Below are positions 1 to 64,000 of a DNA stretch of 64,000 nucleotides, piece by piece. The translations under genes were made by a program, and so were the position numbers. The notes under the pieces were generated by a model. That model searched no databases. It had not been told where the DNA came from and saw only the letters and a program-made list of their open reading frames with translations. The stretch's first letter is position 1; every line of letters starts with the position of its first letter. Source of the DNA: Comamonadaceae bacterium (GTDB lineage: Bacteria; Pseudomonadota; Gammaproteobacteria; Burkholderiales; Burkholderiaceae_C); NCBI GenBank assembly GCA_947448745.1, contig CANFOQ010000008.1, forward strand, positions 1 to 64,000, in the 5' to 3' direction.

Positions 1-654
1 AAGCAACGCATGGTGATTGATTGGTATGTGCGGTGGCGCATTTCCGATCCCTCACAGTACATCCGCAATGTGGGCTTGGATGAAAAAGCCGGTGCCCAAC
101 AACTGACCCGCGTGGTGCGCAATGCATTTCAAGAAGAAATCAACAAGCGCACTGTGAAAGACTTGCTCTCATTGAAGCGCGAAGCTTTGATGGTGGATGT
201 GAAGCGCGAAGTGTTGGAAATCGTCAAAGGCAGCAACCCTTGGGGCATTGATGTGGTTGACGTGCGCATCACCCGCGCTGATTACGTGGACACCATCACC
301 GAGTCGGTTTACCGCAGGATGGAAGCCGAGCGCAAACGCGTGGCCAACGAACTGCGCTCTACGGGCGGCGCTGAAGGTGAAAAAATCCGTGCCGATGCCG
401 ACCGTCAACGCGAGGTCACCTTGGCCAATGCTTATCGCGATGCGCAAAAAATCAAAGGCGAGGGCGACGCTGAAGCCGCACGTTTGTATGCCGAAGCCTT
501 TGGCAAAGATGCCCAATTTGCGCAGTTCTACCAAAGCTTGGAGGCTTACAAATCCAGCTTCAACAAGAAGTCGGATGTGATGGTGCTTGACCCCAGCAGT
601 GACTTTTTCAAAGCCATGCGGGGCAGTGGTGCGGCTGGGCCTGCGAAAAAATAA
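1..654 (+). CDS. hflC: HflC protease modulator, 3' part (5' end outside window)
   Basis: The reading frame is open from base 1, so the start and the N-terminal membrane anchor lie upstream; only about the last 217 residues are present. HflC is an SPFH/band-7 protein that pairs with HflK in a large membrane complex which encloses and modulates the AAA protease FtsH. The visible part has the SPFH-type stretch (VDWYVRWRISDPSQYIRNVG region shortened here to its first residues), then an Ala/Glu-rich helical segment containing EGDAEAARLYAEAFG, typical of the HflC C-terminal coiled coil, and a short tail rich in Gly, Ala and Lys. It is followed by hisZ and purA, the usual order in Burkholderiales. 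Identity is confident although the gene is cut by the window edge. Confidence 0.93.
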   Translation, partial: KQRMVIDWYVRWRISDPSQYIRNVGLDEKAGAQQLTRVVRNAFQEEINKRTVKDLLSLKREALMVDVKREVLEIVKGSNPWGIDVVDVRITRADYVDTITESVYRRMEAERKRVANELRSTGGAEGEKIRADADRQREVTLANAYRDAQKIKGEGDAEAARLYAEAFGKDAQFAQFYQSLEAYKSSFNKKSDVMVLDPSSDFFKAMRGSGAAGPAKK

Positions 655-721
655 GCACAGCCTCGTGGCAGGCTTGTGACAGACCAGTAGAATCCCTTTT
701 TTAACAGCACTTCAACATTTC

Positions 722-1876
722 ATGGCTGCCTGGGTCTTGCCGGATCATATTGCGGATGTATTGCCTTCAGAGGCCCGGCACATCGAAGAATTACGTCGAC
801 TGTGCTTGGACACTGCCCGGGGCTTTGGCTATGAACTGGTCATGCCGCCCATGCTTGAGCATGTCGAGTCCTTGCTGTCGGGTGCCAACACCGACTTGGA
901 TGTCCAAACCTTCAAAATGGTCGATCAACTCTCTGGTCGCACCCTGGGTCTGCGCATCGACACCACGCCGCAAGTCGCCCGCATCGATGCCCATTTGCTG
1001 AATCGCGTTGGCGTGACGCGGCTTTGCTATTGCGGCCCGGTGTTGCACACCAAGCCCTTGGGCCCCTATGCCACCCGCGAGCCTTTGCAACTCGGTGCTG
1101 AAATTTATGGCCACGCAGGGCTCGAAGCTGATTTGGAAATTTTGCAATTGGCCTTGCACAGTTTGCGGGCCAGCCAATTGGCGTCATTTCACATTGACTT
1201 GAGTGATGCGCGGATCTTGCCTGCTTTGCTCAAAGGCCAATCACTGTCAACCGATCAAACCAAGGCCATCACCGATGCGCTGACCCACAAAGACATCAGC
1301 GCCATGCGTGGTCTGTCGGCGCAGTTGCCGCAAGCCTTGGCGCAAGCCTTGCAAGCCCTGGTGCAGATGTATGGTGACCTCCAGGTATTGGACCAGGCCC
1401 GCGTGCAATTCGCTGCCTGGCCAGAGGTCTTGACGGCGTTGGATCAACTCGCATGGTTGGCCTCTCACATCGACCACCCAGTCAGCATCGATTTGGCGGA
1501 TCTGCGCGGCTATGCCTACTACAGTGGCCCACGTTTCTCGGTGTTTGTCCCCGAGTCCAGCGATGCCTTGGTGCGGGGTGGCCGCTACGACGAAGTAGGC
1601 GCCATTTTTGGCCGCAAACGCCCCGCTGCAGGCTTCAGTTTGGACATCAAGGCCTTGGTGAACTTGCTGCCCCATCCCCAACCGCAAGCCGCGATTCGCG
1701 CCCCTTGGCGTGATGATGCAGGTTTGAATGCCACCATTGCCCAACTCCGCGCACAAGGCCACACCGTGGTGTGCATGTTGCCCGGCCATGAAAGTGAAGT
1801 TGACGAGTTCGAGTGCGATCGAGAACTTGTTGACACCTCAGGGGGTTGGACTGTTCAACCCTTGCGACAACAATGA
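722..1876 (+). CDS. hisZ: ATP phosphoribosyltransferase regulatory subunit HisZ
   Basis: HisZ is a catalytically inactive paralogue of histidyl-tRNA synthetase that binds the short form of HisG and makes it responsive to histidine, at the first step of histidine synthesis. The 384-residue protein has the class II aminoacyl-tRNA-synthetase-like core, with [12 protein letters not shown] near residue 78 and a C-terminal [14 protein letters not shown] block around residue 290 equivalent to the HisRS motif region. Length fits HisZ rather than HisRS, as there is no anticodon-binding domain. The ATG at 722 gives the expected N-terminus ([12 protein letters not shown]). It lies 67 bp after hflC and 18 bp before purA, so the three are probably cotranscribed. 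hisG is not in the window. Confidence 0.93.
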
Positions 1877-1882
1877 CATTGA

Positions 1883-3268
<1,386 letters not shown>

Positions 3269-3295
3269 CAACCTCCACTTACAGAAAGTACAGCC

Positions 3296-3820
3296 ATGTT
3301 GACTGAAGACGGCAAACACCTCTACGTGTCTTATGACGAGTACCACAACCTGATCGAAAAGCTGGCCATCAAGGTGCACCAGTCGGGCTGGGAGTTCGAC
3401 ACCATTTTGTGTTTGGCACGCGGTGGCATGCGCCCCGGTGACGTGTTGTCGCGCATCTTCGACAAGCCCTTGGCCATCATGTCGACCAGCTCTTACCGCT
3501 CGGATGGCGGCACAGTACAAGGCCACTTGGACATCGCCCGCTTCATCACGACACCCAAGGGTGAAATCGCTGGCCGTGTTTTGTTGGTCGATGATTTGGC
3601 AGATTCAGGCCACACCTTGAATGCGGTGATCGACATGCTGCGCAACAACTACAGCCCTATTACCGAACTGCGCAGCGCCGTGATTTGGACCAAAGGGGTG
3701 TCCAGCTTCACTCCCGATTTCTCGGTGGAATACCTGCCCACCAACCCTTGGATACACCAACCGTTTGAGGCCTACGACACCACACGTCCGGCCAATTTGT
3801 TGGAGAAGTGGCGGGTCTGA
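3296..3820 (+). CDS. Phosphoribosyltransferase, hypoxanthine/xanthine type
   Basis: This is a 174-residue type I PRTase. The PRPP-binding loop is LLVDDLADSGHT at residues 96–107, preceded by the LARGGMRPGDVLSR segment typical of the xanthine/hypoxanthine salvage group. Such enzymes transfer ribose-5-phosphate from PRPP to a purine base in the cytoplasm. The place directly after purA supports purine salvage. Whether the preferred base is hypoxanthine, guanine or xanthine cannot be read from the sequence, so no symbol is given. The stop codon is nearly joined to the next gene (4 bp), so both are likely on the purA transcript. Confidence 0.88.
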   Translation: MLTEDGKHLYVSYDEYHNLIEKLAIKVHQSGWEFDTILCLARGGMRPGDVLSRIFDKPLAIMSTSSYRSDGGTVQGHLDIARFITTPKGEIAGRVLLVDDLADSGHTLNAVIDMLRNNYSPITELRSAVIWTKGVSSFTPDFSVEYLPTNPWIHQPFEAYDTTRPANLLEKWRV

Positions 3821-3824
3821 TGGC

Positions 3825-5051
3825 ATGAAGCCGATCACCGACCTGATTCACCACCCCTACCAACCCCCCGGTGACTTCGCGTCGCCCCAAGTTCCTGTCC
3901 ACAAAGCCTCGTCGGTGTTTTTCAACTCCGTGGCGCAAATGCGTTCGCGTCAGTGGTTGGACAAATCTGGCTACACCTACGGTTTGCATGGCACGCCCAC
4001 GACCTTCATTTTGGAAGAGCGTCTTTGTCAGTTGGAAGGTGCCAAGCACTGCTTGTTGCTGCCCAGCGGACTGGCTGCCTTGGCCCAAGTGAACATGGCT
4101 TTTTTGTCGTCTGGCGACGAGGTGCTGCTGCCCGACAACGCTTACGGCCCTTTGAAAACATTGGCCGAGGGAGAGTTGTTGCAATGGGGCATTCGGCATG
4201 CCTATTACGACCCGATGAATCCAGCTGATTTGGCGCAGAGCATCACACCTGCTACCAAATTGGTTTGGCTTGAAGTTCCTGGCTCGGTCACCTTGGAGTT
4301 TCCAGATTTGATCGAGCTCTTGCAGGTTTGCAATCAACACCAAGTGCTGACGGCGCTGGACAACACTTGGGGAGCGGGTTTGGCTTTTCAGCCGTTTGAT
4401 TTGCAAGCCGGTTTGGGGGTCGACATCAGTGTTCACGCGCTGACCAAATACCCCAGCGGCGGCGGTGATGTCTTGATGGGCAGCGTCACCACCTGTCGAG
4501 ACGATTTAGCCCACACCTTGAAGATGAGCCACATGCGTTTGGGTTTCGGTGTTGCGGGCAATGACGTGGAGTTGGTGTTGCGCTCTTTGCCCAGCATGGC
4601 CTTGCGTTATGTGACCCAAGACCGCACTTGTCGTGCCGTGGCCTCTTGGTGCCTGAATCAAGCAGCCTTTGCCCAAGTCTTGCATCCCGCTGTGGTGGGC
4701 TCGCCAGGCCACGCGAACTGGCGGCGTTTGTGTGCAGGCGATGCGCCCAGCAAGACCGCGGTGCATGAGGGTGGTGCAGCTGCCAGCTTGCTGAGCTTGC
4801 GCTTTCAACCCAGTATCGGCGCAGCCCAAGTGGATGCGTTTTGCAATGCCCTCAAGCTGTTCAAGCTGGCGTACAGCTGGGCTGGCCCGATCAGCTTGGT
4901 GGTGCCTTATGACTTGCGTGGCATGCGCCAACAAGCACCGCCGGAGTTGCTGAAGGGCGGCTTTGTCCGCTTGGCCATGGGTTTGGAAGATCCGCAAGAC
5001 CTGATCGCCGATTTGACGCAAGCCCTAGATCAGACCTTGTCTCAAGGGTAG
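3825..5051 (+). CDS. metC: PLP-dependent cystathionine beta-lyase family protein (MetC-like)
   Basis: The 408-residue protein is a Cys/Met-metabolism PLP enzyme of the cystathionine beta-lyase type, which cleaves cystathionine to homocysteine, pyruvate and ammonia. The PLP-binding lysine is K208 in SVHALTKYPSGGGDV, the phosphate-binding region is LPSGLAALAQ near residue 79, and the cofactor-stacking YGLHGTPT lies near residue 52. I chose the ATG at 3825 because it gives MKPITDLIHH, the normal family N-terminus, and lies 4 bp after the PRTase stop; upstream codons overlap that gene. The 3' end overlaps the convergent selU by 10 bp. Cystathionine gamma-synthase-type activity cannot be excluded from sequence alone. 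Confidence 0.86.
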   Translation: MKPITDLIHHPYQPPGDFASPQVPVHKASSVFFNSVAQMRSRQWLDKSGYTYGLHGTPTTFILEERLCQLEGAKHCLLLPSGLAALAQVNMAFLSSGDEVLLPDNAYGPLKTLAEGELLQWGIRHAYYDPMNPADLAQSITPATKLVWLEVPGSVTLEFPDLIELLQVCNQHQVLTALDNTWGAGLAFQPFDLQAGLGVDISVHALTKYPSGGGDVLMGSVTTCRDDLAHTLKMSHMRLGFGVAGNDVELVLRSLPSMALRYVTQDRTCRAVASWCLNQAAFAQVLHPAVVGSPGHANWRRLCAGDAPSKTAVHEGGAAASLLSLRFQPSIGAAQVDAFCNALKLFKLAYSWAGPISLVVPYDLRGMRQQAPPELLKGGFVRLAMGLEDPQDLIADLTQALDQTLSQG

Positions 5052-6124
5052 CGCTGCTTCAAAGCCTGCGCCAAGGCTTGCAGACTGGGTGCATGGCGAT
5101 CGACCAACAATGCCTGTTGCGCTTTTTCAAACTGCAAAAAATTGCGTTGCACCGACTTGGCATAGGTCGGGTCGTAATGCTGTTTCAACAAGTCGTGCAC
5201 CACCCGCACGGTGTCACCAGCATGGACTTGCTGCTGCCATTGCGTCACCACAGCGCGACCTTTCTGAGCCGTCAACACTTCCAAGCGTTTGCAAAACAAG
5301 TCTGCGTCTTGCGCGAAATAGGCATAGTCTTCCAGCAACAATTGCACGCGTTCGCTTTCTGGCAGTTGAACATCAACGCAGGGGCTGGAACGAATGGCCT
5401 CGACCAAGCTTTCAGGCACGCTGACATTGCCAACTTTTTTGCTTTCAGCCTCGACAAACACACTGCGCTGGGGATCCAACTGACGCAAGTGGTTCCAAAT
5501 GCGGGTGTCGAATTGCTTCTGACTCGGCTGAGGCTGACCGGGGATGCGCCCCAGCACTGAACTGCGGTGTTGTGCCAAGGCTTCCAGGTCCAAAATTTGC
5601 ACACCTTCGGCTTTCAAAGCGTGGAGCAAACGGGTTTTGCCAGAGCCCGTGGGGCCCGCCACCACCACAAACCTGAACTGCTGAGACAGCATTGCAATGT
5701 TGTCAACCATGGCCGCTCGAAAGGCTTTGTAGCCACCTTCAATCAGCCACACTTTGAAACCGATTTGACCCAATACCAGCCCCAGTGAGCCGCTGCGTTT
5801 GCCACCACGCCAACAGTAGAGCAGGGGTTGCCAGCTTTTGGGGAGTTGCATAACTTCACGCTCAAGGTGGCGGGCAATGTTGGCGGCCACCAATGCAGCA
5901 CCAAGTTTGTTGGCCTCGAAAGCACTTTCTTGTTTGTAGAGGGTGCCCACCCGAATGCGCTCTTCGTTGGTGAGAGACGGCCAGTTCAAGGCGCCTGGCA
6001 AATGGTCCAAAGCATGTTCAGCTTCGCTGCGGGCATCAATGATGCAACTGAACGCGCCCGCGGTACCCGAAGGCAAGGCCATGCGTTGCATGGCCTCGGA
6101 GGCCGAGACAGGATGCAAGGACAT
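5042..6124 (-). CDS. selU: tRNA 2-selenouridine synthase (MnmH/SelU)
   Basis: MnmH/SelU replaces sulfur with selenium (via a geranylated intermediate) in 2-thiouridine at the wobble position of tRNAs for Lys, Glu and Gln, using selenophosphate. The 360-residue protein has an N-terminal rhodanese domain with the catalytic Cys104 in LLYCWRGGKRSG, and a C-terminal P-loop domain with GPTGSGKT at residues 157–164. The start at 6124 overlaps the tesA stop in a TGATG arrangement, which I prefer to a longer version starting inside tesA. Translational coupling with tesA is likely. Activity would need SelD, which is not in the window. Confidence 0.93.
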   Translation of the reverse strand: MSLHPVSASEAMQRMALPSGTAGAFSCIIDARSEAEHALDHLPGALNWPSLTNEERIRVGTLYKQESAFEANKLGAALVAANIARHLEREVMQLPKSWQPLLYCWRGGKRSGSLGLVLGQIGFKVWLIEGGYKAFRAAMVDNIAMLSQQFRFVVVAGPTGSGKTRLLHALKAEGVQILDLEALAQHRSSVLGRIPGQPQPSQKQFDTRIWNHLRQLDPQRSVFVEAESKKVGNVSVPESLVEAIRSSPCVDVQLPESERVQLLLEDYAYFAQDADLFCKRLEVLTAQKGRAVVTQWQQQVHAGDTVRVVHDLLKQHYDPTYAKSVQRNFLQFEKAQQALLVDRHAPSLQALAQALKQRYP

Positions 6125-6771
6125 CAGAGCATCTTTTTCAACACGGCCCACACATTGGCCAAGATGCGCGGATGGGCTTCAGCTTTGGGGTGGATGCGAT
6201 CGGCTTGGAACATGGCGGTGGGGTCTTTGTCATCGGCCACACCGGCCAGCAAGAATGGCACCAAAGCCGTTTGCTGCTGCTTGCTGATGCGGGCATACAG
6301 GCGACTGAAATCTTCGGCATAGGTGGCACCGTAGTTGGGTGGCACTTGCATGCCCACCAAGACCACCTTGGCCTGGCTGTTTTTGCAAACCTGGATCATT
6401 TTCACAAGGTTGTCTTCGGTCATCTTCAAGGAAAAACCGCGCAAGGCATCGTTGCCACCAAGCTCAATCACCACCAGTTGAGGTTGATGTTGTTTCAACA
6501 AAGCGGGGAGTCGGGCCAAACCACCTGCGCTGGTGTCACCGCTGATGCTGGCGTTCACCACTTGCCATTGGGGTTTGTCTGTTTTGAGTTGATTGGTCAG
6601 CAAAGCCACCCAGCCGCTGCCTCGGGCGATGCCGTATTCGGCGCTCAAGGAGTCGCCCACCACCAACAGCGTGGGTTTGCTTTGTGCAAGAACCGGCAAG
6701 GAGATTGTCAGCCACAGCAACAAGCCCATCCCATACCAGTTAAAGTTCCGACGTCCCAACACCATCTTCAC
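6124..6771 (-). CDS. tesA: SGNH/GDSL esterase, TesA-like (thioesterase I/arylesterase)
   Basis: This is a secreted SGNH hydrolase of the TesA family, which in enteric bacteria is a periplasmic thioesterase, lysophospholipase and arylesterase. A signal peptide is visible (basic start, then LLLWLTISLPVLAQS, cleavage near residue 31). The nucleophile is Ser41 in the block I motif GDSLSAEYG, the oxyanion Asn is in ELGGNDALRG, and the Asp/His pair is in DRIHPKAEAH near the C-terminus. It is 215 residues, the normal size. It is divergent from the ybbA-like ATPase with only 3 bp between start codons, the same gene pair as tesA/ybbA in Escherichia coli. Confidence 0.92.
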   Translation of the reverse strand: MKMVLGRRNFNWYGMGLLLWLTISLPVLAQSKPTLLVVGDSLSAEYGIARGSGWVALLTNQLKTDKPQWQVVNASISGDTSAGGLARLPALLKQHQPQLVVIELGGNDALRGFSLKMTEDNLVKMIQVCKNSQAKVVLVGMQVPPNYGATYAEDFSRLYARISKQQQTALVPFLLAGVADDKDPTAMFQADRIHPKAEAHPRILANVWAVLKKML

Positions 6772-6774
6772 AGC

Positions 6775-7452
6775 ATGTCCTCACCCTTGATCGCGGTTTC
6801 CCACGTTTACAAATCTGTCACTGATGCCACCGGCACCTTGGAGATTCTCTGCGATATCAACTTCCAGCTGCAGGCTCAACAAACCCTGGCCATCGTAGGT
6901 GCTTCGGGCTCGGGCAAAAGCACCTTGCTGGCCATCATGGCGGGCTTGGACACGCCCACCCAAGGCGCTGTGCAAATTGCGGGCTTGGACGTGTTTGCCT
7001 TGAACGAAGACGAACGAGCTGCCATGCGGGCCAAACACATTGGCTTTGTGTTTCAAAGTTTTCAGTTGTTGGCACCGCTCACGGCGCTTGAAAACGTGAT
7101 GTTGCCCTTGGAATTGGCCGGTCATCCCAACCCCAAGCCGGTGGCCAAAGACATGCTGGCCCGGGTGGGTTTGGCCGAACGCTTGAACCATTACCCCAAG
7201 GTGATGAGCGGTGGTGAGCAGCAACGTGTGGCCTTGGCGCGGGCCTTCGTGGTCAAGCCGGATGTGCTGTTGGCCGATGAACCCACTGGCAGCTTGGACC
7301 ACGCCACAGGTGAAAAAGTGATGCAGCTCATGCTGGAACTCAACAAAGAGTTGGGCACCACCTTGGTGATGGTGACCCATGACCGCGCTTTGAGTGAACG
7401 CTGTGACCAGCGACTGGTGATGGAAGCAGGGCGGGCGAGCCTGCAAGCTTGA
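6775..7452 (+). CDS. ABC transporter ATP-binding protein, YbbA/LolD type
   Basis: The 225-residue ATPase has Walker A GASGSGKST at residues 42–50, signature MSGGEQQRVALARA near 143–156, and Walker B VLLADEPTGSLD near 164–175. It belongs to the MacB/LolD/YbbA class, whose members power lipoprotein release, efflux or envelope processes together with an FtsX-like permease. The ATG at 6775 (SSPLIAVSHVYK) is the only start that does not run back into tesA on the opposite strand. In E. coli ybbA is followed by the permease ybbP; here the next gene is convergent smpB 3 bp away, so the permease partner is absent locally. Confidence 0.88.
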   Translation: MSSPLIAVSHVYKSVTDATGTLEILCDINFQLQAQQTLAIVGASGSGKSTLLAIMAGLDTPTQGAVQIAGLDVFALNEDERAAMRAKHIGFVFQSFQLLAPLTALENVMLPLELAGHPNPKPVAKDMLARVGLAERLNHYPKVMSGGEQQRVALARAFVVKPDVLLADEPTGSLDHATGEKVMQLMLELNKELGTTLVMVTHDRALSERCDQRLVMEAGRASLQA

Positions 7453-7455
7453 TCT

Positions 7456-7929
7456 TCAGCGGGTGCGGTTTTTCATGGCGCGTTCCACTTCGCGCTTGCC
7501 TTCGCGGTCTTTGATGGTGTCGCGTTTGTCGTGCTCGGCCTTGCCCTTGGCCAGTGCAATTTCACATTTGATGCGGCCATTTTTCCAGTGCAAGTTCAAC
7601 GGCACCAAGGTGTAGCCCTTTTGCTCGACCTTGCCAATCAAGCGGCGAATTTCGTCTTTATGCAGCAATAGTTTGCGTGAGCGAATGGCGTCAGGGTTGA
7701 CGTGGGTGGAAGCGGTTTTCAAGGGGTTGATCTGGCAACCGATGACGAACATCTCGCCATTGCGAATCACCACATAGCCGTCGGTGAGTTGTACCTTGCC
7801 CTCGCGAGCGGCCTTCACCTCCCATCCTTCGAGCACCATGCCTGCTTCCAGACGTTCTTCGAAAAAATAGTTGAAGGCGGCTTTTTTGTTGTCCGCGATA
7901 CGGGTTTGGGGTGCAGTTTTGCTGGCCAT
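7456..7929 (-). CDS. smpB: SsrA-binding protein SmpB
   Basis: SmpB binds tmRNA and places it in the A site of stalled ribosomes for trans-translation. The 157-residue protein begins with the family pattern [20 protein letters not shown], has [14 protein letters not shown] near residue 40, and ends in a basic tail ([18 protein letters not shown]), all typical of SmpB. It is convergent with the ABC ATPase (3 bp gap) and divergent from ratA, the usual smpB–ratA arrangement in proteobacteria. No tmRNA gene is recognisable in the window. Confidence 0.97.
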
Positions 7930-7937
7930 GGAAAGGG

Positions 7938-7965
7938 TTTAGATCATCAACGAGGTCTTTACAAT
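7938..7965 (+). promoter_or_regulatory. Candidate sigma-70 promoter for ratA–rnfH
   Basis: TTTAGA at 7938–7943 is followed after 16 bp by TACAAT at 7960–7965, a near-consensus -10 box. It lies in the 71 bp between the divergent smpB and ratA starts, and would place the 5' end about 30 bp upstream of the ratA ATG. The -35 box is weak, so this is a suggestion from spacing and position. Confidence 0.4.
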
Positions 7966-8000
7966 GACCCCTGGTGCCAACGTGGCGCAAGCCCCATTCT

Positions 8001-8435
8001 ATGAAAACCGTTGAGAAGTCCGTTTTGATCTGGTTCACCGCCCAAGAAATGTTTGATTTGGTGGTGGACGTCGCTTCCTATCCGCAGTTTCTGCCCTGGT
8101 GCGATCAAACCCAGATTCTCAGCACAGAAGAAGAGGGTATGACCGCACGCATCGGCATGACCTTTGGCGGTTTGCATAAAAGTTTCACCACCCGCAACAC
8201 CCATGTGCCGGGCCGCCAGGTGCAACTCTCCTTGATTGACGGTCCGTTCAAGCAGCTCGATGGCGTTTGGAATTTCATTCCCTTGGGTGAAGAACAAGCC
8301 TGCCGCGTGGAGTTGAAGCTGAGTTACAGCTTTGACTCGGTGTTTGGTGCTTTGGTCGGTCCGGTGTTCGACCGCATTGCCGCCACCTTGGTGGACGCCT
8401 TTGTCAAACGCGCTGAAGTGGTCTATCCCCGATGA
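8001..8435 (+). CDS. ratA: RatA-family START-like protein (coenzyme Q-binding/ribosome-association toxin family)
   Basis: This 144-residue protein is a small START/COQ10-like lipid-binding fold protein. In E. coli RatA was described as a toxin blocking 70S subunit association, and relatives of Coq10 type bind ubiquinone, so the true role is debated. Visible hallmarks are the start KTVEKSVLIWFTAQEMFDLV, then DVASYPQFLPWC near residue 24, and FDSVFGALVGPVFDRIAATLVDAF in the C-terminal helix. The ATG at 8001 gives the standard N-terminus. Its stop overlaps the rnfH start (ATGA), and it is divergent from smpB, the conserved neighbourhood. Confidence 0.9.
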   Translation: MKTVEKSVLIWFTAQEMFDLVVDVASYPQFLPWCDQTQILSTEEEGMTARIGMTFGGLHKSFTTRNTHVPGRQVQLSLIDGPFKQLDGVWNFIPLGEEQACRVELKLSYSFDSVFGALVGPVFDRIAATLVDAFVKRAEVVYPR

Positions 8436-8761
8436 ACATCACCTTGCTGCTGGGTTGGGGGCCGCGAGACATTCGCGCTTTCGAGTGGACGGCGCCAGCA
8501 GGTGCCACGGTGGCCATGGCCCTGACGCAGTTGCAAATATTTTTTTCTGATGGGCGTTTGGACGCTGATGCTTGGCAGGTGGCCGTTTGGGGGAAACCGC
8601 AAACTGCAGACCATGCGTTGCAACACTTAGACCGGGTCGAGGTGCTGCGTGGTTTGCGGGTGGATCCCAAAGTCGCGCGTCGAGAGCGTTTTCAAAAACA
8701 GGGCGCTCGCACAGCCGGCTTGTTTGCCAAGCGAAGAGCAGGTGCCAAACCCGGTTATTGA
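8432..8761 (+). CDS. rnfH: RnfH family ubiquitin-like protein (UPF0125)
   Basis: This 109-residue small protein belongs to the RnfH/UPF0125 family, a beta-grasp fold with no settled function (RatB of the RatAB pair). The family ending is visible: VEVLRGLRVDPKVARRERF followed by a basic tail. It overlaps ratA by 4 bp (ATGA) and is surely cotranscribed with it. The 3' end overlaps the convergent hybrid kinase gene by 7 bp. Confidence 0.86.
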   Translation: MNITLLLGWGPRDIRAFEWTAPAGATVAMALTQLQIFFSDGRLDADAWQVAVWGKPQTADHALQHLDRVEVLRGLRVDPKVARRERFQKQGARTAGLFAKRRAGAKPGY

Positions 8762-10545
8762 TGGGGCTCTGGGTGGCTGGTGCTGCTAGCGGCTTGCGTT
8801 TTTTTCGATGACAACAACAAGCGTTCGGCGGTTTCCATCAACACCTTGCGGTCAAAGGGTTTGAGCAAGAAGCCTTCTGCACCCGCTTGAATGAAGCGCT
8901 CACGGTCGATGGCGTTGACATTGGCGGTCAAGCCCAAAATAGGTGTCAAACGATCTGGGTGACTCAGGTCGCTTCGGATCCGCTTGCTGGCCTCGATGCC
9001 ATCTAATTGCGGCATGACCATGTCCATGAAGACCAAATCGAATGAAGATATTTTCATGATGGAGAGCGCGGACAAGCCATTTTCTGCCTCGCTGATCTTG
9101 GCATTCGGGCATTCCAATTGCAGCATTTGACGCAACAACAAGCGGTTGATGGCCATGTCATCGACGATCAAAAAGCGCCAAGGGCGTTGCCGCAAATCTT
9201 GCGTACCCAGGGCATCTTCGGGCACGTCGCGTTGCGGCGGCATGGCTTCAATCAACGGCAAGGTGAACCAAAAACAACTGCCGGCACCGATCTCCGAGCG
9301 CACGCCGATCTCGCCGCCCATGAGTTCGACCAATCGTTTGGAAATGGCCAGCCCCAAGCCATTGCCGCCATACAAACCTTGGGTTTGTGCCGTGGCTTGG
9401 GAAAAGCGTTCAAACACCAAGGCTTGTTGTTCGGCGGAAATGCCAATGCCGCTGTCTTCCACCTCGAACAAGACCTCATTACCCTGACGGCTGATGCTGA
9501 GTTTGACGTGGCCTTGTTGGGTGAATTTGATGGCGTTGCCCAGCAAGTTCACCAAAATTTGCATCAAGCGATGGCGGTCGGCCAAGATCCATTGCGGCAA
9601 GTTGGGGTCTACTTGGTGTTCATAATCCAGTCGCATGCTCTTGATGCGGTTGACGAATAAACCCGACGCACTGCTGGCAATTTGCCGCAAATCAAAGGCT
9701 TCCGGATGGATGCCCAATTTGCCCGACTGAAATTGGGAATAGTCCAATACATCGTTGATCACGGTCAGCAAATGCTCGCCCGATTGGTGCGTCAATTGCA
9801 ACACCTCTTGCACTTTGGGGTTGTTCAATTGGTTGTCGCGCAGCAATTCGTTGAAGCCCATGATGGCGTTCATGGGGGTGCGCAATTCGTGACTGACCGA
9901 GGCGATGAATTGATCTCGGATGTCCAGGATGGCTTGCAACTCTTGCCGTTTGCGTTCAAGTTCGTTGTTGCGGTTTTTGATCTCTTCAATCGACCGGTTG
10001 GCAAAACCCTGAAAGAACAGGGTGACACCAATCAAACTCGCGGTGGTCACCACATAGACCACCAGACCATAAATCTCATGGGACTTGTCAAACGGTGTGA
10101 ACGAGGGCAGCAAGTGGTTGTAGGTGAGCAAGGTTATCACGGTCAAAATGACGGCGACCACGCCAGCCCAGGTCCAACCGGTGCGCCGTCCCAGCATTTG
10201 CGACATGAGAATCGGAATCAGGTAGAGCCAATTGATGCGCGGGGAAAAAATACCCTGCTCTAGCCATGAAGTCCAAGTGACATCGAGGGCGATGTAAACC
10301 GCCACCAAATTCAAGCACAGCGCAATCGATGCGCCGGCATTGAGCAGCAACAAGGCACAAGCGATGGCGCTGATGACTCCGTATCGGCTGATGGGGGATG
10401 CCAAATGCGGCGTGATCCAGCCTAGCAAGGCGATCGCGCCGATGAAAAACAAGCCAGTGACATACAAGGTCAGCAGTCTGCCTTCGCGCAAGCGGGGCGG
10501 GACCAATCGCCACATCCAAGCCGAGACATTGAATGAGGTGTTCAT
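8755..10545 (-). CDS. Membrane hybrid sensor histidine kinase with receiver domain
   Basis: The 596-residue protein has about six hydrophobic segments between residues 24 and 180, then a short coiled coil (IEEIKNRNNELERKRQELQ region), a HisKA domain with His219 in SVSHELRTPMN, an ATPase domain with N-box NLLGNAIKF near 333 and G-boxes DSGIGIS and GNGLGLAISK, and a C-terminal receiver with phospho-acceptor Asp508 in LVFMDMVMP. There is no PAS, HAMP or separate sensor domain, so the membrane part itself probably senses. The start at 10545 overlaps the stop of the upstream kinase (ATGA). No HPt or DNA-binding regulator lies nearby, so the output is unknown. The region looks like a duplicated pair. 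Confidence 0.9.
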   Translation of the reverse strand: MNTSFNVSAWMWRLVPPRLREGRLLTLYVTGLFFIGAIALLGWITPHLASPISRYGVISAIACALLLLNAGASIALCLNLVAVYIALDVTWTSWLEQGIFSPRINWLYLIPILMSQMLGRRTGWTWAGVVAVILTVITLLTYNHLLPSFTPFDKSHEIYGLVVYVVTTASLIGVTLFFQGFANRSIEEIKNRNNELERKRQELQAILDIRDQFIASVSHELRTPMNAIMGFNELLRDNQLNNPKVQEVLQLTHQSGEHLLTVINDVLDYSQFQSGKLGIHPEAFDLRQIASSASGLFVNRIKSMRLDYEHQVDPNLPQWILADRHRLMQILVNLLGNAIKFTQQGHVKLSISRQGNEVLFEVEDSGIGISAEQQALVFERFSQATAQTQGLYGGNGLGLAISKRLVELMGGEIGVRSEIGAGSCFWFTLPLIEAMPPQRDVPEDALGTQDLRQRPWRFLIVDDMAINRLLLRQMLQLECPNAKISEAENGLSALSIMKISSFDLVFMDMVMPQLDGIEASKRIRSDLSHPDRLTPILGLTANVNAIDRERFIQAGAEGFLLKPFDRKVLMETAERLLLSSKKTQAASSTSHPEPHQ

Positions 10546-12284
10546 CCTGTTGCCTCTTGCTGCATGCAAAGCGCCACGCCTTTTTCCAATTCGTGGCTTT
10601 CCAAGGGTTTGAACACCATGCCGTTCATGCCCGCGGCTATGCATTGGTCGTGGTCACTGGCATTGCTGCTGGCGGTCAAACCCAGCACCGGTAGTTTGTT
10701 TTTGGGTGCAGGCATCAAGCGGATGGCACGTGTGACTTCCATGCCATCCATGACAGGCATGAACATGTCCATCAGGACCATGTCGACATCATGTTGTTGG
10801 ACAAAGGCCAGCGCTGCTTCACCTGCGCTCAGGGTGTCCACACGTGCTTGGGGCCAAGATTTTTCCACCATGCGCTTGGCCACCATCAGATTGACGGGGT
10901 GGTCGTCCACGATCAAGAAGTGTTTCGGACCCGCATGCGCCTGCACTTGTGCTTGATGGCCGATGGGGGCAGGGGCTGCGGTAGGGGTGAGGGGTATTTC
11001 CAGCCAAAACAATGACCCCTGATTGAACTGGCTTTCAACGCCGATGCGCCCGCCTTGCAAGCGCACCAATTTTTCACAGATCGACAAGCCCAAACCAGTG
11101 CCGCCATACATTTTCAAAGCGGGTGAGGTGGTTTTTTCAAAGCGTCCAAAGGCTTGGGCTTTTTGTTCATCGGTCATGCCAATACCCGTGTCTTGCACTT
11201 CAATGCGCAATCCTTGCGTGACACGCAAGAACCGCAATGTGATGCTGCCTTGGTGGGTGAATTTCAAGGCGTTTTCCAACAAGTTGTCCATCATTTGGTG
11301 AAAGCGTTTGGCGTCGCTCAAGATCCAGTCGGGCAGGTCGGCGTCATAAACCCATTCGGCTTTCAAATTTTTAGACGTGGCCCGTGTTTTCAAATGCGCC
11401 ATCAGGGCTTGCGCTTGGTCCTTCAGGGGAAAGGCTTGCTGCGACAGCACCATGCGATCGGCTTGCAGCTGCGAAAAATCCAAGATGTCGTTGACGACGG
11501 TGAGCAAATGCTGGGTTGATTTGCGGATCATGTCCACCCGTTTGATGTCCACCGCATCGTCTTTGATTTGATCTTTGAGCACACCGTTCAGGCCCAAGAT
11601 GGCGTTCATGGGGGTGCGCAGCTCATGACCAACTGAAGCGATGAATTCATCCTTGTGGCTTTGCGCACGGATCAGTTCCAGGTGCACCGCTTGCAGTTCA
11701 TCGCCACGTGCTTGCAGGGCGACGATTTGTTGTTGCCGACTGCGGTCGAAATAGTCCAGGATGTAAATCAAGGCAAAAAGGGCTTGTACTTTGACGGCGA
11801 AATTCCAAAAAGCCATGTCGGGCAAGATCACGGTTCGGGTGTCGATCCAGCCCAATTGAGAGGCGACAAAAATGAGAATCAACGCATTGACCTGAGCGAT
11901 CAACCAAGCCAAGGCAGATTTCAGGGGCAACAACAAAAAGGGCATCCAAGACAGCCCCACATAAATCACCATCACCACCGACACCGTGCCGCCGGTGATG
12001 AAGATCAGGTAATCGGCCATGACCGTGCCCAGCAACGTGGTCAGGTGCACCAAACGGTTGGCTGGAGCGCCCATCCTGAAAGCCACCCACAGGCCAAAAA
12101 AACCAACGCTGCCGGCAAACAAAACCAGCGGGTTGTAGAGCGGCGTGGTGATCCAAGAGGTGAGAAAGCACACCGAGAAGCAGATGACGATGAACAACTC
12201 CACGAATGGAAGCGCCCAGTCTTTGTCGCTCACCACCTCTTGGCCAGGGGCTGGCGGGGAGGAAGTGAACAGATGCAGGGCCAT
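10542..12284 (-). CDS. Membrane hybrid sensor histidine kinase with receiver domain (second copy)
   Basis: With the ATG at 12284 the protein has 580 residues: hydrophobic segments from about 27 to 178, HisKA with His220 in SVGHELRTPMN, ATPase domain with NLLENALKF near 334, DTGIGM and GGTGLGLSICEKL, and a receiver with Asp506 in MVLMDMFMP. It shares the architecture of the next gene, with which it overlaps by 4 bp, so the two are likely an ancient tandem duplication and may form mixed dimers or a relay. I prefer 12284 because AGGAAG lies 10 bp upstream; a start at 12314, ten codons longer, has no visible ribosome-binding site. It is divergent from guaB. Confidence 0.88.
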   Translation of the reverse strand: MALHLFTSSPPAPGQEVVSDKDWALPFVELFIVICFSVCFLTSWITTPLYNPLVLFAGSVGFFGLWVAFRMGAPANRLVHLTTLLGTVMADYLIFITGGTVSVVMVIYVGLSWMPFLLLPLKSALAWLIAQVNALILIFVASQLGWIDTRTVILPDMAFWNFAVKVQALFALIYILDYFDRSRQQQIVALQARGDELQAVHLELIRAQSHKDEFIASVGHELRTPMNAILGLNGVLKDQIKDDAVDIKRVDMIRKSTQHLLTVVNDILDFSQLQADRMVLSQQAFPLKDQAQALMAHLKTRATSKNLKAEWVYDADLPDWILSDAKRFHQMMDNLLENALKFTHQGSITLRFLRVTQGLRIEVQDTGIGMTDEQKAQAFGRFEKTTSPALKMYGGTGLGLSICEKLVRLQGGRIGVESQFNQGSLFWLEIPLTPTAAPAPIGHQAQVQAHAGPKHFLIVDDHPVNLMVAKRMVEKSWPQARVDTLSAGEAALAFVQQHDVDMVLMDMFMPVMDGMEVTRAIRLMPAPKNKLPVLGLTASSNASDHDQCIAAGMNGMVFKPLESHELEKGVALCMQQEATG

Positions 12285-12351
12285 GGGTTGGATACTTCCT
12301 GAAGACGTCATCAAGGGGTGTTAATAATAAATCAGTCGCTTGGCGAGTCGG

Positions 12352-12357
12352 TATGAT
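12352..12357 (+). promoter_or_regulatory. Candidate -10 box for guaBA
   Basis: TATGAT matches five of six bases of the sigma-70 -10 consensus and lies 21 bp upstream of the guaB ATG, with GGAG of the ribosome-binding site in between. No convincing -35 hexamer is seen at 16–18 bp spacing, so the call is tentative. Confidence 0.35.
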
Positions 12358-12377
12358 CTGTCTTTTGGAGATATCCC

Positions 12378-13847
12378 ATGCGCCTACTTGGCAAAGCGCT
12401 GACCTTCGATGACGTGTTGTTGGTCCCCGCCTTTTCACAGGTCCTGCCCAAGGACACCCAGCTTTCCACCCAATTCTCGCGCCGCATCGCCCTGAACCTC
12501 CCCCTGGTGTCCGCTGCCATGGACACGGTCACCGAAGCCCGTTTGGCCATCGCCATCGCCCAAGAGGGTGGCATGGGCATCGTGCACAAAAACCTCACCG
12601 CGCAACAGCAAGCTGCCGAAGTGGCCAAGGTCAAACGCTATGAAAGCGGCGTGTTGCTCGACCCCGTGGTCATCACCCCGCAACACACGGTGCGCCAGGT
12701 CATGGCCATGTCCGACCAAATGGGCATTTCTGGTTTCCCCGTTTGTGACGGCGGCAAGGTGGTGGGCATCGTCAGTGGCCGCGATTTGCGCTTTGAAACC
12801 CGCTACGACGTGCAGGTCAAAGAGATCATGACGCCGCGCGAACGCCTGATCACCGTGCCCGAAGGCACCACCCCCGAGCAAGCCAAAGCGCTGTTGAACA
12901 AACACAAACTCGAGCGCCTGTTGGTGGTGAATGACGCGTTTGAACTGAAAGGCCTGATCACGGTCAAAGACATCACCAAACAAACCAGCTTCCCCAATGC
13001 CGCTCGCGACCCTTCTGGTCGCTTGCGCGTGGGTGCGGCTGTTGGGGTTGGTGCTGGCACCGAAGAACGTGTTGAAGCCTTGGTCAAGGCCGGTGTGGAC
13101 GCCATCGTGGTGGACACCGCCCATGGCCACAGCCATGGGGTGATCGAGCGGGTGCGTTGGGTCAAACAAAATTACCCGCACATCGATGTGGTGGGCGGCA
13201 ACATCGCCACCGGAGCGGCAGCGTTGGCTTTGGCTGAAGCCGGTGCCGATGCGGTGAAGGTGGGCATTGGCCCGGGCTCGATTTGCACCACCCGCATCGT
13301 GGCTGGTGTGGGCGTGCCGCAAATCACCGCCATTGACAACGTGGCCATGGCGCTGCAAGGCACGGGCATCCCCCTCATCGCCGACGGTGGCATCCGTTAC
13401 AGCGGCGACATCGCCAAGGCCATCGCTGCAGGCGCTTCCACCGTCATGATGGGTGGCATGTTTGCCGGCACCGAAGAAGCGCCGGGTGAAGTCATCCTCT
13501 ACCAAGGTCGCAGTTACAAAAGCTATCGCGGCATGGGCAGCATCGGCGCCATGCAGCAAGGCAGTGCCGACCGCTATTTCCAAGAGGCCACCACCGGCAA
13601 CCCGAATGCCGACAAACTGGTGCCTGAAGGCATTGAAGGCCGCGTGCCTTACAAAGGCTCGATGGTCAGCATCGTCTACCAAATGGCCGGTGGCGTGCGT
13701 GCCTCGATGGGTTATTGCGGCTGCGCCAGCATCGAAGATATGCGCCAGCAAGCCGAGTTTGTCGAGATTTCTGCGGCGGGCATGCGCGAAAGCCATGTGC
13801 ACGACGTGCAAATCACCAAAGAAGCGCCGAATTACCGCGCTGAATAA
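12378..13847 (+). CDS. guaB: IMP dehydrogenase
   Basis: GuaB oxidises IMP to XMP with NAD+, the rate-limiting step to GMP. The 489-residue protein has a TIM barrel split by two CBS domains (about residues 95–205, [15 protein letters not shown] at the start of the second half of the first), and the catalytic Cys303 in [15 protein letters not shown]. The flap motif [13 protein letters not shown] lies near residue 375. A GGAG ribosome-binding site precedes the ATG. It heads a guaB–guaA pair separated by 47 bp. CBS domains bind ATP/GTP and make the enzyme nucleotide-responsive in the family. Confidence 0.97.
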
Positions 13848-13873
13848 CTTTCAAAAATTCTTTACCAGAACAT

Positions 13874-13887
13874 GCCTGTTGGCAGGC
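13874..13887 (+). promoter_or_regulatory. Hairpin over the guaA ribosome-binding site
   Basis: GCCTG at 13874–13878 pairs with CAGGC at 13883–13887 around a TTGG loop. The right arm contains the only AGG that could act as Shine–Dalgarno for guaA (ATG at 13895, 8 bp downstream). This could lower guaA translation relative to guaB or make it depend on translating ribosomes. It is short, and no function is shown. Confidence 0.35.
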
Positions 13888-13894
13888 CCTGACC

Positions 13895-15544
13895 ATGTCC
13901 CACGACACCCTTCTGATTCTTGATTTCGGCTCGCAAGTCACCCAACTGATTGCCCGCCGTGTGCGTGAAGCCCACGTGTACTGCGAGGTGCATCCTTGTG
14001 ATGTGACCGACGACTGGCTGCGCCAATATGCCCAAGACCATCGGCTCAAAGGCATCATCTTGTCGGGCAGCCATGCCAGTGTTTACGAGGTGGACGACCG
14101 CGCCCCCAATGCCGTGTTCGAGCTGGGTGTGCCGGTGCTGGGCATTTGCTATGGCATGCAAACCATGGCCCAACAGCTCGGCGGCAAAGTGGAAGCCGGC
14201 CACACCCGCGAATTTGGCTATGCCGAGGTGCGGGCCCGCGGCCACACCGATTTACTTAAAGACATCGCCGACTTCACCACACCTGAAGGCCACGGCATGC
14301 TCAAAGTGTGGATGAGCCACGGCGACAAAGTGACTGCATTGCCAGAGGGCTTCAAACTCATGGCCAGCACCGACAGCTGCCCCATTGCTGGCATGGCCGA
14401 TGAAAGCCGGCATTTTTATGGTGTGCAATTCCACCCCGAAGTGACGCACACGGTGCAGGGCAGGGCCATGCTGAACCGCTTTGTGCTCGATATTTGCAAA
14501 GCCTCACCGGATTGGGTGATGGGCAACTACGTGGAAGAAGCGGTGGCGCGTATTCGCCAACAGGTGGGCGATGAAGAAGTCATTCTGGGCTTGTCTGGTG
14601 GCGTCGATTCCTCGGTGGCTGCGGCGCTCATTCACCGCGCCATTGGCGACCAACTCACCTGTGTGTTTGTGGACCATGGTTTGCTGCGCCTGAACGAAGG
14701 CGACATGGTGATGAACATGTTTGTCGGCCAGTTGCATGCACAGGTCATTCGCGTGGACGCCAGTGAGTTGTTCTTGGGCAAGCTGGCAGGTGTGGCCGAC
14801 CCTGAGGTCAAACGCAAAATCATTGGCGCAGAATTTGTGACGGTGTTCAAACAAGAAGCAGCCAAACTCAAAGCCGGCAGTGGTGGCCACAAGGGGGCCA
14901 GTTTCTTGGCCCAAGGCACCATCTACCCAGATGTGATTGAAAGCGGCGGCGCCAAAAGCAAAAAAGCCGTCACCATCAAAAGCCACCACAACGTCGGCGG
15001 CTTGCCCGAGCAACTTGGCTTGAAATTGCTGGAGCCTCTGCGAGATTTGTTCAAAGACGAGGTGCGCGAACTTGGCATCGCCTTGGGTTTGCCCCATGAA
15101 ATGGTCTACCGCCATCCCTTCCCAGGCCCGGGCTTGGGCGTGCGCATTCTGGGCGAGGTGAAAAAAGAGTATGCGGACTTGCTGCGCCGCGCGGATGCCA
15201 TCTTCATTGAAGAACTGCGCAACACGGCTTTCGAGGGCGACCCTGCGTCCGTGGCATTTGGCGGCAGCAAAACGCCCAGCAATTGGTACGAAGCCACCAG
15301 CCAGGCCTTCGTGGTGTTCTTGCCGGTGAAAAGCGTGGGCGTGATGGGCGACGGCCGCACCTACGATTACGTGGTGGCTTTGCGTGCCGTGGTGACCAGC
15401 GATTTCATGACGGCAGACTGGGCCGAGTTGCCCTATGCCTTGCTGAAAAAAGTGTCGGGTCGCATCATCAACGAGGTGCGCGGCATCAATCGGGTGGTGC
15501 TGGATGTGAGTTCAAAACCGCCGGCCACCATCGAGTGGGAATAA
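13895..15544 (+). CDS. guaA: GMP synthase (glutamine-hydrolysing)
   Basis: GuaA aminates XMP to GMP using ATP and ammonia released from glutamine. The 549-residue protein has the class I glutamine amidotransferase domain first, with catalytic Cys85 in [11 protein letters not shown] and the His/Glu pair in FHPEVTHT near residue 178, then the ATP pyrophosphatase P-loop LSGGVDSSV near 232 and the dimerisation domain ending IEWE. It is somewhat longer than the E. coli enzyme (525 residues); the extra residues fall in the synthetase domain. It forms an operon with guaB. The next gene starts 4 bp after its stop. Confidence 0.97.
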
Positions 15545-15548
15545 TGAG

Positions 15549-16475
15549 ATGAATAACACAGCAGTTATTTACCATTATTTTGAAAAAGACACGACCTACC
15601 AAGACAACTTGATTTTCTTTTTATCTGTCGGCATCCAAAAAAATATTGATTATTTTGTGGTGATTTCCGGCCCATGCTCGGTTCAATTGCCTGAATTACC
15701 GAATATCAAATACATTCACACTGAAAACTGGAACAATGATTTCGGTGGTTATATTCGGTTTTTAGAAGCCTATTTCCCTGGCCAGCACAGTTACTATATT
15801 TTCATCAATTCATCAGTCCGCGGTCCTTTCTTGGCCGACCATGCCGGTGTTTCTTGGACCCAGGTATTCACGGATTATTTGAAAGAAAACACGCATTTGG
15901 TGGGGCCGACCATCAATTTATTACCAGTGGCCTCCAAACATTCGTTGTCCTATGCCCAGAAATATGGGGCTACGCCGCCTTTCATCCACGTGCAAACCTC
16001 AGCTTATGCCTTGACCAAACAGGCCGTCCAGCATTTGGTTGATATTGGTTTCTACAATATCCAGCGGGAATTGCGCAAAGACGAAGTGATTGACGATTAT
16101 GAATTGCGACTCTCCCAAGAGATTCTCAAAAACAATTGGGCTATTCAATCTTTTTTTTCGATTTATAACGATTTAATGGCCTCTTCGGCCACAACAAAAT
16201 ATCCTAATTTTTCAGCAGTCAAGGGTGATGTGATGTACCGCCAGGCCTTTTTTGGCCGTAGTTTGTCGCCCACTGAATCTGTTTTTGTGAAGATCAATCG
16301 CAATATGGTGGGTCGCTATGAATTGGCCTCCCACACTTTCACAGCTTTGCATGCCCATCGGGCTGATTTTCAAACAGCCGCCAGCCAAGACCTGCTCGAC
16401 CGCAGCTATGTCGAAGCGCAGAAAAACACGCCTTTGAAATTGAAAATACGCAAGTTGTTCAATCCTGCTTATTAG
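15549..16475 (+). CDS. Uncharacterised protein, RgpF-like putative glycosyltransferase
   Basis: I cannot assign this 308-residue protein to a named family with certainty. Residues 52–85 read like the core of rhamnan-synthesis F proteins: HTENWNNDFGGYIRFLE followed by YYIFINSSVRGPF, comparable to the N-x-DFG-x-Y and IxLNDSxxGPF pattern known from RgpF-type glycosyltransferases. There is no signal peptide or membrane helix; the C-terminus is basic (LKLKIRKLF). It starts 4 bp after guaA, so it is probably read through from guaBA, yet its DNA is clearly richer in A/T runs than the flanking genes, which suggests later acquisition. A role in surface glycan synthesis is inference only. Confidence 0.55.
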   Translation: MNNTAVIYHYFEKDTTYQDNLIFFLSVGIQKNIDYFVVISGPCSVQLPELPNIKYIHTENWNNDFGGYIRFLEAYFPGQHSYYIFINSSVRGPFLADHAGVSWTQVFTDYLKENTHLVGPTINLLPVASKHSLSYAQKYGATPPFIHVQTSAYALTKQAVQHLVDIGFYNIQRELRKDEVIDDYELRLSQEILKNNWAIQSFFSIYNDLMASSATTKYPNFSAVKGDVMYRQAFFGRSLSPTESVFVKINRNMVGRYELASHTFTALHAHRADFQTAASQDLLDRSYVEAQKNTPLKLKIRKLFNPAY

Positions 16476-16478
16476 CCT

Positions 16479-17012
16479 TCATCGCGACAAAATATCCCTT
16501 GTCTCGCGCATGTAAAGCAAGCCTGAAGCCACATCTTCCACGGTCACTTCGTGGCGCACATAACGGCGTTCGCGTTTGACAAATTTATCAATTGCTTTGG
16601 CACTGATGCGCACCGTGGCGCCGACCGGAATGGGTTCGACAATTTCGGTGTCGTGAAAAGTATGGATCGATCCAATGGCAAACGGCTTGGTGTGGTCAAA
16701 CTGCACCGACAACACGAAGTGCGACACCATGAGCGGGGGCACGATGGCGCCGCCAAAAGGCGACTGGCCCGGGATGTACCAGGTGTTCATGCGCCAGCCC
16801 TCGTACCAAGGGTTGTAGTCCTCCACGGCATCGGCATACAGAATCACCAACTCGGGCGTGATGTGCAGTTCACGTGACAACACATCGCCCACGGTCACCA
16901 TGTCCCAGTAGGTTTGACAAACTTCATCCAAACTTTTTACAAATTCACGCGTTTGCTGAATTTGAATGTTGGTCATGGGGCGCAGACTGTCGGTGCGAAT
17001 ATCGGTGGTCAT
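16479..17012 (-). CDS. MaoC-like hotdog dehydratase
   Basis: The 177-residue protein looks like a MaoC/FAS1A-type hotdog domain, a fold used by (R)-specific enoyl-CoA hydratases. Seen are DAVEDYNPWYEG near residue 60, FGGAIVPPLMVSHFVLSV near 86 and GATVRISAKAIDKF near 128, which match the usual order of substrate-pocket and core strands. The typical D-x(4)-H hydratase dyad is not clear in this copy (DYNPWY rather than D-x-NP-x-H), so it may be the non-catalytic partner of the next gene. AAGGAA lies just upstream of the ATG. It follows a second hotdog gene by 35 bp and an acyl-CoA ligase, so a CoA-thioester pathway is likely. Confidence 0.75.
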   Translation of the reverse strand: MTTDIRTDSLRPMTNIQIQQTREFVKSLDEVCQTYWDMVTVGDVLSRELHITPELVILYADAVEDYNPWYEGWRMNTWYIPGQSPFGGAIVPPLMVSHFVLSVQFDHTKPFAIGSIHTFHDTEIVEPIPVGATVRISAKAIDKFVKRERRYVRHEVTVEDVASGLLYMRETRDILSR

Positions 17013-17047
17013 GGTGTTCCTTGAATTTTTTAGGGCAACGATATGGC

Positions 17048-17485
17048 TTAAACGCCCACATCAACTTCGGTGTAACCAATGGTCTTGGTGTCGCCCACTT
17101 CGTTGGACGCCCAAAACTCCACCTTGAAGCGAAAGCCTTGGCCTTTTGGTGTTTTTTCTTTCACCACGCCATAGGTCGTGATGACTTCGTTGGCCAAGGT
17201 GGAGGCCACGTACTTGCAGACAAAGCGTGCATTGCGAAAGAAATTCGCGCCAAAGTAATTCACGCACATCTCGGAGATGTAGGCCGAGGACATTTCGCCG
17301 GTTTGAATGGGTGCTGCCAAGCCGGTTTCAGCGGCATACACCGGGTCCCAGTGATTGGGGTTGAAGCGTCCCCACAAGCGCGAGCCCATGAGTTGGATGG
17401 CGGCTTTTTTCTTCACGCCTTCAAGTTCAAAACCGATGGGCGTGTCGACGGTGATCAGTCCGGGGCTGTTGGCGGTGGGGGTCAT
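17048..17485 (-). CDS. MaoC-like hotdog protein (partner subunit)
   Basis: This 145-residue protein is a second hotdog protein with FNPNHWDPVYAAETGLAAPIQTGEM near residues 46–70, containing an N-H-x-D-P element like that of MaoC hydratases, and a C-terminal strand pair. Start: ATG at 17485 is preceded by GAGGAAG with 6 bp spacing, much better than the TTG 15 bp upstream. Two short MaoC-like proteins side by side often form a heterodimeric enoyl-CoA hydratase; here that is inference. It lies 19 bp downstream of the acyl-CoA ligase and is probably coexpressed with it. Confidence 0.72.
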   Translation of the reverse strand: MTPTANSPGLITVDTPIGFELEGVKKKAAIQLMGSRLWGRFNPNHWDPVYAAETGLAAPIQTGEMSSAYISEMCVNYFGANFFRNARFVCKYVASTLANEVITTYGVVKEKTPKGQGFRFKVEFWASNEVGDTKTIGYTEVDVGV

Positions 17486-17504
17486 GGGGTTCTTCCTCAA
17501 AAAT

Positions 17505-19211
17505 TCAAATGTCAGTGGACAAGCCCAAGGCCTTCATGGCAACTTGGACCAGCAAAAACTTGCGGGCACGGCCCGAGGGTGTCACGGGCACCTCGGCGGC
17601 GCTCATGAACAAAAAGTGCTTCGGCACTTTGAATCGCGCCAAGCGCTCAGCACACAACTGCCTTAATTCGTCTTCGCTGCAAACCAGGTTGTCACGCAGC
17701 ACCACGCAGGCCACACCCACCTCACCCATGCGGGCATCGGGCACCGGCACCACATGGGCTTGGAGCACAGCCGGGTGGCTGATCAACAGGTCTTCTGCTT
17801 CGGTAGGCATCACCTGTTCGCCACCGCAGCGGTAGGACTCTTTCAAGCGTCCAACCAAGCTCAGGTAATCGTTTTCGTCGATGCGACCCAAGTCGCCGGT
17901 GTGCAGCCAGCCATCGGCGGTGAAAGCGGCTTGGGTCGCTTCGGGCTTGTTGTAATAACCGGCGGTCACGCCAGGCCCTCGGGCTTGCAATTCGCCCACC
18001 TCGCCTGAGGGCAGCAGGCGTCCTGTGTCGGGGTCGACCACACGGTAGACCACCAAGCGTTGCCCCAGCGCCGGGTCACCCGCGGGTCCCACATCACGCA
18101 AACGGCCGTTGGTGTGCAGCCATTTGTCCATCCCATCGTCGGGACGGGTGACCGTGCTGGAGGCGGTCACCTCGGTCATGCCATAGCCCGTGGTGATTTC
18201 TTCGGGGTGCAGGTGTTGTTGAATATCTGCCCAAATGGATGCAGGGGCTCTGCCGCCGGAAGAAATGACCGAACGCAGGCTGCGCAAGGCGCGTGGGGTT
18301 TTCTTCAGCTCGTCAATCACCGCCAGGGTCATGGTGGGAATCAACAAGACATCGGTGGCTTGATGGCGTTCAATGCCTTCAAGCGTTTGTACTGCGTCAA
18401 ATTTTGTTTGCGGCACGATGGCACCGCCTACAAACATGCAGGCCAGCAGGCCTTCTACATAGCCATACACGTGGTACATCGGGAGCGAGAACAAGATGCG
18501 CCGTTCGTCTTCGAAAGCCCGTCCCCAGGCACTGCCAAAGGCGGTGCGCAACATCATGTCGTGGGTCAGCATCACGCCTTTGGGGGCGCCAGTGGTGCCA
18601 GAGGTGTAGATGATGTCGCTGTTGCTTTGCGGGCCGGGGTGCTGAACCACAGGCAAGCTCAAGCCTTGTCCGAAGTTTGACAAGCTGGTTGTGTTTTGGC
18701 GAGGCGGGCTGCATTCACCAGTGTTGAAGACCACCACTTGTTTCAGCTTGGGAAATGAGGTGCCGCCTCCCTGCGATTCCCACCCAGGGGCCAATTCATC
18801 CAAAAACGCTTGATAGTCGAGGTTGCGAAACCCATCCATGGTGACCAACAGCACCGCATCCGATTGCTTCAGCACATAGCCCAGTTCATCGCGGCGGTTC
18901 AAAAAATTGATGGGTACGGCCACTGCCCCGGCCATGGCAATGGCGAATTTCACGGCGACATACTCGGGGTAGTTCGCCATCAACAAGGCCACGTGGTCGC
19001 CAGGCCGCACGCTGCTGGCCATCAAACCCGATGCAATTCGAGAGGACCATTCCAGCATCTCTTGGTACGTCCAGCTTTGCTGGTCAGTCACCACAAAGGG
19101 TCGGTTCGGGAAAGTGGCTGAGGTTTGCTGCAGCAAGCCATTCAAGGTTTGTGGCGACCATGTGGGAAATCGCGCCCGCAGCGCATCCTGCCGTATTTGA
19201 ACGGCTTGCAT
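17505..19211 (-). CDS. AMP-dependent acyl-CoA synthetase/ligase
   Basis: The 568-residue protein is an adenylate-forming ligase that would activate a carboxylic acid to its CoA thioester. Core motifs are YTSGTTGAPKGV near residue 202, TGYGMTEV near 335 and HTGDLGRIDEND near 435. The C-terminal motif, which in most relatives carries the catalytic lysine (P-x-T-x-x-G-K), reads VPVTPSGRARKF, so arginine replaces that lysine. The ATG at 19211 gives MQAVQIRQDALRARF; longer frames with TTG or GTG starts exist up to 19253 but run into an inverted repeat that looks like an operator. It heads a leftward operon with the two hotdog proteins and is divergent from an SDR. The substrate is unknown. Confidence 0.85.
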   Translation of the reverse strand: MQAVQIRQDALRARFPTWSPQTLNGLLQQTSATFPNRPFVVTDQQSWTYQEMLEWSSRIASGLMASSVRPGDHVALLMANYPEYVAVKFAIAMAGAVAVPINFLNRRDELGYVLKQSDAVLLVTMDGFRNLDYQAFLDELAPGWESQGGGTSFPKLKQVVVFNTGECSPPRQNTTSLSNFGQGLSLPVVQHPGPQSNSDIIYTSGTTGAPKGVMLTHDMMLRTAFGSAWGRAFEDERRILFSLPMYHVYGYVEGLLACMFVGGAIVPQTKFDAVQTLEGIERHQATDVLLIPTMTLAVIDELKKTPRALRSLRSVISSGGRAPASIWADIQQHLHPEEITTGYGMTEVTASSTVTRPDDGMDKWLHTNGRLRDVGPAGDPALGQRLVVYRVVDPDTGRLLPSGEVGELQARGPGVTAGYYNKPEATQAAFTADGWLHTGDLGRIDENDYLSLVGRLKESYRCGGEQVMPTEAEDLLISHPAVLQAHVVPVPDARMGEVGVACVVLRDNLVCSEDELRQLCAERLARFKVPKHFLFMSAAEVPVTPSGRARKFLLVQVAMKALGLSTDI

Positions 19212-19253
19212 CGCAGAAGTGGCAAGGGCATGAACCAAGGAAATCACCAAATA

Positions 19254-19267
19254 ATACTGACGAGTAT
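19254..19267. promoter_or_regulatory. Inverted repeat, candidate operator (site 1)
   Basis: ATACT-GACG-AGTAT is a perfect 5-bp inverted repeat with a 4-bp spacer, 43 bp upstream of the acyl-CoA ligase ATG in the divergent intergenic region with the SDR gene. The surrounding DNA is A/T-rich, as expected for a promoter. The shape suits a TetR- or MarR-type repressor site; no regulator gene is adjacent. Confidence 0.45.
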
Positions 19268-19330
19268 CATTATCTACTTATAGGAAGCCTCGCCATCTAG
19301 GGGCTTCTCCCAGTTTGCTCGCATGGGGGA

Positions 19331-19344
19331 TACTCCTGCGAGTA
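19331..19344. promoter_or_regulatory. Inverted repeat, candidate operator (site 2)
   Basis: TACTC-CTGC-GAGTA is a perfect 5-bp inverted repeat, 30 bp upstream of the SDR ATG. Its TACT/AGTA half-sites match those of the repeat at 19254–19267, with 2 bp more between them. Two related sites flanking a divergent promoter region suggest coordinated control of the ligase operon and the SDR gene. Confidence 0.42.
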
Positions 19345-19373
19345 CGACAAAATTATCAGAAAGACGCAAGCAA

Positions 19374-20147
19374 ATGAAGATCGACTTCAGCGGCCAAGTG
19401 GCCGTGGTCACCGGGGCCGGTGGTGGCATCGGGCGCGCCGTGGCACTGGCCCTGAGTGCGGTGGGTGCCAAGGTGCTGTTGGTGGACTTGGCCGAAGCAG
19501 CAGGCCAGCAAACACAAGCGCTGGTGAAAGAACAGGGTGGTGATGCCCTGTTTGTTCAAGCCGATGTCAGCCAAGAGGCGCAGGTTCAAGCCTATGTGGC
19601 TGCCGCTTTGCAAGCCTGGGGCCGCATCGATGTGTTCATGAACAACGCTGCTTGGCAAGGCGAAATCCATGCCATCGTCGACTACCCCGTCGAGATGTTC
19701 GACAAGGTCATGAACATCAATGTGCGCGGCGTTTTTCTCGGACTGAAACATGTTTTGCCGGTCATGACTGCGCAGGGCAAGGGCGCTGTGGTGAACACCG
19801 CTTCGCTGGGCTCGTTTTTGGCGACTCGGAAATTGGGCCCCTACACCGCCAGCAAACACGCTGTCATGGGTTTGACCAAAACCGCTGCCTTGGAAGTGGC
19901 ACGCAAGGGCATCAGGGTGAATGCCGTGTGCCCTGGCCCCGTGGACACAGAGATGCTGCGCGACATTGAAGCGTCCCAAGCCCCCGGCTCAGCCGAGCAT
20001 TTGCGGGCGCAGCGAACCGCCTCTATTCCCGATGGTCGTTATGCCGACCCTGCCGAGGTGGCCAACCTGATGGTCTACTTGGCCTCTGATCTGTCCAGCC
20101 ACATCACGGGACAGGGCATTCAAATCAACGGAGGCAGTCATTACTGA
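19374..20147 (+). CDS. SDR-family NAD(P)-dependent oxidoreductase
   Basis: This 257-residue classical short-chain dehydrogenase has the cofactor motif TGAGGGIG near residue 14, the structural NNAAW (variant of NNAG) near 91, and the catalytic Ser–Tyr–Lys set with YTASKH near 160. The C-terminal SSHITGQGIQINGG is typical of 3-oxoacyl-ACP-reductase-like SDRs. The ATG at 19374 gives MKIDFSGQVAVVTGA; an upstream in-frame ATG at 19323 would place an inverted repeat inside the gene. Divergence from an acyl-CoA ligase–hotdog operon suggests a hydroxyacyl-CoA or alcohol substrate in the same pathway, which is not proven. Confidence 0.87.
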   Translation: MKIDFSGQVAVVTGAGGGIGRAVALALSAVGAKVLLVDLAEAAGQQTQALVKEQGGDALFVQADVSQEAQVQAYVAAALQAWGRIDVFMNNAAWQGEIHAIVDYPVEMFDKVMNINVRGVFLGLKHVLPVMTAQGKGAVVNTASLGSFLATRKLGPYTASKHAVMGLTKTAALEVARKGIRVNAVCPGPVDTEMLRDIEASQAPGSAEHLRAQRTASIPDGRYADPAEVANLMVYLASDLSSHITGQGIQINGGSHY

Positions 20148-20166
20148 GTCAGCTCGTCGATATAAA

Positions 20167-20182
20167 ACGCATGCTTATGCGT
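20167..20182 (+). promoter_or_regulatory. Short hairpin/inverted repeat before lpxO
   Basis: ACGCAT at 20167–20172 and ATGCGT at 20177–20182 are perfect 6-bp arms around GCTT, ending 11 bp before the lpxO ATG and just ahead of its AAAGG ribosome-binding site. It could be an operator or a leader hairpin; nothing distinguishes these. Confidence 0.3.
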
Positions 20183-20193
20183 AAAGGTCAATC

Positions 20194-21093
20194 ATGAAAT
20201 GGATCATCGTCTCCGTCTGGGTGGCCGCTGTGCTCTTCGGTCATTTCCGAGGCCAGGTGCGCTTGCCCTTGCGGCGTTTGTTTTTAGACCATTCGGTGTT
20301 GCTGGCCCCGATCAACGCCCTGACGGTGATGTTCTCGCGCGTGCCCACCACACCCTACATCCCGATGAGCGAATTTCCAGAGATGAAGGTCTTGGAAGAT
20401 CACTGGCAAGAGATTCGCGAAGAAGCCCTGAAGCTGTCGGAGATGCAGCGCATCAAAGCCGCTGAAAACCACGACGACCTCGGTTTCAATTCGTTTTTCA
20501 AATACGGCTGGAAGCGTTTTTACTTGAAGTGGTATGACGCCCAACATCCTTCGGCGCTTGAGTTGTGCCCGAAAACCGTGGCCCTGTTGCAGTCCATCCC
20601 AACGGTGAAAGCCGCCATGTTTGCCGAGTTGCCCCCTGGCGGCAAACTCAACCGCCACCGCGACCCCTACGCTGGCTCGGTGCGCTTTCACATGGGCTTG
20701 GTCACACCCAATGACGATGCCTGCTACATCGAAGTGGACGGGCAACGCCACAGTTGGCGCGATGGCCAAGCCGTGGTGTTTGACGAAACCTATATCCACG
20801 AAGCCTACAACAACACCGAGCACAACCGCATCATTTTGTTTTGCGATGTTGAGCGTCCTGTCACCGCTCTTTGGGTGGCTTCGCTCAACAAATGGTTCAG
20901 CCGGGTGGTGATGTCAGCGGCCAGTTCACCCAACGATGGCCGCGATCAAACCGGAGCCATCAACAAACTCACGCACTACCACGACAAGCTCGAAGCCAAA
21001 CGCCGCGCTTTCAAGCAATGGAACCGCACGGCTTATAAATTGACCAAATACACCCTCATCACGGCGATTGTGGTTTGGTTTATTTGGGGTTGA
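20194..21093 (+). CDS. lpxO: Lipid A 2-hydroxylase LpxO (aspartyl/asparaginyl beta-hydroxylase family)
   Basis: LpxO is an Fe(II)/2-oxoglutarate dioxygenase at the inner membrane that adds a 2-hydroxyl to a secondary acyl chain of lipid A. The 299-residue protein has a membrane helix at residues 2–16 and another at the C-terminus (YTLITAIVVWFIWG). The iron ligands are visible as H155-x-D157 in LNRHRDPYAGS and H202 in DETYIHEAYNNT, with R212 as the probable 2-oxoglutarate anchor. Size and both membrane ends match LpxO rather than soluble hydroxylases. It stands alone and converges with metY. Confidence 0.9.
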   Translation: MKWIIVSVWVAAVLFGHFRGQVRLPLRRLFLDHSVLLAPINALTVMFSRVPTTPYIPMSEFPEMKVLEDHWQEIREEALKLSEMQRIKAAENHDDLGFNSFFKYGWKRFYLKWYDAQHPSALELCPKTVALLQSIPTVKAAMFAELPPGGKLNRHRDPYAGSVRFHMGLVTPNDDACYIEVDGQRHSWRDGQAVVFDETYIHEAYNNTEHNRIILFCDVERPVTALWVASLNKWFSRVVMSAASSPNDGRDQTGAINKLTHYHDKLEAKRRAFKQWNRTAYKLTKYTLITAIVVWFIWG

Positions 21094-21131
21094 TTGGCAG
21101 CTCAAGGGGCTTTGCATGTACCCCTGAGGCA

Positions 21132-21148
21132 GCGTTCAGACAGAACGC
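21132..21148. terminator. Hairpin between convergent lpxO and metY
   Basis: GCGTTC and GAACGC form perfect 6-bp arms around AGACA, between the two convergent gene ends. The downstream T-run is poor on both strands, so it may only be a weak terminator or a processing hairpin. Confidence 0.3.
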
Positions 21149-21151
21149 GTT

Positions 21152-22432
21152 TCAAGTGCTGGCCAAGGCCTGATCGATGTCCCACAAAATATCGTCTAGG
21201 GTTTCCAACCCCACGCTCAATCGAATCAAGTCGGGCGGCACACCAGCGGCAATTTGCTGCGCTTCGGACAACTGACGGTGCGTGGTGGATGCGGGGTGAA
21301 TCACCAAGGTTTTGGCGTCGCCGATGTTGGCCAGGTGGGATAAAAAACTGACGTTTTCAATGAAGCTTTGGCCAGCTGCTGCGCCGCCTTTCACACCAAA
21401 ACTCAGCACCGCACCAGCGCCTTTGGGCATGTACTTCTTCGCCAGTGCATGGTCGGGGTGGTTGGGCAGGCTGGGGTAATTCACCCAAGCCACTTTCGGG
21501 TGTTTCTCTAAATACTGCGCCACCGCCAAGGCATTGCTGCAATGGCGGTCCATGCGCAGTGACAGCGTTTCCACACCCTGCAACAACAAAAAAGCATTGA
21601 ACGGCGACAAAGCCGGGCCAAACGTGCGCATGCCTTCCATGCGGCATTTCATGGTGAAACCAAAGTCGCCAAAGGTTTCGAAAAAGCGCACGCCGTGGTA
21701 GCCGGGTGAGGGCTCGGTCATGGATGAAAAACGTCCGTTGTCCCAGGGGAACTTGCCCGATTCAATGATGACGCCGCCCATGGTCGTGCCGTGGCCGCCG
21801 ATGAACTTGGTGGCCGAATGCAAGCAGATGGCCGCGCCCCATTCAAACGGGCGGCACAGGTAAGGACTGGCAAAGGTGTTGTCCACGAACAAGGGCACAC
21901 CCGCTTGGTTGCCAATGCGGGCCACGGCTTCAATGTCCAGCACGTTCAAGGATGGGTTGCCCAAGGTTTCGGCATACAAAGCTTTGGTTTGCGGCGTGAT
22001 GGCGCGGGCGAAATTCTCGGGGTCGGATGAATCCACAAACACCGTCTCGATGCCCAACTTTTTGAAGTTCACACTCAGTTGCGTGTGGGTGCCGCCATAC
22101 AGGGTGCGGGCCGCCACGATTTGGTCGCCTGCTTCACAGACATTCAGCAACGCAATCATTTGCGCTGACATGCCGCTGCCGGTGGCCACGGCGGCACGCC
22201 CGCCTTCCAGCGAAGCAATGCGCTCCTCAAAGACCGCTACCGTCGGGTTGCTCAGGCGCGAATACACATTGCCAAAGGTTTGCAGGTTGAACAAGCTGGC
22301 CGCGTGCTCGGGGCTGTCAAACACGTAGGCGCTGGTTTGGTAAATGGGGACAGCGCGGCTGCCGGTGGCTGCATCCGGAATTTGCCCAGCGTGCAAGCTG
22401 AGCGTGTCAAAGCCAAATGTGCGATCAGCCAT
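21152..22432 (-). CDS. metY: O-acetylhomoserine aminocarboxypropyltransferase (sulfhydrylase)
   Basis: MetY makes homocysteine directly from O-acetylhomoserine and sulfide. The 426-residue PLP enzyme has the PLP lysine K209 in LHSATKFIGGHGTTMGG, LYGGTHTQL near residue 111 and the MetY-type N-terminus FGFDTLSLHAGQIPD. The length (about 426) and the GHGT stretch after the lysine separate it from the shorter MetB/MetC group; a MetC-like enzyme is also present in this window at 3.8 kb. The start overlaps the end of the CoA-binding protein gene by 8 bp, so both form one operon. Confidence 0.93.
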   Translation of the reverse strand: MADRTFGFDTLSLHAGQIPDAATGSRAVPIYQTSAYVFDSPEHAASLFNLQTFGNVYSRLSNPTVAVFEERIASLEGGRAAVATGSGMSAQMIALLNVCEAGDQIVAARTLYGGTHTQLSVNFKKLGIETVFVDSSDPENFARAITPQTKALYAETLGNPSLNVLDIEAVARIGNQAGVPLFVDNTFASPYLCRPFEWGAAICLHSATKFIGGHGTTMGGVIIESGKFPWDNGRFSSMTEPSPGYHGVRFFETFGDFGFTMKCRMEGMRTFGPALSPFNAFLLLQGVETLSLRMDRHCSNALAVAQYLEKHPKVAWVNYPSLPNHPDHALAKKYMPKGAGAVLSFGVKGGAAAGQSFIENVSFLSHLANIGDAKTLVIHPASTTHRQLSEAQQIAAGVPPDLIRLSVGLETLDDILWDIDQALAST

Positions 22433-22916
22433 GGTGGGTAAAGCTAGGGGGAATTTGTCGTTGTGCCGAGATGACGCCGGTGTTCACACCAAACCAACCC
22501 AGCCCGCCAAACAAACGGGCATGTTCAATTTTCACGCAGCGGTCCATCACCACGGTCAGGCCTGCTTGCTCGGCGATGGCTTGGGCGTCTTTGTTCACCA
22601 CGCCGAGTTGCAGCCACAGCGTCTTGGCACCAATGGCCACAGCTTGTTCAGCGATGGCGGGGGTGTCGGCGGGCTTGCGAAACACATCGACCATGTCGAT
22701 GGGGTGGGGGATGGATGCCAAATCGGGGTAACAGGTCTCGCCCAAGATGCTGGGGTACTTGGGGTTGACCGGCACGATGCGGTAACCATGCTCTTGCATG
22801 TACTTGGCCGCGAAGTAGGACGGACGGAACCAATCGGCGGATAAACCGACCACCGCGATGGTTTTGTGCTGCTGCAAAACCTGTTTCAAGACGCGTATTT
22901 CACTCATATCGCCCAT
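22425..22916 (-). CDS. CoA-binding domain protein (YccU type)
   Basis: The 163-residue protein is a single Rossmann-type CoA-binding domain, as in succinyl-CoA synthetase alpha N-termini. TIAVVGLSADWFRPS near residue 18 is the nucleotide-binding turn, and PVNPKYPSILGE, PIDMVDVFRKP and KTLWLQLGV follow in family order. The function of these proteins is unknown. It directly precedes metY with an 8-bp overlap, so a link to sulfur or acyl-CoA sensing is possible but speculative. A second ATG three codons in is an equally possible start. It is divergent from the cspA promoter. Confidence 0.85.
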   Translation of the reverse strand: MGDMSEIRVLKQVLQQHKTIAVVGLSADWFRPSYFAAKYMQEHGYRIVPVNPKYPSILGETCYPDLASIPHPIDMVDVFRKPADTPAIAEQAVAIGAKTLWLQLGVVNKDAQAIAEQAGLTVVMDRCVKIEHARLFGGLGWFGVNTGVISAQRQIPPSFTHHG

Positions 22917-22942
22917 ATTAGCCCAATAAACTGAAATAAAGA

Positions 22943-22971
22943 TTGCTTTATGTTGTAAAGACAGGCATAGT
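22943..22971 (+). promoter_or_regulatory. Candidate sigma-70 promoter for cspA
   Basis: TTGCTT at 22943–22948 and CATAGT at 22966–22971 are separated by exactly 17 bp. Transcription would begin near 22978 and give a leader of about 130 nt, which is the length class expected for cold-shock genes. Confidence 0.5.
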
Positions 22972-22977
22972 CGCGGC

Positions 22978-23107
22978 TTCGATTATCAAGTTATGTCGTT
23001 GTTGTTCGTTTCTAGTTCTGCCCTTCTAGGTATTTCTCCCTTCGTCACACGCTTCTTGACCTTCGACCCCGAGGGGGGCTTCCCTTTTTTTTAAAGAAAT
23101 GCACTAA
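22978..23107 (+). promoter_or_regulatory. Long 5' leader of the cold-shock gene
   Basis: The leader is pyrimidine-rich, contains GACCCCGAGGGGGGCTTCCC at 23065–23084 directly followed by eight T (23085–23092), and lacks a clear Shine–Dalgarno before the ATG at 23108. In E. coli the cspA leader folds differently at low temperature and controls translation; the layout here fits such a role. The G/C block plus T-run could also act as an attenuator. Both are inferences. Confidence 0.45.
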
Positions 23108-23314
23108 ATGGCAACAGGTACAGTGAAATGGTTTAACGAATCCAAAGGTTTTGGCTTTATTACTCCTGAAGACGGCGGCAAAGATTTATTTGCCCATTTT
23201 TCCGCGATCCAAAACCAAGGTTTCAAAACCCTGGCTGAAGGTCAACGCGTGAGCTTTGAAGTGACCACCGGCCCCAAAGGCCTGCAAGCGTCCAACATCA
23301 AAACAGCCGACTAA
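23108..23314 (+). CDS. cspA: Cold-shock protein, CspA family
   Basis: This 68-residue single cold-shock domain protein is an OB-fold RNA chaperone. The first strand [18 protein letters not shown] contains the RNP1 motif KGFGFI, and RNP2 is DLFAHFSAI near residue 27 (Leu-Phe-Ala-His, slightly different from the usual VFVHF). It is probably constitutive or cold-induced through the long leader. infA follows 24 bp later, so cold-shock control could extend to translation initiation factor 1. Confidence 0.95.
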
Positions 23315-23338
23315 TCCAACAGACTCTCAGACATTCAC

Positions 23339-23596
23339 ATGTCCAAAGAAGAAATGTTGGAAATGTCCGGCCTGGTGCGCGAGGTGCTTCCCGACTCGCG
23401 CTACCGTGTCACTCTGGACAACGGCCACGAACTCGTGGCCTACACCGCAGGCAAGATGCGCATGCACCACATCCGCATCTTGGCTGGCGACAAGGTTACC
23501 CTCGAACTCTCTCCTTACGATATGACCAAGGGTCGTATCACCTTCAGACACATTGAAGGCAAAGGCCCCAGCGGTCCACGTAAGCGGCGGTTTTGA
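23339..23596 (+). CDS. infA: Translation initiation factor IF-1
   Basis: IF-1 binds the A site of the 30S subunit during initiation. The 85-residue S1-type OB-fold protein has [35 protein letters not shown] and [14 protein letters not shown], all hallmark segments, plus a basic tail (GPRKRRF). This tail makes it slightly longer than the 72-residue E. coli protein. Betaproteobacteria often carry a second infA in the ribosomal protein cluster; this copy, linked to cspA, is likely the extra one. It overlaps the next gene's TTG start. Confidence 0.93.
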
Positions 23597-24273
23597 ACCC
23601 CAGCCCATCCGACCTCGGATTGGGCTACCTCGTCAAACAAGAACGTGTCGAAGTCGCCGGTGGCGCAGCTTTGAACATCCGCTCCTTGTTGGACAAACAA
23701 CAATTCCACGACCCAGACGGCATCGCGTTGGCTTTGGGCGTGTCCTCGGCCACTTGGCCGCTGTTTGGCTTGGTATGGCCGTCGGCGCAAAAAATGGCCG
23801 ACCTGATGCAGACCTGGCCGCTTGAAAAGTTACGCATCTTGGAAATTGGCTGTGGCTTGGGCTTGGCCAGTTTGGTGATTCACCGACGCTTTGGTGCGGT
23901 CACTGCCTCGGATTACCACCCCTACACACAACGCTTTTTGAGCGCCAACTTGCGCTTGAATGGCTTGCCTTTGTTGCCCTATGTGCAGGGGCATTGGGAG
24001 CGCAGCAACCCGCTCTTGGGCGAGTTTGACCTGATCATCGGCAGCGATGTGCTTTACGAGCGCGATCACCCGGCGCAGCTGGCGGGCTTCATTCAAAGCC
24101 ACGCCGCAGCGCACGCGCAGGTGTTGATCATCGACCCCAACCGTGGCCAGCGCTCGGCCTTTCACAAGGCCATGCAATTGCATGGGTTTGGCTTGACCCA
24201 AAGCGACATCTTGAGCCCCTTGCACGACACCACACCCTACCGGGGTCGCTTGTTGAACTACCAGCGCGACTGA
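23593..24273 (+). CDS. SAM-dependent methyltransferase (METTL/Nnt-type)
   Basis: The 226-residue protein has the methyltransferase core with motif [13 protein letters not shown] at residues 82–93, the acidic ribose contact SDYHPYT near 110, and motif [17 protein letters not shown] near 147. The latter resembles the METTL21/lysine and nicotinamide N-methyltransferase-like group that modifies proteins or small molecules. The start is a TTG that overlaps the infA stop as TTGA; no ATG is available before the conserved region. Position after cspA–infA suggests a translation-related substrate, without direct evidence. Confidence 0.75.
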
Positions 24274-24298
24274 CCCTGCGCCTTGGTTAACATGGGGC

Positions 24299-25675
24299 AT
24301 GAACGACGCGCATTTCATGGGCTTGGCTTTGCAACAAGCCCACATCGCAAGCACAGAAGGCGAGGTGCCTGTTGGCGCTGTGGTGGTGTGCAATGGTGAA
24401 GTGGTGGCGCAAGCGCACAACGCCCCGATTGGACTGCACGACCCCAGCGCCCATGCTGAAATCTTGGCCTTGCGGGCGGCTGCTGAAACATTGGGCAATT
24501 ACAGGCTGGACGATTGCACCCTGTATGTGACCTTGGAGCCTTGCGCCATGTGCGCCGGGGCCTTGCTGAATGCGCGTTTGAAGCGTGTCGTGTGGGGTGC
24601 ACCAGAACCCAAAACAGGCGCGGCGGGTTCCGTTGTGAACTTGTTTGAATTCCCGCAACTCAACCACCACACAGCAAGCCACGGCGGGGTGATGGCAGAA
24701 GAGGCCAGCGCCTTGTTGCAAGATTTTTTCAAGACGCAGCGCCAGCATCACAAGCAAGATGCCGCCCGCACCCGCTTGCGGGAAGATGCCTTGCGCACCC
24801 CCGAACAGCGGTTTGAAAACCTGCCGGACTACCCCTGGACCGCGCAATACATCAGTGACTTGCCCAGCCTGCATGGTCTGCGCATGCACTACTTGGACGA
24901 GGGGCCGACTGATGCGTCCGTCACTTGGCTGTGTTTGCATGGCAACCCCGGATGGAGTTATCTCTATCGAAAAATGCTGCCGATCTTTTTGAAAGCGGGT
25001 CACCGTGTGGTGGCGCCCGATCTGCCCGGTTTTGGCAAGAGCGACAAGCCCAAAAAAGACAGCGCCCACCAGTTTGACTGGCACCGCCAGGTGTTGCTCG
25101 AATTCATTGAAGCGCTGGACTTGCAGCGTGTGCATCTGGTGGTGCAAGACTGGGGCGGTTTGCTGGGCCTGACCTTGCCGATGGCCGCGCCGCAGCGCTA
25201 CCAAGGCCTGCTGGTGATGAACACCACCTTGGCCACCGCTGAAAAGCCTTTGAGCCCCGGTTTTTTGGCGTGGCGACAGATGTGCGCTGACAAACCGCTG
25301 TTTGATGTTGGGCGTTTGCTCGGGCGCGGCAACCCGCAGATGAGCGACGAAGAATGCGCCGCTTACAACGCACCCTTTCCCGATGCTGGTCACCGCGCGG
25401 CCTTGCGGGCTTTTCCGGCCATGGTGCCTGAGTTTGAGGACAGCGAAGGCGCAGCCGTGTCGCGCCAAGCCGAAGCCTTTTGGCAACAGCAATGGACGGG
25501 TAAAAGCTTGATGGTGATTGGCCAGCAAGACCCGGTGTTGGGTGAGGAAGTGATGCGCGATTTGCATCGGCAAATTCGGGGTTGCCCAGCGCCGGTGCTG
25601 TTGCCGCAAGCGGGGCACTTCGTGCAAGAGCATGGCGTTGAAGTGGCGGCACTGGCGCTGCAACATTTGGCTTGA
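24299..25675 (+). CDS. tadA: Fusion: tRNA adenosine(34) deaminase TadA + haloalkane-dehalogenase-like hydrolase
   Basis: The 458-residue protein has two enzymes in one frame. Residues 1–150 are TadA, which deaminates A34 of tRNA-Arg(ACG) to inosine: zinc ligand His52 and catalytic Glu54 in AHAEI, zinc cysteines 82 and 85 in PCAMC. Residues 178–458 are an alpha/beta hydrolase closest to haloalkane dehalogenase subfamily I: oxyanion region HGNPGWSYLYRK, nucleophile Asp284 followed by Trp285 in VVQDWGG, second Trp325 in the cap, acid Asp411 in GQQDPVLG, and His440 in QAGHFVQEHG. The linker is about 30 charged residues. No stop, frameshift or internal ATG with ribosome-binding site separates the halves. 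Similar fusions may be common in Comamonadaceae. Confidence 0.88.
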   Translation: MNDAHFMGLALQQAHIASTEGEVPVGAVVVCNGEVVAQAHNAPIGLHDPSAHAEILALRAAAETLGNYRLDDCTLYVTLEPCAMCAGALLNARLKRVVWGAPEPKTGAAGSVVNLFEFPQLNHHTASHGGVMAEEASALLQDFFKTQRQHHKQDAARTRLREDALRTPEQRFENLPDYPWTAQYISDLPSLHGLRMHYLDEGPTDASVTWLCLHGNPGWSYLYRKMLPIFLKAGHRVVAPDLPGFGKSDKPKKDSAHQFDWHRQVLLEFIEALDLQRVHLVVQDWGGLLGLTLPMAAPQRYQGLLVMNTTLATAEKPLSPGFLAWRQMCADKPLFDVGRLLGRGNPQMSDEECAAYNAPFPDAGHRAALRAFPAMVPEFEDSEGAAVSRQAEAFWQQQWTGKSLMVIGQQDPVLGEEVMRDLHRQIRGCPAPVLLPQAGHFVQEHGVEVAALALQHLA

Positions 25676-25701
25676 ACGTGTCGGCCTCTGCTTGAACAAC
25701 A

Positions 25702-25733
25702 GGCGGGTCAGCCGACCAGCCCGCCGACTGACC
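25702..25733 (+). promoter_or_regulatory. Two mutually exclusive hairpins ahead of ldcA
   Basis: GGCGGG (25702–25707) can pair with CCCGCC (25720–25725), or GGTCAG (25706–25711) with CTGACC (25728–25733); the two stems share bases and exclude each other. They lie in the 83 bp between the tadA fusion and ldcA. No T-run follows, so this is not a standard terminator. It may be chance in GC-rich DNA. Confidence 0.3.
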
Positions 25734-25758
25734 GACAATGCCGCTTCAGAGAAAAAAC

Positions 25759-26679
25759 ATGCACATCTACATTTACTCCCCCTCCGGCGCACTGCGCGAC
25801 AAATCGGCCCTGAGCCTGGCCGTGAAACGCCTGCGCAAAATGGGCCACGACGTGGAACTCGACCCCGATGCCAAAACCTCAGATCAGCGTTTCGCCGGTG
25901 ACGATGACACGCGTTTGTTGGCCATCAGCCGCGCGGCCGCCAGTGGCGCGGACATCATCATGCCCACGCGTGGCGGCTACGGCCTGACACGCTTGCTGAA
26001 AAAACTCCCCTACAAGGCCATCGCCGCGTCCATCAAAGCGGGCAGCCAGTGGGTGGGGCACAGCGATTTCACGGCCTTGCAAATGGGCTTGCTGGCCAAA
26101 ACCAACGCCATCTCTTGGGCCGGCCCACACGCCGCCAGCGACTTCGGCGCGGCGCATTTGGATGAGATCACCTTGGCCTGTTTTGAGGACATGGCGCAGG
26201 GCAGGGGGGAGGGGGCCGGATGGCGTTTGCCCGCCTCAGACCTGGCGCACCTGCCCAAAAAAGCCCTGCTGGCTGAACACGCCACGCTGTGGGGCGGCAA
26301 CCTGAGCGTGCTGTGCAGCTTGGTCGGCACGCCCTACTTGCCTCAAGTGCAGGGCGGTGTGCTGTTTTTAGAAGATGTGGCTGAGCACCCTTACCGCATC
26401 GAACGCATGCTGACGCAGTTGTTGAATGCAGGCCTCTTGGCCCAGCAAAAAGCCATCGTCTTGGGTGCGTTCACCGACTTCAAATTGAGCCCGCACGACA
26501 AGGGTTACAACTTGAACAGCGTGGTGGCCTGGCTGCGTTCGCAGGTGAAAACGCCTGTGCTCACCGGCCTGCCGTTTGGGCATGTGCCTACCAAGCTGTG
26601 CCTGCCCGTGGGCCAAGAAGTGTCTTTGCTGCGCGAAGGCCGTGAAGCCTTTTTGCTGTGGGCCCACCACGCCCACTGA
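25759..26679 (+). CDS. ldcA: Muramoyltetrapeptide (L,D-) carboxypeptidase
   Basis: LdcA removes the terminal D-alanine from murein tetrapeptides in the cytoplasm during peptidoglycan recycling. The 306-residue peptidase S66 protein has the nucleophile Ser102 in VGHSDFTAL, the glutamate in LFLEDVAEHPYRIERML, and the histidine in FGHVPTKLCLPVG near the C-terminus. The ATG at 25759 gives MHIYIYSPSGAL, the family N-terminus; an upstream ATG at 25738 adds seven residues without support. No signal peptide, as expected for a cytoplasmic enzyme. Confidence 0.92.
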   Translation: MHIYIYSPSGALRDKSALSLAVKRLRKMGHDVELDPDAKTSDQRFAGDDDTRLLAISRAAASGADIIMPTRGGYGLTRLLKKLPYKAIAASIKAGSQWVGHSDFTALQMGLLAKTNAISWAGPHAASDFGAAHLDEITLACFEDMAQGRGEGAGWRLPASDLAHLPKKALLAEHATLWGGNLSVLCSLVGTPYLPQVQGGVLFLEDVAEHPYRIERMLTQLLNAGLLAQQKAIVLGAFTDFKLSPHDKGYNLNSVVAWLRSQVKTPVLTGLPFGHVPTKLCLPVGQEVSLLREGREAFLLWAHHAH

Positions 26680-26714
26680 AGACCCCCCTATTTTTTAATC
26701 ATCACTGACTCAAC

Positions 26715-28145
26715 ATGACCACCTACCCCAGCCATTACATCAACGGCGCTTGGCACAAAGCCCAGGCCACCGCAGTTTTTGAGGTGCACGACGCCAGCAC
26801 GGAGGAGGTGATGGCCACCGTGCCGCAAGGCACGGCCGAGGAGGCCGCCCAAGCGGTGGTGGCCGCGCGGGCAGCCTTTCCGGCATGGTCGGGCTTGAGC
26901 GTGGAAGAACGCTGCGTGTTCATTGACAAGATCGTTGCGGGTTTGAAGGCCCGCTCTGACGAGATGGCCACGGCCATCGCCCGCGAGGTGGGCATGCCCC
27001 TCAAGCTGGCCAAGATGGTGCAGGTGGGTGCGCCGGTGTTCAACTGGGGCAACGCCGCCAAAGTGGCGCGGGCCTATGTGTATGAAGAAAAAGTGGGCAA
27101 TTCGCTGGTGGTGCGCGAGCCCATCGGCGTGGTGGGATGCATCACGCCCTGGAATTTCCCCTTGAACCAAATCACTTTGAAGATTGCGCCCGCGCTGGCC
27201 GCGGGTTGCACCGTGGTCTTGAAACCCAGCGAAATCGCACCGGTCAACGCCATGATCTTGGCCGAGATCATCCATGACGCCGGTCTGCCTGCGGGTGTGT
27301 TCAACCTGGTGAATGGCTTGGGCCCGGTGGTGGGTGAAGTGTTGGCCAGCCACCCCGAGGTGGACATGGTGAGCTTCACCGGCTCGACCCGTGCTGGCAA
27401 ACGGGTGGCCGAGTTGGCCGCCGACACGGTCAAACGTGTGGCGCTGGAATTGGGTGGCAAATCGGCCAGCGTCATCCTGCCCGACGCCGACTTTGAAGCT
27501 GCGGTCAAAGGCAGCATCAATGCGTGTTTGCTCAACAGCGGTCAAACCTGTTCGGCCCACACCCGCATGCTGGTGCCTGAAAACCGCTATGACGAGGTGA
27601 AAAGCTTGGCGCAAGCGGCCATCGCCAAATTCACTTTGGGCGCCAGTTTGGACGAAGGCACCCGTTTAGGGCCTGTGGTGAGCGCCGCCCAGCGTGACCG
27701 TGTCATTGGCTTTATCCAGCAAGGCTTGGCCGAAGGTGCCGAGTTGGTGGCCGGTGGCCCTGACAAACCACCGATGGCCAAAGGCTATTTTGTGCAGCCC
27801 ACGGTGTTGCGGGTGCAGCCCAGCGACACCTTGGCGCGTGAAGAAATTTTCGGCCCCGTGTTGGTCATCCTGACTTACAAAGACGAAGCCGAAGCCATCC
27901 GCATCGCCAACGATTCGATGTATGGTTTGGGCGGCGGCGTTTGGAGCACCGATGAAGCCCACGCGATTCGCGTGGCGCGGCAAATGCGCACCGGCCAGGT
28001 GGACATCAACGGCGCGCCGTTCAATGGCAACGCGCCGTTTGGTGGTTACAAACAATCTGGCAATGGCCGGGAAAATGGCAAGTATGGTTTTGAAGAGTTC
28101 TTGGAACACAAGGCCATCCAGCTCAAACCCGCCGAGAAAGCCTGA
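26715..28145 (+). CDS. NAD(P)+-dependent aldehyde dehydrogenase
   Basis: This 476-residue member of the aldehyde dehydrogenase superfamily oxidises an aldehyde to its acid. The NAD-binding turn [10 protein letters not shown] lies near residue 221, the general base Glu245 in ALELGGKS, and the catalytic Cys279 in NSGQTCSA. The conserved PWNFPL is near 145 and the C-terminal [13 protein letters not shown] near 440. The closest feel is of broad-specificity class enzymes next to catabolic genes; the substrate is not inferable. It lies 35 bp after ldcA and upstream of a haem protein gene. Confidence 0.9.
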
Positions 28146-28235
28146 TGCTGAAGCCCGTTGGCAACTGGGATACATTCAGTTCTTGCTTGCCGAAAGCCGC
28201 TGTCACTCCTGATTTCATTTGATACGATGCATATT

Positions 28236-28862
28236 ATGTTAAGTCAAAAAAACACCTTCATTCAAACTGCACTCCAAGCCCTGTGCTTGTCTGCCGCCTT
28301 GCTGCAAGCCCCTGTGGCACTGGCCGACTACAAAGGCGAAAACCCCATGCAAGAAAGCCGCGAATCTGCCGCGGCCATGCTCAAAGAACTGGGCGGCAAG
28401 CTGCAAGCTGCCTTGAAAGATGGCGGCCCCGTGAACGCCTTGGGTGTTTGCACGATTGAAGCCCCAGCCATTGCCCAGCGCATCAGCGAGGAAGAAAAAA
28501 TCACCATCCGCCGGGTCAGTTCCAAGCCACGAAACCCCACCATGGGCGTGCCCAACGACTGGCAAACCAAGGCCTTGCAACTGTTTGAAGAAGCCTTGGC
28601 GCGTGGCGACAAACCTGCTGACATCGAGTTTGTGGAGGCCGTCAAAGCCGGCAGCGGCTCGCGCATGGAACTGCGTTTTGCCAAGCCCATCGTCATGCAG
28701 CCCCAATGCACGGCTTGCCACGGCAACCCCGAACAAATCAGCCCCGAGGTGAAAGCCAAGTTGAACGAGCTTTACCCGAACGACAAGGCCGTGGGCTACA
28801 AACCTGGTGAACTGCGCGGCGCCTTGGTGGTCAGCCGCTTCATTGGCTACAACAACAATTAA
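28236..28862 (+). CDS. Periplasmic c-type haem protein, DUF3365/Tll0287-like
   Basis: The 208-residue protein has a clear signal peptide (LSAALLQAPVALA, cleavage near residue 30) and one haem c-binding motif CTACH at residues 158–162, within MQPQCTACHGNPEQIS. The pattern of PVNALGVC, RRVSSKPRNP and GELRGALVV matches DUF3365 domains, which occur as stand-alone haem sensors or as periplasmic sensor modules of signal proteins. Here it is stand-alone and probably a redox sensor or electron carrier. An ATG three codons earlier (28227) is equally possible. The last 4 bp overlap the convergent ankyrin gene. Confidence 0.82.
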   Translation: MLSQKNTFIQTALQALCLSAALLQAPVALADYKGENPMQESRESAAAMLKELGGKLQAALKDGGPVNALGVCTIEAPAIAQRISEEEKITIRRVSSKPRNPTMGVPNDWQTKALQLFEEALARGDKPADIEFVEAVKAGSGSRMELRFAKPIVMQPQCTACHGNPEQISPEVKAKLNELYPNDKAVGYKPGELRGALVVSRFIGYNNN

Positions 28863-29542
28863 GGACGACCCGGTTTGACCGGGTATTTTTGCGCCCAAAC
28901 CGCCAAGAAAGCCTGTAAATACTGCTTGGTTTCGGCCTTGTTGGCGTCGGTTTTGCTGTTGTGGGCGAAATCCCAAGCGCTCAAACCCAGCTTGTTTTGG
29001 ATGCGCGGGTCCGCGCCCTCTTCCAGCAGCAATTTCACCGCCATTGGTGTGCCGTAATGCGCCGCCATCATGAGTGGCGTGGTGCCATTCGGTGACTCGG
29101 CATCCAAGTAGGCGCTGTTGTCGATCAGCAAACGCATCATCTCGATGTGACCCTTGGTGGCGGCGTAATGCAAGGGGGCCCAGCCTGGTTGGTTCACGTC
29201 AGCGCCGCGCAGAATCAGCAGCTTGGCCAAGTCCATTTTGTTGTTCAACGCCGCCAACATCAGCGGTGTTTCGCCTTGCGGGCTTTTGATGCTGAGTTTG
29301 CTGGTGGGCCAATTCACCAACAGGTCCACCACCTTGTTCGAGGACTGCTGCATGGCGGCCATCAAGGCCGGTTGACCCTTGGAATTGGGGCTGTTGGGGT
29401 CGAAACCGCGTTCCAGCAGTTGTTGAACTTTCTCGGCGTTGTCGAACTCGACGGCCTTGAAAAAATCGTCATAGGATCCGGCCAACAAATTGGAAAATCC
29501 AATTAAAACATATAGATAGAGCGCATACTTAAAGTGCTTCAT
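28859..29542 (-). CDS. Secreted ankyrin-repeat protein
   Basis: The 227-residue protein has an N-terminal hydrophobic export signal (YALYLYVLIGFSNLLAG) and about five ankyrin repeats from residue 25 to 205; clear units include GETPLMLAALNNKMDLAKLL, APLHYAATKGHIEMMRLL and GTTPLMMAAHYGTPMAVKLL. Ankyrin repeats mediate protein binding; the partner is unknown and probably periplasmic. The start overlaps the tatD stop by 4 bp (ATGA), so it is translationally coupled to tatD, an arrangement I have seen described for Burkholderiales. Confidence 0.85.
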   Translation of the reverse strand: MKHFKYALYLYVLIGFSNLLAGSYDDFFKAVEFDNAEKVQQLLERGFDPNSPNSKGQPALMAAMQQSSNKVVDLLVNWPTSKLSIKSPQGETPLMLAALNNKMDLAKLLILRGADVNQPGWAPLHYAATKGHIEMMRLLIDNSAYLDAESPNGTTPLMMAAHYGTPMAVKLLLEEGADPRIQNKLGLSAWDFAHNSKTDANKAETKQYLQAFLAVWAQKYPVKPGRP

Positions 29543-30333
29543 GCTAAAACACCTTTGAACAATCGGTCAAAGTTGGCCGAGGTTTGTGCGCCCACTTCTT
29601 CGGGGCTCATGCCGCGCAGATCGGCAATTTGCTTGGCCACCCAAGGCACATAGGAGGGGTTGTTGGTCTTGCCACGGTGAGGAGCCGGGGCCAAATACGG
29701 GCTGTCGGTCTCAATCAAGATCCGGTCCAGCGGCATCCAGGCCGCGATGTCGCGCAAATCTTGGGCGTTTTTGAAGGTCAGGATGCCCGAGAAAGAGATG
29801 TAAAAACCCAAGTCCAACGCAGCGCGGGCCACAGTGTCAGTTTCGGTGAAACAGTGAAACACGCCGCCCACGGCCCGGGCGCCGCCATCTTCGCCCTCTT
29901 CTTTCAGGATGGCCAAGGTGTCCTCGCTGGCACTGCGGGTGTGGATCACCAAGGGCAGGCGCAGTTGCTGGGCGGAATGAATATGGTGGCGAAAACGCTG
30001 GCGCTGCCAGGCCATGTCGGCCACGGTGCGCTCGCCCAAGCGGTAATAGTCGAGGCCGGTTTCGCCAATCCCAACCACCTTGGGGCTTTGGCCGATGCGC
30101 AGCAAGTCGTCCAGGCTGGGCTCTTGCACATCGTCTTCGTCCGGGTGCACACCGGCGGTGCACCAAAAATTCTCGTGCGCCATGGCCAAGCCATGCACAT
30201 CGGGAAAGGTTTCCAGCTTGGTGCTGATCAGCAAGGCGCGGGTGACTTGCGCATCCGTCATGTCTTGGCGAATTTGGCCCAAGTTGGTTTGCAGTTCGGG
30301 GAAGTTCAGGTGGCAATGAGAGTCGGTGTACAT
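29539..30333 (-). CDS. tatD: TatD-family metal-dependent DNase (YcfH type)
   Basis: The 264-residue protein is a TIM-barrel metallohydrolase. It has the metal site DSHCHLNFPEL at residues 4–14, GVHPDE near 61, GETGLDYYR near 92, the His in VIHTRSA and FHCFTE, and the final Asp in IETDSPYLAP near 207. Length and lack of extra domains fit YcfH/TatD deoxyribonucleases. In many Betaproteobacteria it sits at the end of a mltG–tmk–holB–pilZ–tatD run; here it lies 51 bp after holB with no pilZ in between. Confidence 0.92.
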   Translation of the reverse strand: MYTDSHCHLNFPELQTNLGQIRQDMTDAQVTRALLISTKLETFPDVHGLAMAHENFWCTAGVHPDEDDVQEPSLDDLLRIGQSPKVVGIGETGLDYYRLGERTVADMAWQRQRFRHHIHSAQQLRLPLVIHTRSASEDTLAILKEEGEDGGARAVGGVFHCFTETDTVARAALDLGFYISFSGILTFKNAQDLRDIAAWMPLDRILIETDSPYLAPAPHRGKTNNPSYVPWVAKQIADLRGMSPEEVGAQTSANFDRLFKGVLA

Positions 30334-30383
30334 GGGGTCGTTCTGGGCAAAAAGATGCCAAGGTTCCTAGGGTTTTGGGGCCA

Positions 30384-31379
30384 TCAGGCGCGAGCGTTCA
30401 TGGCGCGTTGGGCCCGGCTGACCCAGGCTTCCATCAGCAAGCCCGCTTGGTAGGGGTGTTCCACGGTTTTGGCGCTTTGCAGCAGGTCTTTGGACCACTG
30501 CGTGAGGGCCATCATGCTGCTGGGCTTGGGCAGGTCGTCGGCGTCAAAAAACCGGGGCGCGGCACCGCAGGCCAGGTGCAACAGGTCGTGACAGACCTTT
30601 TGCAGGCTCGACAACACCAAGGGCGCGGCGTTGTCGGCCAGCACCCCGGGGTCGCCGCGCTGCAAGGCCTTGGGCAGGGCACGCCAAAGTTTGGCCTGAA
30701 AGCCCAGCTGAAACAGGGCTTGGGCGTCATCGGGCCGCCCGCCTGCCGCCTTCAACAGCACGCTGGCCTCGCCTTCGGGCAGACCTTGCTGCACCAACCA
30801 GCGCAAGCCTTCAGCGTTGCTGGGCCACTGCATGGGGTGCACTTGGCAGCGGCTGCGCACCGTCGGCAGCAGCTCATGGGCGGCGGCGCTGGCCAAGATG
30901 AAGCGGGTGTTGCCAGCGGGTTCTTCCAAGGTTTTCAGCAAGGTGTTGGCGGTGATGGTGTTCATCCGCTCGGCCGGGTAAATCAACACCACCTTGCCGT
31001 TGGCGTTGGCCCCGGTGGTTTGGGTGAAGCCCAGCAGGTCACGCATGGCTTCCACGCGAATCTCTTTGCTGGGTTTGCGTTTCTTGTCGTCAATGTCTTT
31101 TTGCGCTTTTTCAGACAGCGGCCAGTTCAAGGCCAGCATGTCGGTTTCGGGCATCAGCACGCTCAAATCGGCGTGGGCGCGGACCTCGATGCCATGACAG
31201 CTGGGGCAGACGCCGCAAGCGCCCGCTGACGTGGGGGCGTGGCACAACCAAGCGGCGGCCAAGGCCAGGCCCAGCTCGTATTGGCCCAAACCAGAGGCGC
31301 CTTGCAGCAGCAAAGCGTGGCCGGGACGCTTGATCAGGCCGGTGAGTTGGTGTTGCAACCAAGGGGCCAGGGCGCTCAT
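30384..31379 (-). CDS. holB: DNA polymerase III subunit delta'
   Basis: Delta' is the stator of the clamp loader that places the beta sliding clamp on DNA. The 331-residue protein has an AAA+ fold with a degenerate P-loop ([10 protein letters not shown], lacking the GKT/S lysine, which fits a subunit that does not hydrolyse ATP), a CxxCxxC zinc site (CGVCPSCHG near residue 55), and the [16 protein letters not shown] and PTVRSRCQ segments typical of delta'. The start overlaps the tmk stop by 4 bp. Part of the mltG–tmk–holB operon. Confidence 0.93.
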
Positions 31380-32011
31380 GGCAGCACCTGACGCTGGCGC
31401 AATTGGGCCAGCAGGTCTTGGCGCACGTGTTCGATGCTGGCGCTGGCGTCCAACTGGGCAAAGCGCTTCGGATCTGACGCGGCACGGGCGGCATAGCCGT
31501 TGTGTACGCTTTGGAAAAACGCCAAGGGCTGGGATTCAAAGCGGTCGGGCAGCCGCGCCGCGCTCAAGCGCTCGGCGGCGATGGCCGGGTCCAGCGCAAA
31601 CCACACCGTGATGTCGGGTTGGCGCACCGTGCCCGAGGGCAAGGCTTGCACCCATTGTTCAAGTTGGGCGAGCACGTCCAAACGGAAGCCGCGCCCTGCC
31701 CCTTGGTAAGCAAATGTGGCGTCGGTGAAACGATCGCACAGCACCACGTCGCCCCGCGCCAACGCGGGCTCAATCACGTGGTTCAGGTGGTCACGGCGGG
31801 CGGCAAAGACCAACAAGGCTTCGCACAGTGGGTCCATCGGGTCGTGCAAGACCATGTCGCGCAGCTTTTCGGCCAAGGGGGTGCCGCCGGGTTCGCGGGT
31901 TTGCACCACGGCGCGGCCTGCCGCTTTGAAGGCCTGCGCCAAGGCCTCGATGTGGCTGGACTTGCCCGCGCCGTCGATGCCTTCGAAACTGATGAACAAA
32001 CCGGATTGCAT
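31376..32011 (-). CDS. tmk: Thymidylate kinase
   Basis: Tmk phosphorylates dTMP to dTDP. The 211-residue protein has the P-loop [12 protein letters not shown] at residues 9–20, the dTMP-binding [14 protein letters not shown] near 39, the [16 protein letters not shown] segment near 96 and the LID-like residues RFES near 160. It starts 5 bp after mltG and overlaps holB by 4 bp, a tight operon conserved in proteobacteria. Confidence 0.96.
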
Positions 32012-32016
32012 GCGGC

Positions 32017-33072
32017 TTATTGTGCCTTGGCGGTTTGGCCGCGCTGGTAGCGGTTGACCGCCGCGTTGTGCTCGGCCAGGGTGCTGCTGAACTGGCTGCT
32101 GCCGTCACCCCGCGCCACGAAATACAGAGCTTGGCTGGTGGCCGGATGCAGCGCCGCATGCAAGGCACCTTTGCCCGGCATCGCGATGGGCGTGGGCGGC
32201 AAACCTTTTCGGGTGTAGGTGTTCCAAGGGTGGTCGGTTTGCAAATCGACGCGGCGCAAATTGCCATCGAAACGCTCGAACATGCCGTAAATGACGGTCG
32301 GGTCGGTTTGCAGCGGCATGTTGATGCGCAGGCGGTTGGTGAAGACGCTGGCAATCATCGGGCGGTCGCTCACCAAGCCGGTTTCTTTCTCAACGATGCT
32401 GGCCAACACCAGGGCTTCATCGGCAGACTGCAGCGGCAGGCCCATGTCGCGGTTGCCCCAAGCGGTGCTGAGTTGGCGTTGCATGGCGTTGGCCGCGCGT
32501 TGCAGCACTTTCAGGTCGGACGTGCCCTTGCCCAACATGTAGGTGTCTGGGAAAAACCGGCCTTCGGGGGCAACACCCGCCAAGCCCAGATGGCTCATGA
32601 GTTCGTCGTCCGTCAGCGAAGCCGAGTCGTGCTTCAAATAGTCGGCTTTGTTCAAGGCTTCACGAAACTGCCGCCAGGTCCAGCCTTCGACCAAGCTGAG
32701 GCCGCGCAGGTTTTCTTCGCCGCGCACCAGTTTTTGCAACAGGTCCCAAGCCGAGGTGTTGTCATTGATTTCATAGCTGCCGGCCCGAATTTGGCGCGAT
32801 TGGCCGCTGAGTTTGAACAGGTAGTAGAGGGCGCTGGCGGGCACATCGACACCGGCCGCGACGGCGCTTTGGGCGATGGTGCGCACCGATTGCCCGGGCT
32901 CGATGGACAAATCCACGCTGGATTGGCGCAAAGGCAGGGGCTGCGACACCCACCAAGCCGCTGCGCCGGTGACCAGCAACACCGCCAATAGCAGCAGGCT
33001 CAAAGCCCGTTTGATGCTGCGCCAAAACCTTGGTTTCACAAGCCCATCCCGCTTGAAATTGAAAGCGGCCAT
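32017..33072 (-). CDS. mltG: Endolytic murein transglycosylase MltG
   Basis: MltG cleaves nascent glycan strands within the chain and is thought to set strand length. The 351-residue protein has a cytoplasmic basic tail, one membrane helix ([20 protein letters not shown], residues 23–42), a LysM-like part, and the YceG catalytic domain with Glu230 in SIVEKETGL and [13 protein letters not shown] near residue 290. I chose the ATG at 33072 rather than one 24 bp upstream because the latter lies past the divergent ygfZ start. The gap to ygfZ is only 12 bp. Confidence 0.93.
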
Positions 33073-33084
33073 GATAATGGACGC

Positions 33085-34080
33085 ATGACCGACCACACTG
33101 CTTTACCCACGTTCTCCAGCCTCGGCGCTTGCCCCTTGCCCCACCTCGGTGTGATTCGTGCCACGGGCCCCGATGCCGCCTCTTTTTTGCACAACCAACT
33201 CACGCAAGATTTCTTGTTGCTCGACGCCAACCATGCCCGCTTGGCCGCGTTTTGCAACGCCAAAGGCCGCATGCAAGCCAGCATGGTGGGCTTCAAAACC
33301 GGCCCTGAAGACGTGTTGCTGGTGATGCGCCAAGACCTGCTGGCGCAAACCTTGAAGCGCCTCTCTATGTTTGTGTTGCGGGCCAAAGTCAAACTGAGCG
33401 ATGCCTCGGCGGCGTTGGGCGTGTGGGGTGTTTTCGACCATGCGACGGACCTGCCTTGGACGTGCCGGGCCATGGATGCTTCAGGGGCGAAGCTGATTGC
33501 TGTCAACCCGTCTGCAACGGACGCTGATACCCCGCCGCATGTCTGGTCGGTCACGCTCTACCCCGCTGCTGGCGTGTCGCGCAGCCTGCAACTCTGGCCC
33601 GTGGGCAGTGCCCCCGCCCTGCCTGCTTTGGCCTTGGACGATTGGTTGTTGGGCGAGGTGCTGAGTGGCATTGCCGATGTGCAAGCCGCCAGCTTCGAAG
33701 CCTTTGTGCCGCAGATGCTGAACTACGAGTCGGTGGACGGCGTGAACTTCAAAAAGGGCTGCTACCCCGGCCAAGAGGTCGTGGCCCGCAGCCAGTTCCG
33801 TGGCACCTTGAAACGCCGCGCTTACCTGGCCCATGCAACAGCCCCTGTGCAAGCCGGGCAAGAAGTGTTCAGCGCCGCCGACAGCGCCCAGCCTGCCGGT
33901 GTGGTGGCGCAAGCGGTGCACCACAGTCTGCACGGCGACTGGGCCTTGGTGTGTTTGCAAACCAGTGCGGCTGATGCCGCTCAGCAAGCTGGCGCGGAAG
34001 GGGTGCTGACCGTGGGCACAGATGGCGGCGCAGTGTTGGCACTGCATCCCCTGCCCTATGCTTTGCGCGACGACATTTAG
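33085..34080 (+). CDS. ygfZ: Folate-binding YgfZ/IbaG-type protein for Fe–S cluster repair
   Basis: YgfZ is a tetrahydrofolate-binding GcvT-like protein needed for activity of certain Fe–S enzymes such as MiaB. The 331-residue protein begins with a GcvT-like region (GVIRATGPDAASFLHNQLTQD) and carries the family signature KGCYPGQEVVAR with Cys226. It stands alone, divergent from mltG by 12 bp, an arrangement common in Burkholderiales. The gene is followed by a repeat cluster. Confidence 0.93.
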   Translation: MTDHTALPTFSSLGACPLPHLGVIRATGPDAASFLHNQLTQDFLLLDANHARLAAFCNAKGRMQASMVGFKTGPEDVLLVMRQDLLAQTLKRLSMFVLRAKVKLSDASAALGVWGVFDHATDLPWTCRAMDASGAKLIAVNPSATDADTPPHVWSVTLYPAAGVSRSLQLWPVGSAPALPALALDDWLLGEVLSGIADVQAASFEAFVPQMLNYESVDGVNFKKGCYPGQEVVARSQFRGTLKRRAYLAHATAPVQAGQEVFSAADSAQPAGVVAQAVHHSLHGDWALVCLQTSAADAAQQAGAEGVLTVGTDGGAVLALHPLPYALRDDI

Positions 34081-34091
34081 CCTGCGCTTCA

Positions 34092-34189
34092 AACAATTGG
34101 GGTCAGATTCCAATTGTTTTTGCATTGAGGGCCCGCTTGCAACAATTGGGGTCAGATTCCAATTGTTTTGGCATTGAAGGCTCGCTTGA
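34092..34189 (+). repeat. 49-bp tandem repeat, two copies
   Basis: Copies lie at 34092–34140 and 34141–34189 and differ at 4 of 49 positions. Each contains a hairpin with perfect 9-bp arms AACAATTGG / CCAATTGTT around GGTCAGATT, and so the 15-mer GGGGTCAGATTCCAA. They start 12 bp after the ygfZ stop. The same 15-mer recurs in opposite orientation 180 bp further on. Confidence 0.9.
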
Positions 34190-34200
34190 GCCGCCCGCCA

Positions 34201-34244
34201 TGGGGACTCATTTTTCTGGTCTTTCGCTCAAAAAATGGTCCCCA
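34201..34244. repeat. Long imperfect hairpin inside the repeat cluster
   Basis: TGGGGAC (34201–34207) pairs with GTCCCCA (34238–34244) and, after one bulged T, CATTTTT (34209–34215) pairs with AAAAATG (34231–34237). This gives 14 base pairs around a 15-nt loop. Such hairpins are typical of the ends of small non-autonomous elements mobilised by HUH transposases, but no transposase is present here. Confidence 0.75.
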
Positions 34245-34310
34245 GGCCGTGCGACTTTAAGTAATGCTTCAGCTGGCCGAACAAGGTGGGTCGGCCCGCG
34301 TAGCGAACGT

Positions 34311-34325
34311 CGCAGCTCCGCTGCG
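34311..34325. repeat. GC-rich hairpin in the element core
   Basis: CGCAGC and GCTGCG are perfect 6-bp arms around TCC, nested between GGTGGG (about 34286–34291) and CCCACC (about 34342–34347). The core of the element would thus fold strongly in single-stranded form. Confidence 0.6.
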
Positions 34326-34366
34326 GTGAGCGGCGGACGAGCCCACCGTGGTCGGCAAGCCGCGTG

Positions 34367-34445
34367 AATTAATTGGAATCTGACCCCCATTTCAAATTAA
34401 TTGGAATCTGACCCCAATTTCCTGAATTAATTGGAATCTGACCCC
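34367..34445 (-). repeat. Three inverted copies of the 15-mer repeat
   Basis: AATTAATTGGAATCTGACCCC recurs at 34367–34387, 34395–34415 and 34425–34445, spaced 28 and 30 bp apart. The shared part TTGGAATCTGACCCC is the reverse complement of the 15-mer in the left tandem repeat. The region 34081–34459 (379 bp) holds no gene; it is entirely this repeat structure. Confidence 0.9.
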
Positions 34446-34459
34446 AATTTCCCAATTTC

Positions 34460-35608
34460 CTACATCGAGGCGGTCAGCATGTCCCGGTAATCCTGCACCG
34501 ATGCTTCGCGAGGATTGGTTTTGTGCGAATGGTCGGCCAGTGCGCCCTTGATGATCTCGTCAAACTGCGCCTCGACCACGCCCATGGCGGCCAAACCGCT
34601 GGGCAAGCCCAGGCGCTGGTTCATGGCGCGAATGGCATCTCCCAATGCTTTGGAGGCGTGGCTGCTGACGGGCAAGCCCATGGCTTGGGCCATGCGCTCC
34701 AGGCGCTGCGCAGACTGTAAAGCCGGGACGTCGGCGTTGAACGCGATGACGGCAGGCAGGAACACCGCATTCAAAGTGCCGTGGTGCAAACGCGGGTTGA
34801 TGCCGCCCAAGCTGTGGCTGAGCGAATGCACGCAACCCAAGCCCTTTTGAAATGCCAATGCGCCTTGCATCGAGGCGCTCATCATGTGCAAGCGGGCATC
34901 GCGGTTTTGGCCGTTTTGGGTGGCGGCCTCGATGTGCGCCCACCCGCGCGCCAGGCCATCCAAGGCAATGCCATCGGCCGGGGGGTTGAAGGCCGAGGAC
35001 ATGAAGGTTTCCATGCAATGCGCCAAGGCGTCCATGCCAGTGGCCGCCGTCATGAGCGGGGGCAAACCCAGCGTCAGTTCAGGGTCGAGGATGGCGGCTT
35101 TGGGCAGCAAATGCCAGGAATGAAAACCGAGCTTGCGACCATCGTCGACGATGACGATGGCACCGCGTGCCACCTCGCTGCCGGTGCCAGCGGTGGTGGG
35201 CACGGCGATCAGCGGCAGCGCGTTGTCGGTGATGCGCCCCGACCCGCCTTCGATGGTGGCGTAGGTGGTGAGTGGCCCGGGGTGGGTGGCGGCAATCGCC
35301 ACGCCTTTGGCGCAATCGATGGACGAGCCGCCGCCCAAAGCGATCAGGCCATTGCAGCCGGCAGATTGGCAGACAGCGGTGGCGGCACGCACCGCGCTTT
35401 CCGTGGGGTTGGAGGGCGTGGCGTCAAACACCGCGCAGTGCAAACCGGGCAACGCATCCAAGGCTTTTTGCAACAAACCGGCGGCTTTGATGCCCGCATC
35501 GGTGACGATCAAGGGCTTGGTGATGCCGTGTTTTTGGCATTCATCGGCCAAGAATTTCAAGGCGCCAAATTCGATGTGGATTTGCGTGAGGTAAATGAAA
35601 CTGGACAT
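34460..35608 (-). CDS. Iron-containing alcohol dehydrogenase
   Basis: This 382-residue group III (iron-type) alcohol dehydrogenase has the NAD-binding GGGSSIDCAKG near residue 90, the TTAGTGSEV segment near 138 and the metal-binding helix TGMDALAHCMETFMSS near 187, with further His ligands in GCVHSLSHSLGG near 257. The family oxidises or reduces small alcohols, lactaldehyde, maleylacetate or similar. The start at 35608 (MSSFIYLTQIHIEFG) is preferred over one six codons upstream. It is divergent from the thioesterase–GNAT gene. The 3' end is 15 bp from the repeat cluster. Confidence 0.92.
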   Translation of the reverse strand: MSSFIYLTQIHIEFGALKFLADECQKHGITKPLIVTDAGIKAAGLLQKALDALPGLHCAVFDATPSNPTESAVRAATAVCQSAGCNGLIALGGGSSIDCAKGVAIAATHPGPLTTYATIEGGSGRITDNALPLIAVPTTAGTGSEVARGAIVIVDDGRKLGFHSWHLLPKAAILDPELTLGLPPLMTAATGMDALAHCMETFMSSAFNPPADGIALDGLARGWAHIEAATQNGQNRDARLHMMSASMQGALAFQKGLGCVHSLSHSLGGINPRLHHGTLNAVFLPAVIAFNADVPALQSAQRLERMAQAMGLPVSSHASKALGDAIRAMNQRLGLPSGLAAMGVVEAQFDEIIKGALADHSHKTNPREASVQDYRDMLTASM

Positions 35609-35667
35609 GGTGAGCAAGCCAAACAAGCGTTGTAGGATGCAGCGACTTTAACGCCCCGACCCTTGCC

Positions 35668-36525
35668 ATGAACCGCTCAGAATTTCGCTTCCTCCACCCC
35701 TTGCGTGTGCGCTGGGTCGAAGTGGATTTGCAAAAAATTGTTTTCAACGGCCACTACCTGATGTATTTGGACACGGCCATGGCCGACTACTGGCGAGCCA
35801 TTGCCCTGCCCTACCAAGACAGCATGAACGACCTGGGCGGCGACCTGTTCGTGGTCAAGTCGGGTTTGGCATACAAAGCCTCGGCCGAATACGACGACCT
35901 GCTGCACGTGGGTTTGCGTTGCGCCCGGATTGGCACCTCGTCGATTCAATTTGAAGCCGGCATCTTTCGCGGCCAAGAACTGTTGGTCAAAGGCGAGTTG
36001 GTCTATGTCTATGCCGACCCGAACACCAAAACATCCATGCCTGTGCCGCAGGCCTTGCGCGACACCTTCTTGGGTTTCGAACAAGCCCAAACCATGACCA
36101 CCCTCACCTTGGGCAGCTGGGCCGAATTGAAGGCCGATGCCGCGCCATTGCGCAGCCAAGTTTTTGTGCAAGAGCAAGGCGTGCCGCAAGACATGGAGTG
36201 GGATGAGTTTGACGACCACTGCATCCACGCCGTGCTGCGCAACCGCTTGGGCCGCACCATCGCCACGGGCCGCTTGCGGCCTGCTGTGGATGGCGTGGCC
36301 AAAATCGGGCGCATGGCGGTGTTGCGCCCAATGCGCGGTCAGCGCTTTGGTGACCAGGTGTTGGCGGGTTTATTGCAAGCCGCCAAAGCGCGTGGCGACA
36401 AGGCGGTGTTGTTGCACGCGCAATGCAGCGCAGAGCGCTTTTATGCGCGACAAGGTTTCAAAACCCAAGGTGCCGTGTTTCAAGAAGCCGGCATCGACCA
36501 TGTGGAAATGGTGATCACGCTTTAA
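35668..36525 (+). CDS. Fusion: YbgC/FadM-type acyl-CoA thioesterase + GNAT acetyltransferase
   Basis: The 285-residue protein combines two domains. Residues 8–135 form a 4HBT hotdog thioesterase with the conserved Asp20 in VRWVEVDLQKIVFNGHYLMYLD. Residues 145–285 form a GNAT N-acetyltransferase of the ElaA/YjcF sort, with LRSQVFVQEQGVPQ near 160, the acetyl-CoA pyrophosphate loop RPMRGQRFGDQVL near 225 and RFYARQGF near 262. Both domains keep their key residues. A hydrolase of acyl-CoA joined to an acyl-CoA-using transferase in one chain suggests substrate hand-over or CoA-pool control; neither is shown. Confidence 0.86.
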   Translation: MNRSEFRFLHPLRVRWVEVDLQKIVFNGHYLMYLDTAMADYWRAIALPYQDSMNDLGGDLFVVKSGLAYKASAEYDDLLHVGLRCARIGTSSIQFEAGIFRGQELLVKGELVYVYADPNTKTSMPVPQALRDTFLGFEQAQTMTTLTLGSWAELKADAAPLRSQVFVQEQGVPQDMEWDEFDDHCIHAVLRNRLGRTIATGRLRPAVDGVAKIGRMAVLRPMRGQRFGDQVLAGLLQAAKARGDKAVLLHAQCSAERFYARQGFKTQGAVFQEAGIDHVEMVITL

Positions 36526-36564
36526 GTGCGCAAAGCAGGTCTGTAGGCTACGCATGCAGCACGT

Positions 36565-37647
36565 TCAAAGCGGCTGCACCAGGCGCATGTCGGGCTTGTC
36601 CAGCCACTGCGCAAATTCATCGGCCAATCGCTGCGCTTCGCCCACCGCGGTTTGCCACACCGCCACCCGTGCGTTCAGGTCTTGCCCATAGGTCACGAAA
36701 TCGCTGCGGTCTGGCAGCTTGCCATGGGGCAGTGTCTTCACCCATTCAGGCCGCGGTGCCAACACGATGGTGGTGTCTAAAAAAGCCGTGCTGCCGTGCC
36801 GCCACTTCAATGCTTTGTCCAACCATCCGGGGACCACATTTTTTTGAAAATGCGGATAGAGCGTCAGGCCGGGCGCAGCGCGGTAGTCCAGGTGCAGGTG
36901 GTAATCGGTGATGCCGCCGTCCCAGTACGAGCCCTTGGGTGCATCCGGAATATCGTTCACCGCTTCCAGCACAAAGGGAATCGCGCAACTGGCTTGCACC
37001 GCGCTTAAAAAATTGCGTTCGTTCAACACGACGTGGCGTGTGCGGTAGTCGTCGGTGGCAAAGGGCAAGTCATGCGGTTGACCCATGAAGCTGCTGGAAA
37101 ACACCACACGCTCGAGCCACGCACCCATGGCACGGCGGTGCACCAGGTTCGTGATGTAGGCCCCGGCATAACCCACGGGTGTGCGCCAAGGCGATGCATG
37201 GTTCAAGATGCCGCGCCCATGCGAGGTGACCACATGCAATTTGTAGCGCGGGTGTTGCAACACCTGTTGCTCGCGGCCGCTGTAAAAGCGGTGCAAGTTG
37301 GCCGAGAAATCGGCGCTCACCTGCGCCGCGGTGGGCTTGGTTTGGCCGGGCAGCAGTTCGTAATGTTGGTGGATGTACGCGTCTTCCAGGGCTTGCAGTT
37401 CTTTCGCCGGTTGCGGCAAACACGCCGTGGCCATGCGCCAGGCGCCAATCGACGCCCCCACCAAGTCAATGGCTTGGTCGCTGGTGGGCAGCCATTCGCC
37501 AAACAAAAACCGATCGAGCGGCCCCAGCAGCAAGCCCTTGGGGCCACCAGCGGCCCCGGGGATGACGGCAATGTCTTGGGCCTTCAACCCTTGGGCCTGC
37601 AAATGTTGCATAGCCTTTGGCCCGGCGTAGATGGCCAGGGCTTTCAT
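36565..37647 (-). CDS. Patatin-like phospholipase family protein
   Basis: The 360-residue protein has the patatin pattern: oxyanion glycines in PGAAGGPKG near residue 30, nucleophile Ser66 in GASIGAWR, and Asp in the DGG motif (SYWDGGITDYH near 245). There is no signal peptide, so it is probably cytoplasmic, acting on phospholipids or storage lipid. The N-terminus LAIYAGPKAMQHLQAQGL differs from classic patatins, and the GASIG serine lacks the usual following hydrophobic patch, but the catalytic dyad is complete. The ATG at 37647 was chosen over a start five codons upstream. Confidence 0.82.
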   Translation of the reverse strand: MKALAIYAGPKAMQHLQAQGLKAQDIAVIPGAAGGPKGLLLGPLDRFLFGEWLPTSDQAIDLVGASIGAWRMATACLPQPAKELQALEDAYIHQHYELLPGQTKPTAAQVSADFSANLHRFYSGREQQVLQHPRYKLHVVTSHGRGILNHASPWRTPVGYAGAYITNLVHRRAMGAWLERVVFSSSFMGQPHDLPFATDDYRTRHVVLNERNFLSAVQASCAIPFVLEAVNDIPDAPKGSYWDGGITDYHLHLDYRAAPGLTLYPHFQKNVVPGWLDKALKWRHGSTAFLDTTIVLAPRPEWVKTLPHGKLPDRSDFVTYGQDLNARVAVWQTAVGEAQRLADEFAQWLDKPDMRLVQPL

Positions 37648-37689
37648 GCCCAAGGGCCCCACATCCGTGCAGGGCCAAACCCTGCCCTG

Positions 37690-39447
37690 CTAGGCAGGGT
37701 TTTGGCAGCGTCGTGTGGCTTCTGGCAACTGGGCCAACCACTGGGTGTAAGGTGCTTCACGGGTCATCGACAAATTCAGTTGAATGATGCCCATTGTCTC
37801 TTGCCCAAAACTGCGGCACATGCGGGCCGCCATTTTGTTGGCCACCTCCGTTCGGCCTTCCAAAATCATGATTTTCAAAAGCGGGAAATTCACGAATTGG
37901 TTTTGATCGTAGGTGTTGGCGTTTTCCACCGCCACACGCCTGATATAGGCTTTGGATTCAGGCGTGATGGGCGCTTCAAAGGTGATGATGGATTCATAGA
38001 CCAACCTGAACCACTGCACGCCGTCAAAGTCTCGGGTCACCTGCTCTTTGTTGCCGGTCAAGTTGTAGCGCTCGTAGGCAGAGAAGGTGGTGCGGTGGTC
38101 GATGGTGACCCAACTGGTCAGCACCAGCAGCAAGGCCGCTGCACTTTTGAAAAGCCAAGCAGGTGCAGCGTACTTGAAGGTCTGGGCGGGCAGCAAAGCC
38201 AGGGCAAAACCCAGCATGAACAAATGCAGGGCGTGCCACAAGGGGTATTCCAACTGACTGTGGATGCCCAAGGACATGGCCACGCCGATGAGTGCAATTT
38301 GGTGGCCTTGCGCCTCCTCCCAAGGGCGGTTTTTCAACAGCCAATAGGCCACGAACACCAACAAACTCAGGCTGCCCAACACACCCAATTCGGCTTGGAT
38401 TTGCACGAACAAGTTGTGGCTGTGGTCGGCCGGGTCATCAATGGCCGGTGACATGACGCCGGCAATTTGGTAGCGCCGCCAGCCCACGCCCAACCAGGGG
38501 TTGGCTTGGATCAAGAGCCAGGCTTCTTTCAGCAGGTCCAAGCGCGAATTGGCGGAATGGGCCGCCCCCTCGGCCACGGCTTTGGAGTTCAGCGCCAAGG
38601 CTTGTTGCTTGAAGGCGAACCCGTCGGGCAACAGCGCAAGGAGTTGGGGCAAGGCGTCAATCAGCAAGGACAGACCCAATTGCCACAAGGCCAAGCCACA
38701 CCACACCCATGAAATCTGAGCGCGGCGGCGCATGAAGATGAACAACAAGCTCAGAGCCACGATTTCCACATAGCCCGTGCGTGAACCGGCCCCATAAATG
38801 CCGATCATCAGCAACAACAGTGCCCCCAAGCGCCAAGCGCTGGGCGCTGCTGCGTTGTCATCGCGTGAGCCCACAAACACCAAGCAGGCCATGGCACAGG
38901 TCATGAGTGACGCGCCCAAATTGGGTTGGCCCATGAAGCCGCTTTGGCGTGGGTAATGCGGCGAGGCGTTCAGCCAAGGCGACAGCAGGTCCTCCAGTTG
39001 CAACATTTGCAGCAGGATGGACGTGGCACAGACCAAGCCCGCCACCACCACCGCCCCCATGAAGGCCTGGGCCAGCTCGGTGCCCCTGCCCGCCTCCACC
39101 CACAATTGCACCCAGGCCGCCAGCAAAATCACAGCCACCAGGTAGGACACCGAGATGAGGAAGAAGCTGATGTAGGCCTCGGACAGCCCGCTGACCCACT
39201 GCACGAGCGCGATCAACAGCCAGCTGCCACTCAACAGGCTGAAGGGGTTGAGACTGAACTTGGTTTTCTGCGGCGGCAAACAAAAACTGCTGACCAGGCC
39301 AAACAAGCCCAAACCAAAAAAGGCTGTCAAATCGGCGTTCAACCTGGGGGTGATCGGATTGACATAGGGCATGCTGGCCCCGGCCAACAAGATGATCAGG
39401 CTGAGGACAAGTCGCCAGTCGCCATGGTGGAGTTTGAACATGTTCAT
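37690..39447 (-). CDS. PglL/Wzy-family O-oligosaccharyltransferase
   Basis: The 585-residue protein has about 11–12 membrane helices to residue 455, followed by a 120-residue periplasmic tail. GQPNLGASLMTCAM near residue 176 is the PglL_A segment seen in bacterial O-oligosaccharyltransferases, and the large loop containing ANPWLGVGWRRYQIAG with DHSHNLFVQIQAELG near 340–365 is the Wzy_C/O-antigen ligase core. PglL enzymes move lipid-linked glycans onto pilins and other periplasmic proteins. WaaL-type O-antigen ligation is the alternative. Its start lies in an unusually A/T-rich 120-bp leader with its own promoter. Confidence 0.83.
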   Translation of the reverse strand: MNMFKLHHGDWRLVLSLIILLAGASMPYVNPITPRLNADLTAFFGLGLFGLVSSFCLPPQKTKFSLNPFSLLSGSWLLIALVQWVSGLSEAYISFFLISVSYLVAVILLAAWVQLWVEAGRGTELAQAFMGAVVVAGLVCATSILLQMLQLEDLLSPWLNASPHYPRQSGFMGQPNLGASLMTCAMACLVFVGSRDDNAAAPSAWRLGALLLLMIGIYGAGSRTGYVEIVALSLLFIFMRRRAQISWVWCGLALWQLGLSLLIDALPQLLALLPDGFAFKQQALALNSKAVAEGAAHSANSRLDLLKEAWLLIQANPWLGVGWRRYQIAGVMSPAIDDPADHSHNLFVQIQAELGVLGSLSLLVFVAYWLLKNRPWEEAQGHQIALIGVAMSLGIHSQLEYPLWHALHLFMLGFALALLPAQTFKYAAPAWLFKSAAALLLVLTSWVTIDHRTTFSAYERYNLTGNKEQVTRDFDGVQWFRLVYESIITFEAPITPESKAYIRRVAVENANTYDQNQFVNFPLLKIMILEGRTEVANKMAARMCRSFGQETMGIIQLNLSMTREAPYTQWLAQLPEATRRCQNPA

Positions 39448-39536
39448 TCCCAAGAGGGTTTAAAAATGAACAGTTTAATCCTCAGTAAGTTTTACTTTTA
39501 TGGTTTATGACGCATTTAAGAGTAATAAATTAAACA

Positions 39537-39564
39537 AATATACAAAATTTGTTGCTTTTAGCAA
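39537..39564 (-). promoter_or_regulatory. Candidate promoter for the PglL-like gene
   Basis: Read on the minus strand, TTGCTA (39564–39559) and TATATT (39542–39537) are 16 bp apart, directly after the tex stop codon and about 90 bp before the ATG. The whole 120-bp gap is A/T-rich, which stands out against the neighbouring genes. Confidence 0.5.
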
Positions 39565-39567
39565 ACA

Positions 39568-41934
39568 CTATTTCTTTAAATTTTGCAATTTGGCAAATGC
39601 CGAGGCCATGGCGGAAGCCGCGACAGGCGGTGTCGCGCGGTCTTGCTGGCTGTGTTGGCCGTTGCCCGCCCCTTTGGGCCGATGTTGTCCGCCGCTGTCT
39701 GAACGGGCTGCGGGCGCGGCGTCCAGTTTCATGGTCAGGCTCACGCGTTGGCGCTGCAAATCCACTTCCAACACCTTCACTTTCACGATCTCGCCGGTTT
39801 TCACCACCTCGCGGGCGTCGCTGATGAACTTGTGGCTGAGTTGACTCACATGTATCAAACCGTCTTGGTGCACACCCAGATCGACAAAGGCACCAAAGGC
39901 CGCCACGTTGCTGACCGTGCCTTCCAACACCATGCCGGGCTTCAAATCGGCCACGGTTTCCACGCCCTCGTTGAAACGCGCCACGGCAAACGCAGGCCGC
40001 GGATCGCGCCCGGGTTTTTCCATCTCTTTCAAGATGTCGCGCACCGTGATGACCCCCACGCTGTCATTGGCAAACAACTCGGGGCGCAAGCTGGCCAGCA
40101 TGTCGGCGCGGCCCATCAGGCTCTCAATGGCTTGGCCGCTGTGTTTCAAAATCTGTTGCACCACCGGGTAGCTTTCGGGGTGCACACCGGTCATGTCCAA
40201 GGGGTTGTCGCCGCCCCGGATGCGCAAAAAACCGGCGCATTGCTCGAAGGTTTTCGGCCCCAAACCAGACACGCTGAGCAACTGCTGCCGGTTGGCAAAC
40301 GCGCCGTGGCTGTCACGCCAACGCACCACCGATTGCGCCATGTGTTTGGACAGGCCCGACACCTGGCTCAGCAAGGGCACGCTGGCGGTGTTCAAGTCCA
40401 CGCCCACCGCGTTCACACAGTCTTGCACCACCGCATCCAAACTGCGGCTGAGTTCAAACGGGTTGACGTCATGCTGGTATTGGCCCACGCCAATGGATTT
40501 GGGATCGATTTTCACCAACTCGGCCAAGGGGTCTTGCAAGCGCCGCGCAATGCTGGCGGCACCGCGCAAAGACACATCCACATCGGGCATTTCTTGGCTG
40601 GCCAATTCACTCGCGCTGTAAACAGACGCACCGGCTTCGCTGACCACCACTTTTTGCACGGCCAAGGCCTGCGGCAGCTTGGCCAAACGCGCCATGAGTT
40701 CGGCCGCCAGTTTGTCGGTTTCGCGGCTGGCCGTGCCGTTGCCAATGGCGATCAAGTTCACGCCATGCGCCACACACAACTGTGCCAGGGTGTGCAGGGA
40801 CCCTTCCCAATCGCGGCGCGGTTCATGCGGGTAGACCGTGTGTGTGGCCACGAGTTTGCTGGTGGCGTCCACCACCGCCACTTTGACACCAGTGCGGATG
40901 CCCGGGTCCAGACCCATCACGACACGGGGTCCTGCAGGGGCGGCCAACAGCAAATCACGCAGGTTGTCGGCAAACACCTTGATGGCGACTTTCTCGGCAG
41001 ATTCGCGCAAGCGGCTGAGCACATCGCGCTCACACGACAAACTCAATTTCACTTTCCAGGTCCAGTCGATGCATTTGCGCAGCAAGTCGTCGGCGGGCCT
41101 GGATTGGTGTCGCCATTTCAAATAACCGGCGATGCGGCCGATGGCCAAGGACTCTGGTTTGGCTTTGCTGTCAGGCGCCACAGGCGTTTCAGGCACCAAC
41201 ATCTTGGCGTCCAAGAGTTCCAAAGCGCGGCCCCGAAACACCGCCAAAGCACGGTGAGAAGGCACCTTGCACAAAGGCTCTTGGTAATCCAGGTAGTCGC
41301 GAAATTTCGCCACATCCGGGTGGGTTTCTTCTTTGCCTTTGGCCAGCTGGCTTTGCAAACTGGCCTCGTTCCACAACCACTCGCGCAGCAAGGCCAACAA
41401 GCCTGCGTCTTCTGCCCAGCGCTCCGACAATAAATCACGCACACCATCGAGCACTGCTTGCACGGTGGAGAAATCCGCGCCTTCAATCGCATCGGGTTTC
41501 AACACAAAGGCTTGGGCGTGCGCTTGGGGGTCCAAGCTCGGGTCGGCCCACAACTTATCGGCCAAGGCTTCCAAACCGGCTTCACGGGCGATCATGCCCT
41601 TGGTGCGACGCTTGGGCTTGTAGGGCAAGTACAGGTCTTCCAGTTCTTGTTTGGTGGCGGCCAGCATCAAAGCTTGCTGCAAGGCAGGTGTCATCTTGCC
41701 CTGCTCGGTGATGCTTTGCAGGATGGCTTCACGCCGTGCTTGCATCTCGCGCAAATAGGTCAACCGCGATTCAAGCTCACGCAACTGAATGTCGTCGAGG
41801 TTGCCTGTGGCTTCTTTGCGGTAACGGGCGATGAAGGGCACGGTGGCCCCGCCATCGAGCAAGGCCACCGCACTTTGCACCTGCTCAGGCCGGACCTTCA
41901 GCTCGGCGGCGAGCTGGCTTTCAATCGACGCCAT
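39568..41934 (-). CDS. tex: Tex family RNA-binding transcription accessory protein
   Basis: Tex is a conserved nucleic-acid-binding protein that affects transcription and toxin gene expression in several bacteria. The 788-residue protein has the N-terminal Tex helix-turn-helix part (VPFIARYRKEATGNLDD near residue 40), a YqgF/RuvC-like domain (VMGLDPGIRTGVKVAVVD near 330), a helix-hairpin-helix region (GVDLNTASVPLLSQVSGLS near 505) and a C-terminal S1 domain (GTVSNVAAFGAFVDLGVHQDGLIHVS near 660). The ATG at 41934 gives MASIESQLAAEL; upstream codons in frame run into the preceding gene. It starts 5 bp after the SDR gene. Confidence 0.95.
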   Translation of the reverse strand: MASIESQLAAELKVRPEQVQSAVALLDGGATVPFIARYRKEATGNLDDIQLRELESRLTYLREMQARREAILQSITEQGKMTPALQQALMLAATKQELEDLYLPYKPKRRTKGMIAREAGLEALADKLWADPSLDPQAHAQAFVLKPDAIEGADFSTVQAVLDGVRDLLSERWAEDAGLLALLREWLWNEASLQSQLAKGKEETHPDVAKFRDYLDYQEPLCKVPSHRALAVFRGRALELLDAKMLVPETPVAPDSKAKPESLAIGRIAGYLKWRHQSRPADDLLRKCIDWTWKVKLSLSCERDVLSRLRESAEKVAIKVFADNLRDLLLAAPAGPRVVMGLDPGIRTGVKVAVVDATSKLVATHTVYPHEPRRDWEGSLHTLAQLCVAHGVNLIAIGNGTASRETDKLAAELMARLAKLPQALAVQKVVVSEAGASVYSASELASQEMPDVDVSLRGAASIARRLQDPLAELVKIDPKSIGVGQYQHDVNPFELSRSLDAVVQDCVNAVGVDLNTASVPLLSQVSGLSKHMAQSVVRWRDSHGAFANRQQLLSVSGLGPKTFEQCAGFLRIRGGDNPLDMTGVHPESYPVVQQILKHSGQAIESLMGRADMLASLRPELFANDSVGVITVRDILKEMEKPGRDPRPAFAVARFNEGVETVADLKPGMVLEGTVSNVAAFGAFVDLGVHQDGLIHVSQLSHKFISDAREVVKTGEIVKVKVLEVDLQRQRVSLTMKLDAAPAARSDSGGQHRPKGAGNGQHSQQDRATPPVAASAMASAFAKLQNLKK

Positions 41935-41938
41935 GGCC

Positions 41939-42841
41939 TCAACCCCGCAATGCTTGTCGCAGTTGCACGCCAATCTCGGGGCGTTCGGCAAACGGATCGG
42001 GTGGGTTGTGCCCGTGAACGATGGCGTCAAAACGGGTTTGCGCGTTGCCCAAGGCTTTGGGGTGGCTGTAAATGTAGAACTGGTCGGCGTGCATGGCATC
42101 AAACACCATTTGGGCCACTTGCGCCGCACTCACTTTGCCGCTGCTGACCGCTTTGTCGCTCATGGCTTGCCCAATCAGTTGGCTTTGTGTCAGGGCTTGC
42201 GGTTTCAAGCCTTCAGGCCGATTGCGTTCGCTGTTGTTGATGCCGGTGGGAACGAAATACGGACACAGCACACTGGCACTCACTTGGTCAGACACCAATT
42301 TCAAGTCTTGGTACAAAGTTTCTGTGAGCGACACCACCGCGTGTTTGGTGACGTTGTAAATGCCCATGTTGGGTGGCGTGAGCAAACCCGCCATGCTGGC
42401 GGTGTTGACGATGTGGCCTTGGTAATGCGGGTCTTGTTTGGCGGCGTCCAGCATCATCGGTGTGAACAAGCGCACGCCATGGATGACGCCCCACAGGTTC
42501 ACACCCAACAACCATTCCCAGTCTTGCACGGTGTTTTCCCACACCAAACCGCCTGCACCCACACCCGCGTTGTTGAACACGAAGTGCGGCGCACCAAAGC
42601 GTTCAAACACGGCCGTGGCCAGGCCTTGCATCGCGTCGGCATTGGACACATCCACTTTTTTTGCCATCACTGTGGCACCCGTGCTTTTCAGTTCATCGTG
42701 GGCTTGTTTCAAGGCGTCGGCTTGCACATCCACGATCACCAAGTTCATGCCCAAGGAAGCACCGATGCGGGCGCACTCCAGGCCAAAGCCCGATGCGCCA
42801 CCGGTCAAAACTGCGGTCTTGCCTTTGAAATCCGAAATCAT
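41939..42841 (-). CDS. SDR-family oxidoreductase
   Basis: This 300-residue classical short-chain dehydrogenase has the cofactor motif TGGASGFG near residue 13, NNAGVG near 91, and the active-site YNVTKHAV near 162. The C-terminal 60 residues extend beyond the SDR core and end with RPEIGVQLRQAL. Such enzymes with this tail occur next to GST and beta-oxidation genes in Comamonadaceae; the substrate is unknown. It overlaps the GST gene by 4 bp and precedes tex by 5 bp. Confidence 0.88.
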   Translation of the reverse strand: MISDFKGKTAVLTGGASGFGLECARIGASLGMNLVIVDVQADALKQAHDELKSTGATVMAKKVDVSNADAMQGLATAVFERFGAPHFVFNNAGVGAGGLVWENTVQDWEWLLGVNLWGVIHGVRLFTPMMLDAAKQDPHYQGHIVNTASMAGLLTPPNMGIYNVTKHAVVSLTETLYQDLKLVSDQVSASVLCPYFVPTGINNSERNRPEGLKPQALTQSQLIGQAMSDKAVSSGKVSAAQVAQMVFDAMHADQFYIYSHPKALGNAQTRFDAIVHGHNPPDPFAERPEIGVQLRQALRG

Positions 42842-43764
42842 GCGTCAGCCTTTTTCATGATGAAGCCCAAGCGGGGGAAATGCACATGCACCGTGCCGGT
42901 TCGGTCGTGTTCGCGGCGCAAGGTGTAGCGGGTGCGCGTGGCGGCCACCAGTTCACCCAGGGTGGGTTCGGTGCCAAAACTTTCTGCGGCCACCGTGACC
43001 AGGCTGCCCAAAGGGATGCCATGCTCGTCTTGGAAAAATTCATCCGACACGGCCACCGGGGTGGCCGCTTTCGCCACCGCCAAGGCCTCTTCGGCGCTCA
43101 TCTTGGTAGGGCTGCCCTGACCAAAGGCCGCCATGCGGGCGGTCCAGGCTTTCACCACCGGTGTGGCGTCCAAGATACCGGCCAAGATCGGCACTTGGAC
43201 TTGGGTGAACCACACCGAGTGGTAAACCGAGAAGTCAGCCAAGCAAGGTGTGTCACCCAACAAAAACGCTTGGTGCTCCAACATGCTGGCGATGCGGCGC
43301 AACTGGCTTTTGTACATGCCGGTGCCATCGGCATGGTGCATGCGGGCACCACCGCCGCGCATGGCTTGTCTGTCGGCGGCAAAGACTTTCACCGTTTCAG
43401 GCGTGAAACTGGCCATCACATGGGCTGCGCCTTGGGGCTGGAAGTTGTAGGCCATGGCCACAGGGAACAACAAGGTGTCGGCCCATTGCGCCACGCTGCG
43501 CACCAAGCCTTTGGGCGCTTTGTTGTACAGCGATGGCGACGGTGCCAGGTGTTCCAACACATCGCAAATGAGCGAGGTGTCGCAATACACATCCGCGCCG
43601 ATTTGCAGCACCGGTGTTTTGCGGTAGCCGCCTGTGAGCGGGATCAAGTCGGGCTTGGGCATCACCGAGGGGATCATCACGCTGTGCCATTCGAGCTGTT
43701 TGAAGCCCATCACAGCGCGGATTTTTTCCGCGAAGGGTGACGCTGGGTAGTGGTGAAGAATCAT
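42838..43764 (-). CDS. Glutathione S-transferase family protein
   Basis: The 308-residue protein has a thioredoxin-like N-terminal GST domain with HHYPASPFAEKIRAVMG near residue 4 (Ser/Pro active-site region), the cis-Pro-equivalent RKTPVLQIGADVYCDTSLI near 48, and an alpha-helical C-terminal domain. It is longer than the usual 200–220 residues; the extra 80 residues at the C-terminus include DEHGIPLGSLVTVAAESFG and form an appended beta-rich domain of unknown role. It sits 6 bp after the reductase gene, within a leftward operon. Confidence 0.85.
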   Translation of the reverse strand: MILHHYPASPFAEKIRAVMGFKQLEWHSVMIPSVMPKPDLIPLTGGYRKTPVLQIGADVYCDTSLICDVLEHLAPSPSLYNKAPKGLVRSVAQWADTLLFPVAMAYNFQPQGAAHVMASFTPETVKVFAADRQAMRGGGARMHHADGTGMYKSQLRRIASMLEHQAFLLGDTPCLADFSVYHSVWFTQVQVPILAGILDATPVVKAWTARMAAFGQGSPTKMSAEEALAVAKAATPVAVSDEFFQDEHGIPLGSLVTVAAESFGTEPTLGELVAATRTRYTLRREHDRTGTVHVHFPRLGFIMKKADA

Positions 43765-43770
43765 GGTGAT

Positions 43771-44784
43771 TTAAATCTGGACAACTTGTTTGCCGAAGTT
43801 TTTGCCCTTGAGCAAACCAAAGAAGGCTTCTGGCGCACTGGCCAAACCTTGTGCCACTGTTTCGCGAGGGCGGAATTGACCACTGCCCACCAAGCCGCCC
43901 AGTTCTTGCAATGCCAGTGGCCAATCATCGGGGTGTTCGCTGACGATGAAGCCCTGCACTTTCATGCGGTTGACCAGAATGAGTGAAGGGTTGGCCATGG
44001 GAATCGGTTGGCCGTTGTAGCCGGCGATCATGCCGCACACTGCGATGCTGCCAAATTGGTTCATGCGCAACATGACGGCATCCAAGACCATGCCACCGAC
44101 GTTTTCAAAATGCCCGTCAATGCCATCAGGACAAGCCTCTTTCAAGGCTTTGGACAGTGACAAATAGTCTTTGTGTTCTTTGTAGTCGATGCAGGCATCA
44201 AAGCCGAGTTCTTTCACCACATACGCGCATTTGTCTTGTCCACCGGCGATGCCGACGACGCGGCATCCGCGTGCTTTGGCCAAGGCACCAAAGGCGCTGC
44301 CCACCGCGCCACTGGCCGCACTGACCGTGAGGGTTTGACCAGCTTTGGCCTCGATGATGCGCACCAAACCATGCCAAGCGGTCACGCCAGGCATGCCCAC
44401 GGCACCCAGGTAATGGCTGATGGGCACGTGGGTGGTGTCCACCTTGCGCAGCATGCCCGGGGTGTCGGCATCGACCACGCTGTAGGTTTGCCAGCCGCCC
44501 ATGCCAACCACTTTGTCACCGGCTGCGAATTTGGGGTGGCGGCTCTCGACCACTTCACCCACGGTGCCACCAATCATCACGCTGTTGAGGGGCTGCGGCA
44601 GGGTGTAGCTTTTGGTGTCGTTCATGCGGCCGCGCATGTAGGGGTCGAGGCTGAGAAACGCGTGTTTGACCAAGACTTGTTTGTCTTGCAAGGCCGGCGT
44701 GTCCAGGGTCACCAACTTGAAATTGTCGGCGCTGGGTTCGCCGGTGGGGCGGCTGACCAAATGGATTTGAGGGTTTTGGGGCAT
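43771..44784 (-). CDS. NADP-dependent oxidoreductase, CurA/prostaglandin-reductase type (MDR family)
   Basis: The 337-residue zinc-independent medium-chain dehydrogenase has the MDR NADP-binding stretch SAASGAVGSAFGALAKARGCRVVG near residue 155 and the family marker YGLGAVGMPGVTAW-like segment (LGAVGMPGVTAWHGL near 125). The group includes CurA, YncB and prostaglandin reductases, which reduce alpha,beta-unsaturated ketones. Position with GST, SDR and acyl-CoA enzymes fits detoxification or catabolism of enones. It lies 15 bp after the upstream SDR. Confidence 0.9.
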   Translation of the reverse strand: MPQNPQIHLVSRPTGEPSADNFKLVTLDTPALQDKQVLVKHAFLSLDPYMRGRMNDTKSYTLPQPLNSVMIGGTVGEVVESRHPKFAAGDKVVGMGGWQTYSVVDADTPGMLRKVDTTHVPISHYLGAVGMPGVTAWHGLVRIIEAKAGQTLTVSAASGAVGSAFGALAKARGCRVVGIAGGQDKCAYVVKELGFDACIDYKEHKDYLSLSKALKEACPDGIDGHFENVGGMVLDAVMLRMNQFGSIAVCGMIAGYNGQPIPMANPSLILVNRMKVQGFIVSEHPDDWPLALQELGGLVGSGQFRPRETVAQGLASAPEAFFGLLKGKNFGKQVVQI

Positions 44785-44799
44785 GAGAGTCTCCTGAGG

Positions 44800-45591
44800 T
44801 TATCCGCCGGTGATGCAACTGACACCGCCGTCGATGGCCAGCCATTGGCCGGTGATGTGTTTGCCTGCATCAGATGCATACAACACGGTAATGCCTTTCA
44901 AATCTTCATCGTCACCCAAGCGGCGCAAGGGCGCATGGGCGGTCAACACGTCTTCGCCATAGGTCTCGAAGGTGCCCGCGGTCATTTTGCTGGGGAAGAA
45001 CCCAGGGCAAATCGAGTTGACCCGAATATTGTGAACGCCCCATTCACCCGCCAAGGCGCAGGAGAAATTGATGACCGCGGCTTTCGAGGTGTTGTAGGCG
45101 ATGGTGTTGATGCCGGTGGGGTTGCCGCCCAAGCCGGTGATGGACGCGATGTTGATGATGCTGCCGCTGCGGCGCGGAATCATGCTGTGCTTGCCGATGT
45201 ATTGGCTCAAGATGAAATAGCCGCGCACATTCAAATTCATGACCTTGTCCCAACCGTCAATCGGATGGTCTTCGGCGGGTGCGCCCCAAGCGGCACCGGC
45301 GTTGTTCAGCAGCACATCGACATGGCCAAATTGTTTCAAGGTGTGTTCACCCAGGTTTTGCAGTTCGGCTTGATCGGCGCAGTTGGCCGCCATCCAATGC
45401 GCATCAATACCAGCAGCTTTCAATTCAGCCACGGCCTGCTCCAACTCGGCGGCTTTGCGCGACGCGATCATCACCCGTGCACCCGCCTCGCCCAAGGCAT
45501 GCGCCATTTGCAAACCCAGGCCACGCGAGCCCCCGGTCACCAAGGCGGTTTTGCCGGTCAAATCAAACAGTTGTTTCACGGTGCGTGTCAT
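44800..45591 (-). CDS. SDR-family oxidoreductase
   Basis: The 263-residue classical SDR has TGGSRGLGLQMAH near residue 18, NNAGAAWG near 93 and the active-site YNTSKAAV near 164, ending GQWLAIDGGVS. It resembles 3-oxoacyl reductase or gluconate dehydrogenase-like SDRs. I chose the ATG at 45591, which has AAGGA 8 bp upstream, over one five codons earlier. It lies 24 bp after the acyl-CoA dehydrogenase gene and is likely part of the same transcript. Confidence 0.88.
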   Translation of the reverse strand: MTRTVKQLFDLTGKTALVTGGSRGLGLQMAHALGEAGARVMIASRKAAELEQAVAELKAAGIDAHWMAANCADQAELQNLGEHTLKQFGHVDVLLNNAGAAWGAPAEDHPIDGWDKVMNLNVRGYFILSQYIGKHSMIPRRSGSIINIASITGLGGNPTGINTIAYNTSKAAVINFSCALAGEWGVHNIRVNSICPGFFPSKMTAGTFETYGEDVLTAHAPLRRLGDDEDLKGITVLYASDAGKHITGQWLAIDGGVSCITGG

Positions 45592-45615
45592 CTCAGGGTC
45601 CTTCATTGCAAAAAA

Positions 45616-47430
45616 TCAAAAAGCGTCTTCGGGCATCTCAGCGCAAGTAGCGTCTCGGCTTGAGACCACCTTCAGCCAAGCGCCCATTTTGGGCAACTCG
45701 TAGTGGTAGAAAAATTGACACGCTTGGCGGCGGCCCACATGGGCGGCCTCTGTGCCCGTGCTGGCCAGGTGCAATTCCAACCAAACCCAAGCCAACACGG
45801 TGTGGCCAAAGGCCTGCATGTAGGGCACGGCATTGGCCAAGCTCAAAGCCGGATCTGCGCCCTGCCAAGCGGCATGGGTGGCTTGCAACACCTCGCTCCA
45901 AGCATGGTTCAAGGCATGGGCATAGGCTTTGGTTTCATCGGTGTGGGCCCGCGCCATGGTGGCTTGCATGCGTTCGCCCAGAAGTTGCAGGCCCATGCCT
46001 TTTTCAAGCAGCACCTTGCGCCCCAACAAGTCCATGGCCTGAATGCCATGGGTGCCTTCATGGATCATGTTGAGGCGTTGATCGCGCCAATACTGCTCCA
46101 CTGGGAAGTCGCGCGTGTAGCCGTAGCCGCCGTGAATTTGAATGGCCAAACTGTTGGCTTCCAAGCACCATTCACTGGGCCAACTTTTGATGATGGGCGT
46201 CAAGACTTCCAGCAACCACTGCGCTTGATGTTGTTGCTCAGGTGTGCCAGTGTGCAATTCATCCACCAACTGCGCACCATACAAACCCAGCGCCAATGCG
46301 CCTTCGCCATAGGCCTTTTGTGCCAACAACATGCGCTTGATGTCGGCGTGTTCAATCAAGCGCACAGGTGCTTGTGCCGGGTCTTTGCCCGCCGGTCCCA
46401 CAGGGCGACCTTGGGTGCGGGTTTGCGCATAGTCCAAGGATGCGTAGTAACCGGCCAGACCTAGCATGGTGGCAGCCAGTCCAACACCAATGCGGGCTTC
46501 ATTCATCATGTGGAACATGCATTGCAAACCCTTGCCCTGCTCGCCCACCAAATAACCGATCGCCCCAGCACCACCGCGCACAGGGTATTTGCCTTCGCCA
46601 AAATTCAACAACGTGTTGACCGTGCCGCGCCAACCGAGTTTGTGGTTCAAGCCCGCCAAGGCCACGTCATTGCGTTCACCCGTAAGTTGTCCATGGGTGT
46701 CCACCAATTTTTTGGGCACGATGAACAGTGAAATGCCTTTGGTGCCTGCAATGGTTTTGCCATCAGGCCCGGGAATTTTGGCCAACACCAAATGGATGAT
46801 GTTCTCGCTCAGTTCATGGTCACCGGTGGAGATCCACATCTTGTTGCCCTTGAGGCGATAGCGTGGACCTAAAGGGTCTTGCGCATGGTCTTCGCCATCC
46901 GGTGTGGCGCGGGTGGCCACGTCGGACAACGACGACCCGGCTTGGGGTTCGCTCAGGCACATGGTGCCGCTGAAACGGCCGTTGAATTCATTCAAGGCAA
47001 ACACTTCTTTTTGCAACACGCTGCCGTGCTTCATGAGCAAATTGGCATTGCCCACGGTGAGCATGCCGCCGCCAATGCTGACCGAGGCACACGCAAAAAA
47101 AGCGTTGGCTGCGGCTTCCACGGTATAGGGCAATTGCATGCCCCCGATGTCAGCGTCTTGCGCTGCACTCAGCATGCCGCTTTGCACATAGGCATCGTGC
47201 GCGTCTTGGGTGCAAGCGGGCAGAATGACTTTCTCGCCATCAAAGGCCGGTTCTTCCACATCGACTGTGCGGTTGAAGGGGGCGTATTTGTCACGTGCGA
47301 TGCGTTCGCAGGTGTCGAGCACGGCGTCAAAGGTGTCGCGCGAATGGTCGGCAAAACGTTCGCGTTCGGTCAGGCGGGTGACGTTCAACCAGTCGTACAA
47401 CAAAAAATCAACGGTGTGTCGCAGGCGCAT
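45616..47430 (-). CDS. Acyl-CoA dehydrogenase
   Basis: The 604-residue FAD enzyme introduces the first double bond in beta-oxidation. Visible are the FAD/substrate segment MCLSEPQAGSSLSDV near residue 156, KMWISTGDHELSENIIHLVLA near 197, the catalytic Glu region in GYGYTRDFPVEQYWRD near 450, and a C-terminal extension of about 120 residues found in the bacterial long-chain ACAD group. It keeps the expected N-terminus HTVDFLLYDW. On the minus strand TATAAA lies only 8 bp before the ATG, and no Shine–Dalgarno is seen, so the mRNA could be nearly leaderless. Confidence 0.92.
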   Translation of the reverse strand: MRLRHTVDFLLYDWLNVTRLTERERFADHSRDTFDAVLDTCERIARDKYAPFNRTVDVEEPAFDGEKVILPACTQDAHDAYVQSGMLSAAQDADIGGMQLPYTVEAAANAFFACASVSIGGGMLTVGNANLLMKHGSVLQKEVFALNEFNGRFSGTMCLSEPQAGSSLSDVATRATPDGEDHAQDPLGPRYRLKGNKMWISTGDHELSENIIHLVLAKIPGPDGKTIAGTKGISLFIVPKKLVDTHGQLTGERNDVALAGLNHKLGWRGTVNTLLNFGEGKYPVRGGAGAIGYLVGEQGKGLQCMFHMMNEARIGVGLAATMLGLAGYYASLDYAQTRTQGRPVGPAGKDPAQAPVRLIEHADIKRMLLAQKAYGEGALALGLYGAQLVDELHTGTPEQQHQAQWLLEVLTPIIKSWPSEWCLEANSLAIQIHGGYGYTRDFPVEQYWRDQRLNMIHEGTHGIQAMDLLGRKVLLEKGMGLQLLGERMQATMARAHTDETKAYAHALNHAWSEVLQATHAAWQGADPALSLANAVPYMQAFGHTVLAWVWLELHLASTGTEAAHVGRRQACQFFYHYELPKMGAWLKVVSSRDATCAEMPEDAF

Positions 47431-47452
47431 GCTCGAACTTTATAAGAGAAAA

Positions 47453-47474
47453 AACCCGTCACGCAGGACGGGTT
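47453..47474 (-). terminator. Rho-independent terminator after the thiolase gene
   Basis: On the minus strand the 8-bp stem AACCCGTC / GACGGGTT encloses CTGCGT and runs into TTTTTT. It lies 25 bp beyond the thiolase stop and just ahead of the acyl-CoA dehydrogenase start, so it separates the fadB–thiolase transcript from the next operon. Confidence 0.82.
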
Positions 47475-47498
47475 GGGTTGGCTTGTCAGGTGCGCGAC

Positions 47499-48674
47499 TT
47501 AAAAGACTTCAAAAACACCTGCTGCGCCCATGCCACCACCGATGCACATGGTCACGCACACGCGTTTGGCACCGCGGCGCTTGCCTTCGATCAGGGCGTG
47601 GCCGGTCAGGCGTTGACCACTCACACCATAGGGATGGCCCACAGCGATGGCACCACCGTTGACGTTCAGCAGTTCAGCGGGGATGCCCAGATTGTCGCGG
47701 CAAAAGAGCACTTGCACCGCGAAGGCTTCGTTCAATTCCCACAGGTCGATGTCTTGCACCGTCAGGCCCAATCGCTTCAACACTTTGGGAATGGCATACA
47801 CCGGACCAATGCCCATTTCATCGGGCTCGCAACCGGCCACCGCAAAGCCCAAGAAACGGCCCAGGGGTTTCAAATTGCGCTTAGAGGCCAGCTCTTCGCT
47901 CATGATGACGCATGCACCAGCGCCATCTGAAAACTGGGATGCATTGCCAGCCGACACCACGCCACCGGGCATGGCGGGCTTGATGCTGGAGATGCCTTCT
48001 TTGGTGGTGCCGTCGCGCAGACCTTCATCCACACTGACCGTGACTTGCTTGGTCATCATGCCCATGACTTTGTCCACCACGCCCGCTTGCACCGTGATGG
48101 GGGCGATTTCATCAGTGAACTTGCCCGCAGCTTGCGCCGCACAGGCTTTTTGCTGACTGGCTGCACCGTACTCGTCCATGGCGTCACGGCCGATGTTGTA
48201 GCGCTTGGCCACTTGCTCGGCGGTTTGCAACATGTTCCAGTAAATCTCTGGTTTTTTCTTGTTGAGGGCTGGGTCCATCAGCATGTGCTGGTTCATTTCT
48301 TGTTGCACACAGGAAATGCTTTCCACACCACCGGCCACATAGACCTCGCCTTCACCCGCGATGATGCGTTGTGAGGCCAGCGCGATGGTTTGCAGGCCAG
48401 ATGAACAAAAACGATTGATGGTCAGGCCACTGACCGTGACCGGGCATTCGGCCATCAAGGCGATTTGTCGAGCGATGTTGGCGCCGGTGGCACCCTCGGG
48501 GTTGGCGCAACCCATGATCACGTCTTCGACTTCGTTGGCATCAATGCCAGCGCGGGCAATGGCGTGTTTGACCGCGTGGCCACCCAAGGTGGCACCGTGG
48601 GTCATGTTGAAAGCACCGCGCCAACTTTTGGCCAAAGGGGTGCGGGCGGTTGAAACGATGACTGCGTTGGTCAT
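47499..48674 (-). CDS. fadA: Acetyl-CoA C-acyltransferase (beta-ketothiolase)
   Basis: The 391-residue thiolase cleaves 3-ketoacyl-CoA in the last step of beta-oxidation. Active-site Cys90 is in [10 protein letters not shown], the His is in [15 protein letters not shown] near residue 340, and the second Cys is in [14 protein letters not shown] near 377. It follows the multifunctional FadB-like gene by 9 bp, the classic FadBA partnership. Biosynthetic (PhaA-like) use is less likely in this context. Confidence 0.92.
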
Positions 48675-48683
48675 GGTGGTTCC

Positions 48684-50786
48684 TTAATTGAAAGTTTTGC
48701 CGTCAGCGACCAAGCGTGCCAACAAAGGCGCGGGTTGCCAGAACTGGGCGTCATCGTGCGGGTTTTGCGCAAAGCGTTTCATGGCTTGGATGACGTTGAA
48801 CAAACCGAATTGGTCGGCGTACAGCATGGGGCCGCCACGGTAGATGGGGAAACCATAGCCGGTGATGTAGACCATGTCGATGTCGCTGGCTCGCGCCGCA
48901 ATGCCCTCTTCCAAAATGTAGGCCGCTTCGTTGACCAAGGAGAACACCAAGCGCTGCACGATTTCATCGTCGCTGATCTTGCGCGGTGTGATGCCCAAGG
49001 ACGTGCGGTGCTTGGCGATCATGTCTTCCACATCTTTGTTCGGGATGGCGTCACGCTTGCCCGCCACATAGTCGTACCAGCCCTTGCCCACTTTTTGGCC
49101 AAAGCGCCCTTGTTCGCACAACAAGTCAGCGGTTTTGCTGTACTTCATATTGGGTTTTTCAACATAGCGGCGCTTGCGGATGGCCCAGCCAATGTCGTTG
49201 CCCGCCAAATCGCCCATGCGGAAGGGGCCCATGGCGAAACCAAATTTCTCCACCGCCTTGTCCACTTGTTGAGGTGTGCAGCCTTCCTCGATCAGGAAGC
49301 CTGCTTGACGGCTGTACTGCTCGATCATGCGGTTGCCGATGAAGCCATCGCAGACGCCCGACACGACAGCGGTTTTCTTGATTTTCTTGGCCACATCCAT
49401 GACCGTGGCCATGATGTCTTTGCCGGTGTCGGCACCGCGCACGACTTCCAGCAGTTTCATCACGTTGGCAGGGCTGAAGAAATGCAGGCCCACCACGTCT
49501 TGGGGGCGCTTGGTGAAATGCGCGATGGCGTTGACATCCAAGGTGGAGGTGTTGGAGGCCAAGATGGCACCGGGTTTCATCACCTCGTCGAGTTTGTTGA
49601 ACACCTGTTCTTTGACCCCAATTTCCTCGAACACGGCTTCAATCACCAAGTCGGCGTCGGCCAAGTCTTCGTACTTCAAGGTGGTGGACAGCAAGGCCAT
49701 GCGTTGTTGGAATTTGTCTTCCTTCAGCTTGCCTTTTTTCACTTGCGCTTGGTAGTTTTTCTCGATGATGGCGATGCCTTTGTCCAAGGCTTCTTGCTTC
49801 ATCTCCAAAATCTTCACAGGAATACCGGCATTCAAGAAGTTCATGCTGATGCCGCCACCCATGGTGCCGGCACCGATCACAGCCACGCTCTTGATCTCGC
49901 GCTTGGGGGTGTCGGCCGGCACATCGTCAATCTTGGAGGTGGCACGTTGAGCCACAAACAAATGACGCAAAGCGCGGCACTCAGGAGTCCACATCAGGTT
50001 GATGAAGATTTCGCGCTCGGCTTTCATGCCGTCGTCGAATTTCATCTTGGTGGCGTTTTGTACCGCTTCAATGCATTTCAAAGGCGCAGGGTATTTGCCC
50101 TTGGTCATGCCGTTGACCATGTTGGTGCTGAACTTGAAGAAGGCGTCTGCGTTGGGGTGTTTGCAAGGCAGATCCCGCACACGCGGCAAAGGGCTGGTGC
50201 CAACCACGCCTTTGGCAAAGGCCATGGCTTCTTCCAGCAATTTGTCCGCTGAAGACGCCATCTCGTCAAACAATTTTTGACCCGGCAACATGGCCAGCAT
50301 CTCACTTTGAATCGCTTCGCCGCTGACGATCATGTTGAGGGCCGCTTCAACGCCAATCACACGCGGCAAACGCTGTGTGCCACCGGCGCCAGGGATCAAA
50401 CCCAATTTGACTTCGGGCAAGGCCACCGAGCAACCGGGGGCGGCCACACGGTAATGACAGCCCAGCGCCAACTCCAAACCACCACCCATGGCCACCGTGT
50501 GGATGGCTGCCACGGTGGGCTTGGGGCAGTTCTCCAGGGCGGTGATGAGGTTGAGCAAATTCGGTTCTTGCAGGGCTTTGGGTGAGCCGAATTCTTTGAT
50601 GTCGGCGCCGCCTGAGAAGGCCTTGCCCGCACCTGTGACCACGATGGCTTTCACCGCGTCATCGGCCACGGCCTGGTCCAAGCCATGGATGAATGCTTGG
50701 CGGGTGGCCAAGCCCAAACCGTTGACCGGTGGATTGTTCAAGGTGATCACAGCGACGTCGCCGTGAACTGCGTAGTCAGCACTCAT
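48684..50786 (-). CDS. fadB: Enoyl-CoA hydratase / 3-hydroxyacyl-CoA dehydrogenase, FadB/FadJ-like
   Basis: The 700-residue protein carries out the two middle steps of beta-oxidation. The N-terminal crotonase domain (residues 1–190) has SGGADIKEFG near 60 and MGGGLELALGCHYRVA near 98. The dehydrogenase domain starts near 295 with the NAD motif AVIGAGTMGGGIS and continues with HFFSPANVMKLLEVV near 430 and the C-terminal dimerisation domains. Domain order and length fit the FadJ/peroxisomal MFE type rather than FadB of E. coli in detail. It heads the fadBA operon, with an operator-like palindrome 47 bp upstream. Confidence 0.93.
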   Translation of the reverse strand: MSADYAVHGDVAVITLNNPPVNGLGLATRQAFIHGLDQAVADDAVKAIVVTGAGKAFSGGADIKEFGSPKALQEPNLLNLITALENCPKPTVAAIHTVAMGGGLELALGCHYRVAAPGCSVALPEVKLGLIPGAGGTQRLPRVIGVEAALNMIVSGEAIQSEMLAMLPGQKLFDEMASSADKLLEEAMAFAKGVVGTSPLPRVRDLPCKHPNADAFFKFSTNMVNGMTKGKYPAPLKCIEAVQNATKMKFDDGMKAEREIFINLMWTPECRALRHLFVAQRATSKIDDVPADTPKREIKSVAVIGAGTMGGGISMNFLNAGIPVKILEMKQEALDKGIAIIEKNYQAQVKKGKLKEDKFQQRMALLSTTLKYEDLADADLVIEAVFEEIGVKEQVFNKLDEVMKPGAILASNTSTLDVNAIAHFTKRPQDVVGLHFFSPANVMKLLEVVRGADTGKDIMATVMDVAKKIKKTAVVSGVCDGFIGNRMIEQYSRQAGFLIEEGCTPQQVDKAVEKFGFAMGPFRMGDLAGNDIGWAIRKRRYVEKPNMKYSKTADLLCEQGRFGQKVGKGWYDYVAGKRDAIPNKDVEDMIAKHRTSLGITPRKISDDEIVQRLVFSLVNEAAYILEEGIAARASDIDMVYITGYGFPIYRGGPMLYADQFGLFNVIQAMKRFAQNPHDDAQFWQPAPLLARLVADGKTFN

Positions 50787-50832
50787 AGGGTTTCCTTGTC
50801 AGAAGCGTTGTTGCGTGTGGGAGGCATAAAAA

Positions 50833-50854
50833 AGAACGACCGTTCTATTTTATA
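50833..50854 (-). promoter_or_regulatory. fadB promoter with overlapping palindromic operator
   Basis: AGAAC-GACC-GTTCT at 50833–50846 is a perfect 5-bp inverted repeat. On the minus strand TATAAAAT (50854–50847) abuts it, so the repeat covers the likely transcription start of fadB. This is the classic geometry of a TetR-type repressor that is released by acyl-CoA. No -35 box is clear, and no regulator gene is in the window. Confidence 0.55.
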
Positions 50855-51545
50855 CCTCCAACCATTCTTGCCGAACCGATGCGTTTTCACGCAAGGCCGC
50901 TGGTGTGCCATCGAACACGATGCTGCCGTGGCCCATAACCAGCGCCCGATCCGAGATGTTCATGGCGATGGTGAGTTTTTGCTCGATCAGGAGGACGGAA
51001 ATACCGCGGTTGCGCAGCTCCCGCAAAAAATCGCCCACCAAGGCGACGATCTTGGGTGCCAAGCCTTCGGTGGGCTCGTCAATGATGACCAGGTCAGGGC
51101 CGCCCATCAGGGTGCGACACAGGGTCAGCATTTGTTGTTCACCGCCCGACAGCACACCTGCCTCGGTGTGTTGTCGTTCGCGCAGTCGCGGAAACAAGTT
51201 GTACATGTCCTCAAAGTTCCAGCGGCCGGTGGGCTTGTCGCCTTTGAGGCCGAGCAACAGGTTTTGATGCACCGTGAGTTTGGGGAAGATGTCACGGTTT
51301 TCAGGCACATAGCCCAGCCCCATGTGGGCAATGTCAAAGGGTTTGCGGCGCAGCAGACTTTGGCCTTTGAAGCTCATCTGCCCTTCGCACTGCACCAGGC
51401 CCATGATGGCTTTGGCGGTGGTGGATCGGCCAGAGCCGTTGCGCCCCAATAGCGCCACGATTTCGCCTTGCCCGACCGTGAAGTTCACGCCCTGCAACAC
51501 ATGGCTTTTGCCGTAATAGGCATGAAGGTCTTGGATGTGCAGCAT
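50850..51545 (-). CDS. livF: Branched-chain-type ABC transporter ATP-binding protein LivF
   Basis: The 231-residue ATPase belongs to the LivF group, one of two ATPases of Liv-type importers. Walker A reads GRNGSGRST at residues 34–42, with Arg in place of the usual Lys; signature LSGGEQQML lies near 138 and Walker B DLVIIDEPTEGLAP near 158. I chose the ATG at 51545 (MLHIQDLHAYYG), 1 bp after livG, because the longer frame overlaps livG. It is the last gene of the liv operon and its end overlaps the fadB promoter region. Confidence 0.92.
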   Translation of the reverse strand: MLHIQDLHAYYGKSHVLQGVNFTVGQGEIVALLGRNGSGRSTTAKAIMGLVQCEGQMSFKGQSLLRRKPFDIAHMGLGYVPENRDIFPKLTVHQNLLLGLKGDKPTGRWNFEDMYNLFPRLRERQHTEAGVLSGGEQQMLTLCRTLMGGPDLVIIDEPTEGLAPKIVALVGDFLRELRNRGISVLLIEQKLTIAMNISDRALVMGHGSIVFDGTPAALRENASVRQEWLEV

Positions 51546-51546
51546 G

Positions 51547-52311
51547 TCAGTGGCCCTGCTCTTCCATGCTGCCCAAATAGGCTTCTTGCACCCGCGCATT
51601 GGCGCGGATTTTGTCGGGTGTGTCGTACGCAATGATTTCGCCATACACCAGCACTGCGATCTTGTCGGCCAAGCCGAACACCACGCCCATGTCGTGCTCC
51701 ACGGTCAACAAGGTTTTGCCTTGGGTGACGTCTTTGATGAGTTCAATGAAGCGCTCGGTTTCGCTGTTGCTCATGCCGGCAGTGGGTTCATCGAGCAGCA
51801 CCACATTCGCGCCACCGGCCATCGTGATGCCGATTTCCAAAGCCCGTTGCTCGGCATAGGTCAGGTTCATGGCCAAGACCTCGCTTTTGGCCTGCAAGTG
51901 GATGCGTTCCATCCACTCATGGGCCAAGGCATTGGCGTCTTTCAAGTTGCCCAAGAAGGACCAAAAACTGTAGCGATGCCCCAGGCTCCACAACACGGCG
52001 CAGCGCAGGTTTTCAAACACGCTGAGTTTGGGGAAGATGTTGGTGATTTGGAAGCTGCGCGACAAACCCAGACGGTTGATCTCGAAGGGTTTGCTGCCGT
52101 CAATGCGCTGGCCATTCAAATGGATTTCACCGCTGCTGGGCGCAAAGCGTCCGCTGATCAGGTTGAACATGGTGGACTTGCCCGCGCCGTTGGGGCCGAT
52201 GATGGCGACGCGCTCACCACTCACCACCTCCAAGTCGAGTCCACGGATGATCTCGGTGTTGCCAAACTGCTTGCGCACCGCTTTCAGGCTCAAGGAAATG
52301 GCTTGGCTCAT
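51547..52311 (-). CDS. livG: Branched-chain-type ABC transporter ATP-binding protein LivG
   Basis: The 254-residue LivG-type ATPase has Walker A GPNGAGKST at residues 39–47, FQITNIFPKLSVFENL near 90, and the typical LivG substitution of the signature (LTYAEQRALEIG near 155), followed by Walker B NVVLLDEPTAGMS. The ATG at 52311 overlaps the livM stop (ATGA). The Walker A lysine is intact here, unlike in LivF. Confidence 0.94.
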   Translation of the reverse strand: MSQAISLSLKAVRKQFGNTEIIRGLDLEVVSGERVAIIGPNGAGKSTMFNLISGRFAPSSGEIHLNGQRIDGSKPFEINRLGLSRSFQITNIFPKLSVFENLRCAVLWSLGHRYSFWSFLGNLKDANALAHEWMERIHLQAKSEVLAMNLTYAEQRALEIGITMAGGANVVLLDEPTAGMSNSETERFIELIKDVTQGKTLLTVEHDMGVVFGLADKIAVLVYGEIIAYDTPDKIRANARVQEAYLGSMEEQGH

Positions 52312-53585
52312 GCAAGCTCCTTGGGCGCTGCCGCCAGTTCGGCCTGTATGTGCGCCCACATCGGTTGAAAGCGTTGGCGCAACCACTCGAACCCTGCAAA
52401 GCCCACAGCCCACAAAGCCAAAGCCATCAGCCACGTGCTGCTGTCTTGCGTGTTCAACACCACGCCGGCAAAGGGCAATTCGGGCCCGATGGAGGCGTTG
52501 AGTTGTTGGTGGTAAATCATTTCCACCAAAGCACCCGCGCCGGCAAACATCAACAAGCAGGTGAGGGCCATGCCCGCGTAGGTAGGCAACAAACGACCCA
52601 AAGCACCGGCTTTGGCCACCCGTGCATTGGCCATGATGAGACCCGCCAAACCGCCGGGTGCATAAATGACCATGAACAAAAACACCAAGCCCAAATACAG
52701 CAACCACGCTTTGGTGATCTCGGACAACAACACAAAGGCCAACACCATGAGGATGCCACCCAAGATGGGGCCAAAGAAGAAGGTGGCACCGCCCAAAAAT
52801 GTGAACAGCAAATAAGCGCCTGAGCGGCCTGTGCCGACCACTTCAGCCGTGACGATTTCAAAATTCAAGGCGCCCAAACCACCTGCAATGCCTGCAAAAA
52901 ACCCGGCAATGATGAAAGCGCGGTAGCGCACTTGTTGGGTGTTGTAGCCAATGAATTCGACCCGCTCGGGGTTGTCACGCACCGCGTTCAAGATGCGACC
53001 CAACGGTGTTTGGGTGAAGGCATAAAGAAGACCAACCGAGACAAAGGTGTAGGCGGCAATCAAGTAGTACACCTGCCGCTGCGGTCCGAAGGTGATGCCC
53101 CAAAACGCTTGGCCCACCACGCGGTTGCCAGACACACCAGCCTCGCCGCCAAAAAATTCGGAGAACATGAGTGACATGGCAAACACCAGTTCGGCCATGC
53201 CCAGCGTGATCATGGAAAACGCGGTGCCCGATTTGCGCGTGGTGACAAACCCCAGCAACACGGCAAAGCCCAAACCGGCGACGCCGCCCACCAGGGGCAG
53301 CAAGACCACCGGCAAGTGCAACTCGCCTTTGCCCACCGCGTTCAGGGCATGGATGGTCAGGTAACTGCCCAAACCGGTGTAGACCGCATGACCAAAACTC
53401 AGCATGCCGCCCTGCCCCAACAACAGGTTGTAGGACAAGCAGGCAATGATGGCGATGCCCATTTGCGACAACATGGTGAGCGACAAATTGCTGGTGAAGA
53501 CCCAAGGGGCGACCAGCAAGACCACGGCGAAGCCAAACCATATCCATTGGAGGGTGTTGGAAGACGTGCTGTTGGTGTTCATCAT
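52308..53585 (-). CDS. livM: Branched-chain-type ABC transporter permease LivM
   Basis: The 425-residue permease has about ten membrane helices, with the LivM signature LSYNLLLGQGGMLSFGHAVY near residue 50 and NPERVEFIGYNTQQVRYRAF near 215. After the usual core it carries an extra C-terminal part of about 85 residues (two further hydrophobic segments, then WAHIQAELAAAPKELA). ATG at 53585 overlaps the livH stop. A second ATG directly follows. Confidence 0.92.
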   Translation of the reverse strand: MMNTNSTSSNTLQWIWFGFAVVLLVAPWVFTSNLSLTMLSQMGIAIIACLSYNLLLGQGGMLSFGHAVYTGLGSYLTIHALNAVGKGELHLPVVLLPLVGGVAGLGFAVLLGFVTTRKSGTAFSMITLGMAELVFAMSLMFSEFFGGEAGVSGNRVVGQAFWGITFGPQRQVYYLIAAYTFVSVGLLYAFTQTPLGRILNAVRDNPERVEFIGYNTQQVRYRAFIIAGFFAGIAGGLGALNFEIVTAEVVGTGRSGAYLLFTFLGGATFFFGPILGGILMVLAFVLLSEITKAWLLYLGLVFLFMVIYAPGGLAGLIMANARVAKAGALGRLLPTYAGMALTCLLMFAGAGALVEMIYHQQLNASIGPELPFAGVVLNTQDSSTWLMALALWAVGFAGFEWLRQRFQPMWAHIQAELAAAPKELA

Positions 53586-54613
53586 GTTTCCCGCTTACCC
53601 AATAAACCACGTGGGCGGAAGATCAAGATCAACACCAAGAACAAATACGGCAGGATGGGCGCCACTTGCGACACCGACAGCTTGGCGAAAGAGTTGTTTT
53701 GCGTGTTCAAACTGCTGGCCATGCCCAAGTCGTTGAGCAGTTGCAAGAAAGAATAGTCAATGGCCACAGCAAAGGTTTGGATGATGCCAATCAACAAAGA
53801 GGCCAAAAAGGCCCCACTGAGGGAGCCCATGCCGCCCACGACAACCACGACAAACACCACGGAGCCCACAGTGGCCGCCATGGCCGGCTCGGTGATGAAA
53901 GTGAAGCCGCCAATGACGCCCGCCAAAGCCGCCAGGCCTGTGCCCATGGCAAACACCAGCATGAAGATGCGCGGCACGTTGTGGCCCAAGGTTTCAACGG
54001 TTTCAGGATGGGTGAGCGCGGCTTGAATCACCAAGCCAGCGCGGGTGCGGGTGAGGACCCACCAGAGACTGACCACCATGGCGAGGGCCGTGCCCATGAT
54101 GAAAGCCCTTGTGGCCGGAAACGGAGTGCAGACCACGCGCACTGCGTTGTCCGCCGCGCTGCAAAGCGCACCCCCTGCACCCGACACCAAAGACAAGCCT
54201 TGCTCGGCATGGTTGATGAGCGTGAACACGGGGCCTTGCAAAACAGCCGGTGGGTTGAACTCCACAGCCACCCGGCCCCACAAAAGTTGTACCAACTCCA
54301 GCACGATGTAGGACAAACCGAACGTGACCAACAGTTCAGACACATGACCGTATTTGTGAACACGGCGCAGCACCTGGCTTTCAAACAAGGCACCTGCGGC
54401 ACCGGTGAGGATGGGGGCCAACAGCAACGCAGGCCAAAACCCCATCAGGCCCGACAAGGTGTAGGCCAAGTAAGCGCCCAGCATGTAGAAGCTGGCGTGG
54501 GCGAAATTCAAAACGCCCATCATGCTGAAAATGAGTGTGAGGCCGGAGCTGAGCATGAACAGCAGCAAGCCGTAGCTCAGACCATTGAGCATGGAGATGA
54601 GGAAAAACTCCAT
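53582..54613 (-). CDS. livH: Branched-chain-type ABC transporter permease LivH
   Basis: The 343-residue permease has about eight membrane helices and the LivH marker NGLSYGLLLFMLSSGLTLIFSMMGVLNFAHASFYMLG at the N-terminus (residues 10 on; only the order is noted here). A periplasmic insert near residues 130–165 carries two cysteines and makes it longer than E. coli LivH. It pairs with LivM as the channel of the importer. Start is 62 bp after the binding-protein gene. Confidence 0.92.
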   Translation of the reverse strand: MEFFLISMLNGLSYGLLLFMLSSGLTLIFSMMGVLNFAHASFYMLGAYLAYTLSGLMGFWPALLLAPILTGAAGALFESQVLRRVHKYGHVSELLVTFGLSYIVLELVQLLWGRVAVEFNPPAVLQGPVFTLINHAEQGLSLVSGAGGALCSAADNAVRVVCTPFPATRAFIMGTALAMVVSLWWVLTRTRAGLVIQAALTHPETVETLGHNVPRIFMLVFAMGTGLAALAGVIGGFTFITEPAMAATVGSVVFVVVVVGGMGSLSGAFLASLLIGIIQTFAVAIDYSFLQLLNDLGMASSLNTQNNSFAKLSVSQVAPILPYLFLVLILIFRPRGLLGKRET

Positions 54614-54675
54614 GCTTAGACTTTCAACATCGAAAAAACAAAGGGGGGCTCAAAACCATCCGACAGCATCACGTT

Positions 54676-55905
54676 TCAAGGCATTTTCATTTGGCAGCTG
54701 GTGGGGGTGCTGGACACATAGGGCTCGAATGTTTTGACCGGAGCCAAGGTCATGCCGGTGTTTTCAGCGCTGTAAGGGTATTTTTTATCGGCCTTTTGCC
54801 ACACCGTGATGAAGATGGTTTGCTGCAACTGGTGGTCGAGTTTGCGCATTTCCATGTCGCCGTTGAAGCCTTTGAACTTCATGCCGTGCATGGCCGCTGC
54901 CACTTTCACGGGGTCGGTGGACTTGGCTTGGGCCATGGCTTGGGTTAACAAATCGAAGATGCTGACCATGGAGCCGGTGTAAAGGTCATCGTTGTTTTTG
55001 GCTTTGAAGCCTGCCATGTACTTGGCCATGACGCCGCCCATGTTGTAGTGGGCATAGCTGACTTGGAACACTCGGCCTTCAGAGGTTTGACCCAGCGCTG
55101 TGGGGGTGCCTGTGACGCCGGTGTAGTAAGTGAAGAACTTGCCGGTGTAGCCACCCTCATTCGCTGCTTTGACCAACAAAGCCAGGTCGGAACCCCAGTT
55201 GCCGGTGATGACCGAGTCGGCACCGGATGCTTTGATCTTGGCGATGTAGGGTGCGAAGTCGCGCACTTGCGCCAAAGGATGCAAGTCTTCGCCAACGATT
55301 TGAATATCGGGTCGCTTGCGTGCCAAGTTTTCCTTGGCGTACTTGACGACTTGCTGGCCGTGCGAATAATTTTGATTGAGCAAGTAGACCTTTTTCACTG
55401 AGGGCTGGTCTTTGATGAAGGTGGTTAGCGCCTCAATCTTCATGGACGTGTCGGCGTCGAAGCGGAAATGCCAGTAACTGCATTTGCTGTTGGTGAAATC
55501 GGGATCCACAGCCGAGTGGTTGAGGAAAATGATTTCCTTGCCGGGGTTGCGTTCATTGTGCTTGTTGACAGCGTCGATCAACGCGCCGGCCACTGAAGAG
55601 CCGTTGCCTTGGGTGATGTAGCGCACCCCTTGGTCCATGGCTGATTTCAGTTGGTTCAAGCTTTCAGCCGGACTGAGTTTGTTGTCCAGACCCAAAATTT
55701 CAAACTTGACGCCAGCCACATTGTTTTTGTTGTATTCCTCGGCCAGGTATTGCAGTGTTTTCAGCTGGTTGGAGCCCACTGGGGCCATCAGGCCAGACAG
55801 GGGATCGATCCATGCGATTTTGACGGTCTCGCCCTTTTGGGCCCATGCATTGACCGAGCCCAAGAGGCCCAAGGCCAACAACCAACCGAATTTGCCAAAC
55901 CGCAT
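54676..55905 (-). CDS. livK: Liv-type periplasmic substrate-binding protein
   Basis: The 409-residue protein has a signal peptide (WLLALGLLGSVNAWA, cleavage near residue 22) and a periplasmic binding fold type I, with IAWIDPLSGLMAPVG near the mature N-terminus and GNWGSDLALLVKAANEGGY near 235. In Comamonadaceae such proteins bind amino acids, but also aromatic or aliphatic carboxylates, amides or urea. The neighbours here are acyl-CoA ligase and beta-oxidation genes, so a carboxylate is possible. A 20-bp palindrome lies 55 bp upstream of its start. Confidence 0.88.
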   Translation of the reverse strand: MRFGKFGWLLALGLLGSVNAWAQKGETVKIAWIDPLSGLMAPVGSNQLKTLQYLAEEYNKNNVAGVKFEILGLDNKLSPAESLNQLKSAMDQGVRYITQGNGSSVAGALIDAVNKHNERNPGKEIIFLNHSAVDPDFTNSKCSYWHFRFDADTSMKIEALTTFIKDQPSVKKVYLLNQNYSHGQQVVKYAKENLARKRPDIQIVGEDLHPLAQVRDFAPYIAKIKASGADSVITGNWGSDLALLVKAANEGGYTGKFFTYYTGVTGTPTALGQTSEGRVFQVSYAHYNMGGVMAKYMAGFKAKNNDDLYTGSMVSIFDLLTQAMAQAKSTDPVKVAAAMHGMKFKGFNGDMEMRKLDHQLQQTIFITVWQKADKKYPYSAENTGMTLAPVKTFEPYVSSTPTSCQMKMP

Positions 55906-55959
55906 GCTTTTCTCCTCACTGAAAGACCACAGAGCCTAACTTCAAACCAGGGGGGCTCC

Positions 55960-55979
55960 GGCTAGGGAATCCCCTAGCC
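55960..55979. promoter_or_regulatory. 20-bp palindrome upstream of livK
   Basis: GGCTAGGG and CCCTAGCC are perfect 8-bp arms around AATC. It lies in the 107-bp gap between the ligase and livK genes, 55 bp before the livK ATG. No T-run follows on the minus strand, so a terminator is unlikely; an operator or activator site near the livK promoter is more probable. Confidence 0.5.
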
Positions 55980-56012
55980 AAGACCTTGTTCACCCAGGGG
56001 TTGCTCAGCTGT

Positions 56013-57638
56013 TCAAGCTGGCAGTTTGTAGTCTGCGAGTTGTTCGCGCAGCCGTGTTTTGAGCATCTTGCCGGTGGCGCCCAAGGGAATCGCATCGACA
56101 AACACCACGTCATCCGGGATTTGCCATTTGGCAATCTTGCCTTCGTAAAACTTCAGCAAGTCTTCACGCGCCAATGCGGTGTCAGGGCGCTTGACCACCA
56201 CCACGATCGGGCGTTCGTCCCACTTGGGGTGGGCCATGCCAATGCAAGCGGCCATCGCCACTTCAGGGTGCGCCATGGCGATGTTTTCCACGTCAATCGA
56301 GCTGATCCATTCGCCACCTGATTTGATGACGTCTTTGCTGCGGTCCGTGATTTGCATGAAGCCTTCAGGATCGACCGTGGCCACATCACCTGTGGGGAAC
56401 CAGCCATCCACCAGGGGCGAGCCACCTTCTTGCTTGTAGTACTCGCGCACCACCCAAGGACCTTTCACCAACAAATCACCATACGCTTTGCCATCGTGCG
56501 GTTGTTCAACACCTTGGTCATCGACGATTTTGAAATCAATGCCATAAATGGCTCGGCCCTGTTTCAAGCGAATCTTCATTTGCTCGTCTTGGGGCAACGC
56601 CAGGTGCTTGTTTTTCAAGGTGCACAAAGTGCCCAAAGGACTGAGCTCGGTCATGCCCCAGGCGTGCAGCACTTCCACGTTGTAGTCGTCATTGAAGGCT
56701 TGAATCATGGCCGGTGGGCAAGCAGAGCCGCCAATCACGGTGCGTTTCAAATGGTTGAATCGCAAGTTGCCAGCCTTCAAATGACCCAGCAACATTTGCC
56801 ACACCGTCGGGACACCTGCGGCCAAGGTGACTTGCTCTGATTCAAGCAATTCATAGACCGATTTGCCATCCAACGCCGCCCCTGGAAACACCAGTTTGCA
56901 ACCCACCATGGCGGCGCTGTAGGGGATGCCCCAGGCGTTCACATGGAACATCGGCACGACGGGCAAGACACTGTCCCGCGCCGACAAGCACATCACATCG
57001 GGCAAGGCGCAGGCATAAGCGTGCAACAAGGTGGAGCGGTGGCTGTACAGCGCCGCCTTGGGGTTGCCGGTGGTGCCACTCGTGTAACACATGCAAGAGG
57101 CGGTGTTCTCATCCAAGTCAGGCCACGCATAGGTTGGGGGTTGCGATTGAATCCAAGACTCGTAGCTCACCAAGTTGGGAATGCCGGTATCGGCGGGGAG
57201 TTTGTCGGCATCGCACAAAGCCACCCAATGTTTGACGGTGGGGCAATGGACGTGGATGTTTTGCACGATGGGCAAGAAGGTCATGTCAAAACACAACACA
57301 TGGTCTTCGGCATGGTTGACGATCCAAGCGATTTGCTCGGGGTGCAAACGCGGGTTCAAGGTGTGCAAGACACGGCCGCTGCCGCTGACCCCAAAATAAA
57401 TTTCCAAATGCCGGTAGCCGTTCCAAGCCAGGGTGGCGATGCGCTCGCCTTGCGCCACTTTCCAGCCATCGATGGCATTGGCCACTTGGCGAGAGCGTTT
57501 GGCAATCGTGGCCCAGTCGCTGCGGTGGATGTCACCCTCCACGCGGCGCGAGATGATTTCCGTGTCGGCGTGGTGTTTTTCGGCGAAATCGATCAGCGAA
57601 GCGATCGACAGGTTTTGGCTCTGCATCAATCCCAACAT
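56013..57638 (-). CDS. Fatty-acid–CoA ligase (AlkK/FadD-like)
   Basis: The 541-residue ligase activates medium- or long-chain fatty acids. The ATP motif [16 protein letters not shown] lies near residue 180, [12 protein letters not shown] near 323, [14 protein letters not shown] near 410 and [17 protein letters not shown] near 428. The C-terminal catalytic lysine is intact in [14 protein letters not shown]. The start at 57638 has AAGGAG 8 bp upstream. It is divergent from selO across 63 bp that contain a perfect 12-bp palindrome, and is followed by the liv operon. Confidence 0.92.
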
Positions 57639-57683
57639 GGGAGGTCTCCTTGAATGGCACTTGGGTGCGTGTTGTTTCCATGT

Positions 57684-57695
57684 ATTGTGCACAAT
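57684..57695. promoter_or_regulatory. 12-bp perfect palindrome between ligase and selO
   Basis: ATTGTGCACAAT is fully self-complementary and lies 46 bp from the ligase start and 6 bp from the selO start. A dimeric regulator bound here could affect both divergent genes. No regulator gene is adjacent. Confidence 0.45.
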
Positions 57696-57701
57696 CCCCT
57701 C

Positions 57702-59198
57702 ATGCCTGCCCTAGACAACCCGTCATTGACCCTGCCCTGGCGCAACCGTTACGCCGCCTTGGGCCCCGATTTCCTGAGCCCCGTGTCGCCGACGCCCTTG
57801 CCTGCCGTGCATTGGGTTCTTCAAAACACAGCGCTTGCTGCGGACATGGGCTTGCCCGCAGCATTCTGGGAAGAGCCCCAGGTGTTGGCGGCGTTGGGCG
57901 GCAGCGCCACGCTGGCTGGCAGCACCCCCTTGGCCAGTGTGTACAGCGGCCACCAATTTGGCGTCTGGGCCGGTCAACTTGGTGATGGACGGGCCTTGTG
58001 GTTGGGTGAAATCGACACGCCGCTGGGCGCTCAAGAGTTGCAACTCAAAGGCGCTGGGAAAACCCCCTATTCGCGCATGGGCGATGGCCGCGCCGTGTTG
58101 CGCTCCAGCATCCGGGAGTTTTTGTGCAGTGAAGCCATGCATGGTTTAGGTATCCCCACCACCCGCGCCTTGGCCTTGGTGGGTTCGCCCGGCAAAGTCA
58201 TCCGCGAAGAGCTGGAAACCGCCGCCATTGTCACGCGCGTGGCACCCAGTTTCATGCGCTTCGGGCATTTCGAACACTTCGCTGCCAAGGCCCAAACACC
58301 ACAACTTCAGACCTTGGCGGATTTTTTCATCGAACAGCAATGGCCTGATTTGTTGTCCATAGATGCGGGCCCTGAGCGCTACACCGCCTTGTTGGCCAGG
58401 GTGTCAGAGCGCACCGCAGCCTTGTTGGCGCAATGGCAATCGGTCGGGTTTTGCCACGGGGTGATGAACACTGACAACATGAGCATGTTGGGCTTGACCA
58501 TTGACTACGGGCCGTTCCAGTTCTTGGATGGCTTTGACCCCAGCCACATTTGCAACCACTCCGACCACCAAGGCCGCTATGCCTATGCGCGGCAGCCGCA
58601 AATCGCCTTTTGGAATTTGTACTGTTTGGGGCAGGCGCTCATGCCCCTCATCAACGATCAAGATCTGGCGGTGTCCGCCCTTGAAAACTTCAAAACAGAT
58701 TACCCCCACATGATGGACGAGCGCTTCGCTGCGAAGCTCGGCTTGGCGCAAGTGCAAGCAACTGACCACGGCTTGATTCAGAACTTGTTGCAACTGCTGG
58801 CCACAGAAAAAACCGACTTCAGCATTTTTTGGCGGCGCCTCAGCCACGCGGTGGCGGCGCTGTCCCACACCAACAGCAGCCAGGCTTTTGAGCCCGTGCG
58901 CGATTTGTTCATCCAAGCTTCAGCCTGGGAGGCATGGTTGCCGACGTACTTGCAGCGTCTTGAGAAACAAGAAGCGCACACAACAGCCGAAGCCATGTTG
59001 AAAACCAACCCCAAATTCGTGCTGCGCAACCACTTGGGTGAGGTCGCGATCAATCAAGCGAAAATGGGCGACTTCAGCGGCGTGCAAACTTTGTTCAATC
59101 TGTTGGCCTCTCCTTTTGAGGAACACCCTGGACACGACAACTTTGCGGCCTTCCCGCCCGATTGGGCCTCCTCCATTTCCATCAGTTGCTCCTCATGA
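57702..59198 (+). CDS. selO: SelO protein adenylyltransferase (YdiU)
   Basis: SelO is a pseudokinase-fold enzyme that transfers AMP from ATP to Ser, Thr or Tyr of proteins and is linked to redox stress. The 498-residue protein has [17 protein letters not shown] near residue 85, [14 protein letters not shown] near 110, [12 protein letters not shown] near 255 and the metal-binding [11 protein letters not shown] near 268. It ends ISISCSS: the third-last Cys sits where eukaryotic SelO has selenocysteine. ATG at 57702 gives [21 protein letters not shown]. The stop overlaps the msrB start (ATGA). Confidence 0.95.
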
Positions 59199-59608
59199 CC
59201 TTGCCTGACAACAACGCCGACTGGCGTGCCCATTTGGCCGCCAAAAACGCCGAGCCTGTGGCGTTTGAAGTCACCCGCATGGCCGCCACCGAACGTCCTT
59301 TCACAGGCCGCTATGAAGCCCATTGGGCACCTGGCAGCTACCACTGCATTTGCTGTGACGCGAAATTGTTTGATGCCGACACCAAGTTTGATGCTGGTTG
59401 TGGTTGGCCCAGCTTCTCCAAAGCAGCAGCGCCTCAAGCCATCGAAGAACGCGTGGACCGCGCCCACGGCATGCTGCGCACCGAAACGGTTTGCGCCAAT
59501 TGCAAGGCCCATTTGGGCCATGTGTTTCCCGATGGCCCGGCTCCCACTGGTTTGCGGTACTGCATGAATTCAGCCGCTTTGGCGTTTGAACCACTTGAAA
59601 GCGAATGA
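59195..59608 (+). CDS. msrB: Peptide-methionine (R)-S-oxide reductase MsrB
   Basis: MsrB repairs oxidised methionine (R-sulfoxide). The 137-residue protein has the zinc CxxC pairs CICCDAKLF near residue 49 and [12 protein letters not shown] near 95, GCGWPSF near 67, and the catalytic Cys in [11 protein letters not shown] near 124. Length is that of a stand-alone, cytoplasmic MsrB. The ATG at 59195 overlaps the selO stop codon, so it is translationally coupled to SelO, which fits a shared oxidative-stress role. Confidence 0.95.
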
Positions 59609-59609
59609 G

Positions 59610-60167
59610 ATGAAACTGTTGCTCGATTTCTTTCCCATCGCTTTGTTTTTCGTCACGTTCAAACTGGCAGGGATTTTTTATGCCACCGCCGTTGCCATCG
59701 TGGCCACGCTCATGCAAATAGCCTGGCTGTACAAAAAAACGGGCCACGTCGAGCCCATGCAATGGATCAGCCTGGGGGTCATCGTTTTGTTTGGCGGTGC
59801 CACCTTGCTCACGCAAGACGAAACCTTCATCAAATGGAAACCCACGATTCTTTATGCCTTGATGGGCGGAGCGCTCTTGATCGGCCAGGTTTTTTTCAAA
59901 CGCAACTTCCTGAAAAACCTCATGGGAGCACAAATGAATTTGCCAGAACCCGTGTGGCTCAATTTGCTGCTCAGTTGGGTGGTGTTTTTCACCGCCATGG
60001 GCATCATCAACTTGTGGGTGGCCTACAACTTCGACACCGACACCTGGGTGAACTACAAATTGTTTGGCGGCATGGGCTTGATGCTGCTGTTCGTGGTCTT
60101 GCAAGCCGTCTACCTGAGCCGCCACACTCAACCAGAACAACCAGAAGAAGAATCACAGCAGCCATGA
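59610..60167 (+). CDS. yciB: Inner membrane septation protein A (YciB/IspZ)
   Basis: YciB is a small multi-pass membrane protein that affects cell-envelope and septum integrity. The 185-residue protein starts KLLLDFFPIALFFVTFKLAG, the family hallmark, and has five hydrophobic segments, with FFKRNFLKNLMG near residue 90 and WVNYKLFGGMGLML near 143. The ATG at 59610 lies 1 bp after the msrB stop. It overlaps the bolA start by 4 bp. Confidence 0.93.
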   Translation: MKLLLDFFPIALFFVTFKLAGIFYATAVAIVATLMQIAWLYKKTGHVEPMQWISLGVIVLFGGATLLTQDETFIKWKPTILYALMGGALLIGQVFFKRNFLKNLMGAQMNLPEPVWLNLLLSWVVFFTAMGIINLWVAYNFDTDTWVNYKLFGGMGLMLLFVVLQAVYLSRHTQPEQPEEESQQP

Positions 60168-60436
60168 ACATCACCGCCGCAAATCTCCATGCACGCTTGA
60201 CTGAGAAGCTGAAGCCCTTCGCACTGCAAGTAGTGGATGAAAGTGCAGACCATGCAGGCCATGCAGGTTCTGATGGCTCAGGCCATGGCACGCATTTCCG
60301 CGTGCGCATTGGAACTGGGGTTTTTCAAGGCTTGAGCCGCGTGGCCAAGCATCGGCTTGTGTATGATGCCCTGCAACAATTCACCGACCAGGGCATGCAT
60401 GCTCTGGCCATTGAAATTGTGGATGCGTCTGATTGA
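60164..60436 (+). CDS. bolA: BolA-family protein
   Basis: BolA proteins work with monothiol glutaredoxins in iron and Fe–S regulation and affect cell shape. The 90-residue protein has the BolA ending FQGLSRVAKHRLVYDALQ and the family's C-terminal His region, with a His/Gly-rich loop (HAGHAGSDGSGHGTHF) that is longer than usual and may bind metal. Overlap with yciB is ATGA. In many Burkholderiales yciB–bolA–ppiC are adjacent. Confidence 0.92.
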   Translation: MNITAANLHARLTEKLKPFALQVVDESADHAGHAGSDGSGHGTHFRVRIGTGVFQGLSRVAKHRLVYDALQQFTDQGMHALAIEIVDASD

Positions 60437-60497
60437 CGCGCCCCTTATTGTTTACACCTGTGGCCTTTGGCCCATCCGACTCCTTCGAAAGTGCTTC

Positions 60498-61286
60498 ATG
60501 AAAAAAACTACTTTGACATCGGCCGCTGCGGTGCTGGTCTTGGCTTTGGCTGGTTTGAACGCCCATGCCCAAAACGTGGCCATCGTCAACGGCAAACCCG
60601 TGCCGAAAACCCGCCTGACCGCCCTGGCTGCGCAACTTGAGCGCTCAGGCAAACAAGTTGGTCCCGAAATGGAACAGCAACTGCGCGAAGAAGTGATTGC
60701 CCGTGAAATCTTCATGCAAGAAGCGCAAAAGCGCGGCATGGAAGCCAATGAAGAATTCAAATTCCAAATGGAATTAGCCAAGCAAAGCCTGTTGATCCGC
60801 GAACTTTTCACCGACTTTCAAAAAAATGCTGTGATTTCAGACGCCGAAGCCAAAGCCGAGTACGACAAATACATCGCCAGCAATGGCGACGGCAAAGAAT
60901 ACCGTGCACGCCATATCTTGGTGGAAAAAGAAGACCAAGCCAAGGCCATCATTGCCAGCTTGAAAAAAGGCGGCAAGTTTGAAGAGATTGCCAAGAAACA
61001 ATCCAAAGACCCTGGCTCAGGTGCCAACGGTGGCGATTTGGAATGGGCCACTCCTCAAACCTTCGTGAAAGAGTTCTCAGATGCGATGGTTGCTTTGAAG
61101 AAAGGCCAGTTCACCGAAACACCGGTGAAGAGCCAATTTGGTTTCCACATCATCCGTTTGGACGATGTCCGTGAAGTACCGCTGCCCAAGTTTGAGGAAG
61201 TCAAACCCCAAATCGTGCAGCAACTGCAGCAAAACAAATTGATCGACTACCAAAAGACTTTGCGCGACAAAGCCAAGATCGAGTAA
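60498..61286 (+). CDS. Periplasmic parvulin-type peptidyl-prolyl isomerase
   Basis: This 262-residue protein has a signal peptide (SAAAVLVLALAGLNAHAQ, cleavage near residue 24), a SurA/PpiC N-terminal chaperone region and a parvulin domain at about 130–225 (RARHILVEKEDQAKAI, then GGDLEWATPQTFVKEFSDA and QFGFHIIRLDDVRE). It would fold outer-membrane or secreted proteins. The ATG at 60498 gives the lysine-rich signal start MKKTTLTS. Last gene of the selO–msrB–yciB–bolA run, followed by a strong terminator. Confidence 0.92.
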   Translation: MKKTTLTSAAAVLVLALAGLNAHAQNVAIVNGKPVPKTRLTALAAQLERSGKQVGPEMEQQLREEVIAREIFMQEAQKRGMEANEEFKFQMELAKQSLLIRELFTDFQKNAVISDAEAKAEYDKYIASNGDGKEYRARHILVEKEDQAKAIIASLKKGGKFEEIAKKQSKDPGSGANGGDLEWATPQTFVKEFSDAMVALKKGQFTETPVKSQFGFHIIRLDDVREVPLPKFEEVKPQIVQQLQQNKLIDYQKTLRDKAKIE

Positions 61287-61304
61287 TCGTATTGACGCCT
61301 TCTT

Positions 61305-61328
61305 AAAAGCCCTCGCAAGAGGGCTTTT
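61305..61328. terminator. Bidirectional rho-independent terminator
   Basis: AAAAGCCCTC and GAGGGCTTTT form a 10-bp stem around a GCAA tetraloop, with T-runs on both strands. It lies 19 bp after the isomerase gene and directly before the end of the convergent small gene, so it serves both. Confidence 0.9.
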
Positions 61329-61715
61329 TTATTTCTGGATGGTGGGGATCAGGTGCCCTAATGCAAAAGTTTCACTGTTTAGCAATTTGGCGGTGCGGAT
61401 TTTTTCAAACTCGTTGATGACGCTAGAGGCATCAGTGTGATTTTGAATCAGCAGTTTGATGATCTGTTCTTGATTGCGAATCAAAATGGAGATTTTTTTG
61501 ATCGCATCATTCAAAGCTTTGGCTTCCTCTGAAGGTTCAGGCAGTGGATGGAGAAGCTCATCAACCACAGGGGCTTTGGGATCGACAACAGTTACAGCCT
61601 GATCCTGAGGTTTGTAATGACCATTTAATATTTTTAAATCCTCTTGCAATTGCATCAGGTTCTGAATGCTGTTGTAGAGCAAATCTGCCAATTCACGGTC
61701 TCGGGTGATGCTCAT
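61329..61715 (-). CDS. Hypothetical small coiled-coil protein
   Basis: I do not recognise this 128-residue protein. It is largely helical: RELADLLYNSIQNLMQLQEDLKIL at residues 6–29 and EEAKALNDAIKKISILIRNQEQIIKLLIQNH at 60–90 look like coiled coils, with a Pro-rich hinge between. There is no signal peptide, membrane segment or known catalytic motif. The ATG at 61715 (MSITRDRELADLL) has GAAGA upstream. It stands alone between the terminator and purL; a regulatory or structural role is only a guess. Confidence 0.6.
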   Translation of the reverse strand: MSITRDRELADLLYNSIQNLMQLQEDLKILNGHYKPQDQAVTVVDPKAPVVDELLHPLPEPSEEAKALNDAIKKISILIRNQEQIIKLLIQNHTDASSVINEFEKIRTAKLLNSETFALGHLIPTIQK

Positions 61716-61747
61716 GGTGGTCTTCTGGTTGGTTGACGACAAGGCTT

Positions 61748-64000
61748 TCAGTCTACCCAACGGCGGGCGTTGCGCCACAAACGCATCCAGGGGCTGACAT
61801 CTTCGGGGCTTTGGAAGTTGCTGGGGGGCATCCAACTGAATTGCAATGGCCGAAACACCCGCTCGGGGTGCGGCATCATGGCTGTGAAACGACCATTAGG
61901 CGTGGTGACCGCGGTCAAACCACCAGGGCTGCCGTTCGGGTTGAACGGGTAGGCTTCGGTGGCCAGTCCATGGTTGTCAACAAAGCGCATGGCGGCGATG
62001 ACTTGAGAAGCGTCACCGCGGTTTTCAAAGTTAGCAAAACCTTCGCCATGCGCTACGGCAATCGGCAAACGGGAACCGGCCAGGCCTTGGAAAAACAAAC
62101 TCGGTGAATCCAGCACTTCCACCATCGACAGCCGTGCCTCAAAGCGTTCGCTTTGGTTGGTGGTGAAACGTGGCCAATGTGCGGCACCGGGGATCAAGCT
62201 GGCCAGCTCGGCAAACATTTGACAACCATTGCACACGCCCAAACCAAATGTGTCCGTACGTTCAAAGAATCCTTGGAATTGAGCGGCCAATGCGGGGTTG
62301 AAGGTGATGCTGCGGGCCCAGCCGATGCCCGCGCCCAAGGTGTCGCCATAGCTGAAGCCGCCGCAAGCGACCAAGCCTTTGAAGTCTTTCAGGTTGGCAC
62401 GACCTTGTTGCAAATCGGTCATGTGCACGTCATACGCCTCAAACCCGGCTTCGGTGAAGGCATAGGCCATTTCGACATGGGAATTGACGCCCTGTTCTCG
62501 CAAAACGGCGACACGTGGACGGCTTTTCCCCACATAAGGCGCGGCCACATTGTCCAAAGCACCTGCGGCCAAATGCACGTGCAAGCCGGGGTCGTTCGGG
62601 GCACCGGCTGCTGCGTGCTCGGCATCGGCGGTGGCGGGGTTGTCGCGCTCTCGGGCAATCTTCCAACTCACGCTGTCCCACACCTGATGCAGGTCTGGCA
62701 AGTCGGCACTGAAGATTTCTTTGGCATCGCGCCAAACACTCACCTGCCCCACGCCACGTTGAATCTCGGCGGTGGCTGGACGGGTCTTGCCAATCACATG
62801 GCTGTGCTTGGACAGGCCGTGTTGACGCAGCACCTGCATCACGCGGTCTCGTTCACTGCCCAAGACCTGTAAAACAACACCCAATTCTTCGTTGAACAAG
62901 GCTTGCAAACTGCGTTCATCACGGCGGGCTGAAACTTGTTGCGCCCAGTTTTTGCTGTCACCGTGGTCGGCGCGGCTGTCTTGGATGCCGTCGCCCTCAT
63001 TCACCAGCAAATCGATGTTCAAGGCCACGCCCACATGGCCGGCAAACGCCATTTCACAAACGGTGGCCCACAAACCTCCATCGCTTCTATCGTGGTAGGC
63101 CAACAGCAAGCCTTGTTGGCGCAAATCATTCACAGCCTGAACCAAATGAATGAGGTCTTGCGCATCGTCCAAATCGGGCACCTCCCCACCGGCTTGGTTC
63201 AAGACTTGCGACAAGATGCTCGCACCCATGCGGTGTTGGCCTTTGCCCAAGTCCACCAAAATCAGGCTAGTGTCTTCTTGTGCGTTGAGCTGCGGTGTCA
63301 AGCTGCCGCGCACATCGTCAATGGATGCAAAGGCGGTGATGACCAAACTCACAGGCGAGGTGACCTGCTTGTGTTGACCTTGGTCTTGCCAGCGGGTTTT
63401 CATCGACAAGCTGTCTTTGCCCACTGGAATGGAGATGCCCAACGCAGGACACAAAGCCATGCCCACGGCTTGCACCGTGTCAAACAAAGCCGCGTCTTCA
63501 CCCGGCTCACCACAAGCAGCCATCCAATTGGCCGACAACTTCAACTTGCCCAACTCGATGGGTGCCGCCAAGATATTGGTGACCGCTTCAGCCACCGCCA
63601 TGCGGCCAGATGCAGGCGCATTCAAGGCGGCCAAGGGTGTGCGTTCGCCCAGGCTCATGGCCTCGCCAGCCACGCCTTTGAAATCGGCCAGCGTGACCGC
63701 GCAATCGGCCACCGGCACTTGCCAAGGACCGACCATTTGATCGCGGTGGCTCAATCCGCCAACTGTGCGGTCGCCGATGGTGATGAGGAAGCGTTTGCTG
63801 GCCACCGTGGGGTGGCTCAGCACCTGAATCACGGCGTCTTGCAATCGCACATCGCTCAGGTTCAAAGGCGGTGATTGACGGGCAACGCGTTGAACATCAC
63901 GCAGCATCTTGGGCGGCTTGCCGAGCAACACATCTAAGGGCATGTTGACGGGTGTCTCAAGTGGTTTTTGACTGACCACCAACTTCCTGTCGGCGGAGGC
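61748..64000 (-). CDS. purL: Phosphoribosylformylglycinamidine synthase, C-terminal part (5' end outside window)
   Basis: PurL converts FGAR to FGAM in de novo purine synthesis, using glutamine and ATP. The last 750 residues are present: AIRS-type domains with CGEPGEDAALFDTVQAVG and YHDRSDGGLWATVCEMAF, then the class I glutaminase domain with the catalytic Cys in GLGVCNGCQMFAEL and the His/Glu pair in MPHPERVFRPLQ near the end. The frame stays open to 64000, so the gene continues beyond the window. Fused single-chain form, as in proteobacteria. Confidence 0.96.
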   Translation of the reverse strand, partial: ASADRKLVVSQKPLETPVNMPLDVLLGKPPKMLRDVQRVARQSPPLNLSDVRLQDAVIQVLSHPTVASKRFLITIGDRTVGGLSHRDQMVGPWQVPVADCAVTLADFKGVAGEAMSLGERTPLAALNAPASGRMAVAEAVTNILAAPIELGKLKLSANWMAACGEPGEDAALFDTVQAVGMALCPALGISIPVGKDSLSMKTRWQDQGQHKQVTSPVSLVITAFASIDDVRGSLTPQLNAQEDTSLILVDLGKGQHRMGASILSQVLNQAGGEVPDLDDAQDLIHLVQAVNDLRQQGLLLAYHDRSDGGLWATVCEMAFAGHVGVALNIDLLVNEGDGIQDSRADHGDSKNWAQQVSARRDERSLQALFNEELGVVLQVLGSERDRVMQVLRQHGLSKHSHVIGKTRPATAEIQRGVGQVSVWRDAKEIFSADLPDLHQVWDSVSWKIARERDNPATADAEHAAAGAPNDPGLHVHLAAGALDNVAAPYVGKSRPRVAVLREQGVNSHVEMAYAFTEAGFEAYDVHMTDLQQGRANLKDFKGLVACGGFSYGDTLGAGIGWARSITFNPALAAQFQGFFERTDTFGLGVCNGCQMFAELASLIPGAAHWPRFTTNQSERFEARLSMVEVLDSPSLFFQGLAGSRLPIAVAHGEGFANFENRGDASQVIAAMRFVDNHGLATEAYPFNPNGSPGGLTAVTTPNGRFTAMMPHPERVFRPLQFSWMPPSNFQSPEDVSPWMRLWRNARRWVD

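Follow-up and report, generated by a model that had tools for sequence, protein, structure and literature searches.

The tRNA-editing deaminase TadA is essential in E. coli. The TadA structures of E. coli (1z3a) and S. aureus (2b3j) share the entire deaminase domain, active site included, with the fusion protein described here, but the matched chains lack the C-terminal hydrolase part of the fusion, which comprises about 300-320 aa in intact fusions and 154-375 aa in incomplete ones. According to a study on ADAT2/ADAT3, the anticodon stem is contacted by a C-terminal KR-motif of ADAT2 that TadA does not have, and ADAT3 contributes a further RNA-binding domain at its N-terminus (PMC9643335). 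As is proposed here for the fusion, a wobble deaminase is there aided by non-catalytic, partly basic add-ons and by a pseudoenzyme partner; the pseudoenzyme of ADAT2/ADAT3 is described as a deaminase paralogue, whereas in the bacterial fusion it would be an unrelated hydrolase fold in the same chain (PMC9643335).

A second comparison is provided by Fusarium Ame1, a DUF726 protein of the alpha/beta-hydrolase superfamily, which, in the available text of its description, binds FgTad3 and is needed for mRNA editing (PMC11087585). The putative catalytic Ser and His of Ame1 are reported there to be dispensable for editing, while binding to Tad3 depends on the Asp, and the role suggested for Ame1 is to guide the deaminase to mRNA. 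Like the hydrolase of the fusion, Ame1 has a hydrolase fold and is the partner of a wobble deaminase, and its putative catalytic Ser and His can be dispensed with in editing. Unlike the fusion, it is, in that text, a separate eukaryotic protein of a different family in which the Ser-type triad is still present (PMC11087585). A search of the open-access literature found no paper on a TadA-haloalkane dehalogenase fusion.

Architecture and distribution of the tadA-hydrolase fusion

The window, the whole stretch of 64,000 nucleotides of a Comamonadaceae bacterium that was analysed, contains at 24299-25675 on the plus strand one reading frame that starts with ATG and runs through 458 codons with no internal stop (458 aa, stop codon included in the coordinates). 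The TadA domain (aa 1-158, 24299-24772) has complete zinc-deaminase motifs, HAE with H52 and E54 at 24452-24460 and PCxxC with C82 and C85 at 24542-24553. It is followed by a junction of ten residues (aa 159-168, RLREDALRTP, 24773-24802), in which R161, D163 and A164 are fusion-specific, and by a haloalkane-dehalogenase-like domain (aa 163-458, 24785-25672). Pfam placed a deaminase at aa 1-148 and an alpha/beta hydrolase at aa 211-451, and both halves passed curated NCBIfam cut-offs, namely the TadA equivalog NF008113 (aa 2-156, 189.2 bits, cut-off 150) and the haloalkane dehalogenase subfamily NF002043 (aa 163-456, 320.4 bits, cut-off 265). By sequence, the nearest solved structure of the N-terminal half was E. 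coli TadA (5e-45), and those of the C-terminal half were 2xt0 (1e-107) and DhlA (6e-91).

In a residue-level alignment with DhlA (1b6g) and 2xt0, the nucleophile D284 and the adjoining halide-binding W285 (25148-25153), the second halide-binding Trp W325 (25271-25273), the catalytic acid D411 (25529-25531) and the catalytic His H440 (25616-25618) all fell on the corresponding positions of the two enzymes. The roles of these five residues, and the DhlA numbering, follow the usual description of that enzyme; D124-W125 of DhlA can be counted on the alignment. The window protein shares the aligned pentad and the full length with both enzymes but differs from them in its fusion to TadA, in having Asn216 where both have Glu, and in the fusion-specific K252-K253 and R161-D163-A164. 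An earlier note, made from the DNA letters alone, had described one uninterrupted frame joining a complete TadA to a hydrolase, had placed Asp284, Trp285, Trp325, Asp411 and His440 at DhlA-like positions, and had assigned the hydrolase to subfamily I. The frame and the completeness of both parts were borne out by the 458-aa ATG frame and the two curated cut-offs, the numbering proved exact in the alignment, and the subfamily held for the window protein (aligned pentad, 320 against 265 bits). Judged by these motifs and profiles, the protein is confirmed as a complete TadA joined to a complete subfamily-I haloalkane-dehalogenase-like domain. An antisense ORF of 501 aa (24287-25792) was rejected as the real gene, since the plus-strand frame matches TadA and dehalogenases throughout.

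The gene's own genome (2.45 Mb, 67 contigs) contained no second full TadA, the next deaminase match being 38% over 101 aa, and its 67 contigs contained no second subfamily-I dehalogenase, the next hydrolase match being 30% over 190 aa. Its best match to tRNA-Arg(ACG) was a tRNA-Arg(CCG) gene (87%), and of 31 tRNA hits in these 67 contigs of 96% completeness, the 30 that were examined included no ACG anticodon. A tRNA-Arg(ACG) gene was present in five congeners, G080 and, at 100% identity, G381 (at a contig end), G323, G184 and G260; its absence from the window's genome is probably an assembly gap.

The fusion was common in Comamonadaceae-type Burkholderiales. In the same family, 383 of 399 genomes matched the window protein at 1e-20, many of them across both domains in one frame, and the 158 ORFs that we fetched (158 genomes, 68 genera) each had both the TadA and the hydrolase part. 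A pattern-based scan of named genomes, a set that overlaps in part with the unnamed one, gave at least 429 relatives, of which 80 loci were kept, three of them (L244, L260 and L264) cut by contig ends. Among the named genomes are Limnohabitans, Rhodoferax, Acidovorax, Hydrogenophaga, Polaromonas, Variovorax, Ramlibacter, Comamonas, Diaphorobacter and others. The two-domain architecture, which the earlier note had suggested looking for across Burkholderiales, was thus found in 158 sampled fusions of 68 genera and in all 80 named loci; chance and a sequencing or assembly artefact are rejected because TadA sequence lies upstream in the hydrolase frame in each of the 80. At a threshold of 1e-62, which may overlook fusions from other families if they are strongly shortened, 38 of 399 genomes matched in an order-level sample (10 from the window's family and four from family f3, all fused, and 24 covering the dehalogenase half only), as did 11 of 369 in a class sample and 26 of 398 in a phylum sample; in the latter two, the matches outside the window's family covered the dehalogenase half only.

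The gene immediately downstream in the window encodes a peptidase S66 (LD-carboxypeptidase, 25738-26679, plus strand). A peptidase S66 gene also followed tadA in seven of the eight loci examined in unfused relatives, and the order tadA-hydrolase-S66 was seen in 23 of 23 fused loci displayed, with a methyltransferase gene intervening in two (L187 and L191).

Repeated loss of the catalytic pentad

For the comparison of catalytic residues we aligned 158 fusions longer than 300 aa, picked from the better matches and not at random, in a sample that includes contig ends and possible MAG errors. The count leaves out eight ORFs shorter than 300 aa, of which seven were the size of TadA alone and one was L086 with its internal stop, and it does not include the frameshifted L145 among the fusions. 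A copy whose aligned pentad was other than DWWDH is here called incomplete, or dead. The TadA active-site residues H, E, C and C were present in all 158 fusions. The full hydrolase pentad was found in 66, with lengths of 447-477 aa, and at least one pentad member was missing in 92, with lengths of 331-535 aa. The earlier note had regarded loss of the Asp/His/Trp set in most homologues as telling against its reading; the set was incomplete in these 92 of 158 sampled fusions (one of which, L070, keeps Asp, Asp and His), which argues against a general dehalogenase role.

Among the incomplete copies, 73 were shorter than 447 aa and 19 were not. The shortened copies were typically without the nucleophile, the cap and the C-terminal catalytic part; the D284-W285 pair was gone in most relatives without the full pentad, and Asp284 was retained in six and His440 in eight of the 92. 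Two shortened copies, from Limnohabitans Jir61 (57.9 bits) and Variovorax ISL-79 (116.3 bits), both scored below the NF002043 cut-off of 265. Of 68 genera, 25 had intact copies throughout, 32 had none and 11 were mixed, among them the window's own genus with two intact and four incomplete copies. In a 158-row tree of the shared region (aa 2-275), parsimony gave at least 10 state changes, five of them forced by the best-supported branches. With loss treated as irreversible, a 223-row tree, from which L244, L260, L264 and identical rows had been removed, gave 14 losses, 12 when branches with support below 80 were collapsed and six when those below 95 were.

Full-length copies that had lost the pentad bear on the order of these losses. 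The motif QDWG was changed to HGWG in L178 and L074, and in L068, L184 and L075 (xGLN) as well as L185, all full-length, the nucleophile and Trp were replaced while the acid and His were present. Because such full-length intermediates keep the acid and His, they suggest that the nucleophile was often lost first. The order is not universal, since in five incomplete copies Asp284 was present without a complete acid/His pair. L070 lacked only the first Trp and may still be active, as Asp, Asp and His remain. Two records both named Acidovorax delafieldii, L223 and L236, differed in that one had an intact pentad and the other read GAWDH, both the nucleophile and its Trp having been substituted.

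In the view of the earlier note, a frameshift or stop that separates the two halves in close relatives would also tell against its reading; such cases were rare. L145 is a frameshifted copy, L086 has an in-frame stop inside the remnant, and in L288 (genome G157), from an otherwise fused genus, TadA ends right after aa 158, near a contig end, and the hydrolase is fully lost. A further candidate for domain loss, in G179, was rejected, as the locus stops after the junction without a stop codon and the hydrolase match is on another contig.

Selective constraint and fusion-specific residues in the remnant

In the hydrolase part of the incomplete copies, two blocks stayed conserved, an N-terminal hydrolase block (aa 161-276, 24779-25126) and the APFPDAGHRA block (aa 353-374, 25355-25420), both retained in relatives without the pentad, while the remaining hydrolase was lost or scrambled. 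In the 158-row set, 35 of 54 positions in the first block and six of 12 in the second that were at least 95% conserved in intact copies were still at least 75% conserved in incomplete ones; outside the kept blocks, the same filter retained 0 of 30 and 0 of 26 positions. R166, D241, G244, G246, S248, D249 and P251 were identical in all 92 incomplete copies. A set of 238 rows gave 42 of 68 positions in the kept blocks against one of 53 elsewhere (Fisher p 2.6e-13, a value that ignores relatedness), and these figures, like the 238-row ones behind the comparison with free dehalogenases and the net charges given below, include the 80 named loci. As the named loci were found with patterns containing GFGxSDKPK and R(D/E/Q)DALRTP, conservation of the pattern residues is quoted from the 158-row set.

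We estimated dN/dS by the Nei-Gojobori method in hand-picked pairs of near relatives (25 incomplete, 15 intact). In the incomplete pairs, in which regional medians of dS were 0.60-0.72, the median dN/dS was 0.14 for TadA (25 pairs), 0.20 for aa 161-276 (24 usable), 0.32 for aa 277-352 (25), 0.12 for aa 353-374 (25) and 0.28 for the rest of the C-terminus (17); single pairs can exceed 1 in the drifting region, as in L042-L043 (2.41). In the 15 intact pairs, the medians were 0.15 for TadA, 0.15 for aa 161-276, 0.16 for aa 277-352, 0.05 for aa 353-374 and 0.20 for the rest of the C-terminus. Low dN/dS and retained positions together indicate selection on the kept blocks at the protein level. Dead copies are not debris, since purifying selection acts in them on the junction, on the GFGxSDKPKK loop and on the APFPDxGH element.

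These results leave little room for the hydrolase being passive baggage on an essential gene, its remnant unselected. Such hitch-hiking is suggested by the essentiality of the gene in E. coli, by the repeated decay and by the drifting middle region, but we regard it as very improbable: dN/dS in the kept blocks is 0.12 to 0.20, residues are near-invariant across 6 to 14 independent losses, and although one stop codon placed at the junction would suffice to delete the hydrolase, such a loss was seen once in a fused genus (G157) in the material examined. The suggestion in the earlier note that the fusion is retained simply because TadA is essential fits poorly, as incomplete copies shrink and drift elsewhere, yet specific blocks remain under purifying selection.

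The same measurements bear on whether the protein is a classical bifunctional enzyme, in which a dehalogenase selected for its chemistry on a natural substrate merely shares a chain with TadA and the incomplete copies are heading for loss. The complete pentad in the window protein and in 66 of 158 fusions, the low dN/dS of the two C-terminal stretches (0.16 and 0.20 in 15 intact pairs), a sign of purifying selection, and the lack of another subfamily-I dehalogenase match in the window's genome agree with it. We nevertheless consider it quite unlikely as a general account, because the incomplete copies are old (one clade of 35 rows is entirely without the pentad, and dS is 0.60-0.72) and still have constrained blocks, and because genome G041 has an incomplete fused remnant (L311) beside an intact free dehalogenase (L058).

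When the fusions were compared with 22 subfamily-I dehalogenases of the same order that stand alone, residues that go with the fusion emerged. R161, D163 and A164 in the junction and G364-H365 were common to intact and incomplete fusions, and R161, D163, A164, K252, K253 and G364 were absent from most free dehalogenases. In the loop GFGKSDKPKK, the fusions have the basic pair K252-K253 (25052-25057), whereas in the free dehalogenases position 252 was varied and position 253 was mostly Asp or Glu. The basic-pair motif was carried by 65 of the 66 intact fusions and by 88 of the 92 incomplete ones, but by none of the 22 free dehalogenases. By residue, the incomplete copies had R161 in 88 of 92, D163 in 88 of 92, Lys or Arg at position 252 in 92 of 92 and at position 253 in 89 of 92, all near-fixed in the intact copies. 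Because intact and incomplete fusions both carry them, the fusion-specific changes most likely predate the pentad losses.

The remnant is also predicted to be folded. An AlphaFold2 model of the shortened Limnohabitans Jir61 protein (339 aa), built without templates from an alignment of 48 fusions lacking the complete pentad, had a mean pLDDT of 91.6 with regular strands and helices through the remnant, and a pTM of 0.59, so that the domain arrangement is uncertain; the same holds for the arrangement in the model of the window protein (mean pLDDT 91.5, pTM 0.71). In fold searches with the shortened-copy model, the top 50 matches listed were TadA and other deaminases, the best being TadA (E. coli 1z3a, S. 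aureus 2b3j; Z 27 over aa 1-155). For this reason, the fold of the remnant was judged by its predicted secondary structure and by the match of a profile of the 48 incomplete copies to DhlA residues 3-231 (8.5e-47). One shortened copy is thus predicted to fold confidently.

Many of the retained residues are ordinary dehalogenase motif residues, and part of the constraint on the kept blocks could therefore concern folding only. It is possible, though we would not call it probable, that folding is the whole explanation, i.e., that the fused TadA needs a folded hydrolase core for stability or solubility and the unneeded catalytic parts decay, leaving the core as a structural crutch without new function. 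An essential TadA partner, as in E. coli, the decay of catalytic parts, the highly folded remnant in the Jir61 model and the generic nature of many kept residues all fit such entrenchment. Plain folding, however, does not predict near-fixed, fusion-specific polar and basic residues such as R161, D163, K252 and K253; co-adapted TadA positions are not clear; and G157 tolerates complete removal of the hydrolase. Against 13 unfused TadAs, we found no clear case of TadA co-adaptation to the fusion: only G87 and C136 passed the fusion-specific filter, and the same state is common at both positions outside the family. With so little fusion-specific change in TadA, a dedicated TadA-hydrolase interface is not indicated.

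A candidate non-catalytic role and the origins of the fusions

Taking together the fusion, the repeated pentad loss, the selective retention and the one predicted fold, we favour, with somewhat better than even confidence, the reading that the hydrolase became a folded non-catalytic module of TadA that repeatedly lost its chemistry and is possibly still an enzyme in some lineages. Repeated loss of chemistry alongside fixed, constrained elements would look as observed if the domain has a second, non-catalytic role. The f3 fusions, whose dehalogenase comes from another source, and the precedent of fungal Ame1 also speak for this reading. In the sequence of events that we propose, a subfamily-I dehalogenase gene would have come to lie between tadA and the S66 peptidase gene, joined to the 3' end of the former, in an ancestor of Comamonadaceae-type Burkholderiales, and the hydrolase would early on have gained a second job as the folded C-terminal module of TadA, for which the junction together with the loop GFGxSDKPKK and the element APFPDxGH would be the part that matters. 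In window-type lineages the enzyme site is complete, and the protein is possibly, even probably, bifunctional. Many other lineages would have lost the chemistry independently, commonly with the nucleophile Asp substituted first and the cap and the C-terminus with its Asp and His lost thereafter, so that a minimal hydrolase core with the same module residues remained.

The module may act through TadA, most simply by touching a protein partner or a region of tRNA or other RNA outside the anticodon loop, and such contact would modulate the choice of adenosines for editing or its efficiency. A surface touching RNA or protein seems preferable to a TadA-internal interface, because the TadA active site is always kept and the conserved TadA positions are without clear fusion-specific change. 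That the hydrolase serves in RNA binding, as the earlier note had considered, fits in outline, but overall the domain lacks a basic character. The mean net charge of aa 164-276 was +0.1 in intact and -0.2 in incomplete copies, against -2.0 in free dehalogenases and +2.0 in f3. With a net charge near zero, the loop alone is basic and not the domain, and whole-domain electrostatic RNA binding is unsupported. Also counting against the module are the complete removal tolerated in G157, the stop in the remnant of L086, and the f3 fusions without K252 and K253. A more specific version, which we consider doubtful, is that the fused core serves TadA as a substrate-selecting subunit and uses the GFGxSDKPKK/APFPDxGH face to recruit RNAs beyond tRNA-Arg(ACG), i.e., other tRNAs or mRNAs, for A-to-I editing, and would be an independent bacterial counterpart of Ame1-Tad3.

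As a folded non-catalytic module, the hydrolase would represent an unrecognised determinant of TadA function. Across a single group of bacteria, and even inside one genus, the fusions form a natural series in which an enzyme domain has repeatedly lost its chemistry while a defined remnant is still selected, so that the transition from enzyme to structural or regulatory part becomes directly testable. The label "haloalkane dehalogenase" in these genomes may denote TadA extensions, and the fusions offer naturally extended scaffolds for TadA engineering.

The fusions do not share a single origin in their hydrolase part. The four fusions of family f3 (L267-L270) have an intact pentad, and their hydrolases branch among the free dehalogenases, retain a Met three residues before the Val of the LRTP motif and are without K252-K253. 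A tree for each domain, which the earlier note had proposed, gave different answers: one clade of f1 and f3 fused hydrolases was rejected (p-AU 0.0093), which also rejects a single origin of all fusions, whereas a common f1/f3 clade was compatible with the TadA tree (p-AU 0.323). Either fusion of the same two families happened twice, each time at one and the same position, or f3 swapped its hydrolase, a domain replacement that is compatible with these trees because the TadA tree does not reject the common clade. The f1 fused hydrolases formed one clade weakly (88/52); in a second tree this clade was broken by one change, yet it was not rejected (p-AU 0.476).

Three further cases were observed. 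In G041, the fused locus L311 has on TadA a very diverged hydrolase remnant that retains DALRTP, SDKPKK and PFPDRGH, and the intact free dehalogenase L058 lies elsewhere in the genome. In L299 (G402, family f5), TadA is in frame with a different C-terminal partner, a tyrosine-phosphatase-family domain (PF13350, 169 bits), and in L302 (G603, family f10) with what we take to be an acetyltransferase (GNAT) domain. The C-terminus of TadA seems to be prone to fusion.
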